A stretch of 64,000 bases of DNA from Massilia sp. H-1. Its GTDB lineage: Bacteria > Pseudomonadota > Gammaproteobacteria > Burkholderiales > Burkholderiaceae_D. A program made the position numbers and the translations under genes. Of this stretch, positions 1 to 64,000 are shown in pieces (position 1 is the first letter of the stretch; each line of letters opens with the position of its first letter). The notes under the pieces are model-generated. The model ran no database searches. It saw only the letters and a list, made by a program, of their open reading frames with translations, and was not told the DNA's origin. The stretch covers positions 310,001 to 374,000 of the forward strand of contig CP087969.1 in assembly GCA_024703915.1 (NCBI GenBank), written 5' to 3'.

Positions 1-622
1 TCCGGTCGTGATGTCGACCTGCACATTGGTGCGGCTGTAGCTGGCCTGGTCATAGAAGGTATGCACCTTGTCCCATGCCGCCACCACGGCCGCGCGGTCG
101 GCCGCGGTCGGCGTGCGGTCGCTCGGACGCACCAGCGCGATCAGCACGCGCACGGTACCGATCGGGTTGACGTCGCCCTGCCCGCCCTCGCCCCGCGCTC
201 AAGCAAAGCTGATCGGCGGCCCGTCTTCGCCCGCGCCCGCATCCGGATAGCCGGTCACGTCGAAGTCGACCGGGCCGGTGGCGCTGTGGGTGCCGACCGT
301 GACCTTGACCGGGCCATCGACAATGTCGAGCGCGGTGATGACCTTCAGTTCAGTGGGACTGGCCGACACCACCAGCGCCGGCTTGCCGGCCCACCTGCAC
401 CATATTCTCCTCGCGCGTGGCGGAGAACTGGTGCCCCTTCACAGTGACCATCGTGCCGGGCGCGCCATGAATCGGACTGAAGGTCGTGATCGACGGACCG
501 ATCAGGTGCGGCAGATGATCGAGCAGCCAGTCGGACACCTGAAACCGTTCGGACGACTCAAGCTGGATCTGGAACTGCCGGATGAACTCTGAAAGCTGGA
601 AGCTTTTCGCGTGCCATGTCAT
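1..622 (-). CDS. IPT/TIG-domain protein, N-terminal part
   Basis: The gene starts at 622 (ATG preceded by GAAAGGA) and runs off the left edge, so only about 205 residues are visible. Residues 40-125 form an immunoglobulin-like IPT/TIG domain, recognised by the stretch PSITTFSPIHGAPGTMVTVKG followed by a GKPA strand turn and a closing VTVGT strand. The part after it (VRVLIALVRPSDRTP, then AWDKVHTFYDQASY) looks like the start of another extracellular domain, possibly peptidase-like, but this is a guess. No signal peptide is seen. The frame is broken near 386 (one extra base) and by a TGA near 203. It has its own upstream region and no operon partner in view. Confidence 0.6.
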
Positions 623-867
623 TTGTCCTTTCAGGAAAAATCAGCGACCTGACAGAAATCACGGGGCGTGCCGGTGCCTGGCAGGGATCGAACGGCGTGT
701 TGTTGTTGCGCTGCTTGCCCGTTCTGCGAGTCAGTATAGGTCGCCGATTTTGGAGGAAGTACACCCTTTGTAACGTTTGCAAAAAAGTTAGGTTTCGACG
801 AAATTTGAAGCAGGTGTCGCGATAAAATGACGCCGGGTTTCCCAATCACATTTTCTATTTCCCTCAA
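623..867. other. Divergent intergenic region
   Basis: These 245 bases separate two divergently read genes and should hold both promoters. The right part (760-830) is AT-richer than its surroundings. I see no RNA gene, hairpin or strong sigma-70 match. Confidence 0.4.
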
Positions 868-1443
868 GTGCATCTCACGCGAACACGCTTTTTCTGTCGG
901 ACGGCAGCGGCCGCCTGCGCCCTGTTTCTTGGCGCCGCGGCCGCGCTCAGTGTGATCGGCCTGCGCGACCAAGTGGTCGACACGGACCTCGCCATCATTC
1001 CCGGCAATACCGTGTTCCCGGACGGGACGCTCTCCCCGCGCCTGAGGAGCGGCTGGATGCGGTCCTGCCCCTGTACCGGGGCGGCCATGTCAGGGTGATC
1101 CTCGTGAGCGGCGGGATCGGTGCCGAAGGCCAGGATGAAGCGGCCGCGATGAAGACTTATCTGGTGGGGATGGGCGTGCTTAGGCCGCCGCCATCATTAC
1201 CGACAACCAGGGCGTCAACACCTACGAGACGGCCCGCTTCGCGGCCGCGCTGATCCGGAAAAACGGCTACCGCCCGCCCATGCTGGTGAGCCAGTTCTTC
1301 CACATCGCGCTTCGAGCTCGCGCTGGAAAAACATGGCATCGCGGCGGGCGGTCACGTGCACGCGCTATCTGGAAGGCCGGGACGCCTACTCGCTGGCGCG
1401 CGAAGTGGTCGGCTATGTGGGCTACACCTTCCGGGAAAATTGA
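868..1443 (+). CDS. YdcF/SanA-like DUF218 protein
   Basis: About 190 residues, family-like in length. An N-terminal hydrophobic helix (CALFLGAAAALSVIGL) anchors or exports it. The DUF218 core follows: LAIIPGNTV, an acidic-rich PRL.ERLDAVLPLYRGG segment, VRVILVSGG, EAAAMKTYLVGMGVP, and NTYETARFAA, the usual order for YdcF/SanA proteins, which are linked to envelope and peptidoglycan-precursor functions. The start is uncertain: GTG at 868 is used, but no good ribosome site is seen and an ATG at 827 lies in another frame. Frame breaks occur near 1041, 1179 (site error) and 1309. The thioredoxin-like gene follows after 76 bases. Confidence 0.6.
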
Positions 1444-1519
1444 TTTGCCCGGCATTTGCCCGCATACTCCCACGTGCATTTTGGTCAACCAAACAACCGA
1501 CACCAGAAAACGAGCCGAC

Positions 1520-2085
1520 ATGACACTGCTTCAACCGCTACGCCACTTCGCCCTTTGCCTGATGGCCGCCCTGTCGCTGAGCGCGGCTGCGTCCGAACCC
1601 GCGCCGGGCATGCCGACCATGCCGATGACATGGCGCCGCTCATCGTCGGCAAGACCGCCGCCGACGACATCGTCGATATCTCTCAGTACAAGGGCAAGGT
1701 AGTGGTCATCTCGTTCTGGGCGACCTGGTGCGGCTACTGCCTCAAGGAGCTGCCCGTGCTCGAGAATATCCAGAAGGCAGTAGGCGCCGCGCAGATCCAG
1801 GTCCTGGCCGTGAACACCGAACCGTGGGACGTGTTCCGCCAGGTGCGCAAGGGTCTCAAGGGACTGTCGATGGAACTCATTTATGATCCCGCCAAGACCG
1901 GCCAGAAGGCGTACCGCGTCTCGGGCATCCCGCACATGGTGATCATCGGCCGCGACGGCCGCATCATCCGGGTGCACCGCGGCTACGGCGAATCGAGCCT
2001 GGACGGCATCGTCGCCGACATCAACAACGCGTTACAAACCAAGGCCGACGCCCCCAGCGCTACCGTCACCAGCACGGAGGGTTGA
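1520..2085 (+). CDS. TlpA/ResA-type thioredoxin-like protein
   Basis: About 188 residues. A signal peptide (LRHFALCLMAALSLSAAAS) indicates export to the periplasm. The thioredoxin fold follows: KGKVVVISFWATWCGYC carries the CxxC redox pair (CGYC), then LKELPVLENI and the cis-proline loop VSGIPHMVIIGRDG. Such proteins reduce disulphides in the periplasm, often of apocytochromes or other cysteine proteins; the partner here is unknown. One base seems lost near 1625, between the signal peptide and the mature domain. Its stop lies 2 bases before the next ATG, so the two genes are probably cotranscribed. Confidence 0.75.
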
Positions 2086-2087
2086 AG

Positions 2088-2651
2088 ATGAAGATGGAAC
2101 AAATGCCGATGTCGATCGCCGACGCCCAGCGCGACATGCGCTACGGTTATGCGGGAGGCGCCGCGGGCATGTTTGCCTCCGCCATGGCGTGGTGCGTGGC
2201 CTAAGCTTGGTGGCCTTGAACGGCACGCCGAAACAGGCGGTCGTGGCGCTGTTCATCGGCGGCATGCTGATTCATCCGGTCGGCGTGCTGCTGACAAAAC
2301 TGCTGCAGCTTACCGGGCGCCCACGCCAAAGGCAATCCGCTCGCCACCCTGGCCATGGAAAGCACGATCATGATGATCATGTGCTTCCCGCTCGCCTACG
2401 GCGCATCGCTGGTGCGCCCGGAATGGTTCTTCCCGCGATGATGATGATCATCGGCGGCCGCTTCCTGCTGTTTGCGACCATGTACGGCATGAAGACTTAC
2501 TGGATCTGCGGCGCCACGCTCGGCATTGCGTCCTGGATGCTGTTCAAGTCCCGCGCCGCTGCCGGTGGGGGCATTCACGGGCATGACCATCGAAGCGAGC
2601 TTCTCGATCGTGATCTACTGCCTGGTCCGAAAGGACGCCAGACCGGACTAA
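2088..2651 (+). CDS. Conserved membrane protein, function unknown
   Basis: About 187 residues with roughly five to six hydrophobic helices, among them ASLVALNGTPKQAVVALFIGG, STIMMIMCFPLAYGASL, AMMMIIGGRFLLFATMYG and FSIVIYCLVR. The N-terminus SIADAQRDMRYGYAGGAAG is a soluble lead-in that I associate with DUF7010-like inner-membrane proteins, with low certainty. It begins 2 bases after the thioredoxin-like gene. Breaks at 2198 (site error), 2318 (GCGCGCC read as GCGCC), near 2435 and near 2570. The 159 bases after it contain several loosely repeated GCATTTC words and nothing else recognisable. Confidence 0.5.
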
Positions 2652-2810
2652 ACTGCCCGCCAGCCCGCGCCGCGGCCGCCATTTCCCTGCATTTGGCGCC
2701 CATTACTGCATTTCGCGCCGTTTCCCCGCATTTCGTCGCATCGCCAGCCTGGCCCCCGGCGTTTTCCTTACAGTGGCATTCATCGCAACACGAACCCACC
2801 GGAGAACACC

Positions 2811-3234
2811 ATGAACCACCTGCTCAACATCGCCCTGTGCGCCGCCACCTTCGCCACCGCCCAGCTGTCGCACGCCGCCGACCTGACCATCGAAGTCGAG
2901 GACGTCAAGAACGCCAACGGCACCGTGATGGTCGCGCTGTACAACTCGCAAGACAGCTTCCTCAAGCAGTTACCAAGGGCACCGGCGCGCGCGCCGCAGG
3001 GCTTACACCAGCAAGCTGGTGTTCAAGGACCTTCCTGAAGGCGAGTACGCCTTCGCCGTCTACCATGACGCCAATGCCAACGGCCAGATGGACAAGAACC
3101 TGCTCGGCATCCCGACCGAAGACTACGCCTTCAGCAACAACGCCGTGGGCAAGATGGGCCCGCCGAAGTTCGAGGCCGCCAAGTTCGCCCTGCCAGCCCA
3201 TGCGCACGCCACGCTGCGCGTCTCGCTCAAGTAA
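2811..3234 (+). CDS. DUF2141 exported protein
   Basis: About 140 residues with a clear signal peptide (LLNIALCAATFATAQLSHA, cleavage before ADLT). The mature part matches DUF2141: LTIEVEDVKNANGTVMVALY, a central charged stretch, then LPEGEYAFAVYHDANANGQMD, where the DANANGQMD loop looks calcium-binding-like, and a C-terminal beta strand. The start has a good ribosome site (GGAGAACACC). Two short breaks lie near 2968 and 3003. The carotenoid-oxygenase gene follows 15 bases later, so the two probably form one operon and may act together on a lipid or pigment in the envelope. Confidence 0.75.
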
Positions 3235-3249
3235 GCCAGGGAGAGCGCC

Positions 3250-4748
3250 ATGAACCGCCGCCACTTCCTCGCCTCCGGCATCAGTGCCGGTACACTCGCC
3301 CTGGTCTCGAACAGTGCCTGGGCCGACGCTGCCACGTTCAAGCGCTTTCACGCGGCCCTGCGCCGGGACCCCGCGCTGGCCGTGTACGCCGACACCCCGG
3401 GCGACCAGGCTAGGCGACGCCGTCGTCAAGGGCCGCATCCCGGCCGACCTCGAGGGCAGCTTTTACCGCAACGGCCCCGGGCGCTTCGAGCTTGGCGGCG
3501 AACGCTATCACCACTGGTTCGACGGCGACGGCTTCGCCCAGCGCTGGCAGATCGCGCAGGGCAAGGTCAGCCACCGCGGCCGCTTCGTCCGGACCCAGAA
3601 GTTTGTCGAAGAGTCGCAGGCCGGGCAATTCCTGTACACCGCCTTCGGCACCTTCATCAACCGGCGCGGCATCAAGAGCAACGACACGATGAACGCGGCC
3701 AATACCAACCTGCTGCCCTTCAACGGCCGCGTGTACGCGCTGTGGGAAGGCGGTTCGGCCACCGAGGTCGATCCGGTGTCGCTGGAGACGGTCGGCATCA
3801 AGACCTGGCGCGATGACATGAAATCGATGCCGTTCTCGGCCCACCCGAAAATCGATCCGGATGGCGGCATGTGGAACTTCGGCGGCCTGCCGGGCAGCGA
3901 CAAGCTGGTCATCTATCGCATCGGCGCGGACGGCGTCCTGGCCGCCAGCGGCGTGGTCGACGTGCCGAAAATGGCGATGGTGCACGACTTTGTGGTCAGC
4001 GCCCGCCACCTGATCTTCCTGATTCCGCCCTACGATCTGATGCGCGGCGAAGACAAGAGCTTCGCCGAGATGCACCAGTGGGCTAGAAGCAGCGGCAGCC
4101 GCCCGTCCGCTGCGGGTGGTGGTGGTGTCCAAGGACACCCTCCAATTGCGCAAGGTCTTCGAACTGCCGCCCCACATGGTGTTCCACTTCGGGAACGCCT
4201 GGGACGATGGCGACACGACCCGCTTCGACGTGGTCTTGCACGACGGCGCCGCACTGGCGCGGGTGGGCGGCCTGATGAGCGGCGAGCGGATGAAGAATGA
4301 CCGCTTCAACAGCTTCGCGGCCCAGATCACGCTCGACTACGGACGGGGCAGCGCCAGCGTGGCACGCATGCTGGGCGCGAGCGAGTTCCCGCGCGTCATG
4401 CCGCAGGTCGTGTCGGCGCGCCACCGCAAACTGGCCCTGCTCAGCAGCAGCCCGCGCAACCGCGACCTGGTGCTCGACACCGTCAATCTGGTCGATACCG
4501 ATTCCGGCAAAAGCGACAGCTACCGCTTCGGCGACGGCTGGCTGGTGGAGGAGCACGTGCTGGTCCCGCGCCGCAACGCCCGTTCGGAAACGGACGGCTA
4601 CCTGGTCGGCGTGGCGCAGGACACCCGGCGGTCCCAGACCGTGATGACGGTGTTTGACGCGGCCCGGGTTGGCGGCGGCCCGCTTGCGATTGCGCGCCTG
4701 CCTTACCGCTCGCCGCACTGTTTTCATGGTAACTTCTTGGCGAGTTAA
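3250..4748 (+). CDS. Carotenoid oxygenase (RPE65/CCD family)
   Basis: About 498 residues, normal for the family. The N-terminus MNRRHFLASGISAGTLALVS looks like a twin-arginine-type export signal. The iron-binding core is visible: GSFYRNGPGRFE near the start of the beta-propeller, HHWFDGDG, and the four histidines expected to hold Fe(II) in SAHPKIDPDGG, MVHDFVVS, PPHMVFHFGNAWDD and the C-terminal HCFHGNF. Members cleave a C=C bond of carotenoids, apocarotenoids or stilbene-type aromatics with O2; the substrate cannot be told. Breaks at 3407 (site error, GCCGGC to GCTAGGC) and around 4085-4115. Preceded by a DUF2141 gene. Confidence 0.85.
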
Positions 4749-4774
4749 ACGACATTGAAAGAAAGCCCCGCACC

Positions 4775-5926
4775 GTGAGTTCTGAACGCAGATCGACCCA
4801 TCCGCTCGAGATTTTCCCCGTGTTCCGGCGCTGGCCGTGCGCGCCCTTGCGCGACCTGGTGTACACGGGGATCTGGAGCTCGATGCTGGCCCTGATTCTG
4901 GCGGTGGCGGGGCGCTTGCTCAGCCGCAGCGGCAATCCGTTCTGGGACGACCTGTATCCCACGCTGTTTGTCTCCAACCTGATCGGCTACATGATCCACG
5001 CCGCGTCGTCCGCCAGCGAAGCGCTGATCGGCGACGCCCTGCGCCGCATGCGCAGCATGCCGCGCATGCTGTACTACATGACGATGGTGGCGACCTGCGT
5101 GGTGCTGGGGATCCTGATCGGCAGCGGCATTCTGCGCGGGGTCAATCCCCTGCTCTACCTGTCGCGCCTGTCCGTGATCCTGACCGTGCTGCCGTTCGCG
5201 GTGCTGGCCGCGGCCGTCATGTTCATCGTGTTTAACAGCGGCGAGAAGCGCATCGCCAGCGAACTGCTGGCCGCGCAGCAGAAAGAGCAGATCGCCAGCG
5301 CCGCCCAGCTGCTGGCCGAGGCGCGCCTGCGCAGCCTGCAAACCCAGATCGAGCCCCACTTCCTGTATAACACCCTGGCCAATGTGGTCGGCCTGATCGA
5401 CAGCAACCCGGCCCAGGCGCGGCGCATGCTCGAGCGCTTCATCGACTTCCTGCGCGCCAGCCTGGCCGCCAGCCGCGCCGACACGGCCACGCTGGGCGCG
5501 GAACTGGACCTGACCGCCGCCTACCTTGACGTGCTGGCCGTGCGCATGGGGTCCCGGCTGCGCTACCGGATCGAGGCCGATGCCGCCTGCCGCGCACTGG
5601 CGATTGCGCCCATGCTGCTGCAGCCGGTGGTGGAGAACGCCGTATCCCATGGCCTGGAGCCGAACATCGACGGTGGCGAGATCATCGTGCGCGCCAGCCG
5701 CCAGGGGGCCCAGCTGTGCATCGAAGTGAGCGATACCGGGGCCGGACTGAGCGGCGCACCGCCCAAACCGGGCGGCGGCGTGGGCCTGTCCAACCTGCGC
5801 GCCTTGCGCAGTTTGTATGACGGCCAGGCTCAGGTACAATTGCTAGAAAATCAACCCTGTGGCATTACAGTAAGAATAATGCTGCCATTGAAAGAGACAC
5901 CGCCATCGACCATCCGCGCGTCCTGA
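4775..5926 (+). CDS. LytS-type membrane histidine kinase
   Basis: 383 residues in one uninterrupted frame from a GTG start. Four hydrophobic helices lie in residues 25-165. Then comes the His_kinase domain with QIEPHFLYNTLANVVGL, where the histidine is the phosphorylated residue, and an HATPase with VVENAVSHGLEPN (N box) and GGGVGLSNLRALRSLY (G box). It senses an unknown signal at the inner membrane and should phosphorylate the LytTR regulator that overlaps its 3' end. The input region is not a recognised family. Its 27-base spacing from the carotenoid-oxygenase gene allows cotranscription. Confidence 0.85.
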   Translation: MSSERRSTHPLEIFPVFRRWPCAPLRDLVYTGIWSSMLALILAVAGRLLSRSGNPFWDDLYPTLFVSNLIGYMIHAASSASEALIGDALRRMRSMPRMLYYMTMVATCVVLGILIGSGILRGVNPLLYLSRLSVILTVLPFAVLAAAVMFIVFNSGEKRIASELLAAQQKEQIASAAQLLAEARLRSLQTQIEPHFLYNTLANVVGLIDSNPAQARRMLERFIDFLRASLAASRADTATLGAELDLTAAYLDVLAVRMGSRLRYRIEADAACRALAIAPMLLQPVVENAVSHGLEPNIDGGEIIVRASRQGAQLCIEVSDTGAGLSGAPPKPGGGVGLSNLRALRSLYDGQAQVQLLENQPCGITVRIMLPLKETPPSTIRAS

Positions 5927-6690
5927 TTGCTGACGACGAGCCGCATTTGCTGGATTACCTGCAAACGCAGCTGGCCGCCGCATGGCCGCAAGCCAAGGTG
6001 GTTGCCAAGGCCGCCAACGGCCTCGACGCGCTGCGCCTGATCGACGAACTGGCGCCGGACGTGGTCTTTCTCGATATCCGGATGCCCGGCATCAGCGGCC
6101 TGGGCCTGGCAGAAAAGCTGGGCGAAGACGGCAAGGCGCCGCACATCGTGTTCGTGACCGCCTACAACGAGTATGCGGTGCAAGCCTTCGAACACAGCGC
6201 CACCGACTATCTGCTCAAGCCCGTGTCGGACGAACGGCTGGCCAAGACCGTGGCCAAGCTGAAGGCGGCGCTGGCCGCGAAAGCGCCGCCGGTGGCGGCC
6301 GACGCCCTGCGCAGCCTGTTGCAGCAGCTGAACGTGGCGGCGCCCGCGCCGCCCCCCGCCAGCGCCGCTGCAATGGATACGCGCCGCGCACGGCGAAGAA
6401 ACGCGCCTGATCGCGATCGACGAAGTGATCTACTTTCAGAGTAACGACAAATACACCAGCGTGTTCCTGCAGGACGAGGAATGCCTGATCCGAACCCCCT
6501 TGAGCAAATTGCGCGAGCAGCTCGACGACGCCAAGTTCTGGCAGATCCACCGCGGCGTGATCGTCGCCGCCAGACACGTGGCTTAAGCACGCACACGGAC
6601 TTTCGCGGCCGCCTGGTCGTCAAGCTCAAAGGCCGCAGCGAACAGCTCACCGTCAGCCGCAATTACGCCGATTTGTTCAGGCAAATGTAA
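5887..6690 (+). CDS. LytTR-family response regulator
   Basis: About 265 residues. The receiver domain (residues 8-120) has the acidic pocket ADDE, the phospho-acceptor in VVFLDIRMPG, and the lysine in DYLLKPVS. The LytTR DNA-binding domain follows: AIDEVIYFQSNDKYTSVF and FWQIHRGVIVAARHVA. No ATG is found at the proper place; the frame overlaps the kinase, and ATT at 5887 or ATC at 5905 are the only nearby candidates, so the start is uncertain. Breaks near 6365 (GCGCGCC contracted) and 6581-6588 (site error inside ARHVASTHT). It should control promoters in response to the preceding kinase. Confidence 0.8.
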
Positions 6691-6702
6691 AGATGCTTCT
6701 TC

Positions 6703-7261
6703 ATGTACACCCCCTATCCTGATACGACCCGCCGCCTGATCCTCAAGAGCAGCGCCGCCGCGGCCTGCGTGGCCGCCACCGGCTGCTCCGGCGGCAATGC
6801 AAAAGACCGCCAGCTGGTGTTCGCCACGCTGGAAGACGCGCTGACCGAACTGGCGCGCCTGCACAATGCGGTCGCCTTCAACCCGTCCGCCACCTGGACC
6901 TGGTCCAAGACGCTGCTGCACTGCGCCCAGAGCATCGACTATTCGATGACCGGCTACCCGCAAGCCCGCTCGGCGCTGTTCCAGCACACAGTAAGCAGCG
7001 GCCGCCTTCAGCTACTTCAAGTCGCGCGGCAGAATGTCGCACAACCTGCTCGAAGCCATTCCCGGCGCGGCCACGCTGGACGCGAATGCCGCCACCGTCC
7101 ACGCCGTGGCCACGCTGCGCAAGTCGATTGAGAACTTCCAGAAATTCACGGGACCGCTGCAGCCGCATTTCGCCTATGGCGCCCTGGACCGGGTCGAGTA
7201 CGAAAAAGCGCACGCCATGCACATCGCGAACCACCTGTCGGTGTTCGATCTGGCCGTCTAG
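6703..7261 (+). CDS. DUF1569 protein with Tat-like leader
   Basis: About 186 residues. The leader TTRRLILKSSAAAACVAATGC has paired arginines and ends at a cysteine, so it may be a Tat substrate or a lipoprotein. The remainder resembles DUF1569, a DinB/YfiT-type four-helix fold: LEDALTELARLH, WTWSKTLLHCAQSIDYSMTG, HNLLEAIPG, and HFAYGALDRVEYEKAHAMHIANHL, whose histidines may bind metal. It follows the LytTR gene by 12 bases and could belong to that operon. One break near 6995. Its stop overlaps the stop of the opposite phytanoyl dioxygenase gene by 3 bases. Confidence 0.6.
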
Positions 7262-7925
7262 ACGGTAGCCGCCCATGCCAGGCCGTGCGGCAGTGCGCGC
7301 GGGCCGAACACCACATGCAGAACGCGGCGCCGGCCGCTGCCGCTGCCTTTCGAGGACGCGTGCAGCAGCAATGGCCGCAACGCCAGCACGTCGCCCGCCG
7401 CTGCCGTGCAGGACACTTCCCGGCCCGCTTCGCGCGCGGCGATCGCGTCGGCGTTGCTGACGATGCCGCCCAGGTGAGAACCGGGGACCACCCGCAGCGG
7501 GCCGTCCTCGTCCATGCAGTCGTCCAGGTGCAGCCGCAGCGCGACCAGCTGCTCGAGCACCGCGACCGGGGCCTGGACGAACAGCGCACCTTCTTTCTCG
7601 GACCAGCCGCGCAGGGCCGCAGCGTCCACCCGCGCCGCCACCGGGATGCTCAGGTCCTGGTGAATCGGCACCAGCCAGTTGCGTTCGGCCGACTTTTCAA
7701 AGAAGGTGCACTGGACCGCGACATGGCTAGAGTAGGCAGGCAGGACGCCAGCGCCGGATGGGCGCGCAGCTGCGCCACCAGCGCCGCGCACCAGGGCTGC
7801 GTGAGCAGACTACGGGTGCCGCCTTTGGCCGGGTCGCTCAGATTCACTTGCGCCGCGAGGCTGGCGCAGGCCGCGCGCCAGGATGGCTTAAGCACCACGG
7901 TGACCCCATCGCGTTCGAAATTCAT
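7258..7925 (-). CDS. Phytanoyl-CoA dioxygenase (PhyH) family protein
   Basis: About 222 residues. A non-haem Fe(II)/2-oxoglutarate oxygenase: the metal triad is visible as HQD in VPIHQDLSIP and the distal histidine in LLLHASSKG, with RRRVLHVVF as the probable 2-oxoglutarate-binding region; GPLRVVPGSHLGG is the family hallmark loop. The substrate is unknown. Its ATG overlaps the stop of the SulP gene (ATGA), so the two are translationally coupled in one operon. One break near 7735. The CTTAAG at 7887-7892 keeps the frame but uses codons rare here and may be another miscall. Confidence 0.75.
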
Positions 7926-9571
7926 GCCTGCGCGGACAGCTTGTCGATCGCCAGGACGGCGCTGAGGAAAATCTCGCCGTTCAGGGCGGCTTAAGCAACT
8001 CGCTCTGCTTGAGGCGGTCCATGACCGGTCCCTTCACTTCGGCCAGATGCAGGCCGATGCCGCGCTGGCGCAGCGACTGATTGAGCGCCGCCAGCGAGAA
8101 CAGCGCCGTGGTGTCGATCTCGCTCACGGCCGTCATCACCAGCACCAGGTGGCGCGTGGCGGGATGGTGTTCCAGTTCGTCCTCGACCCGGGCGCTGACG
8201 GCTTCCACGTTGCCGAAGAAAAGATTGGCGTCGATCCGCAGCATCAGCACGTCGGGAATCGTCTCGGCCGGATAGCGGTTGATATTGCGGAAGTGCTCGG
8301 AACCGGCGATCCGGCCCAGCACCGCGATGTGCGGGCGGCTGGCGCGCCAGATCAGGTTCGCCATCGACAGCAGGACGCCCACGATCACGCTTCTAGCCTC
8401 GATCCCGAACACCATCACGCTGGCGCAGGTGGCCACCAGGGCCAGCGCGTCGCTGCGGTCATAGCGCCAGGCGGTGCGCAGGGTGTCCAGTTCGAGCATC
8501 CCGAGTACCGCCACGATGATGGTCGCGGCCATGGCTAAGCAGCGGCAGCAGGGCCAGCCAGCCGGTCGGCGCCACCAGCGCCAGTGCCAGCAGCACCGCC
8601 GTGATGATGCTCGCCAGCGGCGTGTTCGCACCGGCCGAAAAATTGACCGCCGAGCGCGACATGCTGCCCGTGACCGGGAAGCCGCCCGTCAGCGCGCTGC
8701 CCAGATTGGCCGCGCCCAGGCCGATCAGTTCGAAATTGCTCTTGAGTTTTTCCTGGCGCTTGAGCGCCAGCGTCTGCGCCGACGACATGCTGATCAGGAA
8801 AATCACGAAGGCGATCAGCAGCGCTTAGCTTGAGCAGGTCGCGCCAGTGCGCGCTGGACGTGGCCAGGTTCAGCCCCGGCAAACCGGACGGCACATCGCC
8901 GGTCAGCTGCACGCCCGCCGCGCCCAGCTGCAGCAGCGCCGCCAGGACGGTGGCGCCGACGACCACCAGCATCGGGCCAAGCCGCCCGCCGATGTCGGCC
9001 GCGCCCGCGCTCATGCCGCAGGCGCGCAGCAGCGGCGCCAGGAAGCGCCTGGCTGCCAGCAACGCGGCAAGCGAACCGAGTCCCAGTGCGGCGCTGGGCA
9101 AATGCGGCAGGCGCAGCGCGCCGCCCAGCAAAGGCCCGACCTGGCCCCAGGCGATCAGCACGGCGGCGCCGATGGTAAAGCCGCTCATCACGGGACGCGA
9201 GAAGAAATTGGCCAGGAAGCCGACCCGCAGCAAGCCGCACAGCAGCAGCACCGCGCCCGAGATGAGCGCCAGCTGGGCCGCCAGCACGGCGTGCAGGCCG
9301 GTGCTTAAAGCCGCTGCCAGCGGCGCCAGCGCGGCGCCTGTCATGAGGGAGGTGATTGCCATCGGACCGACCGACTGCGTCATGCTGGTGCCGAACAGGG
9401 CGTACAGCAAAGGCGGCGCGATGCTGGCATACAGGCCGACCACGGGCGGCAGACCGGCCACCAGCGCATATGCCATCCCCTGCGGGACCATCATCATGGC
9501 GACGACGATGCTTAGCGCTGAGATCATCGCATGAACAGGGAGCGTTGGTAGTGCCTTAGCCAGTGCAGCAT
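7922..9571 (-). CDS. SulP-family anion permease with STAS domain
   Basis: About 550 residues, typical. The N-terminal transporter half begins with the signature MMMVPQGMAYALVAGLPPVVGLYAS (split over residues 24-48) and has about 10-12 hydrophobic helices. The C-terminal STAS domain is recognised by IPDVLMLRIDANLFFGN, VVSEIDTTALFSL-like and LNQSLRQRGIGLHLAEVKG. Members carry sulfate, bicarbonate or dicarboxylates through the inner membrane; the substrate cannot be read from sequence. The start at 9571 (MLHWLRHYQRS) matches the usual short soluble N-terminus. Site errors at 7989, 8533, 8825 and 9512. Confidence 0.85.
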
Positions 9572-9643
9572 TGTGAGGTCTGGGTCGCCAAAAGCAGAAG
9601 CCTACCACGGCGGCGCATCCACGGATACAGCCGAGCATGCCGT

Positions 9644-11106
9644 TCAGGCCATCGCCAGTTCGACGCAGTTGCGCCCTGCCCGTTTGGCACGGGCCAGCGC
9701 TGCCGCCACCCGCACCACCAGCGTATCGGGCGCTTCTTCGTCCGACAGCTGGCCCACGCCCAGGCTGATGGTGACGTGGTCGCAGCCCGGCACCTCGGTC
9801 TGGGCGATGTGGGCGCGGATTTTTTCGGCGATCTTGAGCGCGTCGACCGCGCTGGTATGAGGCGCGATGATCTGGAATTCTTCGCCGCCCGAACGCACCA
9901 GCACATCGCTGGTGCGCAGGGCCACGCGCGGCGTCGGCCACGGTGCGGATCACGGCGTCGCCGACCGCGTGGCCGTAGCGGTCGTTGATGGCCTTGAAGC
10001 GGTCGATGTCGAACATGATCAGGGCCACCGGCAGCTGGTAGCGGCGCGCGGCGCGATTCAAGTTCCAGCAGATACTCGCCGTGGCGCCGGTTGGCCGCGC
10101 CGGTCAGCGCGTCCGTGGTCGACATGTGGGTCACGCGGCTAGTCAGGAGCTCGTTCTCGCGACACACCTCGGCCATGCGCAGGCCAAAGCTCTAGCCAGC
10201 TGCGCCATGCCGACATAGGCCGCCATCTCGTCCGGCTTGATCGGGCGCGCATGGCCGAACATGAGGCACAGCGCGCCGCGCGGGGCGCCAGCCCGGCTCA
10301 ATGGCAGCGGCAGGCCGAGCACCATGCCGACGCCGCTGCTTACCCAGTTCGGCCGCCATTTCAGGCTCGCCCGCCTTGGCCTAAGCACGTCGAGCAAGGC
10401 CATCTCGCCCGTGCTTAGAGGGCCACCAGGCCGGGAAACGCATGCCGCAAGGGCGACTGCATCAGGCGGTCGGAGCGGCGCAGGATGCGCAGCAAATTCA
10501 GGCCGCCGCCCGCGTGCTGGGCTTCGAGGTGCAGTTCGCCCATGTCGCGCATGTGGAACAGCGAAGCATGGACCACGCCGGGCAGGCTGCTCAGTGCCAT
10601 GCAGATGCGCTCGGCCATGCGTTCGAGGTCGTCCACTTCGCCGATCGCCCGGCGCAGGCGTTCGCCCACCGCCGCCAGTTCGCGCAGCTGGCGCACGTCG
10701 ACCGCCGCCGCGCCTGCCCGGCCAGCTGGGCCGCGACCAGCTGGCGCAGTTCCTGGTCCAGCAAGGGCGCGATGGCATAACTGACCTGGCCAAAGTCGGC
10801 CAGCTCGGCGATCCAGCGCGCGCTGGCAAACGGACACAGCAGCAGTGTGCGCTGGCCTACTTGCTGGGCCAGCAGGCAGCAGCAGCGGCGCCACATCGAA
10901 AGCGGGATCGAAGCCGTCGAGGTCGACGATCAGCAGCGCGGCCTGCTCCTGCGCCAGCAGCAGGCCTAAGCCTGTTCGGTCCCGTCGGCGATATACAGTT
11001 TGCCGAACTGGTCGCCGCACAAGGCTTGAAAATCGACACGCCGCTGCCCTGCGGGATTGAGGTACAAACCGGTACCGGTGGCGGGGCCTTGCACTTGCAA
11101 CGACAT
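9644..11106 (-). CDS. GAF-GGDEF diguanylate cyclase
   Basis: About 480 residues, no membrane helix. The first 160 residues have no clear family. A GAF-like domain spans about 165-320 (LRELAAVGERLRRAIGEVDD, then GVVHASLFHMRDMG and GAPRGALCLMFG). The C-terminal GGDEF domain has DALTGAANRR, IMFDIDRFKAINDRYGH, and the active loop as SGGEEF, a normal GG(D/E)EF variant. RTSD, five residues before it, is an RxxD inhibitory site, so product feedback is likely. It should make cyclic di-GMP in response to a ligand. It is heavily affected by site errors (10190, 10340, 10382, 10414, 10968 and others). The start at 11106 has AGGAGAATCC before it. Confidence 0.7.
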
Positions 11107-11254
11107 GGATTCTCCTGAGTATTGCTGAATTGCTTTGGTTTATTGCACTTACGTCTAGTTTGCCATAAAGCCGAATATGTGTGTGCGCGCACGGTCAGCG
11201 CTGTCGCACAGGCGCGAATACTCGGCGTGGCTGTTGATGGGAAAGGACAGGAAT

Positions 11255-12179
11255 ATGGCACGCAGTTTATGGAAAGGCGCGATCAGCTTCGGCCTGGTGC
11301 ACATCCCGGTCGAGATGTATCCGGCCGTCGGCGAGAAATCGCTGGACCTGACCATGCTCGACCGGCGCGATTTCTCCCCGGTCGGCTTCAAGCGCTACAA
11401 CAAGAGCAACAACCAGGAAGTGGGCTGGGACGACATCGTCAAGGGCTACGAATACGCCGACGGCGACTACGTGGTCCTGAGCGAGGAAGACCTGCGCCGC
11501 GCCAACCCGGAGGCGACCCAGACGATCGACATCCTCGCTTTCGTCGACGCCCAACAGGTGCCGCTGCTGTACTACGAGCAGCCCTACTACCTCGCGCCGG
11601 GCAAAGGCGGCGACAAGGTGTATGCGCTGCTGCGCGAAACGCTGCGCAAGACGGGCAAGATCGGCATCGCCAACGTCATCATCCGGGTCAAGCAGCACCT
11701 GGCGGCGCTGGTCTGCGTGGGCGACGTGATCGTCATGAACACGCTGCGCTACAGCGACGAGATCCGCGCCAGCGACGAACTCAAGATTCCATCATCGGGC
11801 GCCAAGGCCGCCGCCATCTCCGACAAGGAACTGAAAATGGCGATGGCGCTGGTCGAAGGCATGAGCGAAGACTGGAAACCCGATCAATACCACGACAGCT
11901 ACCGCGAAGACATCCTGGCGCTGGTGGAAAAAAGGTCAAGGCCAATCAGACCAAGACCATCACCATGCCCGGCAAGGAAAAAACGCCCGACAAGCCGGGC
12001 AACGTCATCGACCTGGTCGCGCTGCTCCAGCAAAGTCTGGGCAAGAAGCCCGCCACCAAAACCAAGGCGGCCAACGACGAAGACGAAGAAGCGAAAGCAT
12101 GCGCCGCGGCACAAGGCGCCCGCCAAGGCGGCCAGCAAGAGCAAGGCGGCAGCAGCCGGCCCGCCGCAAGTCCGCCTGA
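11255..12179 (+). CDS. ku: DNA end-binding protein Ku
   Basis: About 308 residues, the usual bacterial length. MARSLWKGAISFGLVHIPV is the standard Ku opening, and the core beta-barrel with LLRETLRKTGKIGIANVIIR and LAALVCVGDVIVMNTLRY is clear. The protein forms a homodimeric ring on DNA ends and recruits LigD for non-homologous end joining. The C-terminal tail (about residues 245-308) is rich in Lys and Ala and is likely a flexible DNA-binding tail. Breaks near 11930 (poly-A run) and in the tail near 12105 and 12160, so the exact C-terminus is an estimate. ligD lies opposite, 8 bases beyond. Confidence 0.9.
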
Positions 12180-12187
12180 ACGTGGAT

Positions 12188-14638
12188 TTAGGACGGCAGC
12201 TTTTTCATCGCCGCCGTCAGGGTCTTGGCCGCTTTCGCGTAGCTTCTACCCAGGGATCGTTGCCCTGGTCGAGACGGGTGTGGACGTTCTTCACGGTCCA
12301 CTGGTCGCCCGCTTTGACCGATCCCAGCTCGTCCCACGCCAGCGGCACCGAGATGCCCAGCCCGGGCCGCACGCGCGCGGACCAGGCGCAGGCGGTGGTC
12401 GCGCCCTGCCCGTTACGCAGGTAATCGATGAAGATCTTGCCGACCCGGTTCTTTGGTCCGCTCTTGAACGCAAACCGGTCCGGCAGTGTCCCGGACAGAT
12501 GGCGCACGATCGCCTGCGAGAAATCCTTGACCGTATCCCAGTCCAGCGCACCTTTGAGCGGCACCACCACGTGCAGTCCCTTGCCGCCGCTGGTCTTGAG
12601 AAAGCATGGCAGCCCCAGTTCGGACAAAAGGCGTGCATCAGCTGCGCCGCTTCCTGCATGGCTAAGCCACGCCACGCCTTCGCCCGGGTCCAGGTCGAAG
12701 ATCATGCGGTCGGGCGTCTGGTAGGACTTGCCGGTCGCGTTCTGGGTGTGAAATTCGATCACGTTCCACTGCGCGGCCGACAAAATGCCCTCGACGCTGC
12801 CCACTTCCAGCATCGGCGGATGCCCGGGATCGAGCGCCTGGTCCATCTGCCGCATGCCGGGCAGCTTGCCGACGTCGGCGTGCTTCTGGAAGAACAGTTC
12901 GCCGCCCACGCCGCCCGGTGCGCGCACCAGCGACACGGGGCGCCCCTGAAGATGAACCATCATCAAATCCCCGACCAGGGCGTAGTAGCGCACCAGGTCC
13001 AGCTTGGTGGTCCCGCTTTGCGCGTCGATGATGCGTTCGCCGTGGGTGACCTTCAGCCCCCCGGGCGGCCGTGCAACGTCTGCCACATGGCTGGCCTTTT
13101 CGCGGCCGATGGCCTTGGGCGGCTTGTCGTCGCGCAGCCCCTGAAATACCGCGTGCCGGACCGCGCCTTAAGCACTGGTCCACTCGGCAAAACTCACTTC
13201 CGCGACCAGTTTCGGCTTGACCCAGTGATGCTTGCGGCCCGCCACCGCTCCGGGCGGAAACGGACTCTCGCCGGTGGCCAGCGCGTCGAGCTTTGTTTTC
13301 AGCTCGCGCAGGGTCGCCTCGTTGAAGCCGGTGCCCACATTGCTTAAGCATACCGGAGCACGCCCTGATCGTCGTGCGCGCCCAGCAGCAGCGCGCCGAT
13401 GCCGGTGCGCGCGCCCTGCGGATCGGTGTAGCCGCCGATAACAAACTCCTGGCGCTGGCCGCATTTGAGCTTGATCCAGTCGGGCGAACGGCGCGACAGG
13501 TAGCGCGAATCGCGCCGCTTGCCGATCACGCCTTCGAGCCCGAGCTTGCAGGCGGCCGCGACCAGCTCTTGCGGATCGGTCCCGAACTCTTCGGAAAAGC
13601 GCAGTGTGTCGTTGCCCAGTTTGTCGAGCACGTTCTTGAGCGCGGCGCGCCGGTCCATCAGGGCCGCGTTGCGCAAGTCCATGCCGTTCAGGTAGGGTAC
13701 GTCGAACAGGAAGTAGACGATGTCGGCCGCATCGGAACCGTCGAAGGCGCGCTGCAGCAGGCCGAAGCTGGGTCGCCCTTGCTCGTCGTGGACCACGATT
13801 TCGCCGTCGTACCAGCCGTCGGGCAGGCTAGGCCGTGGCCAGCGCCTCGTGCAGCGTTGGCAGCTTGCGGGTCCAGTCCTTGCCGTTGCGGGTAAACAGC
13901 TTGATGCTTTTCCCTTCCACCCGCGCCAGCAGGCGGTAGCCGTCGAACTTGATCTCGAATACCCAGTCGTCCGGCGTTGACGGCGCCCGGTCGACCAAGG
14001 TGGCCAGTTCCGGCGCCAGGGTAGCTTCAGCAGCGCTGCCTTGACGGCGCCCTCGGGCGGACCGGACCTGGCGGCAGGCGCCCCCGGCATGGGCAAGGCG
14101 CTGACGCTGTCCGGCAGTTCATCGACGACCGAAAATTCGGCGGCCGGGCGCGCCAGATCGTCCTTTTCCTTGATCAGGAGCCAGGGTTCCTGCTGTTCGC
14201 CCTTGCCCTTCATGCGGATCAGGGCCCATTTGCCCCGCAGTTTGTGCCCGTGCAGCACGAACTTGAGGTTGCCGCTCTCGTAGCCCTGGTGCGGCTCGCC
14301 GTCGGGCTGCCAGGTGCCCTTGTCCCAGATGATGACCTTGCTTAGGCGCCGTACTCCGCTTCGGGGATCGTGCCCTCGAAGGCGGCATAGGCAAGCGGAT
14401 GGTCCTCGACCTGGACGGCCATGCGCTTGTCTTTGGGGTCGTAGCTGGGGCCCCTGGGCACGGCCCAGCTTTTCATGGTGCCGTCGAGCTCGAGGCGGAA
14501 ATCGTAGTGCAGGCGGCTGGCCCAGTGCTTCTGGATCACGAAGCTCAGCCCGCCCCTGCCGGGCTCGCCGCCCCCGGACGGCTCGGTCGTGCGCCCGAAG
14601 TTGCGCTTGGCTTTGTACGTTTTGAGCGGATCTGGCAT
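12188..14638 (-). CDS. ligD: ATP-dependent DNA ligase D
   Basis: About 817 residues, full multi-domain LigD. Order: 3'-phosphoesterase (residues 10-165; [29 protein letters not shown]), ATP-dependent ligase (about 215-520; the nucleotidyl lysine in FEIKFDGYR, then [25 protein letters not shown]), and primase/polymerase (about 545-817; [24 protein letters not shown] with the catalytic aspartates, [14 protein letters not shown]). With Ku it processes, fills and seals double-strand breaks. Convergent with ku, not in operon with it. Breaks at about 12661, 13169, 13342-13349, 13829, 14015 and 14341, mostly site errors. Confidence 0.9.
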
Positions 14639-14806
14639 GGAACCAGTCTAGGACCGGGCTTGGGGGGCGACCGTTCGCCAGCTAACCGATCACTGATTGT
14701 AAGCAGTTGTAAATGCCGTCAACGGGGTTGCCGACCGCCACGTTTGTAGACGTGCAACACACACAAAAACAAGCTTCGCCACCTAATTCAAGCTAAGGAA
14801 ACCATC

Positions 14807-15132
14807 ATGAAAAAGTAGTCGCTACCCTGATCGCCGGTCTGTTCGCCACTTCCGTTTTCGCCGCCGCTGGCCAAGCAACCCCTGCAACGCCTGCGACCCC
14901 GGCAACCCCGGCTGCCGCAGCTACCCCAGGCACCCCTGCCCCAGCCGCTACGCCAGCAACGCCTGCGACCAAAGCAACCCCGGCAACGCCAGCCGCCAAG
15001 GAAGACAAGGCAGCGCTTACCAAGAAAGCCACCAAGCACAAAGCAAAAGCCAAGCCAGCCGCTAAAGAAGAAAAAGCAGCCGCACCTGCAGCAGCACCTG
15101 CAGCCGCTTCGGCACCAGCAGCATCGAAGTAA
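14807..15132 (+). CDS. Periplasmic Ala/Pro/Thr/Lys-rich low-complexity protein
   Basis: About 109 residues. A signal peptide (VVATLIAGLFATSVFAAAG) is followed by an ATPATPATP repeat stretch and a basic KKATKHKAKAKPAAK segment, ending in alanine-rich repeats. No family is recognised. It is probably a disordered, positively charged periplasmic or envelope protein. The start (AAGGAAACCATC before ATG) needs one more A in the AAAAA run at 14809-14814 to join the signal peptide in frame; this is a homopolymer loss. A strong terminator follows 17 bases after the stop, so the gene is a monocistronic unit. Confidence 0.65.
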
Positions 15133-15148
15133 TCCTTCTGCTGCCAAC

Positions 15149-15178
15149 AAAAACCGGAGTGCGAACTCCGGTTTTTTT
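15149..15178 (+). terminator. Rho-independent terminator
   Basis: An 11-bp stem, AAAACCGGAGT paired with ACTCCGGTTTT, with a GCGA loop and a following run of T. It ends the small periplasmic protein gene, and its symmetric A/T flanks would also serve the opposite sensor cyclase gene ending at 15183. Confidence 0.9.
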
Positions 15179-15182
15179 CGTT

Positions 15183-17302
15183 TTACCCCATCGACCAGTG
15201 ATTGCCGCCCAGTTCCTTGGCGGCGTACATGGCGCGGTCGGCCCGGGCCAGCAGGTCGTCCGGACTGTCGCCCGGCCGCAAGAGCGCGATCCCGATGCTG
15301 GTGGCCAGCTAGGCCGAGGTCGCCGCCGAGCGGGTCCAGTGCTTCGAGCGCTGAAATGATCTTGTTCGCGACGATCAGGGCGTCTTCCTCGCCGCCAAAC
15401 AATTCCTCCGCCAGAATGATGAATTCATCGCCCGCCAGGCGCGCCACCGTGTCGGTCTTGCGCACGCACTGCGACAGCGTGCGCCCGAAACCGATCAATA
15501 CCGCGTCGCCTGCCGCGTGGCCGAGCGTATCGTTGATCGCCTTGAACTTGTTCAGGTCCAGGAACATGAGCGCCAGCGGCCGCAGATTGCGCTCGGACCG
15601 CGCCATTGCCAGGCTCAGCCGTTCCATGAAGGCGCGCCGGTTCGGCAGGCCCGTCAGGGCGTCGTGGGTGGCGTGGTGTTCAAAATACTCCTGGGCATTC
15701 TTGCGGTCGGTGACGTCTTGCACCATCACATAGAAGCTTAGCCACTTTCCCGTCCTGCATATCCGGAATATAGGTCTGCTCGACGTGCCGCGCCGCACCA
15801 TCAATCATGCGTTCGACTTCGAACACGACCCGCTCACCCGCCAGCGCGCGCACACGTAGCCCGCGATCTCGGCTACGTTGCCGCCGCGCTCGTCGAGCAC
15901 CTGGGACAGGGTCTTGCCCAGCAGCTCATCGCGCGTGTAATTGCGCCAGCGCAGGAAGGTCTGGTTGGCGAAGCGGAAGTGCTGTTCGCGATCGACATAC
16001 AGGATGGCCCATCGGCATGTTGTCGGTGATCGTGGCAAGCCGCTGCTCGCTGGCCCGCAAGGCCAGTTCGGCCCTGGCGCGTTCGGCCTGGTCCAGTTCG
16101 AGCGCATGCACGGCTTTCGCAAGCTCCTCCGTTCGCACCCGGACCCGGTCTTCGAGTGACACGTTCATCTTGCGCAATTTCGATTCCTTGTGCGCCAGTT
16201 TGCGCATCAGCGAATTGAGGGTGCTTAAGCCAGGCTGCTGATCTCGCGGTACTGATCGGTCGGCAGCCGCATGCTGCGCACTTCACCGCTCTCGAGCGCG
16301 GGGGCAGCCAGGGCGATGTCGCGCACCGGCGCCGTGATCGCGCGCGGCAAGGTAGCCGATCACGGCAAACAGCACGGCGGCAGACAGGCCGATCAGCAGG
16401 ATCGTCGTTTGCAGTTTCTTGGCCGGGAGGTAAGCCTCCTCGACCGGCTGGCGCACCAGCACGCTCCAGCCCAGGCCAGGGTAGGACAGATAGCCCTGGG
16501 TACGGCTGTAACCGACCAGATAGGTTTTACCGTCAGGCCATTTCTCAACAGTAAAGCCATACCTTTTTCCCTTGCGAGCCCTTGAAGCTGCCCACGGCCA
16601 GCGGCTTGCCCATCAGTTCCGCCGGTCCCAGCAGGACCACGCCCTTGCTGCTGACAATCACCGTGTCGGCCTTGCTGCAGGCTTAAGCCAGCGGACGCAG
16701 CACGGACGCCTGCACTTCCTTGGCCCATTGCCAGCTCAGATGGGTCGCCAGCACGCTTAGCCATGTGGCCTTCGGCATCGCGGTAGGGGAAGGCAACGTC
16801 GAAAAGCGCTGCAGCTCGCTGCCATTCGTGGGGAGCAACTTGGCCAGCAGCACCGCTTCGTGCACATCGTGCAGGTAGTTGCCGCGGAAAGCGTCGCCAA
16901 ACCATGGCCGCTGGGACACATCGACGCCTTCGAGCAGGCCGCCGGTGGCCACCGTCACGGTGCCATGCACATCCGTCACCCCGATCCAGGCATAGGTGGG
17001 GTAAGTCTTTTGCATCAGCTCGATCTGCTTGCGCTTGCTCTCGTTCGTGACCTGGGGGTCGGCCAGCAGACTGCGCTCGGCCAGCAGCTGGACTTCGCGG
17101 TAGCGCTCAGAACAGGCCGCGGTCGAGTTTGTCCGTGGTCTGGAATGCCAGTTCGCCCAGGTCGCGGCCGATGACTTCCTTCATGTCGGCCGAGGTGCGC
17201 CACTCGACAATGGCGACCAGCACCACTGTCAAGGTCACCACCAGCGACCCGATCATGAGTGCCAGATACGTGCCGAGTCCCAAACGCTTCCAGTCGCCCC
17301 AT
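15183..17302 (-). CDS. Membrane sensor diguanylate cyclase (Cache-PAS-GGDEF)
   Basis: About 705 residues. Helix TM1 (LALMIGSLVVTLTVVLVAIV), a periplasmic Cache-type sensor (about 45-300; YPTYAWIGVTDVHGTV, then WSVLVRQPVEEAY), TM2 (TTILLIGLSAAVLFAVIGYL), a HAMP-like linker, a coiled coil (RKMNVSLEDRVRVRTEELAK), a PAS domain (ILYVDREQHFRFANQTFLRW) and GGDEF. The active loop reads AGDEF, with Ala replacing the first Gly, so activity is likely but not certain. The start assumes one extra G in GGGG after the ATG at 17302. Many breaks, including site errors at 15736, 16223-16230 and 16757. It probably senses a small external molecule and makes cyclic di-GMP. Confidence 0.75.
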
Positions 17303-17451
17303 GTTGCTGCCTATGCAAGGTGAATTGAACTTACAATGGTACTCTGCGGCATCTTTTGATACAAGCGGGACCCGGTTTCACCCATGTCCCTATGCACAAG
17401 TCCGTCCTGTGCATTGCCCAGGGTGATCGGTGGGCGTCCGGACAGTGACGC

Positions 17452-17769
17452 CTATGGGAAAATTTCGTCGGTCGTCTCCGGATAGCCAACGGTAATGACC
17501 AAGTCCAGTGCAACCAAGAACTTGTAATTCTTGTCCTCACTGTCGGGATACTCATGGAAGTGCTTCTCGCCAGGTGCTTGCGGTCCATATGGCTTCAATC
17601 GATGACCCATCGCGTTCAGTTTCTCAACAATAGTATTCATCGCCGCACCGATGAAAGGCTCGGCCTCCGCTTGAAGCTGCGCTTGAAGAAGCTGAGAAAG
17701 CGCCCGCGCTTCTGGCGTACCTTGTCCTGCGGCTGCAAACGCTGTTGCAGAAAATTTGTCATCAATCAA
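17452..17769 (-). CDS. Hypothetical protein
   Basis: 105 residues in an unbroken frame, not recognised. The start is TTG at 17769, chosen because AGGAGA lies 5 bases upstream; an ATG two codons later is in another frame. The protein is soluble and acidic in its C-terminal half (HFHEYPDSEDKNYKFLVALD), with a helical Gln/Ala-rich front (ARALSQLLQAQLQAEAEPFIGAA). Base composition and codon use are clearly less GC-rich than the neighbours, and GCC(A/G)GC breaks are absent, which together hint at recent transfer. The flanks 17303-17451 and 17770-17906 are also AT-richer. Confidence 0.55.
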   Translation of the reverse strand: MIDDKFSATAFAAAGQGTPEARALSQLLQAQLQAEAEPFIGAAMNTIVEKLNAMGHRLKPYGPQAPGEKHFHEYPDSEDKNYKFLVALDLVITVGYPETTDEIFP

Positions 17770-17906
17770 TGAATTCTCCTAATAATGGCAAATTGAGCGC
17801 GCCCCAGGAGGGAGCCAAGTTGTGTATGAGGGCAAGTTTAACCCCGTTTTGCGCTCTCTCTCGTTCCAATATGCAAGCCGGAATGGACCGGCAACTGGAG
17901 ACCACC

Positions 17907-20787
17907 ATGTTCAAGCGTACCCTCACGCTCTTGTTCCTGTTCGCGGCCGCAGGCGCCGCCCAGGCGCACAAGATGCCGCCCCCGCCCCCGGTCCGGATCG
18001 TGATCGACGACCAGGGCGCCCAGCCGATCGAGGTGCAAAAGCTCGAGATTGCTTCGGCGATCAGCGGCAGCATGGCCGAAACGACCGTGCGCATGGTCTT
18101 TTACAATCCGAACCGGCGCCAGCTGGAAGGCAATCTGCAATTCCCGCTGGCCGACGGCCAGCAGATCACCGCCTTCGCGCTCGACGTCAACGGCGCGATG
18201 CGCCCGGCCGTCCCGGTCGGAAAAGCGCAGGGGCGCGCCGTGTTCAAAGCGGTTGAACGCCAGCGCGTCGATCCCGGCCTGCTCGAAGTCACGCAGGGGA
18301 ACAACTTCAAGCTGCGCGTGTATCCGATTCCGCCCCAGGGCACGCGCACGGTCGAACTGCGCTATGCCGAGCAGCTCGTGCTGCGCGGCGCGAACTGGGT
18401 CTATCGCCTGCCGCTCGGCTACGGCAAGGTCGGGCGCTTCGATCTGTCGGTGCGCGCCAGCGGCAGCGACGCCGCCCCCCAGCGCGCCCGGCAGCGCCCT
18501 CGCCTTCAAGGCCGACAAGGGCGATTTCGTCGCTGCCATGGGCCGTGACAACTACACCGCCGACAGCATGATCGAAGTGGCCACCGCCGCCCGCACCGAA
18601 CCGCGCGTGTACCGCCAGAGCGTCGACGACAAGACCTGGTTCGTGGCCGAAGTGCCGGTCATGGCTGCCCGCGCGCGCCGTACCACGCCGCGCGTGATCG
18701 GACTGCTGTGGGACAGCTCCGGCTCCGGCGCCAGCCGCGCGATCGACGCGGAACTGGCGGAGCTGGGACGCTACTTTGCCGCCCTCGGCGACGTGGAAGT
18801 GCGCCTGACGCGCCTGCGCGAACGCGCCGAAGCGCCGCAAAGCTTCAAGATCAGCGGCGGCGACTGGTCCGCGCTGCGGCGCGCCCTGGCTTAAGCACCG
18901 TGTACGACGGCGGCACCGCACTCGGCGCCTGGCAGCCGCAGGCCTCGGTCGACCAGTACCTGCTGTTCAGCGACGGCCTGTCGAACTTCGGCGCCGCGCC
19001 CTTCCCGCAATTGGCGCGCAACCAACAGCTGTTTGCCCTGAGTTCGGCCATGTCGGCCGACACCTCGCGCCTGGCTTGGCCTGGCCGAACGCAATGGCGG
19101 CCAGCTGATCAACGTCGTCCAGGGTACGCCCGGTTCGGCGGCCCAGTCCCTGCTTTACCAGGATGCGCGCGTGGGCGAGATCGTCGCCACCGGCGCCACC
19201 GACATTGAAGTCGATTCGCGCCTGGTTGCCGACGGCATGCTGCGCGTGGCCGGACGCATGCTGGCCAGCACAGGCGAACTGAAAATCACGCTTGCCAACG
19301 GCGCGCTGCAAAAGGATGTCGTCGTCGCCCTGGCGGCCGAAGGCGCCAGCCACCCGCGCGCTGCCGCAGTCTGGGCCGGATTCCGACTGCGCCGCCTTGA
19401 CGCCGACTTCGAACTGCACCGCGCCGAGATCGCCCGCCTTGGCAAGCGCTTTGCCATTCCAACCCGCGAAACTTCGCTGATCGTGCTCGAACAGGTGAGC
19501 GACTATCTGCGCTACGACATCGAACCGCCGCCGGAGCTGGCCGCCGAATTCAAGCGCTTGCGCGATGCCATGCGCGCGCGCCGCGCGACGCTGCAAAGCG
19601 CGCATTTCGAGCAGGTCGTGCGCATGTTCGAAGACCGCAAAGCGTGGTGGAACACGCCGGTACCCAAGCAGGTCAAGCCGCAGAAGACCGACCGCTTCAC
19701 CCCCATGGCCTCGCCCGCGCCGGTGGCCGCGGCCGCCCCCGCGCCGCCGCCGATGGCCGCACCGATGGCGGCAAGGCGGGAAGCGATGGCCGCCGCCGAT
19801 CAATCCGCACGTTCCGAACGCAAGATGAAAAAAGGCGAAAGCGACGCCGCGCCCCAGATCGGGATCGCCCTCAAGAAGTGGGAAGCAAACGCGCCCTACA
19901 TCGCGCGCCTGAAAGCGGCGTCGCCCGACAAGGTGTACGCCGTCTACCTGGACCAGCGGCCGGACAATGCCGCCAGCAGCGCCTTCTTCCTCGACGCCGC
20001 CGACATCCTGCTCGACAAGGGCAAGCGCGATCTGGCGCTGCGGGTGCTGTCGAACCTGGCCGAGATGGACCTGGAAAACCGCGCACTGCTGCGTATTCTT
20101 GGCTACCGCCTGCTGCAGGCGGGCGAGCGAGCGCTGGCCGTTCCCGTGTTCGAACAAGTGCTGCGCATCGCCGAAGAAGAGCCGCAATCGCTGCGCGACC
20201 TGGGCCTGGCGCTGGCGGCGGCCTAGCCAGGACCAGCAGGCGGCCTAAGCCAGGACCAGCAGGCGGCCGACACGCTGTACCAGGTCTTCCAGAAGCCCTG
20301 GGACGGACGCTTCCAGGAGATCGAAAAGATCGTGCTGGCCGAGTTCAATGCGCTGCTGGCAGCTTCGGGCAAGCGGATCGACACCAGCCGTTACGACAAG
20401 CGCCTGATCTTCAACATGCCGCTCGACCTGCGCGTGGTGCTGACCTGGGACGCCGACAACAGCGACATGGACTTGTACGTCACCGATCCGAACCAGGAAC
20501 GCTGCGACTACACCAACAACCGCAGCGCCCTGGGCGGCAGGATGTCGCGCGACTTCGTCATCGGCTACGGCCCGGAAGAATTCTCGCTGCGCCGCGCCAC
20601 GCCCGGCACCTACAAGATCGAAGCGAATTTCTACGGTAACCGCCAGCAGGTGCTGGCCGGGGCGACGACCTTGCAGGTCAAGCTGTTCAGCGGCTTCGGC
20701 ACACCGCGACAAAAGGAACAGCTGATCACGCTGCGCCTGCAGGAGCGCAGCGAAACCGTGTTCGTGGGGGAGTTTGAAGTGAGGTAA
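17907..20787 (+). CDS. Exported VIT-VWA-TPR-DUF2135 protein
   Basis: About 957 residues. A signal peptide (RTLTLLFLFAAAGAAQA) leads to a VIT domain (about 30-170; VEVQKLEIASAISGSMAETT-like, RAVFKAVERQRVDPGLLE). A von Willebrand A-like domain follows (about 255-400) with LLWDSSGSGAS as a DxSxS-type metal site and LLFSDGLSNFG. Then come an Ala/Pro linker, TPR-like helices (DKGKRDLALRVLSNLAEMD, ALLRILGYRLLQAGERALAV) and a C-terminal DUF2135 beta domain (VVLTWDADNSDMDLYVTDPN). It resembles inter-alpha-trypsin-inhibitor heavy-chain-like bacterial proteins of unknown role; adhesion or surface binding is plausible. Site errors at 18889-18896, 19070, 20223 and 20247. CTGGAGA precedes the ATG. Confidence 0.8.
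20221..20268 (+). repeat. 24-bp tandem duplication inside the VIT-VWA gene
   Basis: AGCCAGGACCAGCAGGCGGC occurs twice in tandem, preceded once by GCCT and once by GCCTA. With the two site errors corrected, it encodes SQDQQAA twice. It may be a true short duplication in the linker between helices or an assembly slip. Confidence 0.6.
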
Positions 20788-20788
20788 A

Positions 20789-20824
20789 GGGACCGCGCTG
20801 GAGAATTATTTTTCCAGCGCGTCC
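20789..20824. terminator. Hairpin between convergent genes, probable bidirectional terminator
   Basis: GGACCGCGCTGGA pairs with TCCAGCGCGTCC around an AT-rich loop (GAATTATTTT). It starts directly after the VIT-VWA gene stop and overlaps the last codons of the opposite anti-sigma-like gene. There is no long T run after it, so termination is probable rather than certain. Confidence 0.55.
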
Positions 20825-21797
20825 AGTTTGGCCTCGAGTTCCGGCGTGACTTTCTCGCGCGGATACGCCTCACGGAAGCCCTGCCACTCGTGCAGGGCTT
20901 GTTCTGTTTTCGTCGAGCCTTGAGCAGGCGTTCGATGTCGGCCAGCCAGACCTTGCTGTCCCTAAGCTTGTTGCGCGATCCGGTCACGGTGACGCGCTCC
21001 AGCGATTCCTCGCGGGCCGAACGGGCGGCCATGGCCTTGCGCTTGTCCGTATCGGCCCTCGCACGCGCCGTGGCCTCGGCACGGCCGTATTCTGGCGGCC
21101 TGCGCGGCGATACCTGCCGCTACTGGTGCCGCTGCCGGTGCCGGTGCCGGTGCCGGTGCCGCAGCGGCAGGCGCAGGCGAATAATTCGCCATCGGCGCCG
21201 CGGCGGCCACTGGCAACTCTGCCGGAGCCGGAGCCGGTGCCGATGGGTGGCGGCGGTGGCGCTGCCGCGAGCTGCGGCTTGGCGGCCACGACCGGCTCGG
21301 CCATCGCGGGCGCCGGTGCTGCAGACGCCATTTTGGCCGGCGCCTTGTCGGCCACCGGCGGCGCTGCGGGAACACGCAATTCCGGCATCGCTGCTTTCTC
21401 TTCGGCGACCGGGGCAACCATCACCGGCGCCGGTGCCGGTGCCGCAGCCATGTCGGCCACCACCGCTTCCGACGCAGCCTCTGACGCGGCTTCCTGCTGC
21501 TGGAATGCCTGATTGGCAAACACGCCCGCCAGCAGGGTCGCGGCGATCCCGACCGGCACACGCCAGCGGTAACCGAACGGCCGCGCCAGCTGCGGTACCG
21601 GCTGGCCTTCGCCAGGATCGTTGGCGGCCTGGGGATGGGCTTCCTGCGCCATTGCCAGACGCGCGATTGAGAATCGCGTTGTCCAGTTCCGCACTTGGCT
21701 CGCTCTGGGGCAGTGCCTGCAAGCGGCGCGACAAGTCCCCCTCCCCTTTCAGGAAGGCGGCGAATTCGGCGTCGTCGCTCATATCATCCTTGTTCAC
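20806..21797 (-). CDS. Anti-sigma-like single-pass membrane protein
   Basis: About 330 residues. The soluble N-terminus (AEFAAFLKGEGDLSRRLQAL, then SAELDNAIL) precedes one membrane helix (RWRVPVGIAATLLAGVFANQ) and a long Ala/Pro/Val-rich periplasmic stalk, ending in a charged helix pair (LRDSKVWLADIERLLK, then FREAYPREKVTPELEAKLD). The gene directly follows an ECF sigma gene, with the GTG start overlapping the sigma stop; an ATG at 21782 is an alternative. This order and topology suggest an anti-sigma factor, although no zinc-binding HxxxCxxC motif is seen. Breaks near 20915, 21085 and 21665. Confidence 0.55.
21122..21166. repeat. GGTGCC hexanucleotide microsatellite
   Basis: At least five consecutive GGTGCC/GCCGGT units code for alternating Ala and Pro in the periplasmic stalk of the anti-sigma-like protein. 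Such a tract can slip, and the reading frame breaks nearby. Confidence 0.7.
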
Positions 21798-22364
21798 ACA
21801 AGCTCCCTTCGCGCAGCTTGCGCATGGCGTAGCGCAGCTTCGCTCTTGACCGTTTCCACGGGCGCCGCCACGATGGCCGAAATTTCTTCCAGGCTCAGGC
21901 CGTTAAACTGCTGCAGCACCAGGGCCTCCTTCTGTTCTCCGGGAAGCGCGTTGAGGGCCAGATGCAGGCTGTCGTAACGCTGTTTTTCATCGAGCGCCGT
22001 CTCGGGCGTGACCACATCCTGCGCCCCATCGGCCAGCGCGTCAAATGCGTCCGTTCCATCCGTGCCGGTGCCCATCTCGGCCGCCAGCAACGGCTGCTGC
22101 TGGCGCAGCAGGTCGAGCAGGCGGTTGCGTGCGATCTGGTACAGATAGGTGCGGAAGGAAGCGTCGGGCTGGTAGCGCGGGGGCGTGGTGGAGATTGGCC
22201 CAGCTGTCCTGGACGATCTCGTCGACCCAGTCGGCGCGCGGCGAGCGCCAGGCGATAAAGCGGTACAGACCGACGCGATGGCGACGATACAGCTCCTCGA
22301 AGGCGTGAAGGTCGCCGTCGCGGTACTGCGTCATTAACAGCTCGTCGGAAATGGAGGTCAGCAT
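21794..22364 (-). CDS. RNA polymerase sigma factor, ECF type
   Basis: About 190 residues. Region 2 is clear: DGDLHAFEELYRRHRVGLYRF and FIAWRSPRADWVDEIVQDSW, the -10 recognition and core-binding part, followed by FRTYLYQIARNRLLDLLRQQ. Region 4 is GEQKEALVLQQFNGLSLEEI with a helix-turn-helix ending VETVKS..LRYAMRKLRE. It should direct RNA polymerase to a small regulon, held in check by the membrane protein encoded just downstream. Breaks near 22190 and 21843. The nearby VIT-VWA gene, convergent with this pair, is a possible target by position only. Confidence 0.8.
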
Positions 22365-22449
22365 GTCCGGCCATTGTAGGGCCGGACGAAGAAAAGAGAA
22401 GATGTCGCCCCCGCCAAGGGGGTCGCCGAGGCCGAGGGCGACGCGGCAA

Positions 22450-23855
22450 TTACTCCCAGCCGCCGCCCAGTGAGCGGATCAGGGCCACGGTGGTCACGGC
22501 CCGGTTGCCGCGCAGCTGAACGGCGCTGCGTTCGGCCGCGGCCAGGTTGCGCTGGGCGTCAAGCAGATCGAGATAGCTCGAACGGCCCGCCTGGTACAGC
22601 TTCTGGGCCAGGTCGGCCGAGCGGCGCGCCGAAATCACGGCCGCGTCGAGCTGCTCGCCCTGCCCGGCCAGGATCCGCAGGCCTAGCCAGGTTGTCCTCG
22701 ACTTCGGCAAACGCGACCAGCACGTTCTGGCGATAGGCCGCCACCGATTCCTCGAGCACCGCCTCGCTGCGCTGATATTGGCCTTGTTGCGGCCGCCGTC
22801 GATGATCGGCATCGACAGCAGCGCGCCCAGCACCCACGAACGCGCTCCACTTGAACAGGTTCGAGCCGCTGGCCGACTCCGTGCCCAGGCCGCCATTGAG
22901 CAGCAAGGACGGGAACATGGCCGACTTGGCCGCGCCGATCCGTTCGTTCGAGGCCATCATCGTGCGCTGGGCCGCGGTGATGTCCGGACGGCGTTCCAGC
23001 AGCGCCGACGGCAAGCCGGCAGGAATGACCGGCAGGACCGCCACTTCCGGCAGCGGATTGGCATCAGCCGTGAAGGTGGCCGCCGGTTTGCCCAACAGGA
23101 CCGCCAGCGCATGCTCGTTCTGCACGCGCTGACGCTGCAGCCCGATCGCTTCGGCCTTGGCGCTGGCCAGTTCGGTCTTGGCGCGGGCCAGGTCAGAATT
23201 CGCCGATGTCGCCATTGTCGTAGCGGCTCTGGTTGACCTTCACGCTTTGGGTGCGCAAGTCGACCGAGCGTTCCAGGGTCGCCAGTTCGGCATCGGTTTC
23301 ACGCAAACGGAAATAGGTTTGCGCCACGTCCGCCTGCAGTGCCAGCAGCACCGACTTGTAGGTCGCTTCCGATGCCGCCGCGTCGGCGCGGGCCGCGCCC
23401 ACGCCCGCACCCAGGCGGTTGAACAGATCGACTTCGTAGCTGGCCGTCAGGCGCGCCTGGTACACATTGGACGGGGCGACCGCCTCGGCACCGGTGCGCT
23501 GGGCACCGATCCCGGCGCCGATCTGCAGGCCGCGATCGGCGTCGGCCAGGCCGGCCAGCGCCCTGGCCTGTTTGACCCGGGCCGCGGCTACCGCCAGGCT
23601 GGCGTTGGCGCGGGTGGCTTCGTCGATCATGCCGGTCAGGACAGGATCGTTGAAGGCCAGCCACCACTGGCCGCGGGCCTGGGCTTCAGGCTAGGCTGCG
23701 CCAGCTTCCAGGTGGTGCCGTCCGGCGCTTCCTTGAATGCTGACGGCATGTCGATCGTCGCTGCTGCTTCAGTTCAGGCACAGTCGAGCAGGCCACCAGC
23801 AGCAGCGCTGCCAGCAGCAGGGCACGATGCGCCGTACGAGTGTGAGCTTGTTCAT
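22450..23855 (-). CDS. Outer-membrane efflux lipoprotein, NodT/OprM family
   Basis: About 467 residues. A lipoprotein signal ends at a LVAC lipobox. Two OEP repeats follow with the expected helical and beta features: GQWWLAFNDPVLTGMIDEA, YEVDLFNRLGAG, RAELALAR-like helices (DLARAKTELASAKAEAIGLQ), LLERRPDITAAQRTMMASN, and YLDLLDAQRNLAAAERS. It forms the trimeric outer-membrane duct of the RND pump encoded upstream. Its ATG overlaps the RND stop (TAATG) with GGAGC before it, so expression is coupled. Breaks at 22685, 22775, 22842, 23205, 23693 and in the signal peptide. Confidence 0.88.
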
Positions 23856-26800
23856 TAAATAGCTCCTTCGATTTTAATCAGGGCCGGAGCAGCAGGTTTG
23901 CGCTCCAGGCTTTTTGCAAACGTGCGCAGCAGGACGTAGAACACCGGCGTCAGGAACAGGCCGAAGAAGGTCACGCCCAGCATGCCGCCAAATACCGCCA
24001 CACCCATCGCATGGCGCATTTCAGCAGCCAAGCGCCGCTCGAGAACACCAGGGGCACCACGCCCATGATGAAGGCGATCGACGTCATCAGGATCGGACGC
24101 AGACGCAGACGGCAAGCTTCCAGCGCGGCTTCGACGATGGTGCGGCCATGGTCTTCCAGTTCGCGGGCAAATTCGACAATCAGAATCGCGTTCTTCGAGG
24201 CCAACCCCACCAGCACGAACAAGGCGATCTGGGTGAAGATGTTGTTGTCGCCGCCGGTCAGCTTGACGCCGATCAGGGCGCACAGGATCGACATCGGCAC
24301 GATCAGGATCACGGCCAGCGGCAGCGTCCAGCTTTCATACTGCGCAGCCAGGACCAGGAACACCAGCAGCACGCACAGCGGGAAGACCAGCACCATCGTG
24401 TTACCGGACAAAATCTCCTGGTAGGTCAGATCGGTCCACTCGAACGACACGCCCTTCGGCAGGACTTCGGCGGCGATCTTTTCCAGCGCGGCCTGGGCCT
24501 GGCCGGACGACACGCCAGGCGCGGCGCCGCCGTTCACTTCCAGCCGACACGTAGGCGTTGTAGCGCTGTACGCGGTCCGGGCCATAGCTGTCCTTGACCC
24601 GCATCAGCGACGACAGCGGGATCATTTCGCCCTTGTCGTTGCGGACTTTGAGCTGGGCGATCTGGTCGGCCTGCAGAACGGAACGGCGTCGGCCTGGACC
24701 CGCACCTGGTAGGTACGGCCAAACTGGTTGAAGTCGTTCACGTACAGCGAACCGAGGTTGATCTGCAAGGTCTGGTAGATCGTTGCCAGCGGCACGCCAA
24801 GCTGCTTGGCCTTGACCCGGTCGACGTCGGCGAACAGCTGCGGCACGTTGATCTGGAAGCCCGAGAACACGCTTCACCAGCTGCGGGTTCTGCCATGCTT
24901 TCATCTGCAGCGCCTGCACTGCCTTGTACAACTCGTCGTAGCCCACGTTGCCGCGGTCTTCCACCATCATCTTGAAGCCGCCGATGGTACCGAGGCCGTT
25001 GACCGGCGGTGGCGGGAACACCATGATGAAGGCATCCTGGATACCGCCCAGGCGCTTGTTGATCTCGGCCGCGATCTCGGGGCCGGACTGGCCCTTGCCG
25101 GTACGCTGGTCGAAGGGCTTGAGCGAGGTGAACACGATACCGGCGTTCGGCGCATTGGTGAAGCCATTGATCGACAGGCCAGGGAAGGCGATCGACGATT
25201 CCACGCCCGGCACTTGCGAGGCGATGTCGCTCATCTTGCGGATCACCGCTTCCGTGCGGTCGAGCGAGGCGGCGTCGGGCAGCTGGGCAAAGCCGACCAG
25301 GTACTGCTTGTCCTGGGCTCTAAGCACGAAGCCGCTCGGCACCGCCTTGAACATGAACACGGCGGCAATCGCCAGCAGCACGTACACAGCCACGGCCGCG
25401 CTCTTGCGCTTGAGGACACCATTGACGCCGCCTTCATAGCGGGTCGATGCGCGGCCGAAGAAGCGGTTGAACCAGCGGAAGAAGCCGCCGAATACCTTGT
25501 CCATGCCGCGCGTCAGTGCGTCTTTCGGCGCATCGTGCGGCTTGAGCAGCGTGGCGGCCAGGGCCTAGAGCGACAGGGTCAGCGACGAGAACGCCGAGAT
25601 CACGGTCGAAATGGCGATCGTCAGTGCGAACTGGCGGTAGAACTGGCCCGACAGGCCGGACACGAACGCGATCGGCACGAACACGGCGCACAGCACCAGG
25701 GCAATCGCGATGATCGGACCGCTCACTTCTTTCATGGCCTGAATGGTCGCATTGCGCGGGGTCAGCCCTGCTTCGATGTTGCGCTCCACGTTTTCCACCA
25801 CCACGATCGCATCGTCGACCACGATACCGATGGCCAGCACCAGGCCGAACAGCGACAGCGTATTGATCGAGAAGCCAAAGCCCAGCATCACGGCAAAGGT
25901 ACCGATGATCGATACCGGCACCGCGACCAGCGGAATGATCGATGCGCGCCAGGTTTGCAGGAAGATGATCACGACCAGCACCACCAGCGCCACCGCTTCG
26001 AGCAGGGTGTGGATCACGGCCTTGATCGATTCACGCACGAACTGGGTCGGGTCGTACACGACGCTGTAGTCGACGCCTTCCGGGAAGTCCTTTTTCAGTT
26101 CCGCCATCTTGGCGCGCACGTCGGCCGACAGCTGCAGCGCGTTGGCGCCCGGCGCTTCGAACACGGCGATCGCCGCGGCCGACTTGTTGTTCAGGAGCGA
26201 ACGCAGCGAATAGCTGTTCGAACCCAGTTCCAGGCGCGCCACGTCTTTCAGGCGCGTGATGGCGCCATCGCTGCCGGTACGCACGATGATGTCGCCAAAT
26301 TCCTCGATCGTGGTCAAGCGGCCCTGGGTATTGACGGTCAGCTGGAATTCCGCGTTCTTGGACGGCGACGCGCCGACCACGCCGGCGGCGACCTGCACGT
26401 TCTGCTCGCGGATCGAGCCGACCACGTCGGACGCGGTCATGCCGCGCTCGGCCACTTTCTGCGGATCGAGCCAGATGCGCATCGCATAGTCATTGGCGCC
26501 GAACAGCTGCACCTCGCCCATGCCCTGGATGCGGGCCAGCTGGTCTTTCACGTTGAGCACAGCGTAGTTGCGCAGGTAGACGTCGTCATAGCGGCCGCTT
26601 GGCGAGACCAGGTGCACGACCATGGTCAGGTTGGGCGAACTCTTGACGGCGGTGACGCCGATCTGGCGCACTTCCTCGGGCAGACGCGGCAAGGCGCGCT
26701 GGATCCGGTTCTGCACTTGCGACTCGGCCTGTTCGACATTGGTGCCGACCTTGAACGTGACCGTCAGCGCCAGCGACCCGTCGGAGGTCGACTGGGACGA

Positions 26801-27041
26801 CATGTACAGCATGTTCTCGGTGCCGTTGATCTGCTCTTCCAGCGGCGCGGCCACGGTTTCGGCGATCACTTTCGGGTTGGCGCCCGGGTATTGGGCGCGC
26901 ACCACGACCGACGGCGGCACGACGTCCGGATACCTCCGAGATCGGCAGCTTGAAGATCGACAGCAGCCCCGCCACAAAGATGATGATCGACAGGACGGCC
27001 GCGAAAATCGGCCGGTCGATGAAAAATTTAGAGAAATTCAT
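23855..27041 (-). CDS. RND multidrug efflux pump, HAE1/MexB-like
   Basis: About 1060 residues, standard for the family. N-terminus MNFSKFFIDRPIFAAVLSII; two large periplasmic loops; twelve membrane helices. The proton-relay aspartates are in LAIGIVVDDAIVVVENVERN, and GSAVLAAQ-type helices (LVLAAQYESWTLPLAVILIV) and SKNAILIVEFARELEDHG are conserved. Uses the proton gradient to export lipophilic compounds through the adapter and outer-membrane duct. At 25562-25572 an in-frame TAG stands where the family has LSPALAA, and at 25318 FVPAQDK reads FVLRAQDK; both are +3 site errors at GCCGGC. Other breaks near 24030, 24542, 24680, 24870 and 26935. Confidence 0.93.
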
Positions 27042-27045
27042 GGTC

Positions 27046-28244
27046 TTATTCCTTCGCTTGCACCTTGGCCGCCGCGACTTTCACGTCGGACGGTTTCTTC
27101 CCATCTTCCATGGCGACGATTTCCGCCGTCACCGGTGCGCCGGGCTGGATCCGCTGCAAACCGTTGACCACGATCTTCTCGCCCGCCTTGATCCCGTCGC
27201 GCACCACGCGCAAGCCGTCGACCGCAGGGCCCAGCTTGACGGCGCGGTATTCGGCCTTGCTGTCGGCCGTGACCACGTAGACGAACTTGCGGTCCTGGTC
27301 GGTGCCGACGGCGCGGTCGCTGATCAGGATCGCGCGCTTGCCCGTGCTGTCGTTGCTTAGGCCAGCTGAACGCGGGCGAACAGGCCAGGCACCAGGGTGT
27401 TGTCGCTGTTGTCGAACGTGGCGCGCATGCGCACGCTGCCGGTTCTGGCATCGAGCCGGTTGTCGACGAATTCAAGCTTGCCCTGGTGCGGGAAGCCGTC
27501 TTCATTGGCCAGACCGACCTTGACACCGACCGGCGCGCCCTGCTGCGAAACGCGGGCCACGCGCAGATAAGTGTCTTCGTCGCCGTCGAACGTGGCGTAG
27601 ATCGGATTGTTCGACACCACCGAGGTCAGGATCACGGCGCCGTCGACCAGGTTGCCGGTCGTGACTTCCGCTTTCGAAATGCGGCCGTCGATCGGCGAGG
27701 TCACGCGGGTGTAGGCCAGATTCAGACGCGCCGCGTCGAGCGAGGCCTGGGCCGCGCGCACATTGGCGTCCAGTTCTTTCAGGCCCGAGGCCTTTTCGTC
27801 GAATTCGCTCTGGGCGATGGCCTTGTCGGCCAGCAGGCGCTCGGCGCGCGACAGTTCAAGCTTGGCCAGGTCGGCGCGGGCACGGGCCGACCCGGCGGCC
27901 GCTTCGGCACGCGACGCCTCGGCCTGGAACGGACGCGGGTCGATCACGAACAGCAGATCGCCCTTCCTGACCACACTGCCCGGCTTGAAATTGACCGAGG
28001 TGATGAAGCCGCCGACGCGGGCCCGGATGTCGACCCGTTCGACCGCTTCCAGGCGGCCCGAGAATTCCTGGGTTTCATTGACCGTGCGTTCGATCACGAC
28101 CGCCGCGGTGATGGGTGGGCCAGCCTGGGCGGCTGGCGCCGTCTTGCTGTTCGCTTCGCCACAACCCGACAGCGCGAACGCAGCCAGCCCCGCCAGTGCC
28201 ATGCCCGCGATCAGCGGCTTGACGATTAATTTAGTGGTTTTCAT
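27046..28244 (-). CDS. RND efflux periplasmic adapter (membrane fusion protein)
   Basis: About 399 residues. Lipoprotein signal (MALAGLAAFALSGCG, cysteine at the LSGC lipobox). The adapter architecture is complete: lipoyl half (EAVERVDIRARVGGFITSV), alpha-helical hairpin (about 100-165), second lipoyl half (RVTSPIDGRISKAEVTTGNL), beta-barrel (GKLEFVDNRLDARTGSVRMR, FARVQLA) and membrane-proximal domain (GLRVVRDGIKAGEKIVVNGL). It links the inner pump to the outer duct. First gene of the operon; the pump starts 4 bases after its stop. A single site error at 27357. No repressor gene lies upstream in 28245-28389, which is unusual for this family. Confidence 0.92.
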
Positions 28245-28389
28245 TTTATTCCTTTTCTTGATGAAAATTATTAATAACTACGGCGGTACAACGGCCACCT
28301 GCAAAAGCAAAAGGCAAAAGGGTCCGTACGCTGCGCGGAGGGTCACTCTCATGCAGCTGCACGGGATTAACTGGTAAGACGGAGTGTGG
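28245..28389. promoter_or_regulatory. Upstream region of the efflux operon
   Basis: This stretch must hold the efflux operon promoter. It contains an AT-rich patch (28255-28275) and no recognised operator or hairpin. No tetR- or marR-type gene adjoins it. Confidence 0.35.
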
Positions 28390-29244
28390 CTAGGACGGAA
28401 CCGGTGTGTCGTCCAGGGCTAGGAGAAACTGACCAATCTCATGCAAAGCGGCGGCCTTGCAGGCGCATTCATTTCGGGCGGCCGCATCGTCGATCGGCTC
28501 GGCGGCCAGCCGCCTGACCGTAGTCGTCACGCCGCAGGTGGTGAGCTTGGCGCCATACTGTTCGGCCTCGTCGCGCAGCGGATCGTCCTCGGCGGAGAGG
28601 ATCAGCGCGGGCGGCAGATTCTTGAGGCGGCTCGACTGCAGCGGCGACGCATACGGATGCACGCGGTCGGCGGCGTTCGGCAGATAGCCGCGGTAGCTGG
28701 CGGCGCAGGTGTCTGCCACGTGGGCCGAATTGACGTCATTCTTTTTAATTTCGCGCATCGAGCAGGTCGTCAGACCCGGGTCGAGCATCGGCATGATCAG
28801 GATCTGGCCGACCAGTTCGGGCCCGCCGCGGTCACGCGCCATCAGCGCCGACACGGCGGCCAGATTGGCAGCCTAGCCTCGATCCCGGCCACGACCATGC
28901 GCTTGCCGGTCCAGCCGAGTTTGGCCTTGTTCTTCTTGGCCCACTTGAGGACCGCGTGCGCGTCTTCCACGGCGGCCGGGAACGGCCGCTCGGTGGCCAG
29001 GGTATAGCGCGCAGCCAGCACCCGCTGCTCGCTCGAGCAGCTGGCCAGATGGCGCAAAAATTCGTCGGCTTCGTCCAGATCGCCGCCCACAAAGCCGCCG
29101 CTGTGGAAGAAGACAATCAGTCCGTCGCGCTTGGCAGCCGGCAGCGCCGGCCACAGCGTACAGACGCGCGCCCAGCGGCCCTTCGGCACCGGCGACTTCA
29201 AGTTCGCGGATCTTCAGTTCGCCCGCTGGCATACCGTCGCTCAT
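28390..29244 (-). CDS. Alpha/beta hydrolase (HSL-like), nucleophile position altered
   Basis: About 284 residues. The hormone-sensitive-lipase layout is clear: the oxyanion motif reads FFHSGGFVGGD in place of HGGG, ARYTLATERPFPAAVEDAH, and PPALILSAEDDPLRDEAEQY carries the acid. The nucleophile elbow reads G-I-E-A-G followed by NLAAVSALMARDRGGP; the usual GDSAGG serine is replaced by glutamate, so ordinary esterase activity is doubtful. A terminal LAAEPIDD stretch replaces the usual HGF histidine region. Breaks at 28872 (site error next to the elbow) and 29170. The start overlaps the stop of a small upstream membrane-protein gene (ATGA). Confidence 0.65.
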
Positions 29245-29426
29245 TTGCTTTCCGCCTCGTCGTCCGGGCCCAGCACGTCGGCGAACAGATTATGTGCGAG
29301 TGCATCAAATCCGGTGCTTTCCGCGTGCGAGGCTTGCGGGAATTCGCCGCTGTAAACACTGCCCAGCATGGTGACAGCCGCCAGCACGATGGTCGTGAAC
29401 CCGATAAGAACATTTTGAACACGCAT
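29241..29426 (-). CDS. Small exported or single-pass membrane protein
   Basis: 61 residues, unbroken. A hydrophobic N-terminal helix (NVLIGFTTIVLAAVTMLGSV) is followed by a short acidic tail (FADVLGPDDEAESK). It is not a recognised family. The start follows AAGGAAAGGG, a good ribosome site, and the stop overlaps the hydrolase start by 4 bases, so translation of the two is coupled and this protein may anchor or assist the hydrolase. Confidence 0.55.
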   Translation of the reverse strand: MRVQNVLIGFTTIVLAAVTMLGSVYSGEFPQASHAESTGFDALAHNLFADVLGPDDEAESK

Positions 29427-29558
29427 GCTGACACCCCTTTCCTTGCCGTTAAGTCCACATCCTTTGATGCAGTACGGTCACTTTAAACTTGATCTACAAT
29501 CTGATAAAGATGCCAACCACGAATTGATTGTTCAGAAAAGCGAACAATGAAGGGGAAT

Positions 29559-30477
29559 ATGAATAAACTCCAAGCCATGGAAGTGTTTGTGCAGGTGGTC
29601 GACGTCCATGGGCTTTACGCGCGGCCGAGAACATGCAGCTGCCCAAGGCGACCGTTTCGACCCTGGTCCAGAACCTGGAACAGGCGCTGACGGTCAAGCT
29701 GCTGCACCGCACCACGCGCCAGGTCAGCGTCACCGCCGACGGCGCCGCCTATTATGAGCGCTGCCTGCGGATCCTGGCCGACGTGCGCGAAGCGGAGGAA
29801 TCGCTTTCGAACAGCCGCGCCTCGCCGAGCGGCTTACTGCGGGTGGACGTGGGCACCGGCATCGCCAACGACTTCATCATCCCCGCCCTGCCCGATTTTT
29901 TCGCGCGCTATCCCGACATCCGGCTCGACCTGGGCTGCAGCGACCGCCCGATCGACCTGATCGAAGAAGGCGTGGACTGCGCCATCCGCGGCGGCGAACT
30001 GCCCGATTCGGCCCTGATCGCGCGCCGCATCGGCGTGCTGCATTTCGTCACGGCCGCCACCCCGGCCTATCTGAACCAGTACGGCTTAGCCCCAGCATCC
30101 GAGCGAGCTGGCCAACCATCGCTGCATCAACTACTTCTCTTCGCGTACCGGCAAAACCTTCGACTGGGACTTCGTGCGCGGCGACGAATCGATCTTCATT
30201 CCGGCACCGGCCACTCTGGCGGTCAACGATTCGGTCGCCTACATGACGGCCAAGCCTGCACGGCCTCGGCCTGGTCCAGATGGCCAGCTACAAGGTGTTC
30301 CCGCTGGTCGATTCCGGGCAAATGGAACTGGTGCTGACCGACTGGACCAGTGTGCCCTTGCCGGTCAACGTGGTGTACCCTCAGAACCGGCACCTGTCGG
30401 CCAAGGTGCGGGTGTTTGTGGAATGGGTCGCGGAGCTGTTCATGAGCCACCCCGGGTTGCAATTGCAAAGGACCTGA
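29559..30477 (+). CDS. LysR-family transcriptional regulator
   Basis: About 305 residues. The winged helix-turn-helix occupies residues 1-60 (KLQAMEVFVQVVD, then AAENMQLPKATVSTLVQNLE and LLHRTTRQVSVTADG). The effector domain follows (SGLLRVDVGTGIANDFIIPALP, DLIEEGVDCAIRGGELPDS). It probably controls the 2-hydroxyacid dehydrogenase gene that starts 1 base after its stop in the same direction, or a divergent target across 29427-29558. The start has AGGGGAAT before ATG. Breaks near 29618, 30086 and 30258. Confidence 0.85.
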
Positions 30478-30478
30478 C

Positions 30479-31430
30479 ATGCACAAGATCGTTTTCCTGG
30501 ACCGCGACAGCCTGCGCGCCAACGTGCAGCCAAGCCCGCCTTCGCGCACGACTGGCAGGAGTTTGCCGCCACCACGCACGACGAAGTCGTGGCCCGCCTG
30601 CGCGGCGCCACCATCGCCATCACCAACAAGGTGCCGCTGCGCTGGCCGACATCGCCCAGCTGCCCGACCTGATGATGGTCGCCATCGCGGCCACCGGCAC
30701 CGACAACGTCGACCTGGCCGCCTGCCGCGAGAACGGCATCGTGGTGGCCAACATCCGCGATTACTCGCTCGTCTCGGTGCCGGAACACGTGTTCGCGCTG
30801 ATCCTGGCGCTGCGCCGCAACCTGCGCGCCTACATGGACGACGTCCAGGCTTAAGCAAGTGGCAACAGGCGAAGCAGTTCTGCCTGTTCGACCATCCGAT
30901 CAGCGACCTGGTAGGCAGCACGCTGGGCATCGTCGGCTACGGCGCGCTGGGCAGCAAGGTCGCGGCCATCGGGCGCGCCTTCGGGATGGAGGTCATTGCC
31001 GCATCGCGTTCGCCGATCGAAGACAGCACCGTGCACCAGGTGCCGCTGGGCGAACTGCTGCACTGCGCCGACGTCGTCAGCCTGCATCTGCCGCTCACGG
31101 AACAGACCCGCAACATGATCGCCGCGCCGGAACTGGCGGGCATGAAGCCGGGCGCCCTGCTGATCAACACGGCGCGCGGCGGCCTGGTCAACGAGGCCGA
31201 CCTGGCGCAAGCGCTGCTGGCTTGGCGTGATCGGCGGTGCTTAAGCTTCGACGTATTGAGCAAGGAGCCGCCCGGCCCGGACAATCCCCTGCTCGCCCTG
31301 GACCTGCCGAACTTCATCCTGACGCCGCACGTGGCCTGGGCCAGCGCTTGGCGCCATGCAGACCCTGGCCGATATGCTGATCGATAATATCGAAGCGTTC
31401 GAGCGCGGCGCGCCGCAAAATATGCTGTAG
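30479..31430 (+). CDS. D-2-hydroxyacid dehydrogenase (NAD-dependent)
   Basis: About 315 residues. The Rossmann motif is GIVGYGALGSKVAAIGRAFG. The catalytic triad of the family is visible: Arg in INTARGGLVNEADL, Glu in DVLSKEPPGPDNP and His in ILTPHVAWAS. It interconverts a 2-ketoacid and its D-2-hydroxyacid with NAD(P)H; hydroxypyruvate or glyoxylate are possible substrates. Breaks near 30535 and 30640 and site errors at 30849-30856, 31220-31226, 31239-31246 and 31349. It lies directly after a LysR gene and faces an L-2-hydroxyacid enzyme whose stop abuts its own. Confidence 0.85.
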
Positions 31431-32573
31431 TTAGCGCGGCGGCAGCAGGATGCGGTGGTCGACGTCGCGCACGTCGCGCAGGCCGCAGAAGGCCATGGTC
31501 AGATCGAGTTCATTGCGGATGATGTCCAGGCATTTGCTCACCCCCGCTTCGCCCAGCGCGCCCAGGCCGTACAGGAAAGGCCGTCCGATATAGACGCCTT
31601 TCGCGCCCAGCGCCAGCGCGCGCAGCACATCCTGGCCGGAGCGCACGCCGCCATCCATGTGCACCTCGATCCGGCTGCCGACCGCGTCGACAATCGGCGC
31701 CAGCGCTGCGATGCTCGACTGCGTGCCATCGAGCTGGCGCCCGCCGTGGTTGGACACGATCAGCGCGTCGGCCCCGCTGTCGGCGGCCAGGCGCGCATCG
31801 TCCGGATCCATAATGCCCTTGATGATCAGGGTGCCGCCCCAGCGCTTCTTGATCCATTCCACGTCGTCCCACGACAGGGCCGGATCGAACTGCTGCGTGG
31901 TCCACGCCGACAGCGACGACATGTCCGTCACGCTCTTCGCATGGCCGACGATATTGCCGAAACCATGGCGGCGCGTGCCCAGCATGCCCAGGCACCAGCG
32001 CGGCTTGGTCATCAGATTGAGGATGGTTGCCAGGGTCGGCTTGGGCGGCGCCGACAGGCCGTTGCGAATATCCTTGTGGCGCTGGCCCAGCACCTGCAGA
32101 TCGAGCGTGAGCACCAGCGCCGAACAGCGGGCCGCGCGGGCGCGCTCGATCAGGCGTTCGATGAAGTCGCGGTCCTTCATCACGTACAGCTGGAACCAGA
32201 AGGGTTTTACTGGTGTGGGCGGCCACGTCCTCGATCGAACAGATGCTCATGGTCGACAGTGTGAACGGCACGCCAAAGCGTTCGGCCGCGCGCGGGCGAG
32301 GATCTCGCCGTCGGCGTGCTGCATGCCGGTCAGGCCGGTCGGCGCCAGGGCCACCGGCATCGCCACCTCCTGTCCGGCCATGGTCGAGCGCAGCGTGCGG
32401 TCGGCCAGGTTGACGGCAACCCGCTGGCGGAACAGGATCTTCATGAAATCGTCGCTGTTGGCGCGGTAGGTCGATTCGGTCCAGGAACCGGCATCGGCGT
32501 AATCGTAGAACATGCGCGGCACGCGCCGTTTGGCCAGCTGCCGCAAATCGTCGATGGTCGTGATGGTCATACG
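31431..32573 (-). CDS. FMN-dependent L-2-hydroxyacid (lactate-type) dehydrogenase
   Basis: About 381 residues, full length. Characteristic segments: RRVPRMFYDYADAGSWTE, MPVALAPTGLTGM, FWFQLYVMKDRDF, LVLTLDLQVLGQRHKDIRNG, the FMN/catalytic loop LIVSNHGGRQLDG with the active-site histidine and arginine, and VHMDGGVRSGQDVLRAL. It oxidises L-lactate or a related L-2-hydroxyacid, passing electrons to quinone or another acceptor at the membrane. The ATG at 32573 fits the family N-terminus (MTITTIDDLRQLAKRR). Breaks near 32205 and 32288. Convergent with the D-specific dehydrogenase. Confidence 0.88.
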
Positions 32574-32731
32574 TGCCCGGGGTCCGAAGTCGATGTCATA
32601 TTGTAATTGATGCAAACTCGCGCTGGACAAATACCGGCGACACCCCTACAATGCTGCTTCTTCGCAGGGGGCATGCCCTCAGCGTAGTGCAAGCGGAGTG
32701 CGTTTTACCAAGGATGACCGAAAAATTGGGC

Positions 32732-32760
32732 TTCCGGAAATGAAACAAAGCTGCTATAAT
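32732..32760 (+). promoter_or_regulatory. Sigma-70 promoter of tRNA-Arg copy 1
   Basis: A perfect TATAAT (32755-32760) lies 10 bases before the tRNA. The matching -35 region with a 17-base spacer reads TTCCGG, a weak match. Confidence 0.65.
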
Positions 32761-32770
32761 GCTTGCTTTC

Positions 32771-32847
32771 GCGGCTGTAGCTCAGCTGGATAGAGTACTT
32801 GGCTACGAACCAAGGGGTCGTGGGTTCAATTCCTGCCAGCCGCACCA
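32771..32847 (+). tRNA. tRNA-Arg (anticodon ACG), copy 1
   Basis: 77 bases with an encoded CCA end. The acceptor stem pairs GCGGCTG with CAGCCGC; the anticodon stem CTTGG/CCAAG encloses CTACGAA, giving anticodon ACG; the T-arm has GTTCAAT. It reads CGN arginine codons after inosine formation at the first anticodon base. Confidence 0.97.
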
Positions 32848-32861
32848 AAATTCGTAAGACG

Positions 32862-32894
32862 AAAGGCCTGAAGAGCAATCTTCAGGCCTTTTTC
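32862..32894 (+). terminator. Terminator after tRNA-Arg copy 1
   Basis: AAGGCCTGAAGA pairs with TCTTCAGGCCTT around a GCAA loop, followed by TTTTT. A strong intrinsic terminator for the tRNA transcript. Confidence 0.92.
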
Positions 32895-32915
32895 TTTGCC
32901 GAACGGCACGCTATA

Positions 32916-33901
32916 ATGGATTTCCTCCAGTCAAATACAGCGCCTGCCGTGCAACAACATTACCCTTCCCCCTCATCAATGCGCATTGGCGACTGGATGC
33001 TCGATCCGGACACCGGCCTCATGTCGCGCGGCGGGACCCTGGTGCGGCTCGAAGCGCACACCCTGCGCCTGCTGCTGTGCCTGGCGCGCCAGCCGGGCAG
33101 CGTGGTCAGCGTGCCCGCCCTGCTTGAAGATGTCTGGCCGGACAGCGACGTGTCGCCGGACGCCGTGCATGAAGCGATTGGCGACCTGCGCATCCATCTG
33201 GGCGACGACCCGGTCCGCCCCAGCCACATCGTGACCGTGCGGCGCAAGGGTTACAAGCTGATCGCCCGGGTCGGCGATGCGAACTCGCCTGCTTAGGCGA
33301 AGCGGCAACGCAAGCGGCCCAAGCAGCGCCCAAAGCCTAGCCTGGCGCCGGATGGTCGCGCGCTGGTGGCCGCTTGGCCTGCTGGCGTTGATCGTGGCGG
33401 CCGGACTGGCCGCCCTGCTGCTGCGCCCGCCGCCTGAAGCAATCCCGCACACGGTTGGCGTCATGCCTTTCATCGACCTGACCGACGCCGTCCAGCGCGA
33501 CCCATTTGCCGGGACCGTGACCGAAGCCGTGATCGCGCGGCTGGGCAAAGTACCGGGCCTGGGCGTATCGCCGCCTACCGCCTCAATGATGTATCGCGGC
33601 AAACCGGTCGCCTTCGGCGAATTCGCCACCGCCCTGCAAGTGGCCTACGTGGTCGACGGCAGCATGCGCAAGGCGCGCGGCACCGTCACTGTTGCCGCGC
33701 GGCTGACGCGGGCCGGCTGACGGCACGGTCGTCTGGAGCCGCAGCGTCGAGCGTCCGTGGGAAGACCGGGTTGCGATCCTCGACGAATTCGCCGCCGAAA
33801 TCGGCACCGTCATCACCCATCCCGCCCCCTGCCCAATAAGCCCCAGCAACTACTTCCACAATCGGGGTCAGACCTCAATTCTGCAATTCTTGCAGAATTG
33901 A
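32916..33901 (+). CDS. CadC/ToxR-like membrane transcriptional regulator
   Basis: About 325 residues. The N-terminal winged helix of the OmpR type spans about 22-125 (MRIGDWMLDPDTGLMSRGG, LVSVPALLEDVWPDS-like, HIVTVRRKGYKLIARV). One membrane helix follows (WWPLGLLALIVAAGLAALLL) and a periplasmic domain (GVMPFIDLTDAVQRDPFAG, ALQVAYVVDGSMRKARGT, GTVVWSRSVERPWEDR) like those that sense or bind small ligands. A TATAAT at 32912-32917 overlaps the first ATG, so translation may begin at GTG 32948 or ATG 32979. Breaks at 33293 and 33717. The stop lies inside a palindromic repeat, so the last 15-20 residues come from the repeat. Confidence 0.7.
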
Positions 33902-33922
33902 GGTCTGACCCCGATTGTGAAA
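33854..33922. repeat. Long palindromic repeat (GGGGTCAGACC type), copy 1
   Basis: A near-perfect inverted repeat of about 33-bp arms: TTCCACAATCGGGGTCAGAC and its continuation CTCAATTCTGCAA are mirrored by TTGCAGAATTGAGGTCTGAC and CCCGATTGTGAAA, with only a few loop bases. A related copy lies at 51430-51500. The form and dispersion are those of REP-like mobile palindromes. Confidence 0.88.
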
Positions 33923-33941
33923 TGTTTCCGGAGAGGGTGGG

Positions 33942-34784
33942 TTATTTCTGCAGGCGGGCCAGCAAGGCCTGGCCTACCTGCAGGGCCGAGGCGGGGTTCT
34001 GGCCGGTGATCAGCTCGCGGTCAGTGACCACGTGCGCGGTCCACGGGGCGCTGTTGCTGCTGTAGGCGCCGCCCGCCAGTTCCAGCCCCGTCTGCGGCAG
34101 CAATTTCATCGTGCCGCCGCCGAGCGCGCTCTTGGCTTGTGCTTCTTCCTGGTTGCTGATCACCGTCATCTTGTAGTAGGCGTAAATCCAGCCGCGCTGG
34201 CCCGGCTTCTTGCCTTGCTCCATGCGGCCGACCGCGGCCACCGGCTCGGGCAAGGCCGACAGCAAAGCCGCCGGACCATGGCACACCAGCGCCGTGGTCT
34301 TGCCGCGTGCGTGGAAACTGGTCAGCAAACGCCCCAGCTCGGCACTGCGGATCAGATCCTGCATCGGCGCATGGCCGCCCGGGATATAGACGGCGTCGTA
34401 GTGCTCGTAGCCGATCTGCTCCACGCGCGCCAGACTCAGCACGGGTGACGCGGTCCGCGAGGTGATGTTCAGCTTGTCGGCCAGGGCCTGGTACTGCTGC
34501 ATCAGCGCAGCGTCGCCATTGAAATACATGGGATCGAGCGAGTTCTTGTCCACGGCCGACGCGTCCCTTCGGCGTGGCGAAAGTAACCTGGTGGCTAGAA
34601 CGTCGAGCAGCAGCTTGAGCGGCTGGGTCAGTTCATTCAGATAGAAGCCGGTCGGATAGACCTTGCCATCCTTGAGGTCGAGATGGTCGGCATCGGACAG
34701 CACGATCAGGACATTGCTTAAGCCTGGGCAGCATAGCATGGCGGCGAAGGCGATGGCGACGGCTGCAGTGCGCAAATGGTGCAT
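33942..34784 (-). CDS. Exported DJ-1/PfpI-family protein
   Basis: About 280 residues. A signal peptide (LRTAAVAIAFAAMLCC) precedes the class I amidotransferase-like fold: NVLIVLSDADHLDLKDG, PTGFYLNELTQPLKLLLD, the loop YIPGGHAPMQDL, and the nucleophile elbow TTALVCHGPAALLSAL with the conserved cysteine and histidine. Family members include glyoxalase III/deglycase-like enzymes and proteases; a periplasmic form is less usual. Breaks at 34576 and 34718 (site error at the signal cleavage area). It is divergent from a LysR gene that is its probable regulator, with 99 bases between them. Confidence 0.8.
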   Translation of the reverse strand: MHHLRTAAVAIAFAAMLCCPGLSNVLIVLSDADHLDLKDGKVYPTGFYLNELTQPLKLLLDVLATRLLSPRRRDASAVDKNSLDPMYFNGDAALMQQYQALADKLNITSRTASPVLSLARVEQIGYEHYDAVYIPGGHAPMQDLIRSAELGRLLTSFHARGKTTALVCHGPAALLSALPEPVAAVGRMEQGKKPGQRGWIYAYYKMTVISNQEEAQAKSALGGGTMKLLPQTGLELAGGAYSSNSAPWTAHVVTDRELITGQNPASALQVGQALLARLQK

Positions 34785-34883
34785 GGTGTTTCCTTTCAGT
34801 GTGTGGAGTACGGCAACTATATTCCAAGCAAAAAAGGAGATAAACTATCTGTCAATCCATTCATTTATTCTTTAAAGGCAAAA

Positions 34884-35782
34884 ATGGCGCGCCGTTATGC
34901 CCACCTGGGCGATGTCGAGATTTTCCTGTCGGTGATTGAACACGGTTCGCTGACCTCGGCCGCGGTCGCGCTGGCCACCACCGCGTCCGTGGTCAGCCGC
35001 GCCATTGCCCGCCTCGAACGCCGCCTCGGCAGCCAGCTCTTGCGCCGGACCACGCGCAGCCTGTCCATCACGGACGCGGGACGCGTGTATGTGGACCAGG
35101 CGCGCGCCGCATTCGGCCTGATCGACGAAGCCGAACGCGCGATCATGCGGCGACACCGGCGAAGTGACGGGCCGCGTGCGCCTCTCGGTGCCGACCACCT
35201 ACGCGCACTACCGGCTGCCGCGCCAGCTGCGCGCCTTCGCGCAAGCCTATCCCCGCGTGCAGGTCGAACTGAACATCGCCAACCGCAATGTCGACTTGAT
35301 CGCCGAGGGCTATGACCTGGCGGTGCGCCTGGGCGAGCTGCCCGACAGCGGCCTGGTGGCGCGCAAGCTCGATGACGCGCCAATGTGCCTGGTCGCCGCG
35401 CCCGCCTACCTGCAGCGCGCTTAAGACGCCCGACGACGCAGGCCGATCTGGCGCAGCACGACTGCATCAGTTTCGTGATGCCCAGCACGGGACGGATCGC
35501 GCCGTGGCAACTGCTGGACGGACAGGACAAGATCGACTGGACAGCCTGCCGCCGCGCATTGAAGTAACGGGCGACGTGCTCGGCGTGGTGTCGCTGGCCG
35601 CGCACGGCCTGGGCATTTGCCAGACCTACGCTTTCATCGCCCATGAATACATCGGCGCGGCGAGCTGGTCGCGCTGCTGCCCGCGCTGCAAGGTCGCAGC
35701 CGCGCGTTCTCAGTGATTTACGCGCCGCACCGGCGCCTGTCGGCCGCGTCGCGCGCTGATCGATGTGCTGTGCGGCGAATGA
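34884..35782 (+). CDS. LysR-family regulator, divergent from DJ-1/PfpI gene
   Basis: About 298 residues. Winged helix-turn-helix at 7-66 (LGDVEIFLSVIEHGSLTSAA, TTASVVSRAIARLERRLGSQ, LRRTTRSLSITDAG), then an effector domain (VRLSVPTTYAHYRLPRQLRA, NRNVDLIAEGYDLAVRLGEL). C-terminal GVVSLAAHGLGICQTYA fits the AaeR/DmlR-like subgroup. The shared intergenic region with the PfpI gene (34785-34883) makes that gene the obvious target. Breaks near 35152, 35420, 35545 and 35668. Confidence 0.82.
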
Positions 35783-35814
35783 GCGCCGCGCGCGTCAAAT
35801 ACTTTTCCGGGCAC

Positions 35815-35843
35815 TTTGCAGTTCGCGGAACTGCTGCTATAAT
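35815..35843 (+). promoter_or_regulatory. Sigma-70 promoter of tRNA-Arg copy 2
   Basis: TTTGCA (35815-35820), a 17-base spacer, and a perfect TATAAT (35838-35843), 10 bases before the tRNA. Confidence 0.8.
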
Positions 35844-35853
35844 CTTGTCTTTC

Positions 35854-35930
35854 GCGGCTGTAGCTCAGCTGGATAGAGTACTTGGCTACGAACCAAGGGG
35901 TCGTGGGTTCAATTCCTGCCAGCCGCACCA
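35854..35930 (+). tRNA. tRNA-Arg (anticodon ACG), copy 2
   Basis: Base-for-base identical to the copy at 32771-32847, with encoded CCA and anticodon ACG. Confidence 0.97.
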
Positions 35931-35944
35931 AAATTCGTAAGACG

Positions 35945-35977
35945 AAAGGCCTGAAGAGCAATCTTCAGGCCTTTTTC
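35945..35977 (+). terminator. Terminator after tRNA-Arg copy 2
   Basis: The same AAGGCCTGAAGA / TCTTCAGGCCTT hairpin with GCAA loop and T tract as after copy 1. Confidence 0.92.
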
Positions 35978-36005
35978 GTTGCTGTCGCCGCTTGCGGCGG
36001 CGCGC

Positions 36006-36398
36006 TCAGGTACGCGCTTTCTTGACCACGGCGCGGTTGCCGAGAATTTCTTCGATCTGCTCAAAGCGCACCGGCTTGACCATGTGATGGTCGAACCCGG
36101 CCTCGAACGCCAGCTGGCGGTCCTTCTCCTGCCCCCACCCCGTCACCGCGATCAGCATCGTCATCGGCCCGCACGACAGGCGCCGGATCCCGCGCGCCAG
36201 GTCATAGCCCGACATTTGCGGCAGCCCGATATCGAGGAAGGCGTAGTCGGGACAGAAGCGCGCCGCGGCCGTGAGCGCATCGGGCCCGTTGTGCGTGATC
36301 ACCACGCTGTGGCCCATGGCCGAGAGCAGCGCGCCGATGCTGTTGACGAAATCGACGTTGTCGTCGGCCAGCAAAATACGGTAGGTTTCAGCCGTCAT
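36006..36398 (-). CDS. Single-domain response regulator (or fused receiver)
   Basis: 130 residues, unbroken. A CheY-like receiver: YRILLADDNVDFVNSIGALL with the acidic pocket, YAFLDIGLPQMSGYDLA with the phospho-acceptor Asp, and MVKPVRFEQIEEIL with the conserved lysine. The histidine kinase upstream ends with GCTTTAGCC; if that is a GCTGGCC site error, the kinase frame runs straight into this receiver and the two are one hybrid kinase. As written, an ATG 25 bases after the kinase stop serves as the start. Confidence 0.8.
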   Translation of the reverse strand: MTAETYRILLADDNVDFVNSIGALLSAMGHSVVITHNGPDALTAAARFCPDYAFLDIGLPQMSGYDLARGIRRLSCGPMTMLIAVTGWGQEKDRQLAFEAGFDHHMVKPVRFEQIEEILGNRAVVKKART

Positions 36399-36422
36399 GA
36401 ACGCGGCCGGAATGGTCTTGGC

Positions 36423-37907
36423 TAAAGCAGTTCCGGTTCGACCACGATCGGCAGGCGCACCACGAATTCGCTGCCGCGCCCGATGCCGCCGCTGTGCGCT
36501 TCGATGGTCCCGCCATGCAGTTCGACCAGGCGCCGCGCCAGCGACAGGCCCACGCCCAGGCTTAAGCATTGGTGCGCTCGAGCGTGGAATCGACCTGCAC
36601 GAACATCTCGAACACGTGGTCGAGCATCTCGGGCGCGATGCCGATGCCGTTGTCGGCCACGTTGACGATCAGGCTGCGCTCCTCGACCCGCGCGGCCAGG
36701 CGCACGCGTCCGCCCCGGTTGGTGTACTTGGCCGCGTTATTGAGCAGGTTCGAGAGGATCTGCGCCAGGCGCGTCGCGTCCCCGTGCAGGAACACGGGCC
36801 GGTCGGGCAGCTCGATCGCCAGTTCGTGTCCGTGCAGCTCGATATACGGGCGCACCACTTCGAGCGCGTCGTTGACCACCGCCTTCCAGTTCGACCCGCC
36901 CCATCTTGATGGCGAACTTGCCTGTATTGATACGCGAGACGTCGAGCAGGTCGTCCACCAGGCGCACCATCTGGCGCAGCTGGCGTTCCATGATGTCGGT
37001 GGCGCGCTGGGTGGCCTGGGCGTCGCCGCTGCGGATGCGCAGGATGTCGAGCCCGGTACGGATCGGGGCCAGCGGGTTGCGCAGCTCGTGCGCCAGCGTG
37101 GCCAGAAATTCATCCTTGCGGCGGTCGGCCACCAGCAGCGCTTCTTCGGCCCGGTGCCGCACCTGCATCTCGTGTTCGAGCGTCAGGTTCGCTTCCTGCA
37201 GCGCGTGCGAACGGCGCCCGATCTCGGCCAGCATGTCATTGAAGGCCGCCACCAGTACCCCGATCTCGCCATGATTGGGCGGCACCCGCAAGCTGGAAGT
37301 CGCGCTGCTGCATCACGGCGCGCGCCACCGTGGCCACCGCGCCCAGCGGTTCGGTGATGCTCTTTTGCAGGCGCGAGGCGACCAGCGCCGCGATCACCAG
37401 CGACCCCAGCAGCACCCCGCCCAGAATGCTTAGGCTGTAATTGACCAGGCGCCCGATCAAGTCGAAGCGGGCGCGCAGGTAGACCGTGCCCAGCACTTCG
37501 CCGTTGTCGACGATCGGGTGAAACACCGCCAGTTCGCCCTTGTCGATGGTGTAGCCGGGCGCGCCCGGACGGACCGGATACGCGGCCTCGCTCGCCCCCT
37601 GGGTGTAGGACGCGAAGCGCGCGCCGCTGGCGCTGTAGATGGCGCTTAGCCAGGATTTGCGGCCGCACGCGCAGCACGGCCAGGTTCTGCTGCGCCGTCC
37701 TGGCATCGTTGAAGGCGAGCGCCAAGCGCGGTCACGCTGGCGATGATGTCGGCCTGGGTCATCAGGTCGTCGACCCAGTAGCGCTGGAAAGTGCGCAGGT
37801 CGTACAGCAGCATCGCGATCGAGGCCGACAGCAGCGCCACGAAGGTGGTCGCGAGCGCCATCAGTATCAGTTTGCTGCGCACGGTGCCGAGCGTCGCGCT
37901 GCATCAT
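36423..37907 (-). CDS. HAMP sensor histidine kinase partnered with YfiR-like protein
   Basis: About 490 residues. TM1 ([22 protein letters not shown]), a periplasmic segment of about 120 residues, TM2 ([20 protein letters not shown]), HAMP ([21 protein letters not shown]), a coiled coil, HisKA with [15 protein letters not shown] (phospho-histidine) and HATPase with [24 protein letters not shown] and [18 protein letters not shown]. At 36560-36567 the invariant glycine of GLGVG is hit by a site error. ATG at 37907 overlaps the YfiR-like gene stop (ATGA), followed by a GCGCGC contraction near 37895. Other breaks: 36897, 37287, 37645 and 37725. Confidence 0.85.
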
Positions 37908-38459
37908 GGCGTGCCCTTGAGGACCTGGTTGGCCACGGTCAGCAGGCGCGAGGACAGCTTGACGCTGTTGCGGTCGGCCGCCTCGAGCGAGACGTCGAAG
38001 CGCACGCGCTCGTCGACGATCTTGAAGTTGATGACGCTGCCCATCTGCAGGCCGTTCTCCGCTTCGCTCACCAGCAGCATCGGGGTCGGCTGGGCGGCCT
38101 TGAGCAAGCTCTTGACCCTGGCGCTGTCGCTGCCGCCGACGAACAGCAGGTGCACGCTTCTACCGGGACCTCCCCTTCATGGAAGACCTTGACCGTGATC
38201 GGCCGCGCCAGGATGCTGCGCCCGCTGACGATGCGCGTCAGTTCGGCCGCCAGTTCGTCGGCGCTTAGCCACGCCGATCACGACGGGCGCCGCCGCATCG
38301 TTGAAGGCGGATGCGGGAAATTCAGGTATAGCCGAGGAATTTGTACAGGAAGGCCGCCTTGACCTTGCGTTCGAGGCTGGCGCTGTTCTGGCCGGGCGGC
38401 ACCAGCGCGTCGGCCGCCCACGCGGCCGAAGCAGCCACCACGGCGAGGCGCACGCGCAC
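37904..38459 (-). CDS. YfiR-family (DUF4154) periplasmic protein
   Basis: About 185 residues. The family core is clear: LERKVKAAFLYKFLGYT, FPASAFNDAAAPVVIGVA, IVSGRSILARPITVKVF, HLLFVGGSD and RFDVSLEAADRNSVKLSSRL. A signal-like front (LAVVAASAAWAADA) precedes it. In Pseudomonas YfiR holds back a membrane diguanylate cyclase; here the next gene is a HAMP histidine kinase overlapping by 4 bases, so YfiR may control that kinase. The start is uncertain: GTG at 38459 is used, an ATG at 38573 is possible. Site errors near 38160 and 38263-38269. Confidence 0.75.
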
Positions 38460-38774
38460 ATTGCAGCGCACACGGCCACGCGCCGGCTGCCGCGCAAGCA
38501 CGGTGCTGCCAGGGATGATGCGCTGGCTCAAACGGGCGTACCCGGCAAGGTCGCGCTGCGCCCAAGTGTCCATGGGGAAAGTGGCGATTTGTGCATGCTT
38601 GCAATCGTAGAACATTTTCCGCCACGCATAAAGGCGCGCACGCCCCCTCACAGCATTGAATGTCGTTTATTTTTCGCTCAGCTCCACTGTACAACGAACT
38701 GAGCGGCAGTGTCGCACTTCAACGCCAGTTTCCGCAGGGCGACAATCACTGTTTGCCTGCTACGAGGTGCCGAA
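38460..38774. other. Intergenic stretch without a convincing gene
   Basis: It probably holds the upstream region of the YfiR-kinase operon (and its possible longer N-terminus up to 38573). 38640-38700 is AT-richer. No RNA gene or repeat is seen. Confidence 0.35.
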
Positions 38775-39005
38775 CTACAAAGTGCCGAACTCGGCCGCCG
38801 CCTTGGCTGCCCACAGCGCTTCCTTGTAGCTGTGGTACGGGGCGTCGTAGCGCTCGACGACGCCATCGGCATCGACAAAGCTGTTCCACCAGCCGTCCGT
38901 CTGGGGCATGATGGCAATATCGCCCGGGCCGCACAGCGCTTCGATGGCTTCGCCCGCCTCGAGAATCACGATCTTGACATTGCGGTGCTGGACTATGGTT
39001 GCCAT
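38775..39005 (-). CDS. Small conserved-looking hypothetical protein
   Basis: 76 residues, unbroken. The start at 39005 has a strong ribosome site (GGGAGGCGCC). The sequence is mixed beta then helix: VKIVILEAGEAIEALCGPGD, DGWWNSFVDADGVVERYDAP, and a C-terminal helix SYKEALWAAKAAAEFGTL. This resembles small DUF2188-like nucleic-acid- or stress-related proteins only faintly; no function is assigned. It is divergent from the PAS-receiver gene across 110 bases. Confidence 0.6.
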   Translation of the reverse strand: MATIVQHRNVKIVILEAGEAIEALCGPGDIAIMPQTDGWWNSFVDADGVVERYDAPYHSYKEALWAAKAAAEFGTL

Positions 39006-39115
39006 GGCGCCTCCCGTGCTTTTCGCATCTGACCGAACGCAATGGAGCGGCCAATTGGTGTACGATTCGTTCATCTTTGTGTTTCAACAATTCCTATCGA
39101 TGATACAGGCAACCC

Positions 39116-40005
39116 ATGCCCGAACCTAGTAAAAGCGCCGGGTTCGCGGCCACTTTCGACTGGCAGGCAAGCGACCTGGGCGATCGTGCGTCGTGGCCGC
39201 ATACTTTGCGCTTGTGCATCGATATTCTGCTGGACGCCCCGTGGCCGCTGCTGCTGGTCTGGGGCGAACGCAAGGTGGTGGTCTATAACGCGGCCTATGC
39301 CGCCCTGGCCGGGCCCGACCACCCGGACGCGCCCGGCGCGCGCGTGCTTGGCCGTGATGCTTACCCCCCCGCTGGCAGCCTCGCTGCTTAGCCTACCAGC
39401 GCGCCGCCATGCGCAGAAGCGCTGCAGCTGCGCCAGGTGGCGCTGGCACTGGCCCCCGGCACCGGCATCGACACCGAATGCGATCTGCACCTGACGCCGC
39501 TGCGCGACGAACACGGCGCCGTGGCAGGCGTGCTATACGCGCTCGAGCGCAGTGCAGCCGGCCGCGCAGGCGCCGCCATGCCGCCTCCGGCCTGCGCGTG
39601 CTGGTGGTCGAAGACAATCTCGATTCCCAGTACCTGGTGTGCGAAATGCTCAAGGCCTTCGGCCACGAAGCGCACGGCATCGCGCACGCCGAGGGCGCCC
39701 TCGGCCTGCTCGCGCAAGCGCGCTACGACGTGCTGTTTTCCGATGTCAGCCTGCCCGGCATCTCGGGCGTCGAGCTGGCGCGCCAGGCGCTCGGCCATGC
39801 GCCGGGCATGCACGTGATCTTCGCCTCCGGCTATGGCGAGTCGCTGCTGCGCCATGTCGAGTTCCCCTTCCAGTCGCTGCAAAAGCCGTACGAGATCGAG
39901 CAGCTGCAGGCGGCGCTGGCCGCCATCCCGGCCCGCGGCCAAGCATGCCAACGGACCGCCAAATGTGTGAGCGCCGCCGACCGGGCCGGGCTAGAATCGG
40001 CATGA
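39116..40005 (+). CDS. PAS-receiver protein (lone signalling adaptor)
   Basis: About 290 residues. The N-terminus is a PAS domain of the hybrid-kinase type (DLGDRASWPHTLRLCIDILL, WPLLLVWGERKVVVYNAAYA). A C-terminal receiver follows (about 155-275; RVLVVEDNLDSQYLVCEML, VLFSDVSLPGISGVELA, SLQKPYEIEQLQAAL). There is no kinase core between them. It sits 46 bases upstream of a large hybrid kinase and may relay a signal from it. Frame breaks near 39372, 39387 (site error) and 39590; the C-terminal 20 residues are uncertain. Confidence 0.65.
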
Positions 40006-40051
40006 CGCATGCAGCGCGCCGCGCGCGCCCCCCCGTCTTCCGGGAGGCTGC

Positions 40052-43046
40052 ATGAGCGAAGAACAGGACGATATCGAGCAGATGCGCTCGGTAGCGCTGC
40101 GCAACGCCAACAGCGTGCTGGTGGCGCGCCAGCGCGCGAGCAGGAACTGCTCGAAGCGCGACGAACTGCGGCGCGCCAACACGCGCATGGAGAACATGCT
40201 CGAGAGCCTGACCGACGGCTTTTGCGCGGTCGACCTGTCCTGGCGCATCACCTACATCAATGGGCGCGCACTGGAACTGCTGTCGGCGCTGCACAAGCGG
40301 CGCGACGACCTGATGGGCCAGCAAATCTTCGACGTCTTCCCCGAACTGCGCGGCAGCACCATGGAAACCGAATGCCTGCGCGCGGTGGCGCTCCAGCAAA
40401 CGGTCAGCTTCGCCTTCTTCTACCCGCAGCTCGGCTGCTGGTTCGACCTGCGCGCCTATCCGTCGGCCGAAGGCCTGACCATGTACTTCCAGGACATCAC
40501 CCAGCGCAAGGCCGACGAACAAGCCCTGATCGACGGCAGCAACCGCCTGCAGGTGGCGCTGTCGGCCGGGCGCCTGGGCGACTGGCGCTGGGACACGGGG
40601 GCCGACCGCCTCACGCTGGGCGCACGCGCCGCCGAAATCTTCGGCCTGGCCGCCGAAGCGCCGCTGCCGTGGGCGGCGCTGCGCGAGCGCCTGCACGACG
40701 GCGACAAGGAAATGGCGCGCACCGAATTCCTGCAAGCGTTCGCCCAGCACACCGACCTGAACATCGAATGCCGGGTCGAGCGGCCCGGCAGCAGTCCTAG
40801 CTGGATCGGGGTGGTGGGCCGGGTCGATTACGACCGCGACGGCAAGGTGCTCGGCATGACCGGCGTGGTGCAGGACATCAGCACCCGCAAGAGCGCCGAA
40901 GACACGCTGCGCGAGTCCGAAGAAGTGCTGCGCGCGCTGGCCAATTCGATTCCGCAGCTGGCCTGGATGGCGCAGGCCGACGGCGCCATCGTCTGGTTCA
41001 ACAAGCGCTGGTACGAATACACGGGCACCACGCCGCAGCAGGTGGTCGGCTGGGGCTGGCAATCGACGCACGACCCGGAAGTGCTGCCGCAAATGCTGCA
41101 GCGCTGGCACGAATCCATCCGCACCGGCAACCCATTCGAAATGGAATACCCGATCCGCGGCGCCGACGGCCAGTACCGCTGGTTCCTCACGCGCGTCAAT
41201 GCGGTGCGCGACCGGCTCAGGGCACGTGGTGCGCTGGTTCGGCACCAATACCGACGTCGACCAGGTCAAGCGCGTCGAGCAAGCCCTGCGCGAAGAATCG
41301 AACGTGCTCGAGCTGCTCAACAGCACCGGCAGCGCCCTCGCCTCCCAGCGCGACCTCAAGTCGCTGCTGCAAACCGTCACCGACGCGGCCACCGGCATCA
41401 GCGGCGCGCGCTTCGGCGCCTTCTTCTATCACGGCAAAGACAGCGACGGCGACCTGTTCACCCTGTACACGCTGGCAGGCGCGGCGCCACCGAATTCGCG
41501 CAGTTCGGCCACCCGCGCGCCACCGAACTGTTCGGCCCCAGCCTGCGCGGCGAAGGCGTGGTGCGCTCGGACGACATTTCGCAGGACCCGCGCTACGGCC
41601 ACAACGCCCCCTTCTTCGGCATCCCCAACGGCCACCCGACCGTGCGCAGCTATCTGGCGGTGCCGGTGATCGCGCGCTCGGGCGAAGTGCTCGGCAGCCT
41701 GTTCTTCGGCCACCCGGAGCCGGGCATCTTCAGCGCCCGCACCGAACGCATCGTGGGCGGCATCGCGTCCCAGGCGGCGGTCGCAATCGACAACACGCGC
41801 CTGTACGAGGCGGCCCAGCACGCCGCCGAAGAGCGCAAGGTGCTGCTCGAGAGCGAACGCTCGGCCCGCGCCGAGGCTGAACGCACGAGCCAGATGAAAG
41901 ACGAATTTTTGGCCACCCTGTCGCACGAACTGCGCACGCCGCTGTCGGCCATCCTCGGCTGGGCCCAGGTCTTGCGGCGCGGCAGCCGCGACGCGGCCGA
42001 CCTGCAGCGCGGCCTGCAAACGATCGAGCGCAATGCGCGCGCCCAGGCCCAGCTGATCGAAGACTTGCTCGACATGAGCCGCATCACGTCCGGCAAGGTG
42101 CTGCTCGACATGCAGACCGTGGCGCCAGCCGTGTTCATCGACGCCGCCATCGAAACCGTGCGCCCGGCCGCGGACGCGAAAAACATCCGCCTCGAAAAAC
42201 ACTACGACCCGCAAGTGGGGCTGATCGCGGGCGACCCGGCCCGCCTGCAGCAAGTGATCTGGAACCTGCTGTCGAACGCGATCAAGTTCACCCCGCGCGA
42301 CGGCCTGGTGCGGATCATGCTCAAGAGCTTCGACGGCCACGTCGAGATCACGGTCGAAGACACCGGGGTCGGCATCAAGCCCGAATTCAAGGCCCACGTG
42401 TTCGAACGCTTCCGCCAGGGCGACGCCTCGACCACGCGCAAACATGGCGGCCTGGGTCTGGGCCTGTCGATCGTCAAGCACCTGATCGAGCAGCACGGCG
42501 GCACGGTGCGGGTCGACAGCGAGGGCGAGGAACAGGGCGCCAGCTTCACCATCGAACTGCTTAGCCGCCAACCGCCAGACCCTGTCTTCGCGCCCGGACC
42601 GCGCGCCCTACAGTCTGCCCTCGCCCCACACGCCGGACATCAAGCTGCGCGACTTGTCGCGCGTGAACGTGCTGGTGGTGGACGACGAAGCCGATGCGCG
42701 CGACCTGATCAACCGGATCTTGTCGGATTGCCATGCCAACGTGCGGACCGTCTCCAGCGCCGAGCACGCGCTGGCCGCGATCCGCGAACAGATTCCCGAC
42801 GTGCTCGTGAGCGACCTCGGCATGCCCGACGTCGACGGCTTCGAGCTGCTGGCGCGCGTGCAAGCGCTCGGACCTGGACAAGGTGGCAACATCCCGGCCG
42901 TGGCCCTGACCGCGTTTGCCCGTTCCGAAGACCGGCTCAAGGCGCTCGAAGCCGGTTTCCGGGCCCACATCCCCAAGCCGGTGGAACCGAGCGAATTGAT
43001 TGCCACAGTGGCATCAATGGCACCGGTACGCGCGCCAGCGCCCTAG
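40052..43046 (+). CDS. Multi-PAS-GAF hybrid histidine kinase
   Basis: About 998 residues, no membrane helix. Domain order: coiled front, PAS 1 (about 50-155; GFCAVDLSWRITYINGRALE), PAS 2 (165-285; ALSAGRLGDWRWDTGADRL), PAS 3 (290-415; SIPQLAWMAQADGAIVWFNK), GAF (430-590; LLQTVTDAATGISGARFGAF, then SYLAVPVIARSGEVLGSLFF), HisKA (TLSHELRTPLSAILGWAQVL with the phospho-histidine), HATPase (NLLSNAIKFTPRDG, GLGLGLSIVKHLIEQHGG) and a C-terminal receiver (VLVVDDEADARDLINRIL, VLVSDLGMPDVDGFEL). A cytoplasmic multi-input sensor. Breaks near 40140, 41218, 41482 and 42590. A REC-GGDEF gene follows and is a possible output. Confidence 0.85.
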
Positions 43047-43170
43047 CATTCAACGAAGATTGCCATTCCTACCCGCACACGCGGTCCTGTCCTACAAGAA
43101 ATGTTTGATTGACTGTTACACTGCTTCAATTGAGAATGACCCTGGCACTTTTATTGATCGAGATGACCGC

Positions 43171-44149
43171 ATGCCTAGCCGTGAAGATATCCTGAACGCA
43201 AAGATTCTGGTCGTAGACGATTCCGCCGACAATATCGAATTGATGGAAGAGATATTGCGCGGGGAAGGCTATGCCTGCGTCAGCTCGACCATGCTGCCCG
43301 AACAAGTGTGTCCCCTGCACCGCCAGCACAATTACGACCTGATCCTGCTCGACCTGCAAATGCCGGGGCTGAACGGCTTCCAGGTGATGAAGGGCCTCAA
43401 GGAAATCGAACACGGCGGCTACCTGCCGGTCCTGGCCCTCACGGCCCAGCCCAGCTTCAAGATCGCCGCCCTCGAAGCGGGCGCGCGACTTCATCAGCAA
43501 ACCCTTCGACCTGCTCGAAGTGCACAAGCGCATCCACAACATGCTCGAAGTGCGCCTGCTGTACAAGGAACTGGCCCAGTACAGCCGCGCCCAGCAGGAA
43601 CTGGCGCTGCACGACGCGCTGACCGGCTTGCCGAACCGGCGCCTGCTCGAAGACCGCATCGAAACCACGCTCCAGCATGCCAGCCGCAATCACCACAAGG
43701 CGGCCATCATGTACCTGGACCTGGATGGCTTCAAGGCCATCAACGATACCTACGGCCATGCCTACGGCGACGAAGTGCTCAAGATCGTCGCGCAGCGCCT
43801 GGTGGCCAGCTCGCGCAAGGAAGACACGGTAGCCCGCCTCGGGGGCGACGAATTCATGGTCGTGCTGGGCGAAGTGAGCAGCCTGACCGACGCCCAGGGC
43901 CCGGCCGCCAAGCTGGTGGAAGCGGTCTCGGAACCGTTTTTCATCAATGACCTGACGCTGCGCCTGTCGACCAGCATCGGCATCAGCATTTATCCGGACG
44001 ATGCGGAAACCGTGGACGCGCTGATCAGCATTGCCGATTACGCCCTGTATGAAGCCAAGCGCGGCGGCAAGAACCGTTTTTGCGCCACCTCGGCCTCATC
44101 GCCGCGGTCCTGCCTGTCCAAAAAAGTTAACCTGTCGCCAGGCCGCTGA
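43171..44149 (+). CDS. REC-GGDEF response regulator (PleD-like diguanylate cyclase)
   Basis: About 326 residues. The receiver occupies 10-130 (ILVVDDSADNIELMEEIL, LILLDLQMPGLNGFQVM, FISKPFDLLEVH). The GGDEF domain follows (DALTGLPNRRLLEDRIETTL, MYLDLDGFKAINDTYGHAYG, and an intact LGGDEF loop). RKED, five residues before the loop, is an RxxD inhibitory site. Phosphorylation by one of the neighbouring kinases should switch on cyclic di-GMP synthesis. One break near 43485, between receiver helix 4 and strand 5. The 123 bases before it separate it from the hybrid kinase. Confidence 0.9.
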
Positions 44150-44178
44150 GTCAACAGCGGACGCGCGACAGTGCCGCA

Positions 44179-44661
<483 letters not shown>

Positions 44662-44693
44662 TTAACCCTTATTGCACCCGCGCACGATTGCTT

Positions 44694-44722
44694 TTTGACA
44701 CTCCAATAGGCCATTGCTATGA
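44694..44722 (+). promoter_or_regulatory. Strong sigma-70 promoter
   Basis: TTGACA (44694-44699), a 17-base spacer and TATGAT (44717-44722). It should transcribe the REC-kinase-REC gene with a leader of about 120 bases. The leader contains no obvious hairpin. Confidence 0.75.
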
Positions 44723-44849
44723 TGGGCAAATTGTCGTGCGCGCTTGCGCCAGCGTTGACCCTTTTCACCGGGAATAGAAATCGCGCTCTGCTATCCTGTG
44801 TGCTGGGCCTACTGAGTCACAAACAATTCATGTGCAGCACAGGAACGAC

Positions 44850-46472
44850 GTGCCAAAAATAGAAAAACCGAAAATCCTCGTCGTCAACGACGATGCCGCG
44901 AGCTTGCTGGCCCTGACCAGCCTGCTTGATCAATGGGCAGAGGATTCCGGCTATCACGTCATTTCGGCGCGCTCGGGGCAGGAAGCGCTGCGCCAGGTCT
45001 TGCTGCACGACTTTGCCGTCATTCTGCTCGACGTCAACATGCCCGGCATGGACGGGTTTGAAACGGCCGAAGCGATCCACCAGCGGGCCCGCTCGGCCGA
45101 CATTCCCATCATCTTCGTGACCGCCTTTCTGGCCGACGAGATCGACCGCCTCAAGGCTTACCAGCGCGGCGCCGCCGATTTCCTGTTCACCCCGGTCATC
45201 CCGCAAATCCTGCATGCCAAGATCCAGGTGTTCGTGGCGCTGGCCACCAAGAACGAAGAACTCAAGCGCCAGGCGCACAAGCTGAGCCAGCGCACGACCG
45301 AACTGACCGCCACCAACAAGCGCCTCACCCGCGAAATGGAAGAGCGCCAGGCGGCCGAGCGCAAGAGCCACGCCAAGGATGAATTCCTGGCCATGCTGGG
45401 GCACGAACTGCGCAATCCCCTGTCGGCCATCAGCAGCGCCGCCGCCCTGATCGGCCTGCCCTCGGCCTAGCGCCGAGACAGTCGGACGGGCCAAGCAAAT
45501 CATCCAGCGCCAGAGCCAGCACCTGTCGCGCATCGTCGACGATTTGCTCGACCTGTCGCGCGCCATGTCGGGCAAGATCCTGCTGTCGCGCCAGCCGGTC
45601 GAAGTGTCGGCCATGGTCTCGGCCTGCCTCGACACCTTCCGCGCCACCGGGCGCACCGGCAATTACCAGCTCAACCTGTCGCTGACGCATGGCTGGGTTG
45701 ACGGCGACCCGACCCGGCTCGAACAAATCGCCACCAACCTGATCGACAACGCGCTCAAGTACACCCCGCCCGGCGGCGTGATCGACATTGCCGTGCACGA
45801 AGAAGGCGAGGACGTGGTGCTCACCGTGCGCGACACGGGCGTGGGCATCTCCGAAGAATTGCTGCCCCATGTATTCGACGTGTTCGTCCAGGCCAGCACC
45901 ACGCTCGACCGCTCCCAGGGCGGACTGGGGATCGGCCTGGCCCTGGTGCGGCGCCTGGTGGAACTGCACGGCGGCACCGTCAGCGCCGAGAGCGACGGCG
46001 CCGCGGCAGTAGCAGCACGTTTACCATCCGCCTGCCGCGCGCGGTGCCGGTCACGGTGGCTGGAAGTGCGGACCAGCTCGCCTGCGGACGCGGGCAAGCC
46101 GAGCGTGCTGCTGATCGAAGACAATGACGACGGGCGCGAAATGATGGCCACCATGCTCGACGCCTGCGGCTATCCGGTCGAGCACGCGGCCGACGGCTTG
46201 CAGGGGGTGCAGATGGCGCTGGCGCACTGTCCGGACGTGGCCCTGGTCGACATCGGCCTGCCCGGCATCGACGGCTACGAAGTGGCGCGCCGCCTGCGCG
46301 CCAACGAGGGCACGCGCGGCATCAAGCTGATCGCCCTGACCGGCTACGGCCTGGCCGAAGACCAGCGGCGCGTGCTCGACGCCGGCTACTCGACATGCAC
46401 CTGGTCAAGCCGGTCGACATCCGCCTGCTGCTCGAAGCGATCTCGCAATGCGCCCCCACCCCGGCCGCCTGA
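44850..46472 (+). CDS. REC-HisKA-HATPase-REC hybrid kinase
   Basis: About 540 residues. Receiver 1 (5-125; ILVVNDDAASLLALTSLL, VILLDVNMPGMDGFETA), a coiled coil (ELKRQAHKLSQRTTELTATN), HisKA (AMLGHELRNPLSAISSAAAL), HATPase ([42 protein letters not shown]) and receiver 2 (VLLIEDNDDGREMMATML, VALVDIGLPGIDGYEVARRL). The GTG at 44850 is preferred because AGGAAC precedes it; a GTG at 44832 is in frame. Site errors at 45465-45471 (PSASAET) and breaks near 46010 and 46395. The layout is that of a soluble phosphorelay hub that could receive phosphate from another kinase. Confidence 0.85.
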
Positions 46473-46548
46473 GGCAGGCGCGCACGGCTGCCCACGACAC
46501 CGCCTGGCGGCTGTTGTATGATTTCAGAAACATTGACTGAGTTCCAGC

Positions 46549-47298
46549 ATGAGCGCAAGCGGCCCCGAACAACTTGAAGCGCAGATCGCCTTGCGCGTGG
46601 CAGAGCGCACCGCCGACCTGTCCGAACTGCTCGGGCACGTGGCCACCTGCTGGGACGACGAGCGGCGCCAGCTGGCGCGCCAGCTGCACGACACGCTGGG
46701 CTCGTCCATGACGGCACTGACCATGCACCTGGCCCTGCTGACCCAGCAGTTGCTTAAGCCGACCCGGCCCTGCAGCAGCGCACCGCCCAGATGAAAACGC
46801 TGTTAATGAACATCATCAACAGCAACCGCGCCATGCAGGCGACGATCTGGAACGACAAACTTGAATTTCTCGGCATCCGCGCCGCGCTGGCCGAGCTGGT
46901 GGCCCAGTTCGGCACCGAGCACGGCCTGGTGGCCCGGGTCAGCCTGCCCGAGGACGAGCGCGCCTGCGGGCGCGAACAGGGCGTGGCCCTGCTGCGCACG
47001 CTCGAAGAAGGCTTGCGCAACGTCGCCGCCCATGCTTAGAGCGCCAGCGAAGTCGACGTCGTCCTCGACGACAACGACGACGCCATCATGCTGACCGTGC
47101 GCGACAACGGCATCGGCCCCGGCAAGTACGACGCCCGGGCCCACGACTGCCACGGCCTGCGCCTGCTGCGCGAACGCGCGACTACCTGGGCGGCGAACTG
47201 ACGGTGGCCGCGGCGCCGCAGCGCGCGGCACCGACCTGACCATCACCCTTCCGCGCAGCAGCGGCCGTCGCGGCCTGAGGGTTTCTAATGGAGCTTGA
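46549..47298 (+). CDS. NarX/DegS-type (HisKA_3) histidine kinase
   Basis: About 245 residues, short and soluble. HisKA_3 is recognised by DERRQLARQLHDTLGSSMTA with the phospho-histidine in QLHDTLG; the HATPase follows with LLRTLEEGLRNVAAHA (N box), LTVRDNGIGPG, LRLLRERADYLGGEL and RGTDLTITLPR. It has no input domain or receiver partner nearby, so its NarL-type regulator must lie elsewhere. Site errors at 46752-46759 and 47036 (the latter in-frame, +3), other breaks near 47180 and 47220. The stop overlaps the convergent NDH-2 gene by about 14 bases; the exact end is uncertain. Confidence 0.75.
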
Positions 47299-48589
47299 CC
47301 AGCGGTGAACTGCGCTTGATCAGGAAGCGCGCCACCGCCAGCACCCCCGTCTTGAGCACGCCCAGCACGGCCGCGTGGTGCATCAGGTGCAGGCTCGCAT
47401 ACATCATGCGCGCGAACAGGCCATCAACGAAAAAGCTCAGTCCCTTGAGCGAACCCATCAGGCTGCCGACCGAACTGCGGTGCCCGAACGACACCAGCGA
47501 ACCGTAATCGACATACACATAGGGCTGTTCCGTGGTAAAACTGCTTGCGTGGCCAGGCGCAGGAAGTGGCGGCGCAGGTAATCGGCTTGCTGGTGCGCGG
47601 CCTGAGCGCGGCGGCACCTGCTTGCCGGACGGGTCGATATTGGCCGCGCAGTCGCCCAGCGCGTAAATGGCCTGGCAGCCTTTCACGCGCAGCATGCCGT
47701 CCACCTCGATCTGGCCGCCCTTGTTGGTCGGCAGCCCCAGCTGGCCCAGGAAGGCGGGCGCGCGGATGCCTACCGCCCACACGCACAGGCTGGCCGGATA
47801 CACGTTTCCGGCCGCGTCCAGCACCCGGCTAAGCCTCGATCACGCTGACGCGGCAGTCGGTCACGACCGTCACGCCCCGTTCGAGCAGCAGCTTGTGGGC
47901 GGCCGCCGCCACCCGCTCCGGCAGCGGCGCCAGGATGCGCGCCGCCCCTTCGAGCAGAGTGATGCGCACGTCGCGGCGCGGATCGAGCTGCATGAAACCG
48001 TAGGCCGCGTAGACCCCGCTCGCTTCGCGCAATTCCGCCGCCAGCTCGACCCCGGTGGCGCCGCCGCCGATGATGACGACATCGACCTGGCCGTCGCCGC
48101 CGCAGTGCAGCGCGCGTCGGCCCGGGCCAGTTGCTTGAGCAGGGCCAGGCGGAACTGTTCGGCGTCTTCGGCCGCGTTCAGGGAAATGGTGTGTTGCTGG
48201 GCGCCGGGGACGCCGAAGTAATTCGAGGTGCTGCCCACGGCGATCACGAGCGCGCCAAAGGCGATCGTGCGCTCGGGCAGGATCTGCTCGCCGTCGTCGG
48301 TGCACACGGCTGCCACGTTCAGGGTATGGGCTTGGGGGTCAAGCGCGCACAGGGCGCCGTAGACGAAGGTGAAGCCATTGTCGTGCGCCAGCATCTGGTA
48401 GGACAAGCCTTCCTGGTGCAGGTCGAGCGTGCTTAAGCCGCCACTTCATGCAGCGACGGTTTCCAGATATGGGTGAGCTTAGGCTATCGACCAGCATGAC
48501 CCTGGCGGGGCCCAGCTTGCGCCCCAGTTTGCTTGCCAGTTCGAGGCCATGCTACCCCGCCTCCTACAATCACGATCTCGCCACGCACG
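47285..48589 (-). CDS. ndh: Type II NADH:quinone oxidoreductase (NDH-2)
   Basis: About 430 residues. Two dinucleotide-binding folds: EIVIVGGGVAGLELASKLG at the N-terminus for FAD and VDVVIIGGGATGVELAAELR near residue 165 for NADH. The quinone-site region with ALGDCAANIDPSGKQVPPRAQ and the C-terminal amphipathic anchor (SLMGSLKGLSFFVDGLFARM, LIKRSSPLVKLH) are clear. It oxidises NADH at the inner membrane without proton pumping and feeds the quinone pool used by the terminal oxidases. The start is GTG at 48589 (MRGEIVIVGGG). Many breaks: 47540, 47620, 47830, 48110, 48435, 48482 and 48553. Confidence 0.85.
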
Positions 48590-48658
48590 CCCGCTCCCGT
48601 TCACATAGATGACAAACAGTCTACTACGTGAAGGGGACGCGCAGGCACGGCGCGTGGA

Positions 48659-49157
48659 TCAGTCCTTGTGCTTGCCGTGGCCCTTGCCGTGGCCGTGGCC
48701 ATGGCCGCGGTCATCGTCACGGTCGTCGCGGCGGTCGTCACGGTAATCGCGGCGGTCGTCGTGGCGGTCGTCGTGGTAGTCGCGGCGGTCATCGCGGCGG
48801 TCATAGTCGCGGCCGCCGTGCGCACTGCGGTAGCGCGGTGCGTAGGTATTGTTATACCAGTCGTCCTTGACGAAGTAGACCTGGCGGCCGCAGGCGTTGT
48901 AAGCGCCGCAGTGCTTGCCCCACTTCTTCATGTGGCCTGGCGGGACGCGCAGGTAGAGCGGCTCGGCGCGTACATAGCGCAGGGCTGCGTTCGATAATGA
49001 TCGGCTCGGCGTAGACGACCGGCGGCGCACGGAAATCGCCCAGTTCGATCTGGCCGTAGAAGCCAGGCTGACCGATATTGATGCTCACGCCCACTTCCGC
49101 ATTGGCCTTAAGCGGCATGGCGAACAGCAGCGCGGCTGCAAAGATCACTTTTTTCAT
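48659..49157 (-). CDS. Exported protein with Asp/Arg repeat and His/Gly tail
   Basis: About 165 residues. Signal peptide (VIFAAALLFAMPLKANA), then VGVSINIGQPGFYGQIELGD and a globular part with two cysteines (HMKKWGKHCGAYNACGRQVYF) that can form a disulphide. From about residue 115 the chain becomes a tandem of RRDDRRDYHDD-type units ending in GHGHGHGKGHGKHKD. The repeat is strongly charged of both signs and the tail could bind metal ions. This is a common layout in small periplasmic proteins of Oxalobacteraceae, with no assigned role. One break near 48985. Confidence 0.65.
48700..48815. repeat. Degenerate CGGTCGTCG-type coding repeat
   Basis: Repeated 9-15-base units of CGGTCGTC/GCGGCGGTC encode the alternating Arg/Asp/His/Tyr stretch of the exported protein. 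The units are in frame (multiples of three). Confidence 0.6.
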
Positions 49158-49297
49158 TTTGATTACCTCTATTGTGTTAACGATACGCCTTCAGGCAGCA
49201 GCCACTATGGTCGTGGAATACTGATAAGTTTAACAGAGGCAACACCAAATTCCGTGCGCCAGCGCACACTGAAACTATTTCTTACAGTTTATATCTG

Positions 49298-50070
49298 TTA
49301 CATGTTGCGAAACAGCGCCATGAAGGGTTGACTGACCGACAGCGTTTCTGGCCGCTGTTTCAGGCGCACGATCCCGCGTCCCGTTTCGTCGCGCGTGATC
49401 GAGGCGATCGCGCGCAGGTTGACGATGGTCGAGCGGTGGATCTGCTTGAAGATGTTCGGATCGAGCACGTCAAGCAGTTCGCGGATCGGCTTGCGCAGCA
49501 GCGCTTCATCCACCGCCGTCATCACCACCGTGTACTTGGTGTCGGACTGGAAGTAGACGATGTCCTCGACCATGATCAGGCGCGTTTCGCTGCTTGGCTG
49601 CTGGCAGTCAGCCACACCAGCGGCGGTTCCTTGCTGGTATTGGCGATCCCCTGCCCCAGCCTGGCCACCAGTTCGGCCAGCGCGGCCGCGTCGTGGCTGC
49701 CGCTTTCAAGGCGCGTTTTGATGCGCGCCACCGTCGCCTCCAGCCGCTGGCGCACCACCGGCTTGAGCAGGTAGTCGACCGCGCCGCGGTCGAAGGCGTC
49801 CAGCGCGTACTGGTCGTAGGCGGTCACGAACACGGCCTGGGTGCGGGCGCTGGCCTGGGGCAGCGCGGCCGCCACTTCGAGGCCGGTCAGGCCCGGCATG
49901 CGGATGTCGAGGAAAGCGACTTCCGGCTGGTGCTCGGCGATCGCTTCGAGCGCGCTGCCGCCGTCGTCGCAGGCGGCCACGATCTCGAGTTCGGGCCAGA
50001 CCTGGGCCAGCATCTGGACCAGCGCATCGCGCAGCAGGGTTTCGTCTTCGGCAATGACACACTTAGGCAT
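49298..50070 (-). CDS. LytTR-family response regulator (second pair)
   Basis: About 257 residues. Receiver at 1-120 (KCVIAEDETLLRDALVQML, VAFLDIRMPGLTGLEVAAAL, DYLLKPVVRQRLEA), linker, then LytTR domain (LIMVEDIVYFQSDTKYTVVM, IFKQIHRSTIVNLRAIASIT, RPETLSVSQPFMALFRNM). The start ATG at 50070 lies inside the last codons of the LytS-type kinase gene (8-base overlap), so the pair is translationally coupled. One break near 49600, in the linker. It resembles the pair at 4775-6690 in design but is not a recent duplicate, as the linkers and kinase input regions differ. Confidence 0.85.
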
Positions 50071-51324
50071 GTTCGGCTCCCTTGGCCGGGTTGAGCGGCA
50101 CGGTGATGGTGGCTGCCACACCGGCCGGGAAGTTGGCGACAATCGCAAAGCTGGCGGCGCTGCCGTAGGCCAGGCGCAGGCGCTCGCGCACATTGCGCAA
50201 GCCGATCCCGGTGCCCCCGCCTTCGGCTGAGAAGCCGCGGCCGTCGTCGGCGACCGTGACCGCCACGCTGGTCTCGGACGGACGGGCCAGTATCCACACG
50301 GTGCCCCCGCCCGGCTTCGATTCGAGGCCGTGCTTGATCGCGTTCTCGACCAGGGTTTGCAGCATCATGGTCGGGAACTGCACCGTGCGCAGGGGTTGGC
50401 GCCACCTCGATCTGCAGCTGCAGGCGGCTGCCCATGCGGATCTTGAGGATATCGAGGTAAGCCTGGGCCCGTTCGAGCTCTTCGCCGATGGTCGAGAGCG
50501 CGTCTTCGGTGCGCGGCAGCGAGTGGCGCAGATACAGGATCAGATTGCCGAGCATCTCGTCGGCGCGGGCCGGATCGGTGCGGGTGAGCAGCTGGGCGCT
50601 GGCCAGGGTGTTGTACAGGAAGTGGGGCTCGACCTGGGCGTGCAGCAGCGACAGCTTGGCCACCGTCAGCTCTTTTCGGTCGCGGTCTGGGCCACGCTGG
50701 CCGTCTCGCGGCGGCGCAGTTCGGCCACCCGGCGCGTGACCGAGCGCACGATGGCTTCGGCGTTTTCCAGGTTGGTGCCGAAGTCGACGATGAAGCCGTC
50801 GGTCCAGGCGCTGCGTTCCGGTTCGCACAGCAGCGTGACGCTGCTTGGCGTCGCCGTTGGGCGTAACCGTCATCAGGATCTGGTTGCGGCGGGTGCGGAA
50901 GTATTCCGAGAAGCGCCACGGGGCCGCGTCGCCGCGGTAGGGATCGAAGCGCTTGATCTTGGCGCGCACCTGCAGGCTGTCGCGCGCGGTGTCGACTTCC
51001 TCGATGCCGGGCAGTTCGCGGATGGCCGCCTCCACCATGTCGAAGGCGACACCGGCCTCGAACGGGATTTCGATCTGGCGCCGCTGGCGGTTCTGACAGC
51101 GCGGACGCATCGATGGTGCCGGTAATCAGGCGCACCCGGCGCAGGTGGGAGAAGGCGGTGACGATCACGAAACCGCACACCAGCCAGCCGAGCAGCACGA
51201 AGAAGCCGCCGCTGGCCTACTCGACATCGCGCAGGAAGGTTTCGTTAACGAGGATCGCGCACAGCAGGTAGGTCAGAAACCAGGCCAGCGTGAGGCGGAA
51301 AATAAAGAAGAAGCTAGTCATCAT
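50063..51324 (-). CDS. LytS-type membrane histidine kinase (second pair)
   Basis: About 418 residues. Two N-terminal membrane helices (FFFIFRLTLAWFLTYLLCAI and FFVLLGWLVCGFVIVTAF), a cytoplasmic input of about 130 residues not assigned to a family (IEIPFEAGVAFDMVEAAIRE, FRTRRNQILMTVTPNGDA), the His_kinase domain (HAQVEPHFLYNTLASAQLL) and HATPase (LVENAIKHGLESKPGGG, GTGIGLRNVRERLRLAYG). The start at 51324 is the second of several possible ATGs and lacks a strong ribosome site. Breaks near 50393, 50680, 50840, 51090 and 51218. It should phosphorylate the overlapping LytTR regulator. Confidence 0.82.
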
Positions 51325-51429
51325 GATCAGGGGTTCCAGGTCAGTGGGCGTGAAAAAGCATAGCAAGGCCGCCCGCCGAGTTTCGGCATTATCCGACAGA
51401 ACCGCCAAAGCGCCGACGAAACCGCAAAA

Positions 51430-51530
51430 TTCCACAATCAGGGTCAGACCTCAATACTGCAACTAGTTGCAGTATTGAGGTCTGACCCCGATTCTGGAAC
51501 TAGTTGCAGAATGGAGGTCTGAGCCCGAAT
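51430..51530. repeat. Palindromic repeat (GGGGTCAGACC type), copy 2 plus degenerate half
   Basis: 51430-51500 repeats the element at 33854-33922: GGGTCAGACCTCAATACTGC and its mirror GCAGTATTGAGGTCTGACCC meet at AACTAGTT, making a perfect palindrome of about 24-bp arms. Then a decayed half-copy follows (AACTAGTTGCAGAATGGAGG, then TCTGAGCCCGAATT). Both copies share the flank TTCCACAATC. Confidence 0.88.
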
Positions 51531-51603
51531 TGGGGCCGCGTTGCAAGGCTGGCGCCATGCCACTTGCTTCGGACTAGGATGGCGGTTTGGAGGGGAGACG
51601 CCC

Positions 51604-51727
51604 ATGAAAACGCTGCTGCGGCCGGTCGCGGCCGCCCTCGCCTGCGCCACGCTGCTGCTGGCTTAGCTGCCAGGACCGCCACGATCCGGTCAAGCCGACC
51701 GTCACCGCGTCCCGCCCGGCGCACTGA
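51604..51727 (+). CDS. Tiny lipoprotein
   Basis: About 40 residues, too short for routine calling. MKTLLRPVAAALACATLLLA is followed by SC, a clean lipobox (L-A-S-C), then a short hydrophilic tail (QDRHDPVKPTVTASRPAH). As written, TTAG at 51662-51665 breaks it; restoring GCCAGC gives the lipobox in frame. Small entericidin-like or LptM-like lipoproteins have this layout; the role is not known. It lies between a palindromic repeat and a DEAD-box helicase. Confidence 0.55.
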
Positions 51728-51808
51728 TACCGCCCGGTTTCGCCCCGGGCCGCCCCGGACAGGGTAAACTGTCGGCTTCCACACGTTTTGCCGCCAGGCC
51801 GCTCCCCT

Positions 51809-53068
51809 ATGTCGTTCGCTTCCCTCGGTCTGATTGACCCGGCTCGTCCGTACCCTCGATGCCATCGGCTACCCGGCGCCGACCCCGGTCCAGACCCAGG
51901 CCATTCCGGCCGTGCTGGCCAGGCGCGATGTCATGGCCGCGGCCCAGACCGGCACCGGCAAGACCATCGGCTTCGCCCTGCCCCTGCTCCAGCGCCTGAC
52001 CATGGAGGGCCCGCAAGTGGCCAGCAACAGCGTGCGCGTGCTGGTCCTGGTGCCGACCCGCGAACTGGCCGAGCAAGTCCACGAAAGTTTCAAGACCTAC
52101 GGCGCCCTGCCTGCCGCTGCGCACCGCGGTGGCCTACGGCGGCGTGAGCATCAATCCCCAGATGATGAAGCTGCGCAAGGGCCTCGACCTGCTGGTGGCC
52201 ACCCCCGGCCGCCTGCTCGACCTGTACCGCCAGAACGCGGTCAAGTTCAACCAGCTCCAGACCCTGGTGCTGGACGAAGCCGACCGCATGCTGGACCTTG
52301 GCTTTTCGCGCGAACTGGACCAGGTGTTCGCGGCCCTGCCCAAACAGCGCCAGACCCTGCTGTTCTCGGCCACCTTCTCCGACCAGATCCGCGCCATGGC
52401 CGCCCTGCTGCTGGCCGACCCGGTCAGCATCGAGGTCAGCCCGCGCAACAGCACCGTGCAAAAGATCCGCCAGTGGGTGGTCCCGGTCGACAAGAAGCGC
52501 AAGCCCGAACTGTTCGTCCGCCTGCTCGACAAGAAGCGCTGGATGCAGGTGCTGGTGTTCGTCAAGACGCGCAAGGGCGTCGACCAGCTGGTCGATCTGC
52601 TGCACCAGCAGGACATCTCGGCCGATTCGATCCACGGCGACAAGCCGCAGCCAGCCCGCCTGCGCGCGCTCGAGGGCTTCAAGGCCTAGGCCAGTGCCGC
52701 ATCCTGGTGGCCACCGACGTCGCCGCGCGGGGCTCGACATCGACGACTTGCCGGTGGTGGTCAATTTCGACCTGCCGATCGTGGCCGAAGACTACATTCA
52801 CCGCACCGGCCGCACTGGCCGCGCTTAAGCAATACGGGCGAGGCGGTGTCGCTGGTCTGCGCCGACGAGGTCAGGCCTGCTGGCGGCGATTGAAATTCTG
52901 ACAAAACAAACCCTGCAGCGCATCGAGGAAGCGGGCTTTGCGCCGGAACATCAGGTGCCGGTCACCAACACTGCTGGTGAAATTGTCAAGAAACCAAAGA
53001 AACCGAAGAAATCCAAGGTGACCGGCGACGTTTCTACGGTCGATGTTCGCTTCGCACGCAACCGCTGA
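51809..53068 (+). CDS. DEAD-box RNA helicase (RhlE-like)
   Basis: About 415 residues. All motifs are present: Q motif ([20 protein letters not shown]), [71 protein letters not shown] and [13 protein letters not shown] basic tail ([14 protein letters not shown]) probably helps RNA binding. It unwinds RNA in ribosome assembly or mRNA turnover. Site errors fall on invariant residues: 52823-52830 in [10 protein letters not shown] and 52684-52690 in [13 protein letters not shown]; other breaks near 51837, 52112, 52730 and 52872. The FNR gene starts 14 bases after its stop. Confidence 0.9.
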
Positions 53069-53082
53069 GGTATGATGTCGGT

Positions 53083-53843
53083 ATGAACGATCCCATTCCT
53101 GCCATACCCATATTGAATGTCACGCAACTGAAAGCGAGTTGCGCAAACTGCAGCATGCACCAGCTGTGCCTGCCGATGGGCCTGGACGATAGCGACATTT
53201 CGCGCCTCGACCAGATCATCGGCCGCCGCCGCCGCCTCACGCGCGACGAACGCCTGTACCAGATGGACGAGCCGTTCCACAATCTGTACGCGATCCGCTT
53301 CGGCCACTTCAAGACCTACCAGGTCAATCCCGGCGGCGAACAGCAGATCACGGGCTTCCAGATGGCCGATGAGCTGCTCGGCATGGATGCCATCAGCGGC
53401 GACCGCCACCACTGCGACGCGGTGGCGCTCGAAGACAGCGAAGTGTGCGAGATTCCGTTCGGGCGCCTGGAAGAACTGTTCGGCCACGTGCCGACCCTGC
53501 TGCGCCACTTCCACCGCATCATGAGCCAGGAAATCACGCGCGAACAAAACGTCATGCTCCTGCTCGGGAACATGCGCGCCGAGCAGCGTTTCGCGGTATT
53601 CCTGGTGAACCTGTCGGCCCGCTATGCGGCGCGCGGCTATTCGTCCAACTGCTTCCAGCTGCGCATGTCGCGCAAGACATCGGCAATTACCTCGGCCTGA
53701 CCATCGAATCGGTCAGCCGCCTGCTGTCGCTTTAAAAAGCAGGGCTGGATCGCGGTCGACAAGCGCGAAGTCACCCTGCTCGACCCGGCCATGATCAAGG
53801 CCATGGCGGCTTAAGCACCGAACAGTGCTCGCCGATGGCCTGA
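53083..53843 (+). CDS. fnr: FNR-type oxygen-sensing regulator
   Basis: About 250 residues. The N-terminal cysteines C20, C23 and C29 (ASCANCSMHQLCLP) and a central cysteine near residue 111 (DRHHCDAV) form the ligand set for an oxygen-labile [4Fe-4S] cluster. A cyclic-nucleotide-binding-like beta roll and a Crp-type helix-turn-helix follow (SRKDIGNYLGLTIESVSRLL-like, then FKKQGWIAVDKREV). ESVSR in the recognition helix predicts TTGAT-N4-ATCAA sites, and one lies upstream of ccoN at 59252-59265. Breaks near 53678, 53733 and 53812. Convergent with the cbb3 cluster. Confidence 0.92.
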
Positions 53844-53853
53844 CCACGCAGGC

Positions 53854-54087
53854 TCAGAACGGCGGGTTGTCGTTCTCGGGCACCAGCAGCAGGTAGCAGG
53901 TCAGCATGCAGCCGAGCGAGGTCAGAATCCAGAATCCGAAAAAGCCGATGGTGTAGGTCGCCATCGGTGGCCAGCCTACCAGGCTTTCGGGATCGAACAG
54001 CGAAAAGAAGCAGCCTACCGCCAGCGCCGCGGTCAGAAACGACGGCCACAGTACCGGCATGACCAGCCGCATCATCCCCTGCCTCAT
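53854..54087 (-). CDS. Small two-helix membrane protein of the cbb3 cluster
   Basis: 77 residues, unbroken. Two hydrophobic helices (VLWPSFLTAALAVGCFFSLF and YTIGFFGFWILTSLGCMLTC) with a short polar end (LLLVPENDNPPF). Its ATG overlaps the ccoH stop (ATGA), so it belongs to the oxidase assembly operon. Genes of this kind trail ccoGH in Burkholderiales; the function is unknown, but a role in oxidase assembly or stability is plausible. Confidence 0.65.
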   Translation of the reverse strand: MRQGMMRLVMPVLWPSFLTAALAVGCFFSLFDPESLVGWPPMATYTIGFFGFWILTSLGCMLTCYLLLVPENDNPPF

Positions 54088-54621
54088 GGCGCAGCCGCCT
54101 TGTCGGCCGTGATGGCCACGCTTTGCTGCGCCTAGCCAGCGCCAGTCCGCCGCCAGGCGCCATTCACGCCCCGCCCCTTCCACCGTCACGCCCCAGCGCG
54201 CCCGTTCGAGCGGCGCCAGCGTGATGCTGAATTGCCCGTCCGCGTCCGGCTGGACCAGCAGCGCCAGGTCTTTCTCGGGCTGGGTCGAATGGGCCATGCC
54301 GATCCGCAGCGGCAGTGCGAGCGGCTTGCCGAAGCTGGTCACGCGCCCGCGCAGCTGGCTAGGCGGCGGCGTCGTAGCGCGCCTCGAACGCCATCTGCAT
54401 GGCGCTGGCAGGCGCGGTCGCGCCGCAGATCCTGGTTGATCGCCTTGCCCTGCTTGTAGTAGTCGTCCACCACCATCGCGTCCTGGCGCGAATAAGCCAG
54501 GTAAATGGTGTAGCTGCTTAGCCACCACGACCAGCGCGGGACCGAGCATGAGCAGCCAGGGCCAGCGCTGCGCATACCAGGGCGTGACGCTGTTCATGGA
54601 TTGGGGAACGGTGCTTTGCAT
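54084..54621 (-). CDS. ccoH: cbb3 oxidase assembly protein CcoH/FixH
   Basis: About 178 residues. An N-terminal membrane helix (PWLLMLGPALVVVAS) is followed by the FixH hallmark DAMVVDDYYKQGKAINQDL and a periplasmic beta domain (LRGRVTSFGKPLALPLRIGM, ITLAPLERARWGVTVEGAGR, WRLAADWRW). CcoH stays with the cbb3 complex and helps late assembly. Breaks near 54122, 54360, 54400 and 54517; the last is a site error next to SYTIYLAYSR. It starts 15 bases after the ccoG stop. Confidence 0.85.
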
Positions 54622-54636
54622 GCTGCTCTTCCTCGC

Positions 54637-56030
54637 TTATCTGGGTACGATGAACACGGCTTTTTCAGACACGCGCAAGGCCGGATCGTCCTCCGCGGTC
54701 AGCGTAAATTCTATCTGATTCGATCCCTTGTGGGCAGCCTCGCGCGCGGCCTGCACGCGTACCGGCACGGCGCGGGTGCTGGCCCCGTCCAGCTCGGCCA
54801 CGCCGCCGTCGGCCAGCACGATGCCGTCGATGCCGGTCACGCGGATCCGGAACCGGTGCGCCGTTTCGGCGGTGTTCATGATCTGCAGGCGATACACGTT
54901 TTCAACCAGGCCGTCGCCCACTTCGCGCCCCCATCGAGCCGCGGTCGCGGATCACGTCGAGCTTGAGCGGGGTGCGCACGGCCAGCGAAACGACGAAGCT
55001 TAGCCACGATCACGCCCAGCAGCGCGGTGTAGATCAGCACGCGCGGACGCAGCACGCGCTTGGCGATCTGGCGCGCGCTCCAGTGCTTGTCGAGCGCGCG
55101 GTCGGTCGAATAGCGGATCAGTCCGCGCGGCAGGTCGACCTTGTCCATCACGCTGTTGCAGGCGTCGACGCAGGCGGCGCAGCCGATGCATTCGTACTGC
55201 AGGCCCTTGCGGATGTCGATCCCGGTCGGGCATACCTGCACGCACATCGAGCAGTCGATGCAGTCGCCCTTGCCTTCACGCCCGGCGCCGCTCTGGGCGC
55301 CGCGCGGTTCGCCGCGCTGGCGGTCGTAGGTGACGATCAGGGTGTCCTTGTCGAACATCGCGCTCTGGAAGCGCGCATACGGACACATGTACTTGCACAC
55401 CTGCTCGCGCAGCCAGCCAGCTGCTTGCCGTAGGTGGCCAGCGAGTAGAAGCCGACCCAGAACCATTGCCACGGGCCGAGGCTGAGCGCGAGCACGGCGC
55501 CGATCAGGGAGCGCATGGGCGCGAAATAGCCCACGAAGGTCAGGCCCGTCCACAGCGCCACCGCGCCCCAGGCCGCGTGCTTGGCCGTCTTTTTGAGGAC
55601 CTTGTCGGCGGTCCAGGGCTGGCGGTCGAGGCGGATGCGGGCGCTGCGCGCGCCTTCGATGCGGCGCTCGATCCACAGGAAGATTTCGGTGTACACGGTC
55701 TGCGGGCAGGCAAAGCCGCACCACACCCGCCCCGCGATCGCGGTCACCAGGAACAGCAGATAGGCGCTGATGATCAGCAGCGCCGCCAGGTAGATGAAGT
55801 CCTGGGGCCACAGCACCAGGTCGAAGATGTGGAACTTGCGCGCTTCCAGGTCGAACAGAATCGCCTGGCGCCCGTTCCAGTTCATCCACGGCAGCCCGTA
55901 GAACACCAGCTGCGTGATCCAGACGCAGGCCCAGCGAATGGTCGCATAGCGGCCCTTCGCTTCGCGCGGATAGATTTCTTCGCGCGGCGTACATCTTGAT
56001 CACCGCGCCCTTCGGACTTGCTTCACTCAT
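54637..56030 (-). CDS. ccoG: cbb3 oxidase assembly protein CcoG (polyferredoxin, cupric reductase type)
   Basis: About 464 residues. Four to five membrane helices, the conserved VWCGFACPQTVYTEIFLWIE segment, then two [4Fe-4S] ferredoxin motifs (CIDCSMCVQVCPTG and CIGCAACVDACN), and a C-terminal immunoglobulin-like domain (RLQIMNTAETAHRFRIRVTG). CcoG reduces Cu(II) to Cu(I) for CcoI-dependent copper supply to the oxidase. The start overlaps the ccoP stop (ATGA). Breaks near 54930, 55003 (site error), 55425 and 55988. Confidence 0.92.
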
Positions 56031-56952
56031 TTTTCAGCCACTACCTTTTGATCCGCCGACAGGCTCCACACGTAAGCGGCCAGCACATGCACCTTTTCTT
56101 CGCCGAGGAAGTCCTCGAACGCGGGCATGGTGTTGCTGCGGCCCTTGCGGATCGTTTCCATGATGGTGTCGGCACTGCCGCCGTACAGCCAGATCTTGTC
56201 CGACAGGTTGGGCGCGCCGATGGCGTGGTTGCCGGTGCCGCCAGGGCCGTGGCAAGCCATGCAGGCGCCGAACTTGGTTTTACCGAACGAGACCTTGATC
56301 GGATCGGCGGTCATGCCCGACAGGCTCTTGACGTAGTGTGCCACAGCTTCCACATCCTTGTCCGAGCCGAGCACCGCACCCATCGGCGGCATCATGCCGT
56401 TGCGCCCTTTGAGGATGGTGGCCTTGATCACCGACGGTTCGCCGCCGTACAGCCAGTCCTTGTCGGTCAGGTCGGGAAAGCCCTTGTTGCCGCGCGTCGG
56501 AGCCGTGGCACTGGGCGCAGTAGGTCAGGAACAGGCGCTCGCCCATGGCATGGGCCTGGGGATCGCGCGCCACCGTTTCGATGTCCTGGCTGGCGTACCT
56601 GGCAAACAGCGGGCCATAGTCGGCCTTGGCGCGCGCCAGTTCCTGCTGGTAGGCGCCGCTCGACTTCCATCCCAGCTTGCTTGGCGTAGCTGCCCAGGCC
56701 CGGGTACAGCACCAGGTAGCCGAGCGCGAACACGATGGTCAGGTAAAAGAGCCACATCCACCAGCGTGGCAGTGGCGTGTTCAGTTCCGTGAGATCTTCA
56801 TCCCACAGGTGGCCGGTGGTGCCGTCGGTCGGCGCGCCGGGGGCGACGCGGTGGGTCGACTGCGACCACAGCAGGATGCCGCAGCCGATGATCGACAGCA
56901 GCGTGATCAGCCCGATGTACAGGTCCCAGAAGCCGCTTGTGAAATCAGCCAT
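56027..56952 (-). CDS. ccoP: cbb3 oxidase di-haem subunit CcoP
   Basis: About 308 residues. Two N-terminal membrane helices (LYIGLITLLSIIGCGILLW and WWMWLFYLTIVFALGYLVLY), the FixP_N motif GHLWDEDLTELNTPLPRWW, and two cytochrome c domains with CAQCH and CMACH haem sites plus methionine ligand regions (NGMMPPMG and NTMPAF). It passes electrons from c-type cytochromes towards CcoO/CcoN. ATG at 56952 overlaps the ccoQ end. Breaks near 56502 and 56677. Confidence 0.95.
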
Positions 56953-57118
56953 GACCTTGCTCCCCCGCCTCGTCGTCGGCAAACGGCAGCGCTGCCTGCG
57001 TCATGAAATCGTCATTGCGCTTGAGCGCGTAGGTCCACAGCAAAATGCCAAGGAAGGTAATGAAGCTGACCAGGGTCATGATGCTGCTTAAATTGTCGAA
57101 AATGGTTTGAAGTGCCAT
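56945..57118 (-). CDS. ccoQ: cbb3 oxidase small subunit CcoQ
   Basis: 57 residues, unbroken and below usual length cut-offs. A single membrane helix (IMTLVSFITFLGILLWTYAL) and a short acidic tail (ALPFADDEAGEQGHG) match CcoQ, which stabilises the CcoP interaction. It begins 1 base after the ccoO stop and overlaps the ccoP start by 8 bases. Confidence 0.9.
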   Translation of the reverse strand: MALQTIFDNLSSIMTLVSFITFLGILLWTYALKRNDDFMTQAALPFADDEAGEQGHG

Positions 57119-57119
57119 G

Positions 57120-57741
57120 TCAGTTCCTCGATTTGATCTGGGTGCCCAGACCTTGCAGGTAGGCGATCAGCGCATCCTGCTCGGTCTTGTCGGCCAGGCT
57201 AGCTAGCTGCCGCGGCGATGTCTTCTTCCGCATACGGCACGCCGAGGCGCTTCATCGCGCGCATCTTGGGGATCACCTGCTCCGGTACCAGCTTGTTGGC
57301 CGCCAGCCATGGATAGCCCGGCATGTTCTGATTCGGGCACCAGGTCGCGCGGGATTGTCCAGGTGGGTCTTGTGCCACTCGTCGCTGTAGCGTCCGCCCA
57401 CGCGCGCCAGGTCCGGCCCGGTGCGCTTGGAACCCCACTGGAACGGATGGTCGTAGACGAATTCATGCTTACCACCGAATAGTGGCCATAGCGCTCGGTC
57501 TCGGCGCGGAACGGACGGATCATCTGCGAATGGCAGTTGTAGCAGCCTTCGCGGATGTAGATGTCGCGTCCGACCAGGCGCAGCGGCGAATACGGTTTCA
57601 GGCCTAGACGATCGGTTCGGTGGTGGACTTCTGGAAGAACAGCGGGACGATTTCAACCAGGCCGCCGACGGAGACGACCAGCAGGACCAGTCCGATCAGC
57701 AGCCAGGGATTCTTCTCGATCCACTCATGGGAAAATTTCAT
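57120..57741 (-). CDS. ccoO: cbb3 oxidase mono-haem subunit CcoO
   Basis: About 205 residues. One N-terminal helix ([20 protein letters not shown]), [20 protein letters not shown] leading to the CYNCH haem c site, [36 protein letters not shown] and the methionine ligand region in NMPGYPWLA. It is periplasmic and takes electrons to the CcoN haems. Breaks at 57199 (site error), 57343, 57470 and 57605. Starts 13 bases after the ccoN stop. Confidence 0.94.
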
Positions 57742-57754
57742 GAAGGGCTCCTGG

Positions 57755-59188
57755 TTAAGCGTGTGAAGGTAAAAGCGACGGAATCTTCGCGTCCTGGCTG
57801 ACCGTGTTGCGCATGGTCTGCCACGTGTTGTAGGCCATCATGAGCATGCCGGACAGGTACAGGAAGCCGCCGCCGAAGCGAATGACGTAGTACGGATAGG
57901 TGGCCTTGACGCCTTCGACGAAGGTATAGGTCAGGGTGCCGTCCGGATTGACCGCGCGCCACATCAGGCCCTGCATCACGCCGATGATCCACATCGAGGC
58001 GATGTACAGCACGATGCCGATGGTGGCGACCCAGAAGTGCAGGTCCACCAGGCTGGTGCTCCACATGGCCTTCTTGCTTAGCCACGCGCGGGATCAGGTA
58101 GTAGATCGAGCCCATGGTGATGAAGCCGACCCAGCCCAGCGCGCCCGCATGGACGTGGGCGATGCCCCAGTCGGTGTAGTGCGACAGCGAGTTGATGGTC
58201 TTGATCGACATCATCGGGCCTTCGAAGGTGGCCATGCCGTAGAACGAGAGCGAGACGATCATGAATTTCAGGATCGGATCGGTGCGCAGCTTGTGCCAGG
58301 CGCCCGACAGCGTCATCATCCCGTTGATCATGCCGCCCCACGACGGCGCCAGCAGAATCAGCGAGAACACCATGCCGATCGACTGGGTCCAGTCGGGCAG
58401 CGCGGTGTAGTGCAGGTGGTGCGGGCCTACCCCCACATGTAGGTGAAGATCAGGGCCCAGAAGTGCACGATCGACAGGCGATACGAGTACACGGGGCGTT
58501 CGGCCTGCTTGGGAATGAAGTAGTAGACCATGCCCAGGTAGCTTAGCCGTGAGGATGAAGCCGACCGCGTTATGGCCGTACCACCACTGGATCATCGCGT
58601 CCTGCACGCTTCAAGATAGGCCGAGTAGGATTTCCACAGCGTGACCGGCATCGAGGCGCCGTTGACCACGTGCAGCAAGGCGACCGCCAGGATGTAGCCG
58701 CCAAAGAACCAGTTGGCCACGTAAATATGCTGCACCTTGCGCTTGATGAGGGTGCCGAAGAACACCACCGCGTAAATCACCCAGACCACGGTGATCAGGA
58801 GCGCGATCGGCCACTCCAGTTCGGCGTACTCCTTGCCGCGCGTGAAGCCCAGCGGCAGCGTGATGGTGGCCAGCACCAGCACCGTCTGCCAGCCCCAGAA
58901 GGTCAGCGAAGACAGCGTGTCCGAGAACAGGCGCACCTGGCAGGTCCGCTGCACCACGTAGTACGAGGTGGCGAACAGGCCGTTGATGCCGAACGCGAAA
59001 ATGACGGCATTCGTGTGCAGCGGACGCAGGCGGCCGTAAGTGAGCCAGGCGATGTCGAAATTGAGGGCGGGCCAGGCGAGCTGGGCGGCGATGAAGACGC
59101 CAGCCAGCATCCCGATCACGCCCCAGAAAACGGTCGCGATTGTGAACTGCCTGACAATCTTGTAGTTGTAGTTTGATGCGGTGTCCAA
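57755..59188 (-). CDS. ccoN: cbb3 oxidase catalytic subunit CcoN
   Basis: About 477 residues, twelve membrane helices. Haem and CuB ligand regions are seen: [40 protein letters not shown] (CuB histidine and cross-linked tyrosine helix), [13 protein letters not shown], and [20 protein letters not shown] near the C-terminus. It reduces O2 to water with high affinity and pumps protons. The start is TTG at 59188 ([10 protein letters not shown]), with AGGAGAG before it; no ATG fits. Site errors at 58541-58547 and 58077; other breaks near 58426 and 58608. An FNR box lies 64 bases upstream. Confidence 0.95.
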
Positions 59189-59251
59189 AACACTCTCCTG
59201 GGAAATACGTCGATGACAGCAGAAGAGTAAATTTCTGGACCTTAAAAATCC

Positions 59252-59265
59252 TTGATGTGAATCAA
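59252..59265 (-). promoter_or_regulatory. FNR box upstream of ccoN
   Basis: TTGATGTGAATCAA is a perfect TTGAT-N4-ATCAA dyad. It sits 64 bases before the ccoN start codon and about 21 bases after the end of ccoS. If it acts at -41.5 as a class II site, transcription of ccoNOQP-ccoGH starts near 59217. This makes the oxidase a direct FNR target. Confidence 0.92.
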
Positions 59266-59286
59266 AAACGGCATAGTCAATTGTGC

Positions 59287-59433
59287 TTAGGCACGATCAT
59301 CGTCGTTCAGGATGCGGATGGCGGGGCCGTCGAGGTCGTCAAACTGGCCACTGTCGGAGGCGCCGAAGAAAACCCACACCGCCAGCACGACGATGCACAG
59401 CGACAAAGGTACCAGCAAATACAGCGCTTCCAT
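59287..59433 (-). CDS. ccoS: cbb3 oxidase assembly protein CcoS
   Basis: 48 residues: one membrane helix ([20 protein letters not shown]) and the family tail [14 protein letters not shown]. It is needed for cofactor insertion into the oxidase. The ATG at 59433 has GGGGAAGTGAG before it, a fair ribosome site, but no stop codon separates it from ccoI, so as written it is the C-terminus of one CcoI-CcoS chain. Confidence 0.9.
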
Positions 59434-61887
59434 CTCACTTCCCCTCAGCCGCAGGCGCAATGCATTGATGACCACCAGGGCCGAACTGGCCGACATGCCG
59501 ACCGCCGACACCCAGGGATTGATCAGCCCCAGCGCGGCCGCCGGGATGGCCAGGGCATTGTACAGCGTGGCCCAGGCCAGATTCTGGCGTACCACGCCGA
59601 GCGCGCGCGGGGCCACGGCGGCCGCGTCGGCGAGCGACGACAGGCGGCCCGACATCAGCACGCAGTCGGCATGCAGCTGGGCCAGGGCGGCGCCCTCGCC
59701 CATCGCGAACGAGACGTCGGCCGCCTTCAGGACGGCGGCGTCGTTGATGCCGTCGCCGACCATGGCCACGATCGCGCCCTGGCGCTGCAGCGCGCGTACA
59801 TACGCGAGCTTGTCAGCCTAAGCAATTGCCCGCCGACGGAGGTGGCAATGCCGAGCTGGGCGCCCACGGCGGCGGCCACATCGGGCGCGTCGCCGCTCAG
59901 CAGGATCACGTCCTTGCCCTGCTCGCGGAAGCTGCGCACCACCTGGGCCGCGTCCGGACGCAGGGCGTCGGCGATCTCGAAACGCGCCAGCAGCTTGCCG
60001 TCGCAGCCGAGGTAGACCCGGGTCTCATCGGCACTGTCCGGCGCCTGGTGCAGGCCGATGAAGGCGGCGCTGCCGAGCCGGTAGCGGGCGCCGGCTGATG
60101 GTGCCTAAGCCACGCCCTTGCCGTTTTCCGTTTGCAGGGCGCTGGCCTGGAGCGGTGCTGCGGCGTCATCGGCGGCGCCAGCGGCGGCGCCAGCGGTGCG
60201 AATGGCGCCGGCCAGCGGATGGGCGCTGGCCGCTTCCAGCGCGGCGCCGATCTGGCGGCACTGCGCCTCGTCCAGCGCGCCCAGCGCCACCACCTTGCGC
60301 ACGACGGGGTGGCCGGCGGTCAGGGTGCCGGTCTTGTCGAACACGATATGGGTGGCGCGGTGCAGCGTTTCCGAGCACGTGCGGGCGCACCACCAGCACC
60401 CCGCGCCGCACCAGCAGATCGGTGGCGGCGGCCAGCGCGGAAGGCGTGGCCAGCGACAGCGCGCACGGGCAGGACACGACCAGCACCGCGATCGCCACCT
60501 GCCAGGCGCGCGCCGGGTCGATCTGCTGCCAGGCGAAGAACACGATCACGGTCAGCGCCAGCAGGGCCAGCACGAACCAGGCCGCGACCCGGTCGGCCCA
60601 CTGGGCCAGACGGGGCTTGCCCAGCCCCGCCCCTTCGACCAGCGCCACCAGGCGCGAGAGCGTGCTCTCGCGCACCGGGCGCGTCACGCGCAGCACGAAG
60701 GCCTGGCCCGCATTGACGGCGCCGCCCGGCACGTCGGCGCCGGGGGGCGCGCCTGGGCGCGGCTTTCGCCGGTCAGCAGCGCCAGGTCGAGCCGGGCGTC
60801 GGCGTCGACCACGACGCCGTCGGCGGCCACGCTCTCGCCCGGCGCGACCAGCACCAGGTCGCCCTCGGCCAGGGTGGCGGCCGCCACCAGCACGGTGTCG
60901 CTTGACGCGGGATAGTCCGGCAGGCGCCGGGCCGAGCCTAAGCAGCGCGTTTTGCAGCTGCTCGAGCGCGCGCCCGGCCTTGTGGCGGGCGATCAGTTCC
61001 AGGTAGCGGCTGGCCAGCAGCAGGAACACGAACATGGTGACCGAATCGAAGTAGACCTCGCCCTCGCCGCGCACGGTGGCCACCACGCTGGCCACGGTGG
61101 CCGCGCCGATCCCGAGCGCCACCGGCACGTCCATGCCGGGCAGGCGCTGGCGCAGGCTGGTCCAGGCGCCTAAGCAAAGAAGGGCCGGGCCGAATACAGC
61201 ACCACCGGCATGGTCAGCAGCAGCGAAGCCCAGCGCATCAGCCCGGCCATGTCGGCGTCCATCGTGCCGTCCTGGGCGATATAGGCCTAAGCATGGCGTA
61301 CATCATGACCTGCATCATGCCCAGGCTTAAGCCACGAACAGCTGGCGGAACAGGGTCTTGCGCGCCTTGTCGCGCCCGGCGCCATGGCGCGCCGCGTCAT
61401 ACGGATAGGCCACGTAGCCGGTCGCGCGCAGGGCCGCGACGATGTCGCTCGGCTTGCACACGGCGCCGTCCCAGCGCACGTTCAGGCGCTCGGTGGCGAC
61501 ATTGACCTCGGCCGCGGCGATGCCGGGCACGCGCGCCAGGCGGCGCTCGATCAGCCACACGCAGGCGGCGCAGCGGATGCCTTCCAGCGAGAACACGGCG
61601 GCGCAGTCGTCCTGGCTTGGCATGGCTGCACTGCGCCAGCTGGGGGTCGCTGTCGTACAGCGCCAGCTGGGGCGGCACCAGCGCCAGCTCGGCCGCATTG
61701 CTGCTGAACGCGCTGCGGTTGCGGTAGTAGTCTTCAAAGCCGTTGTCGACGATGCTGTGCGCGACCGCTTCGCAGCCGGGACAGCACATGGGGCGCGCCT
61801 GGCCGTCGATCACGACGCTCCAGCTGCCGCCTGGTGCTTAAGCAAGCCGCAGTGGTAGCAGGCCACGGGAGCGAGCACGGCGCTCAC
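59434..61887 (-). CDS. ccoI: Copper-transporting P1B-ATPase CcoI (FixI)
   Basis: About 815 residues. An N-terminal zinc-ribbon-like pair (CYHCGL, CCPGCEAVAHSIVD) and a heavy-metal domain (GIRCAACVWLIERRLARVPG) precede eight membrane helices. The transport motif is VVSCPCALSLATPSAL, the phosphorylation site VFDKTGTLTAGHPV, and MVGDGINDAAVLKAADV the hinge. It delivers copper for CuB of cbb3 oxidase. The start is GTG at 61887, overlapping the TauE/SafE stop. Many site errors (59818, 60107, 60940, 61171, 61287, 61325 and 61830) plus breaks near 60380, 60750 and 61612. The frame continues into ccoS. Confidence 0.92.
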
Positions 61888-62651
61888 GCCTGGGCCCCGT
61901 TCACGCACAGCACGTCCAGCCAGCCATGCGGCAGGCCACTGACCGCGCGCGGATGCCGAGCAGGCCGAACACGATCACCACCGCGCTTGCGGCGATGCGC
62001 CGCACGGAGGCGCGCTGCAGGGCGCCGCGCAAGCCGCTGCCAGCCATGCCCAGCACCGCCAGCATGGGCAAGGTGCCCAGGCCGAAGGCCGTCATGACGG
62101 CCGCGCCCGAGCTGGCCGAGCCGCTCAGCATGGCCGTGATCAGGACGCTGTAGACCATGCCGCACGGGAGCCAGCCCCACAGCGCGCCCATGGCGAACAT
62201 CTTGAAGGGGCTGTCGAGCGGCAGGATCAGGCGCATCAGGGGACGCAGGCGGCGCCACACGCCCTGCCCCAGCTGTTCGAGCCGGGTCAGGCCGCGCCAG
62301 GCGTCCATCAGGTACAGGCCCAGGACCACCAGCATCAGGTTGGCCAGCCAGAAGCCGGCCGCCTGCCAGCTAAGCCAGCCCGGCCAGGGTGCTTAGCGCC
62401 GTTGGCCAGGCCATGCCGATGATCGCTTGTCGTGGCGTGGCGTAGCTGCCGATGCGCCCGGCGTTGTAGGCCAGTACCCGCAGCGACGCGGCCGCCATGC
62501 GGGGGGCCGCATCGGTCACCACCGCCACCGGAAACGGCGCGCGTGGACGGGGGCAGCGAGAACGCGCTCACGATCCCGCCGCACATGCCGATGCAGTGGA
62601 CGCTGCTTAGGCCAGGCCGACCAGGAAGACGGGAAGCAGGTTCAGGCTCAT
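61884..62651 (-). CDS. TauE/SafE-family (CcoJ-like DsbD-type) membrane protein
   Basis: About 255 residues with about six helices. It opens with NLLPVFLVGL and SSVHCIGMCGGIVSAF, the paired-cysteine helix typical of the urease-accessory/sulfite-exporter-like proteins that sit with cbb3 genes, and later has ALWGWLPCGMVYSVLITAML, which mirrors it with a second conserved cysteine. Such proteins may move copper or thiol electrons for oxidase assembly. The stop overlaps ccoI. Breaks near 61945, 62370, 62545 and 62608. It starts 16 bases after hemN. Confidence 0.8.
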
Positions 62652-62667
62652 GAGAGGCAGATTACCA

Positions 62668-64000
62668 TCAGATCGTGCGCGAGTGGCGCGGCCCGGGCGC
62701 GCCGGTGCCGAGGTAGCGGTCGAACACCATGCACACGTTGCGGATCAGCAGGCGCCCGCGCGGCGTGACATTGATCCAGCCCGGTTCCAGCGTGACCAGG
62801 CCGTCGGCCTGCAGCTGCGCCAGGCGGTCCAGTTCGGGCCCGAAATAGCTGGCGAAGTCGATCGGATAGGCTTGCTCGATGGCCGAGGTGGACAGCTCGA
62901 ACTGGCACATCAGCATCTGGATGATGGAACGGCGCAGCGCGTCGTCCATCGACAGGCGGATGCCGCGTTCGATCGGCAGCTCGTTGCGGTCGATCAGGTC
63001 GTAATACGCTTCGAGCGTCTTGACGTTCTGGGCGTAGGTGGCGCCCACGGCGCTGATGGCCGACAGGCCGCAGGCCACCAGGTCCATCTCGGCGTGGGTC
63101 GAGTAGCCCTGGAAGTTGCGGTGCAGCTTCTACCCTGGCCCTGGGCGATGGCCAGGTCGTCGCCGGGCCGCGCGAAGTGGTCCATGCCGATATACACGTA
63201 GCCTACCGCGCACAGGGTTTCTATGCACAGTTCGAGCATCGCCAGGCGCGTGTCGGCGCCCGGCAGATCGGCGTCGGCGATGCGGCGCTGGGCTTTGAAC
63301 AGGTGCGGCAGGTGGGCGTAGTTGTAGACCGCGATCCGGTCCGGGCTGGCCGCGACCACCTTGGCCAGGGTCTGGGCCATGGTGGCGGCATCCTGCTTCG
63401 GCAAGCCGTATATGAGGTCGATGCTGACCGAGCGGAACCCCGCCGCGCGCCGCATCGATGATGGCCTGGGTTTCGTGCTCGGGCTGGACCCGGTTCACGG
63501 CCCGCTGGACCTTGGGGTCGTAATCCTGCACGCCCAGGCTGATCCGGTTGAAGCCCTGGCGCCGCAGGTTGAGCACGCGCTCGGCCGAGACGGTGCGCGG
63601 GTCGACCTCGATCGAATACTCGCCCGTCTGGTCGGGCGCGAACTGGAACCAGCGCCGCAGGTGCGACATCAGGTCGTCCATCTGCATGTCGGACAGGTAG
63701 GTCGGGGGTGCCGCCGCCGAAATGGAGCTGCCCGATCTGGTTCATGCTAGAAGCAAACAGGCGGCCCTGCATTTCGATCTCGCGCTTGAGATAGCTCAGG
63801 TAGACGCTTCAGCCTTGTCGCGGTTCTTGGTGACGATCTTGTTGCAGGCGCAGTAGTAGCAGACCGTGTCGCAGAACGGAATGTGCACATACAGCGACAT
63901 CGGGCGCGTGGTGCCGTGCGTGCAGGCAGGCCCACCGCCTGCAGGTAGTCGCGGTAGCCGAACTCGGACGAGAAGCGGTCGGCGGTCGGATAGGAGGTGT
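62668..64000 (-). CDS. hemN: Oxygen-independent coproporphyrinogen III dehydrogenase HemN, partial
   Basis: About 440 residues visible, the N-terminus lies beyond the right edge. The radical-SAM cluster motif is [13 protein letters not shown] (CxxxCxxC), after SLYVHIPFC. Other signatures: [45 protein letters not shown] and [17 protein letters not shown], and a C-terminal HemN winged domain ([17 protein letters not shown]). It makes protoporphyrinogen IX without oxygen, matching the microaerobic oxidase downstream. Breaks near 63130, 63450, 63703, 63810 and 63925. Confidence 0.93.

Follow-up and report, generated by a model that had tools for sequence, protein, structure and literature searches.

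What does a YfiR protein do when the gene that follows it encodes a histidine kinase rather than a diguanylate cyclase? This question is raised by a locus of the soil bacterium Massilia sp. H-1 that lies in a stretch of 64,000 nucleotides (hereafter the window), where the minus strand carries, from 38573 to 36006, a gene for a YfiR/HmsC-like periplasmic protein (PF13689, DUF4154; 37904..38573, with a PF13689 match in the genome search) and then a kinase gene (36006..37907). An earlier note on this DNA had proposed that the two genes overlap by four bases and that YfiR-type periplasmic sensing feeds into phosphotransfer. The overlap can be read directly as ATGA (37904..37907, minus strand), the YfiR stop codon TGA (37906-37904) and the kinase start codon ATG (37907-37905) having four bases in common, and an overlap of the same length is found in 16/24 related loci when the first possible start is taken. 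The closest relatives of the locus come from Massilia species and an Oxalobacteraceae MAG, with 88-96% identity for the first 13 related loci, one of which is named Telluria. In the 13 Massilia-type orthologues (L036-L048), the kinase is a single ORF of 630-631 aa with YfiR directly upstream, while its length varies between 612 and 743 aa in 11 further related loci. Other YfiR genes are present elsewhere in the genome, including one next to a TonB-dependent receptor (TBDT) gene (L186), for which no adjacent sensor was found.

The assignment of the first protein is secure. Although the yfiR frame is broken near 38324, 38266 and 38164, and its start codon and signal peptide were placed by reading only, the fragment 37904-38155 matches PF13689 with E=5.6e-19 (69.1 bits, cut-off 24.9), and the YfiR of the Massilia agrisoli orthologue L038 reaches 125.7 bits against the same cut-off. 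An AF2 model of the latter (pLDDT 90.4) matches the structures of Pseudomonas aeruginosa YfiR (4yn9, 4zhu and others) with E values of 2.6e-8 to 4.4e-7 and TM scores of 0.64-0.77, and it also resembles substrate-binding proteins of Rhodothermus (E=9.6e-6 to 1.3e-4). The residue equivalent to F162 of P. aeruginosa YfiR, a correspondence read from the alignment, is Phe in 164/181 surveyed YfiR, the window copy included. The cysteines are a different matter. P. aeruginosa YfiR has two pairs, Cys71-Cys110 and Cys145-Cys152, with a described role in redox state and stability (PMC4655355), and E. coli YfiR has four cysteines, whereas the window fragment, which represents only the second half of the domain, has none, and neither have the proteins of L036-L038. 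The two cysteine pairs are a trait of the P. aeruginosa subgroup rather than of the PF13689 family as a whole.

The second protein is best described from its intact orthologues. In L038, Pfam finds CHASE8 (41-143), HAMP (180-228), HisKA (263-328), HATPase_c (374-485) and Response_reg (508-619) within one ORF of 630 aa, the CHASE8 match having E=1.8e-14 and 54.2 bits (cut-off 27; the CHASE8 of E. coli DgcN scores 115.7 bits) and the HAMP match 36 bits against a cut-off of 25. The two-helix HAMP kinase with a periplasmic loop that had been read from the window is therefore real, the loop being the CHASE8 domain, and the suspicion that the receiver is fused to the kinase holds in the orthologues, where HisKA, HATPase_c and REC occur in one protein as in a hybrid kinase, while the frame of the window copy is itself broken. 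More widely, kinase and receiver motifs lie in one ORF in all 24 related loci for which a sensor start was called, a count that relies on motif flags with Pfam confirmation for L038 and L045. In the window, what is left of each domain can be followed along the minus strand: the second half of CHASE8 (37476..37643, E=0.023 in the broken copy), the end of HAMP (37220..37276, a weak match with E=0.065 compared with 8.5e-9 in L038), the HisKA phospho-acceptor domain with its AHELRNP motif (36920..37117, in the piece 36737-37291, E=1.8e-17) and the receiver (36045..36377, in the piece 36006-36569, Response_reg, E=4.6e-18). Four frame pieces of the window also match a profile of YfiR-linked sensors, with 130.8, 61.9, 26.4 and 26.3 bits, and together span its positions 8-237. 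The two membrane helices rest on inspection of the sequence and on model helices 9-64 and 149-199, in a sensor model with a helix-PAS-like-helix architecture whose nearest folds are PAS-like sensor domains (WalK, a LapD orthologue and CitA); a sequence search of the kinase sensor half against solved structures returned nothing at E<=1. The Phe and Asp of the sensor motif APALAFND (AAVVFAD in DgcN) are invariant in 86/86 sequences (85 family sensors and DgcN), and the same columns do not vary when 48 kinase-class members from the phylum and 61 from the family are aligned, the latter set excluding the kinase fragment of L215. In the window, ALAFND is found at about 37722-37705, inside the ORF 37183-37725, which is in another frame than the second half of CHASE8.

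Why, then, is the window copy in pieces? When aligned with L036-L038, the stretch from 38395 to 36008 shows twelve indels, ten of which shift the frame, those in the kinase being near 37890, 37725, 37651, 37431 (three bases), 37296, 37272 (three bases), 36887, 36564 and 36426. Correction of a single word at the end of the kinase would leave the gene broken. The word in question, GCTTTAGCC (36421..36429, minus strand, delimited by alignment with relatives), contains what looks like a TAG stop separating kinase from receiver; it is indeed of a miscalled kind, similar words being enriched both in the window and in the genome, but the altered motif is GCCGGC rather than GCTGGCC as first thought. 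Five of the twelve indels (38266, 37651, 37431, 36564 and 36426) fall in words of the CTAAG, CTTAAG or CTTTAG type and, by reading, at least one relative has GCCGGC at three indel sites (38266, 37725 and 36564); the seven indels outside the typical words may reflect further sequencing errors or genuine differences. The window contains 36 GCCGGC on both strands where 318.7 would be expected from 13 related loci, and 40 CTTAAG where none would. Genome-wide, GCCGGC occurs 1,645 times, compared with 9,544-21,427 times in eight genomes of the same genus (a 5.8- to 13-fold shortfall), while CGGCCG, the control with the pattern reversed, occurs at a normal level (8,570 versus 6,494-12,629) and GCTTAAGC is found 1,773 times versus 17-41 in 12 same-genus genomes. 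The simplest reading, in which the cause is presumed, is that a modified GCCGGC site has been miscalled in an unpolished long-read assembly, systematic nanopore errors being a known problem in the literature. One C5 methyltransferase match, itself in two pieces, is a mere candidate for this effect. That the module is instead a decaying pseudogene, dead in this strain, would fit twelve indels in about 2.4 kb, seven of them outside the typical words, and the completeness estimate of 48.22 for a genome in one contig of 5.84 Mb. However, low completeness also points to errors throughout the genome, as do the scarcity of GCCGGC and the excess of GCTTAAGC next to a normal control, which makes decay very improbable. 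Even harder to credit is a receiver that is a separate gene encoding a stand-alone response regulator. It has the in-frame TAG of the window in its favour, but this stop sits in a word of the miscalled kind, and both motifs share one ORF in every one of the 24 related loci, in agreement with Pfam for L038 and L045. Since the receiver is fused in the orthologues, the TAG is most likely an artefact. Given this assembly fault, it is not safe to call pseudogenes or gene fissions from this genome.

If the pairing of YfiR with a HAMP kinase were accidental, related genomes would be expected to lack conserved linkage of the two genes, which the earlier note had named as the outcome that would overturn it. 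A survey was made of 181 YfiR places, 101 from the family of the window (101 of 114 rows, covered by 100 regions, the 13 omitted rows being the window itself, seven partial matches and five that were full or nearly so) and 80 from its phylum (80 of 98 rows, six of the remainder coming from genomes already counted and 12, mostly the weakest, being omitted); L204, L207 and L212 were included despite scoring below the 40-bit cut. A CHASE8-type sensor gene is adjacent to YfiR in 159/181 places, downstream in 155 and upstream in four, so the linkage is conserved. Of the 22 places with no detected adjacent sensor, 18 have a receptor gene, and the absence of a neighbour carries little weight where a survey region ends near a contig end. 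Looked at from the sensor side, 26 of 80 named loci have a CHASE8-type sensor, and YfiR is just upstream in 25 of them. The labels kinase, GGDEF and other derive from short motifs, Pfam having been run on the kinase class and a few single proteins. Among 109 kinase-class sensors, it finds CHASE8 in 109, HATPase_c in 105, HisKA in 104 and Response_reg in 91. In this sample, YfiR therefore has a kinase for a neighbour more often than a GGDEF protein (105 kinases checked with Pfam versus 49/181 assigned to the GGDEF class by motif), a preference also seen in the phylum-wide set (44 versus 21).

The reading of the pair as a YfiR protein with a kinase in place of a diguanylate cyclase is thus well founded, and comparison with the known systems indicates that it is mainly the output that differs from YfiN. 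Like the window, the YfiBNR system of P. aeruginosa and the YfiR-DgcN-YfiB system of E. coli combine a periplasmic protein of the YfiR family with a CHASE8 sensor in the inner membrane, and they have in common with the window-type module the Phe/Asp motif and the F162-like residue. The yfiR and dgcN genes of E. coli overlap as well (11 bases by coordinates) and yfiB comes next. In contrast, the output here is HisKA-HATPase-REC, not GGDEF. The AAVVF region has been proposed as the YfiR-binding site, with the conserved Phe162 of YfiR as its partner (Malone et al. 2012). The same authors described divergent Yfi systems in which GGDEF is often replaced by GGDEF-EAL, Hpt or sensor histidine kinases, and a hybrid kinase with two YfiR in Thauera sp. 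MZ1T. A kinase-output YfiR pairing was therefore already predicted, and the window module is another case; no experimental test of such a system is described among the literature matches listed. HmsCDE of Yersinia pestis, in which HmsC belongs by name to the same Pfam family (YfiR/HmsC-like), differs in that it is described as controlling c-di-GMP, with HmsC responding to the redox environment.

What might act on YfiR from the outer membrane is suggested by its other neighbours. A TBDT gene adjoins YfiR in 105/181 places, upstream in 91 and downstream in 14, and in a Pfam check of every second of 104 stretches the plug domain was found in 51/52 and the barrel in 43/52. A YfiB-like gene is present in 21/181 places, and never together with a TBDT (0 places), an exclusion for which Fisher's test gives p=1e-8 (166 places flanked on each side by more than 2.5 kb), a value that ignores shared ancestry. 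Since the receptor genes are on the strand of YfiR in 107/180 loci and on the opposite strand in 4/180, the association is not a matter of mere abundance. The cysteines follow the same division, with four in 20/21 YfiB-linked YfiR, and zero to three in 103/105 receptor-linked ones (four in the other two). Because the cysteines relevant to redox in P. aeruginosa differ in this way, redox sensing in the manner of P. aeruginosa YfiR is improbable for the receptor-linked and window-type proteins. In distance comparisons, the partial correlations of the receptor are weak and similar, at 0.27 for YfiR and 0.32 for the sensor (n=84). The 64 kb of the window contain no TBDT match and, as a further difference from YfiBNR, no match to E. 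coli YfiB, and no receptor was found at the kinase locus in L036-L038. YfiB gave 0 matches in the kinase-class survey loci with a single E. coli query, which a very divergent YfiB could escape. A receptor is present in 13/25 named YfiR-sensor loci and in 13 of the 27 family genomes that have a kinase locus of the window type (14 lack it). An orphan TBDT-YfiR pair standing in for the missing receptor was considered and rejected, such pairs being found in 3/14 receptor-less and 3/13 receptor-bearing genomes, which yields no rule; the window's own genome, with its orphan pair L186, is outside these 27. The chances are about even that YfiR serves as a general adaptor in the periplasm, taking its outer-membrane input from either of two sources, YfiB in the four-cysteine, cyclase-coupled form and a TBDT in a form that mostly has zero or two cysteines and is coupled to kinases or to GGDEF-class proteins, and that the window module has lost or relocated its receptor gene.

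Taken with the CHASE8 domain, the invariant Phe and Asp shared with DgcN/YfiN, the conserved linkage and the fused receiver, periplasmic input of the YfiR type leading to phosphotransfer is the best reading of the locus, as the earlier note had proposed. It is likely that the two overlapping genes form a module in which YfiR binds and holds the CHASE8 hybrid kinase until a periplasmic change releases phosphotransfer. We infer physical contact between the two proteins and, likewise, the sign of regulation, the ligand, the role of the receptor and the downstream target. YfiR would bind the membrane-distal face of CHASE8 in a dimeric inner-membrane kinase, around the A-x-x-x-F-x-D motif, and would cap the CHASE8 dimer and fix the kinase in one signalling state (inactive, by analogy with YfiN), repression being the described mode of P. 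aeruginosa YfiR (Malone et al. 2012; PMC4655355). Once YfiR is removed or reshaped by a periplasmic ligand or an outer-membrane partner, a shift of the CHASE8-membrane-HAMP lever would allow the kinase to autophosphorylate on the HisKA histidine, and the phosphate would pass to the fused receiver and from there to a putative Hpt or response regulator encoded elsewhere. In many of the relatives, a TBDT beside YfiR would probably provide the outer-membrane input, as YfiB does in the classical system, and the favoured candidate for that input is a ligand carried by the receptor.

Two other scenarios concern the relation between YfiR and the kinase. The adjacency might be loose, with YfiR acting on other partners such as a distant YfiN-type cyclase and the kinase being a sensor in its own right, a scenario that the other YfiR genes of this genome, with the sensorless pair L186 among them, could accommodate. 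It is nevertheless unlikely, since relatives retain both the gene overlap and the linkage, and variation in YfiR follows the sensor part of the kinase rather than its catalytic part. In distance matrices of 105 YfiR-kinase pairs, YfiR correlates with the sensor with r=0.89 (partial 0.77) and with the catalytic half with r=0.71 (partial 0.13), and this difference between the partials argues for a specific partnership of YfiR with the input domain, although swapping of output domains would likewise lower the catalytic partial. At the level of residues, no contacts could be derived from mutual information with APC (105 pairs, with an effective number of 81), the top pairs falling in the sensor hardly more often than expected (13/20 versus 10.4, 31/50 versus 26, 56/100 versus 52 and 107/200 versus 103.9). 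The other scenario draws on the periplasmic binding protein-kinase pairs LuxP-LuxQ and TorT-TorS. YfiR would be a small-molecule-binding co-sensor, and a ligand, perhaps imported by a TBDT, would make liganded YfiR switch the kinase. This overlaps with the holding model and differs from it in sign and trigger. Given the likeness of the YfiR fold to substrate-binding proteins, YfiR might activate in a ligand-dependent manner instead of repressing. The match of the YfiR model to the Rhodothermus proteins, the TBDT neighbour in 105/181 places and the absence of cysteines from the window fragment are all in accord with a co-sensor. So is the finding that a YfiB-binding pocket of P. aeruginosa YfiR accepts vitamin B6 and L-Trp (PMC4887326), which would suit a small-molecule input. 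However, this binding is weak, with affinities reported in the ten millimolar range (PMC4887326), no ligand is known for the window-type subfamily and the mode described for P. aeruginosa YfiR is repression. A co-sensor is therefore conceivable, if somewhat doubtful, and the model in which YfiR holds the kinase is preferred.

These findings show that the role of YfiR extends beyond that of an accessory to a biofilm cyclase. Its neighbours, a TBDT or YfiB but never both, offer together with the matching cysteines a testable handle on non-redox sensing by YfiR. The term TonB is absent from the main text of Malone et al. 2012, no TBDT-YfiR cassette is described among the matches listed for open literature pairing YfiR, HmsC, DUF4154 or CHASE8 with TonB, and an unrelated study (PMC9611778) counts TBDTs as signalling parts only when they are beside ECF sigma factors. 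In surface signalling of the latter kind, a TBDT signals through an anti-sigma and a sigma factor, as in FecIRA. The receptors of the relatives resemble this arrangement in that their genes accompany those of a signal chain through periplasm and inner membrane, but the signal would run from TBDT to YfiR to CHASE8 kinase instead of from TBDT to anti-sigma to sigma factor. If true, TBDT-YfiR-CHASE8 would represent a surface-signalling route distinct from the sigma/anti-sigma type.

Around the module, which comprises the YfiR gene and the CHASE8 hybrid kinase gene, the plus strand carries two tRNA-Arg (ACG) genes separated by about 3 kb (window 32771-32847 and 35854-35930), and a small ORF of 99 residues (window 38775-39074) is found directly upstream of YfiR, on YfiR's own strand. 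The plus-strand ORFs adjoining the module (window 39116-43108) have, on reading, frames that are broken likewise, and their sequence reads like that of a PAS-containing sensor kinase together with a receiver-like piece.

Elsewhere in the genome, one YfiR gene is accompanied by a TonB-dependent receptor (L186, G000:C1:5768150), with no adjacent sensor found when one was looked for at that locus, another lies beside a CHASE8-type kinase that is in pieces (L215, G000:C1:3438226), and a further copy is itself split (G000:C1:5273723-5274101). In a genome of the same family, a tandem YfiR pair is preceded by two TonB-dependent receptor genes and is without a sensor adjacent to it at that locus (L173). 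A receptor gene downstream of the sensor was seen in eleven loci (L242, L247, L249, L250, L254, L256, L260, L262, L263, L274 and L276), all belonging to one family, f36, of the phylum-wide YfiR matches.

GCCGGC is systematically miscalled in this assembly, throughout the window included: word counts in the window and the genome reveal that it is scarce and that GCTTAAGC is in excess. Gene fissions and frameshifts are suspect at any place in the genome. The sole C5 DNA methyltransferase gene detected there (PF00145 match), which is in two pieces (L217/L218, G000:C1:3046005-3046978), encodes a candidate modifier of GCCGGC.
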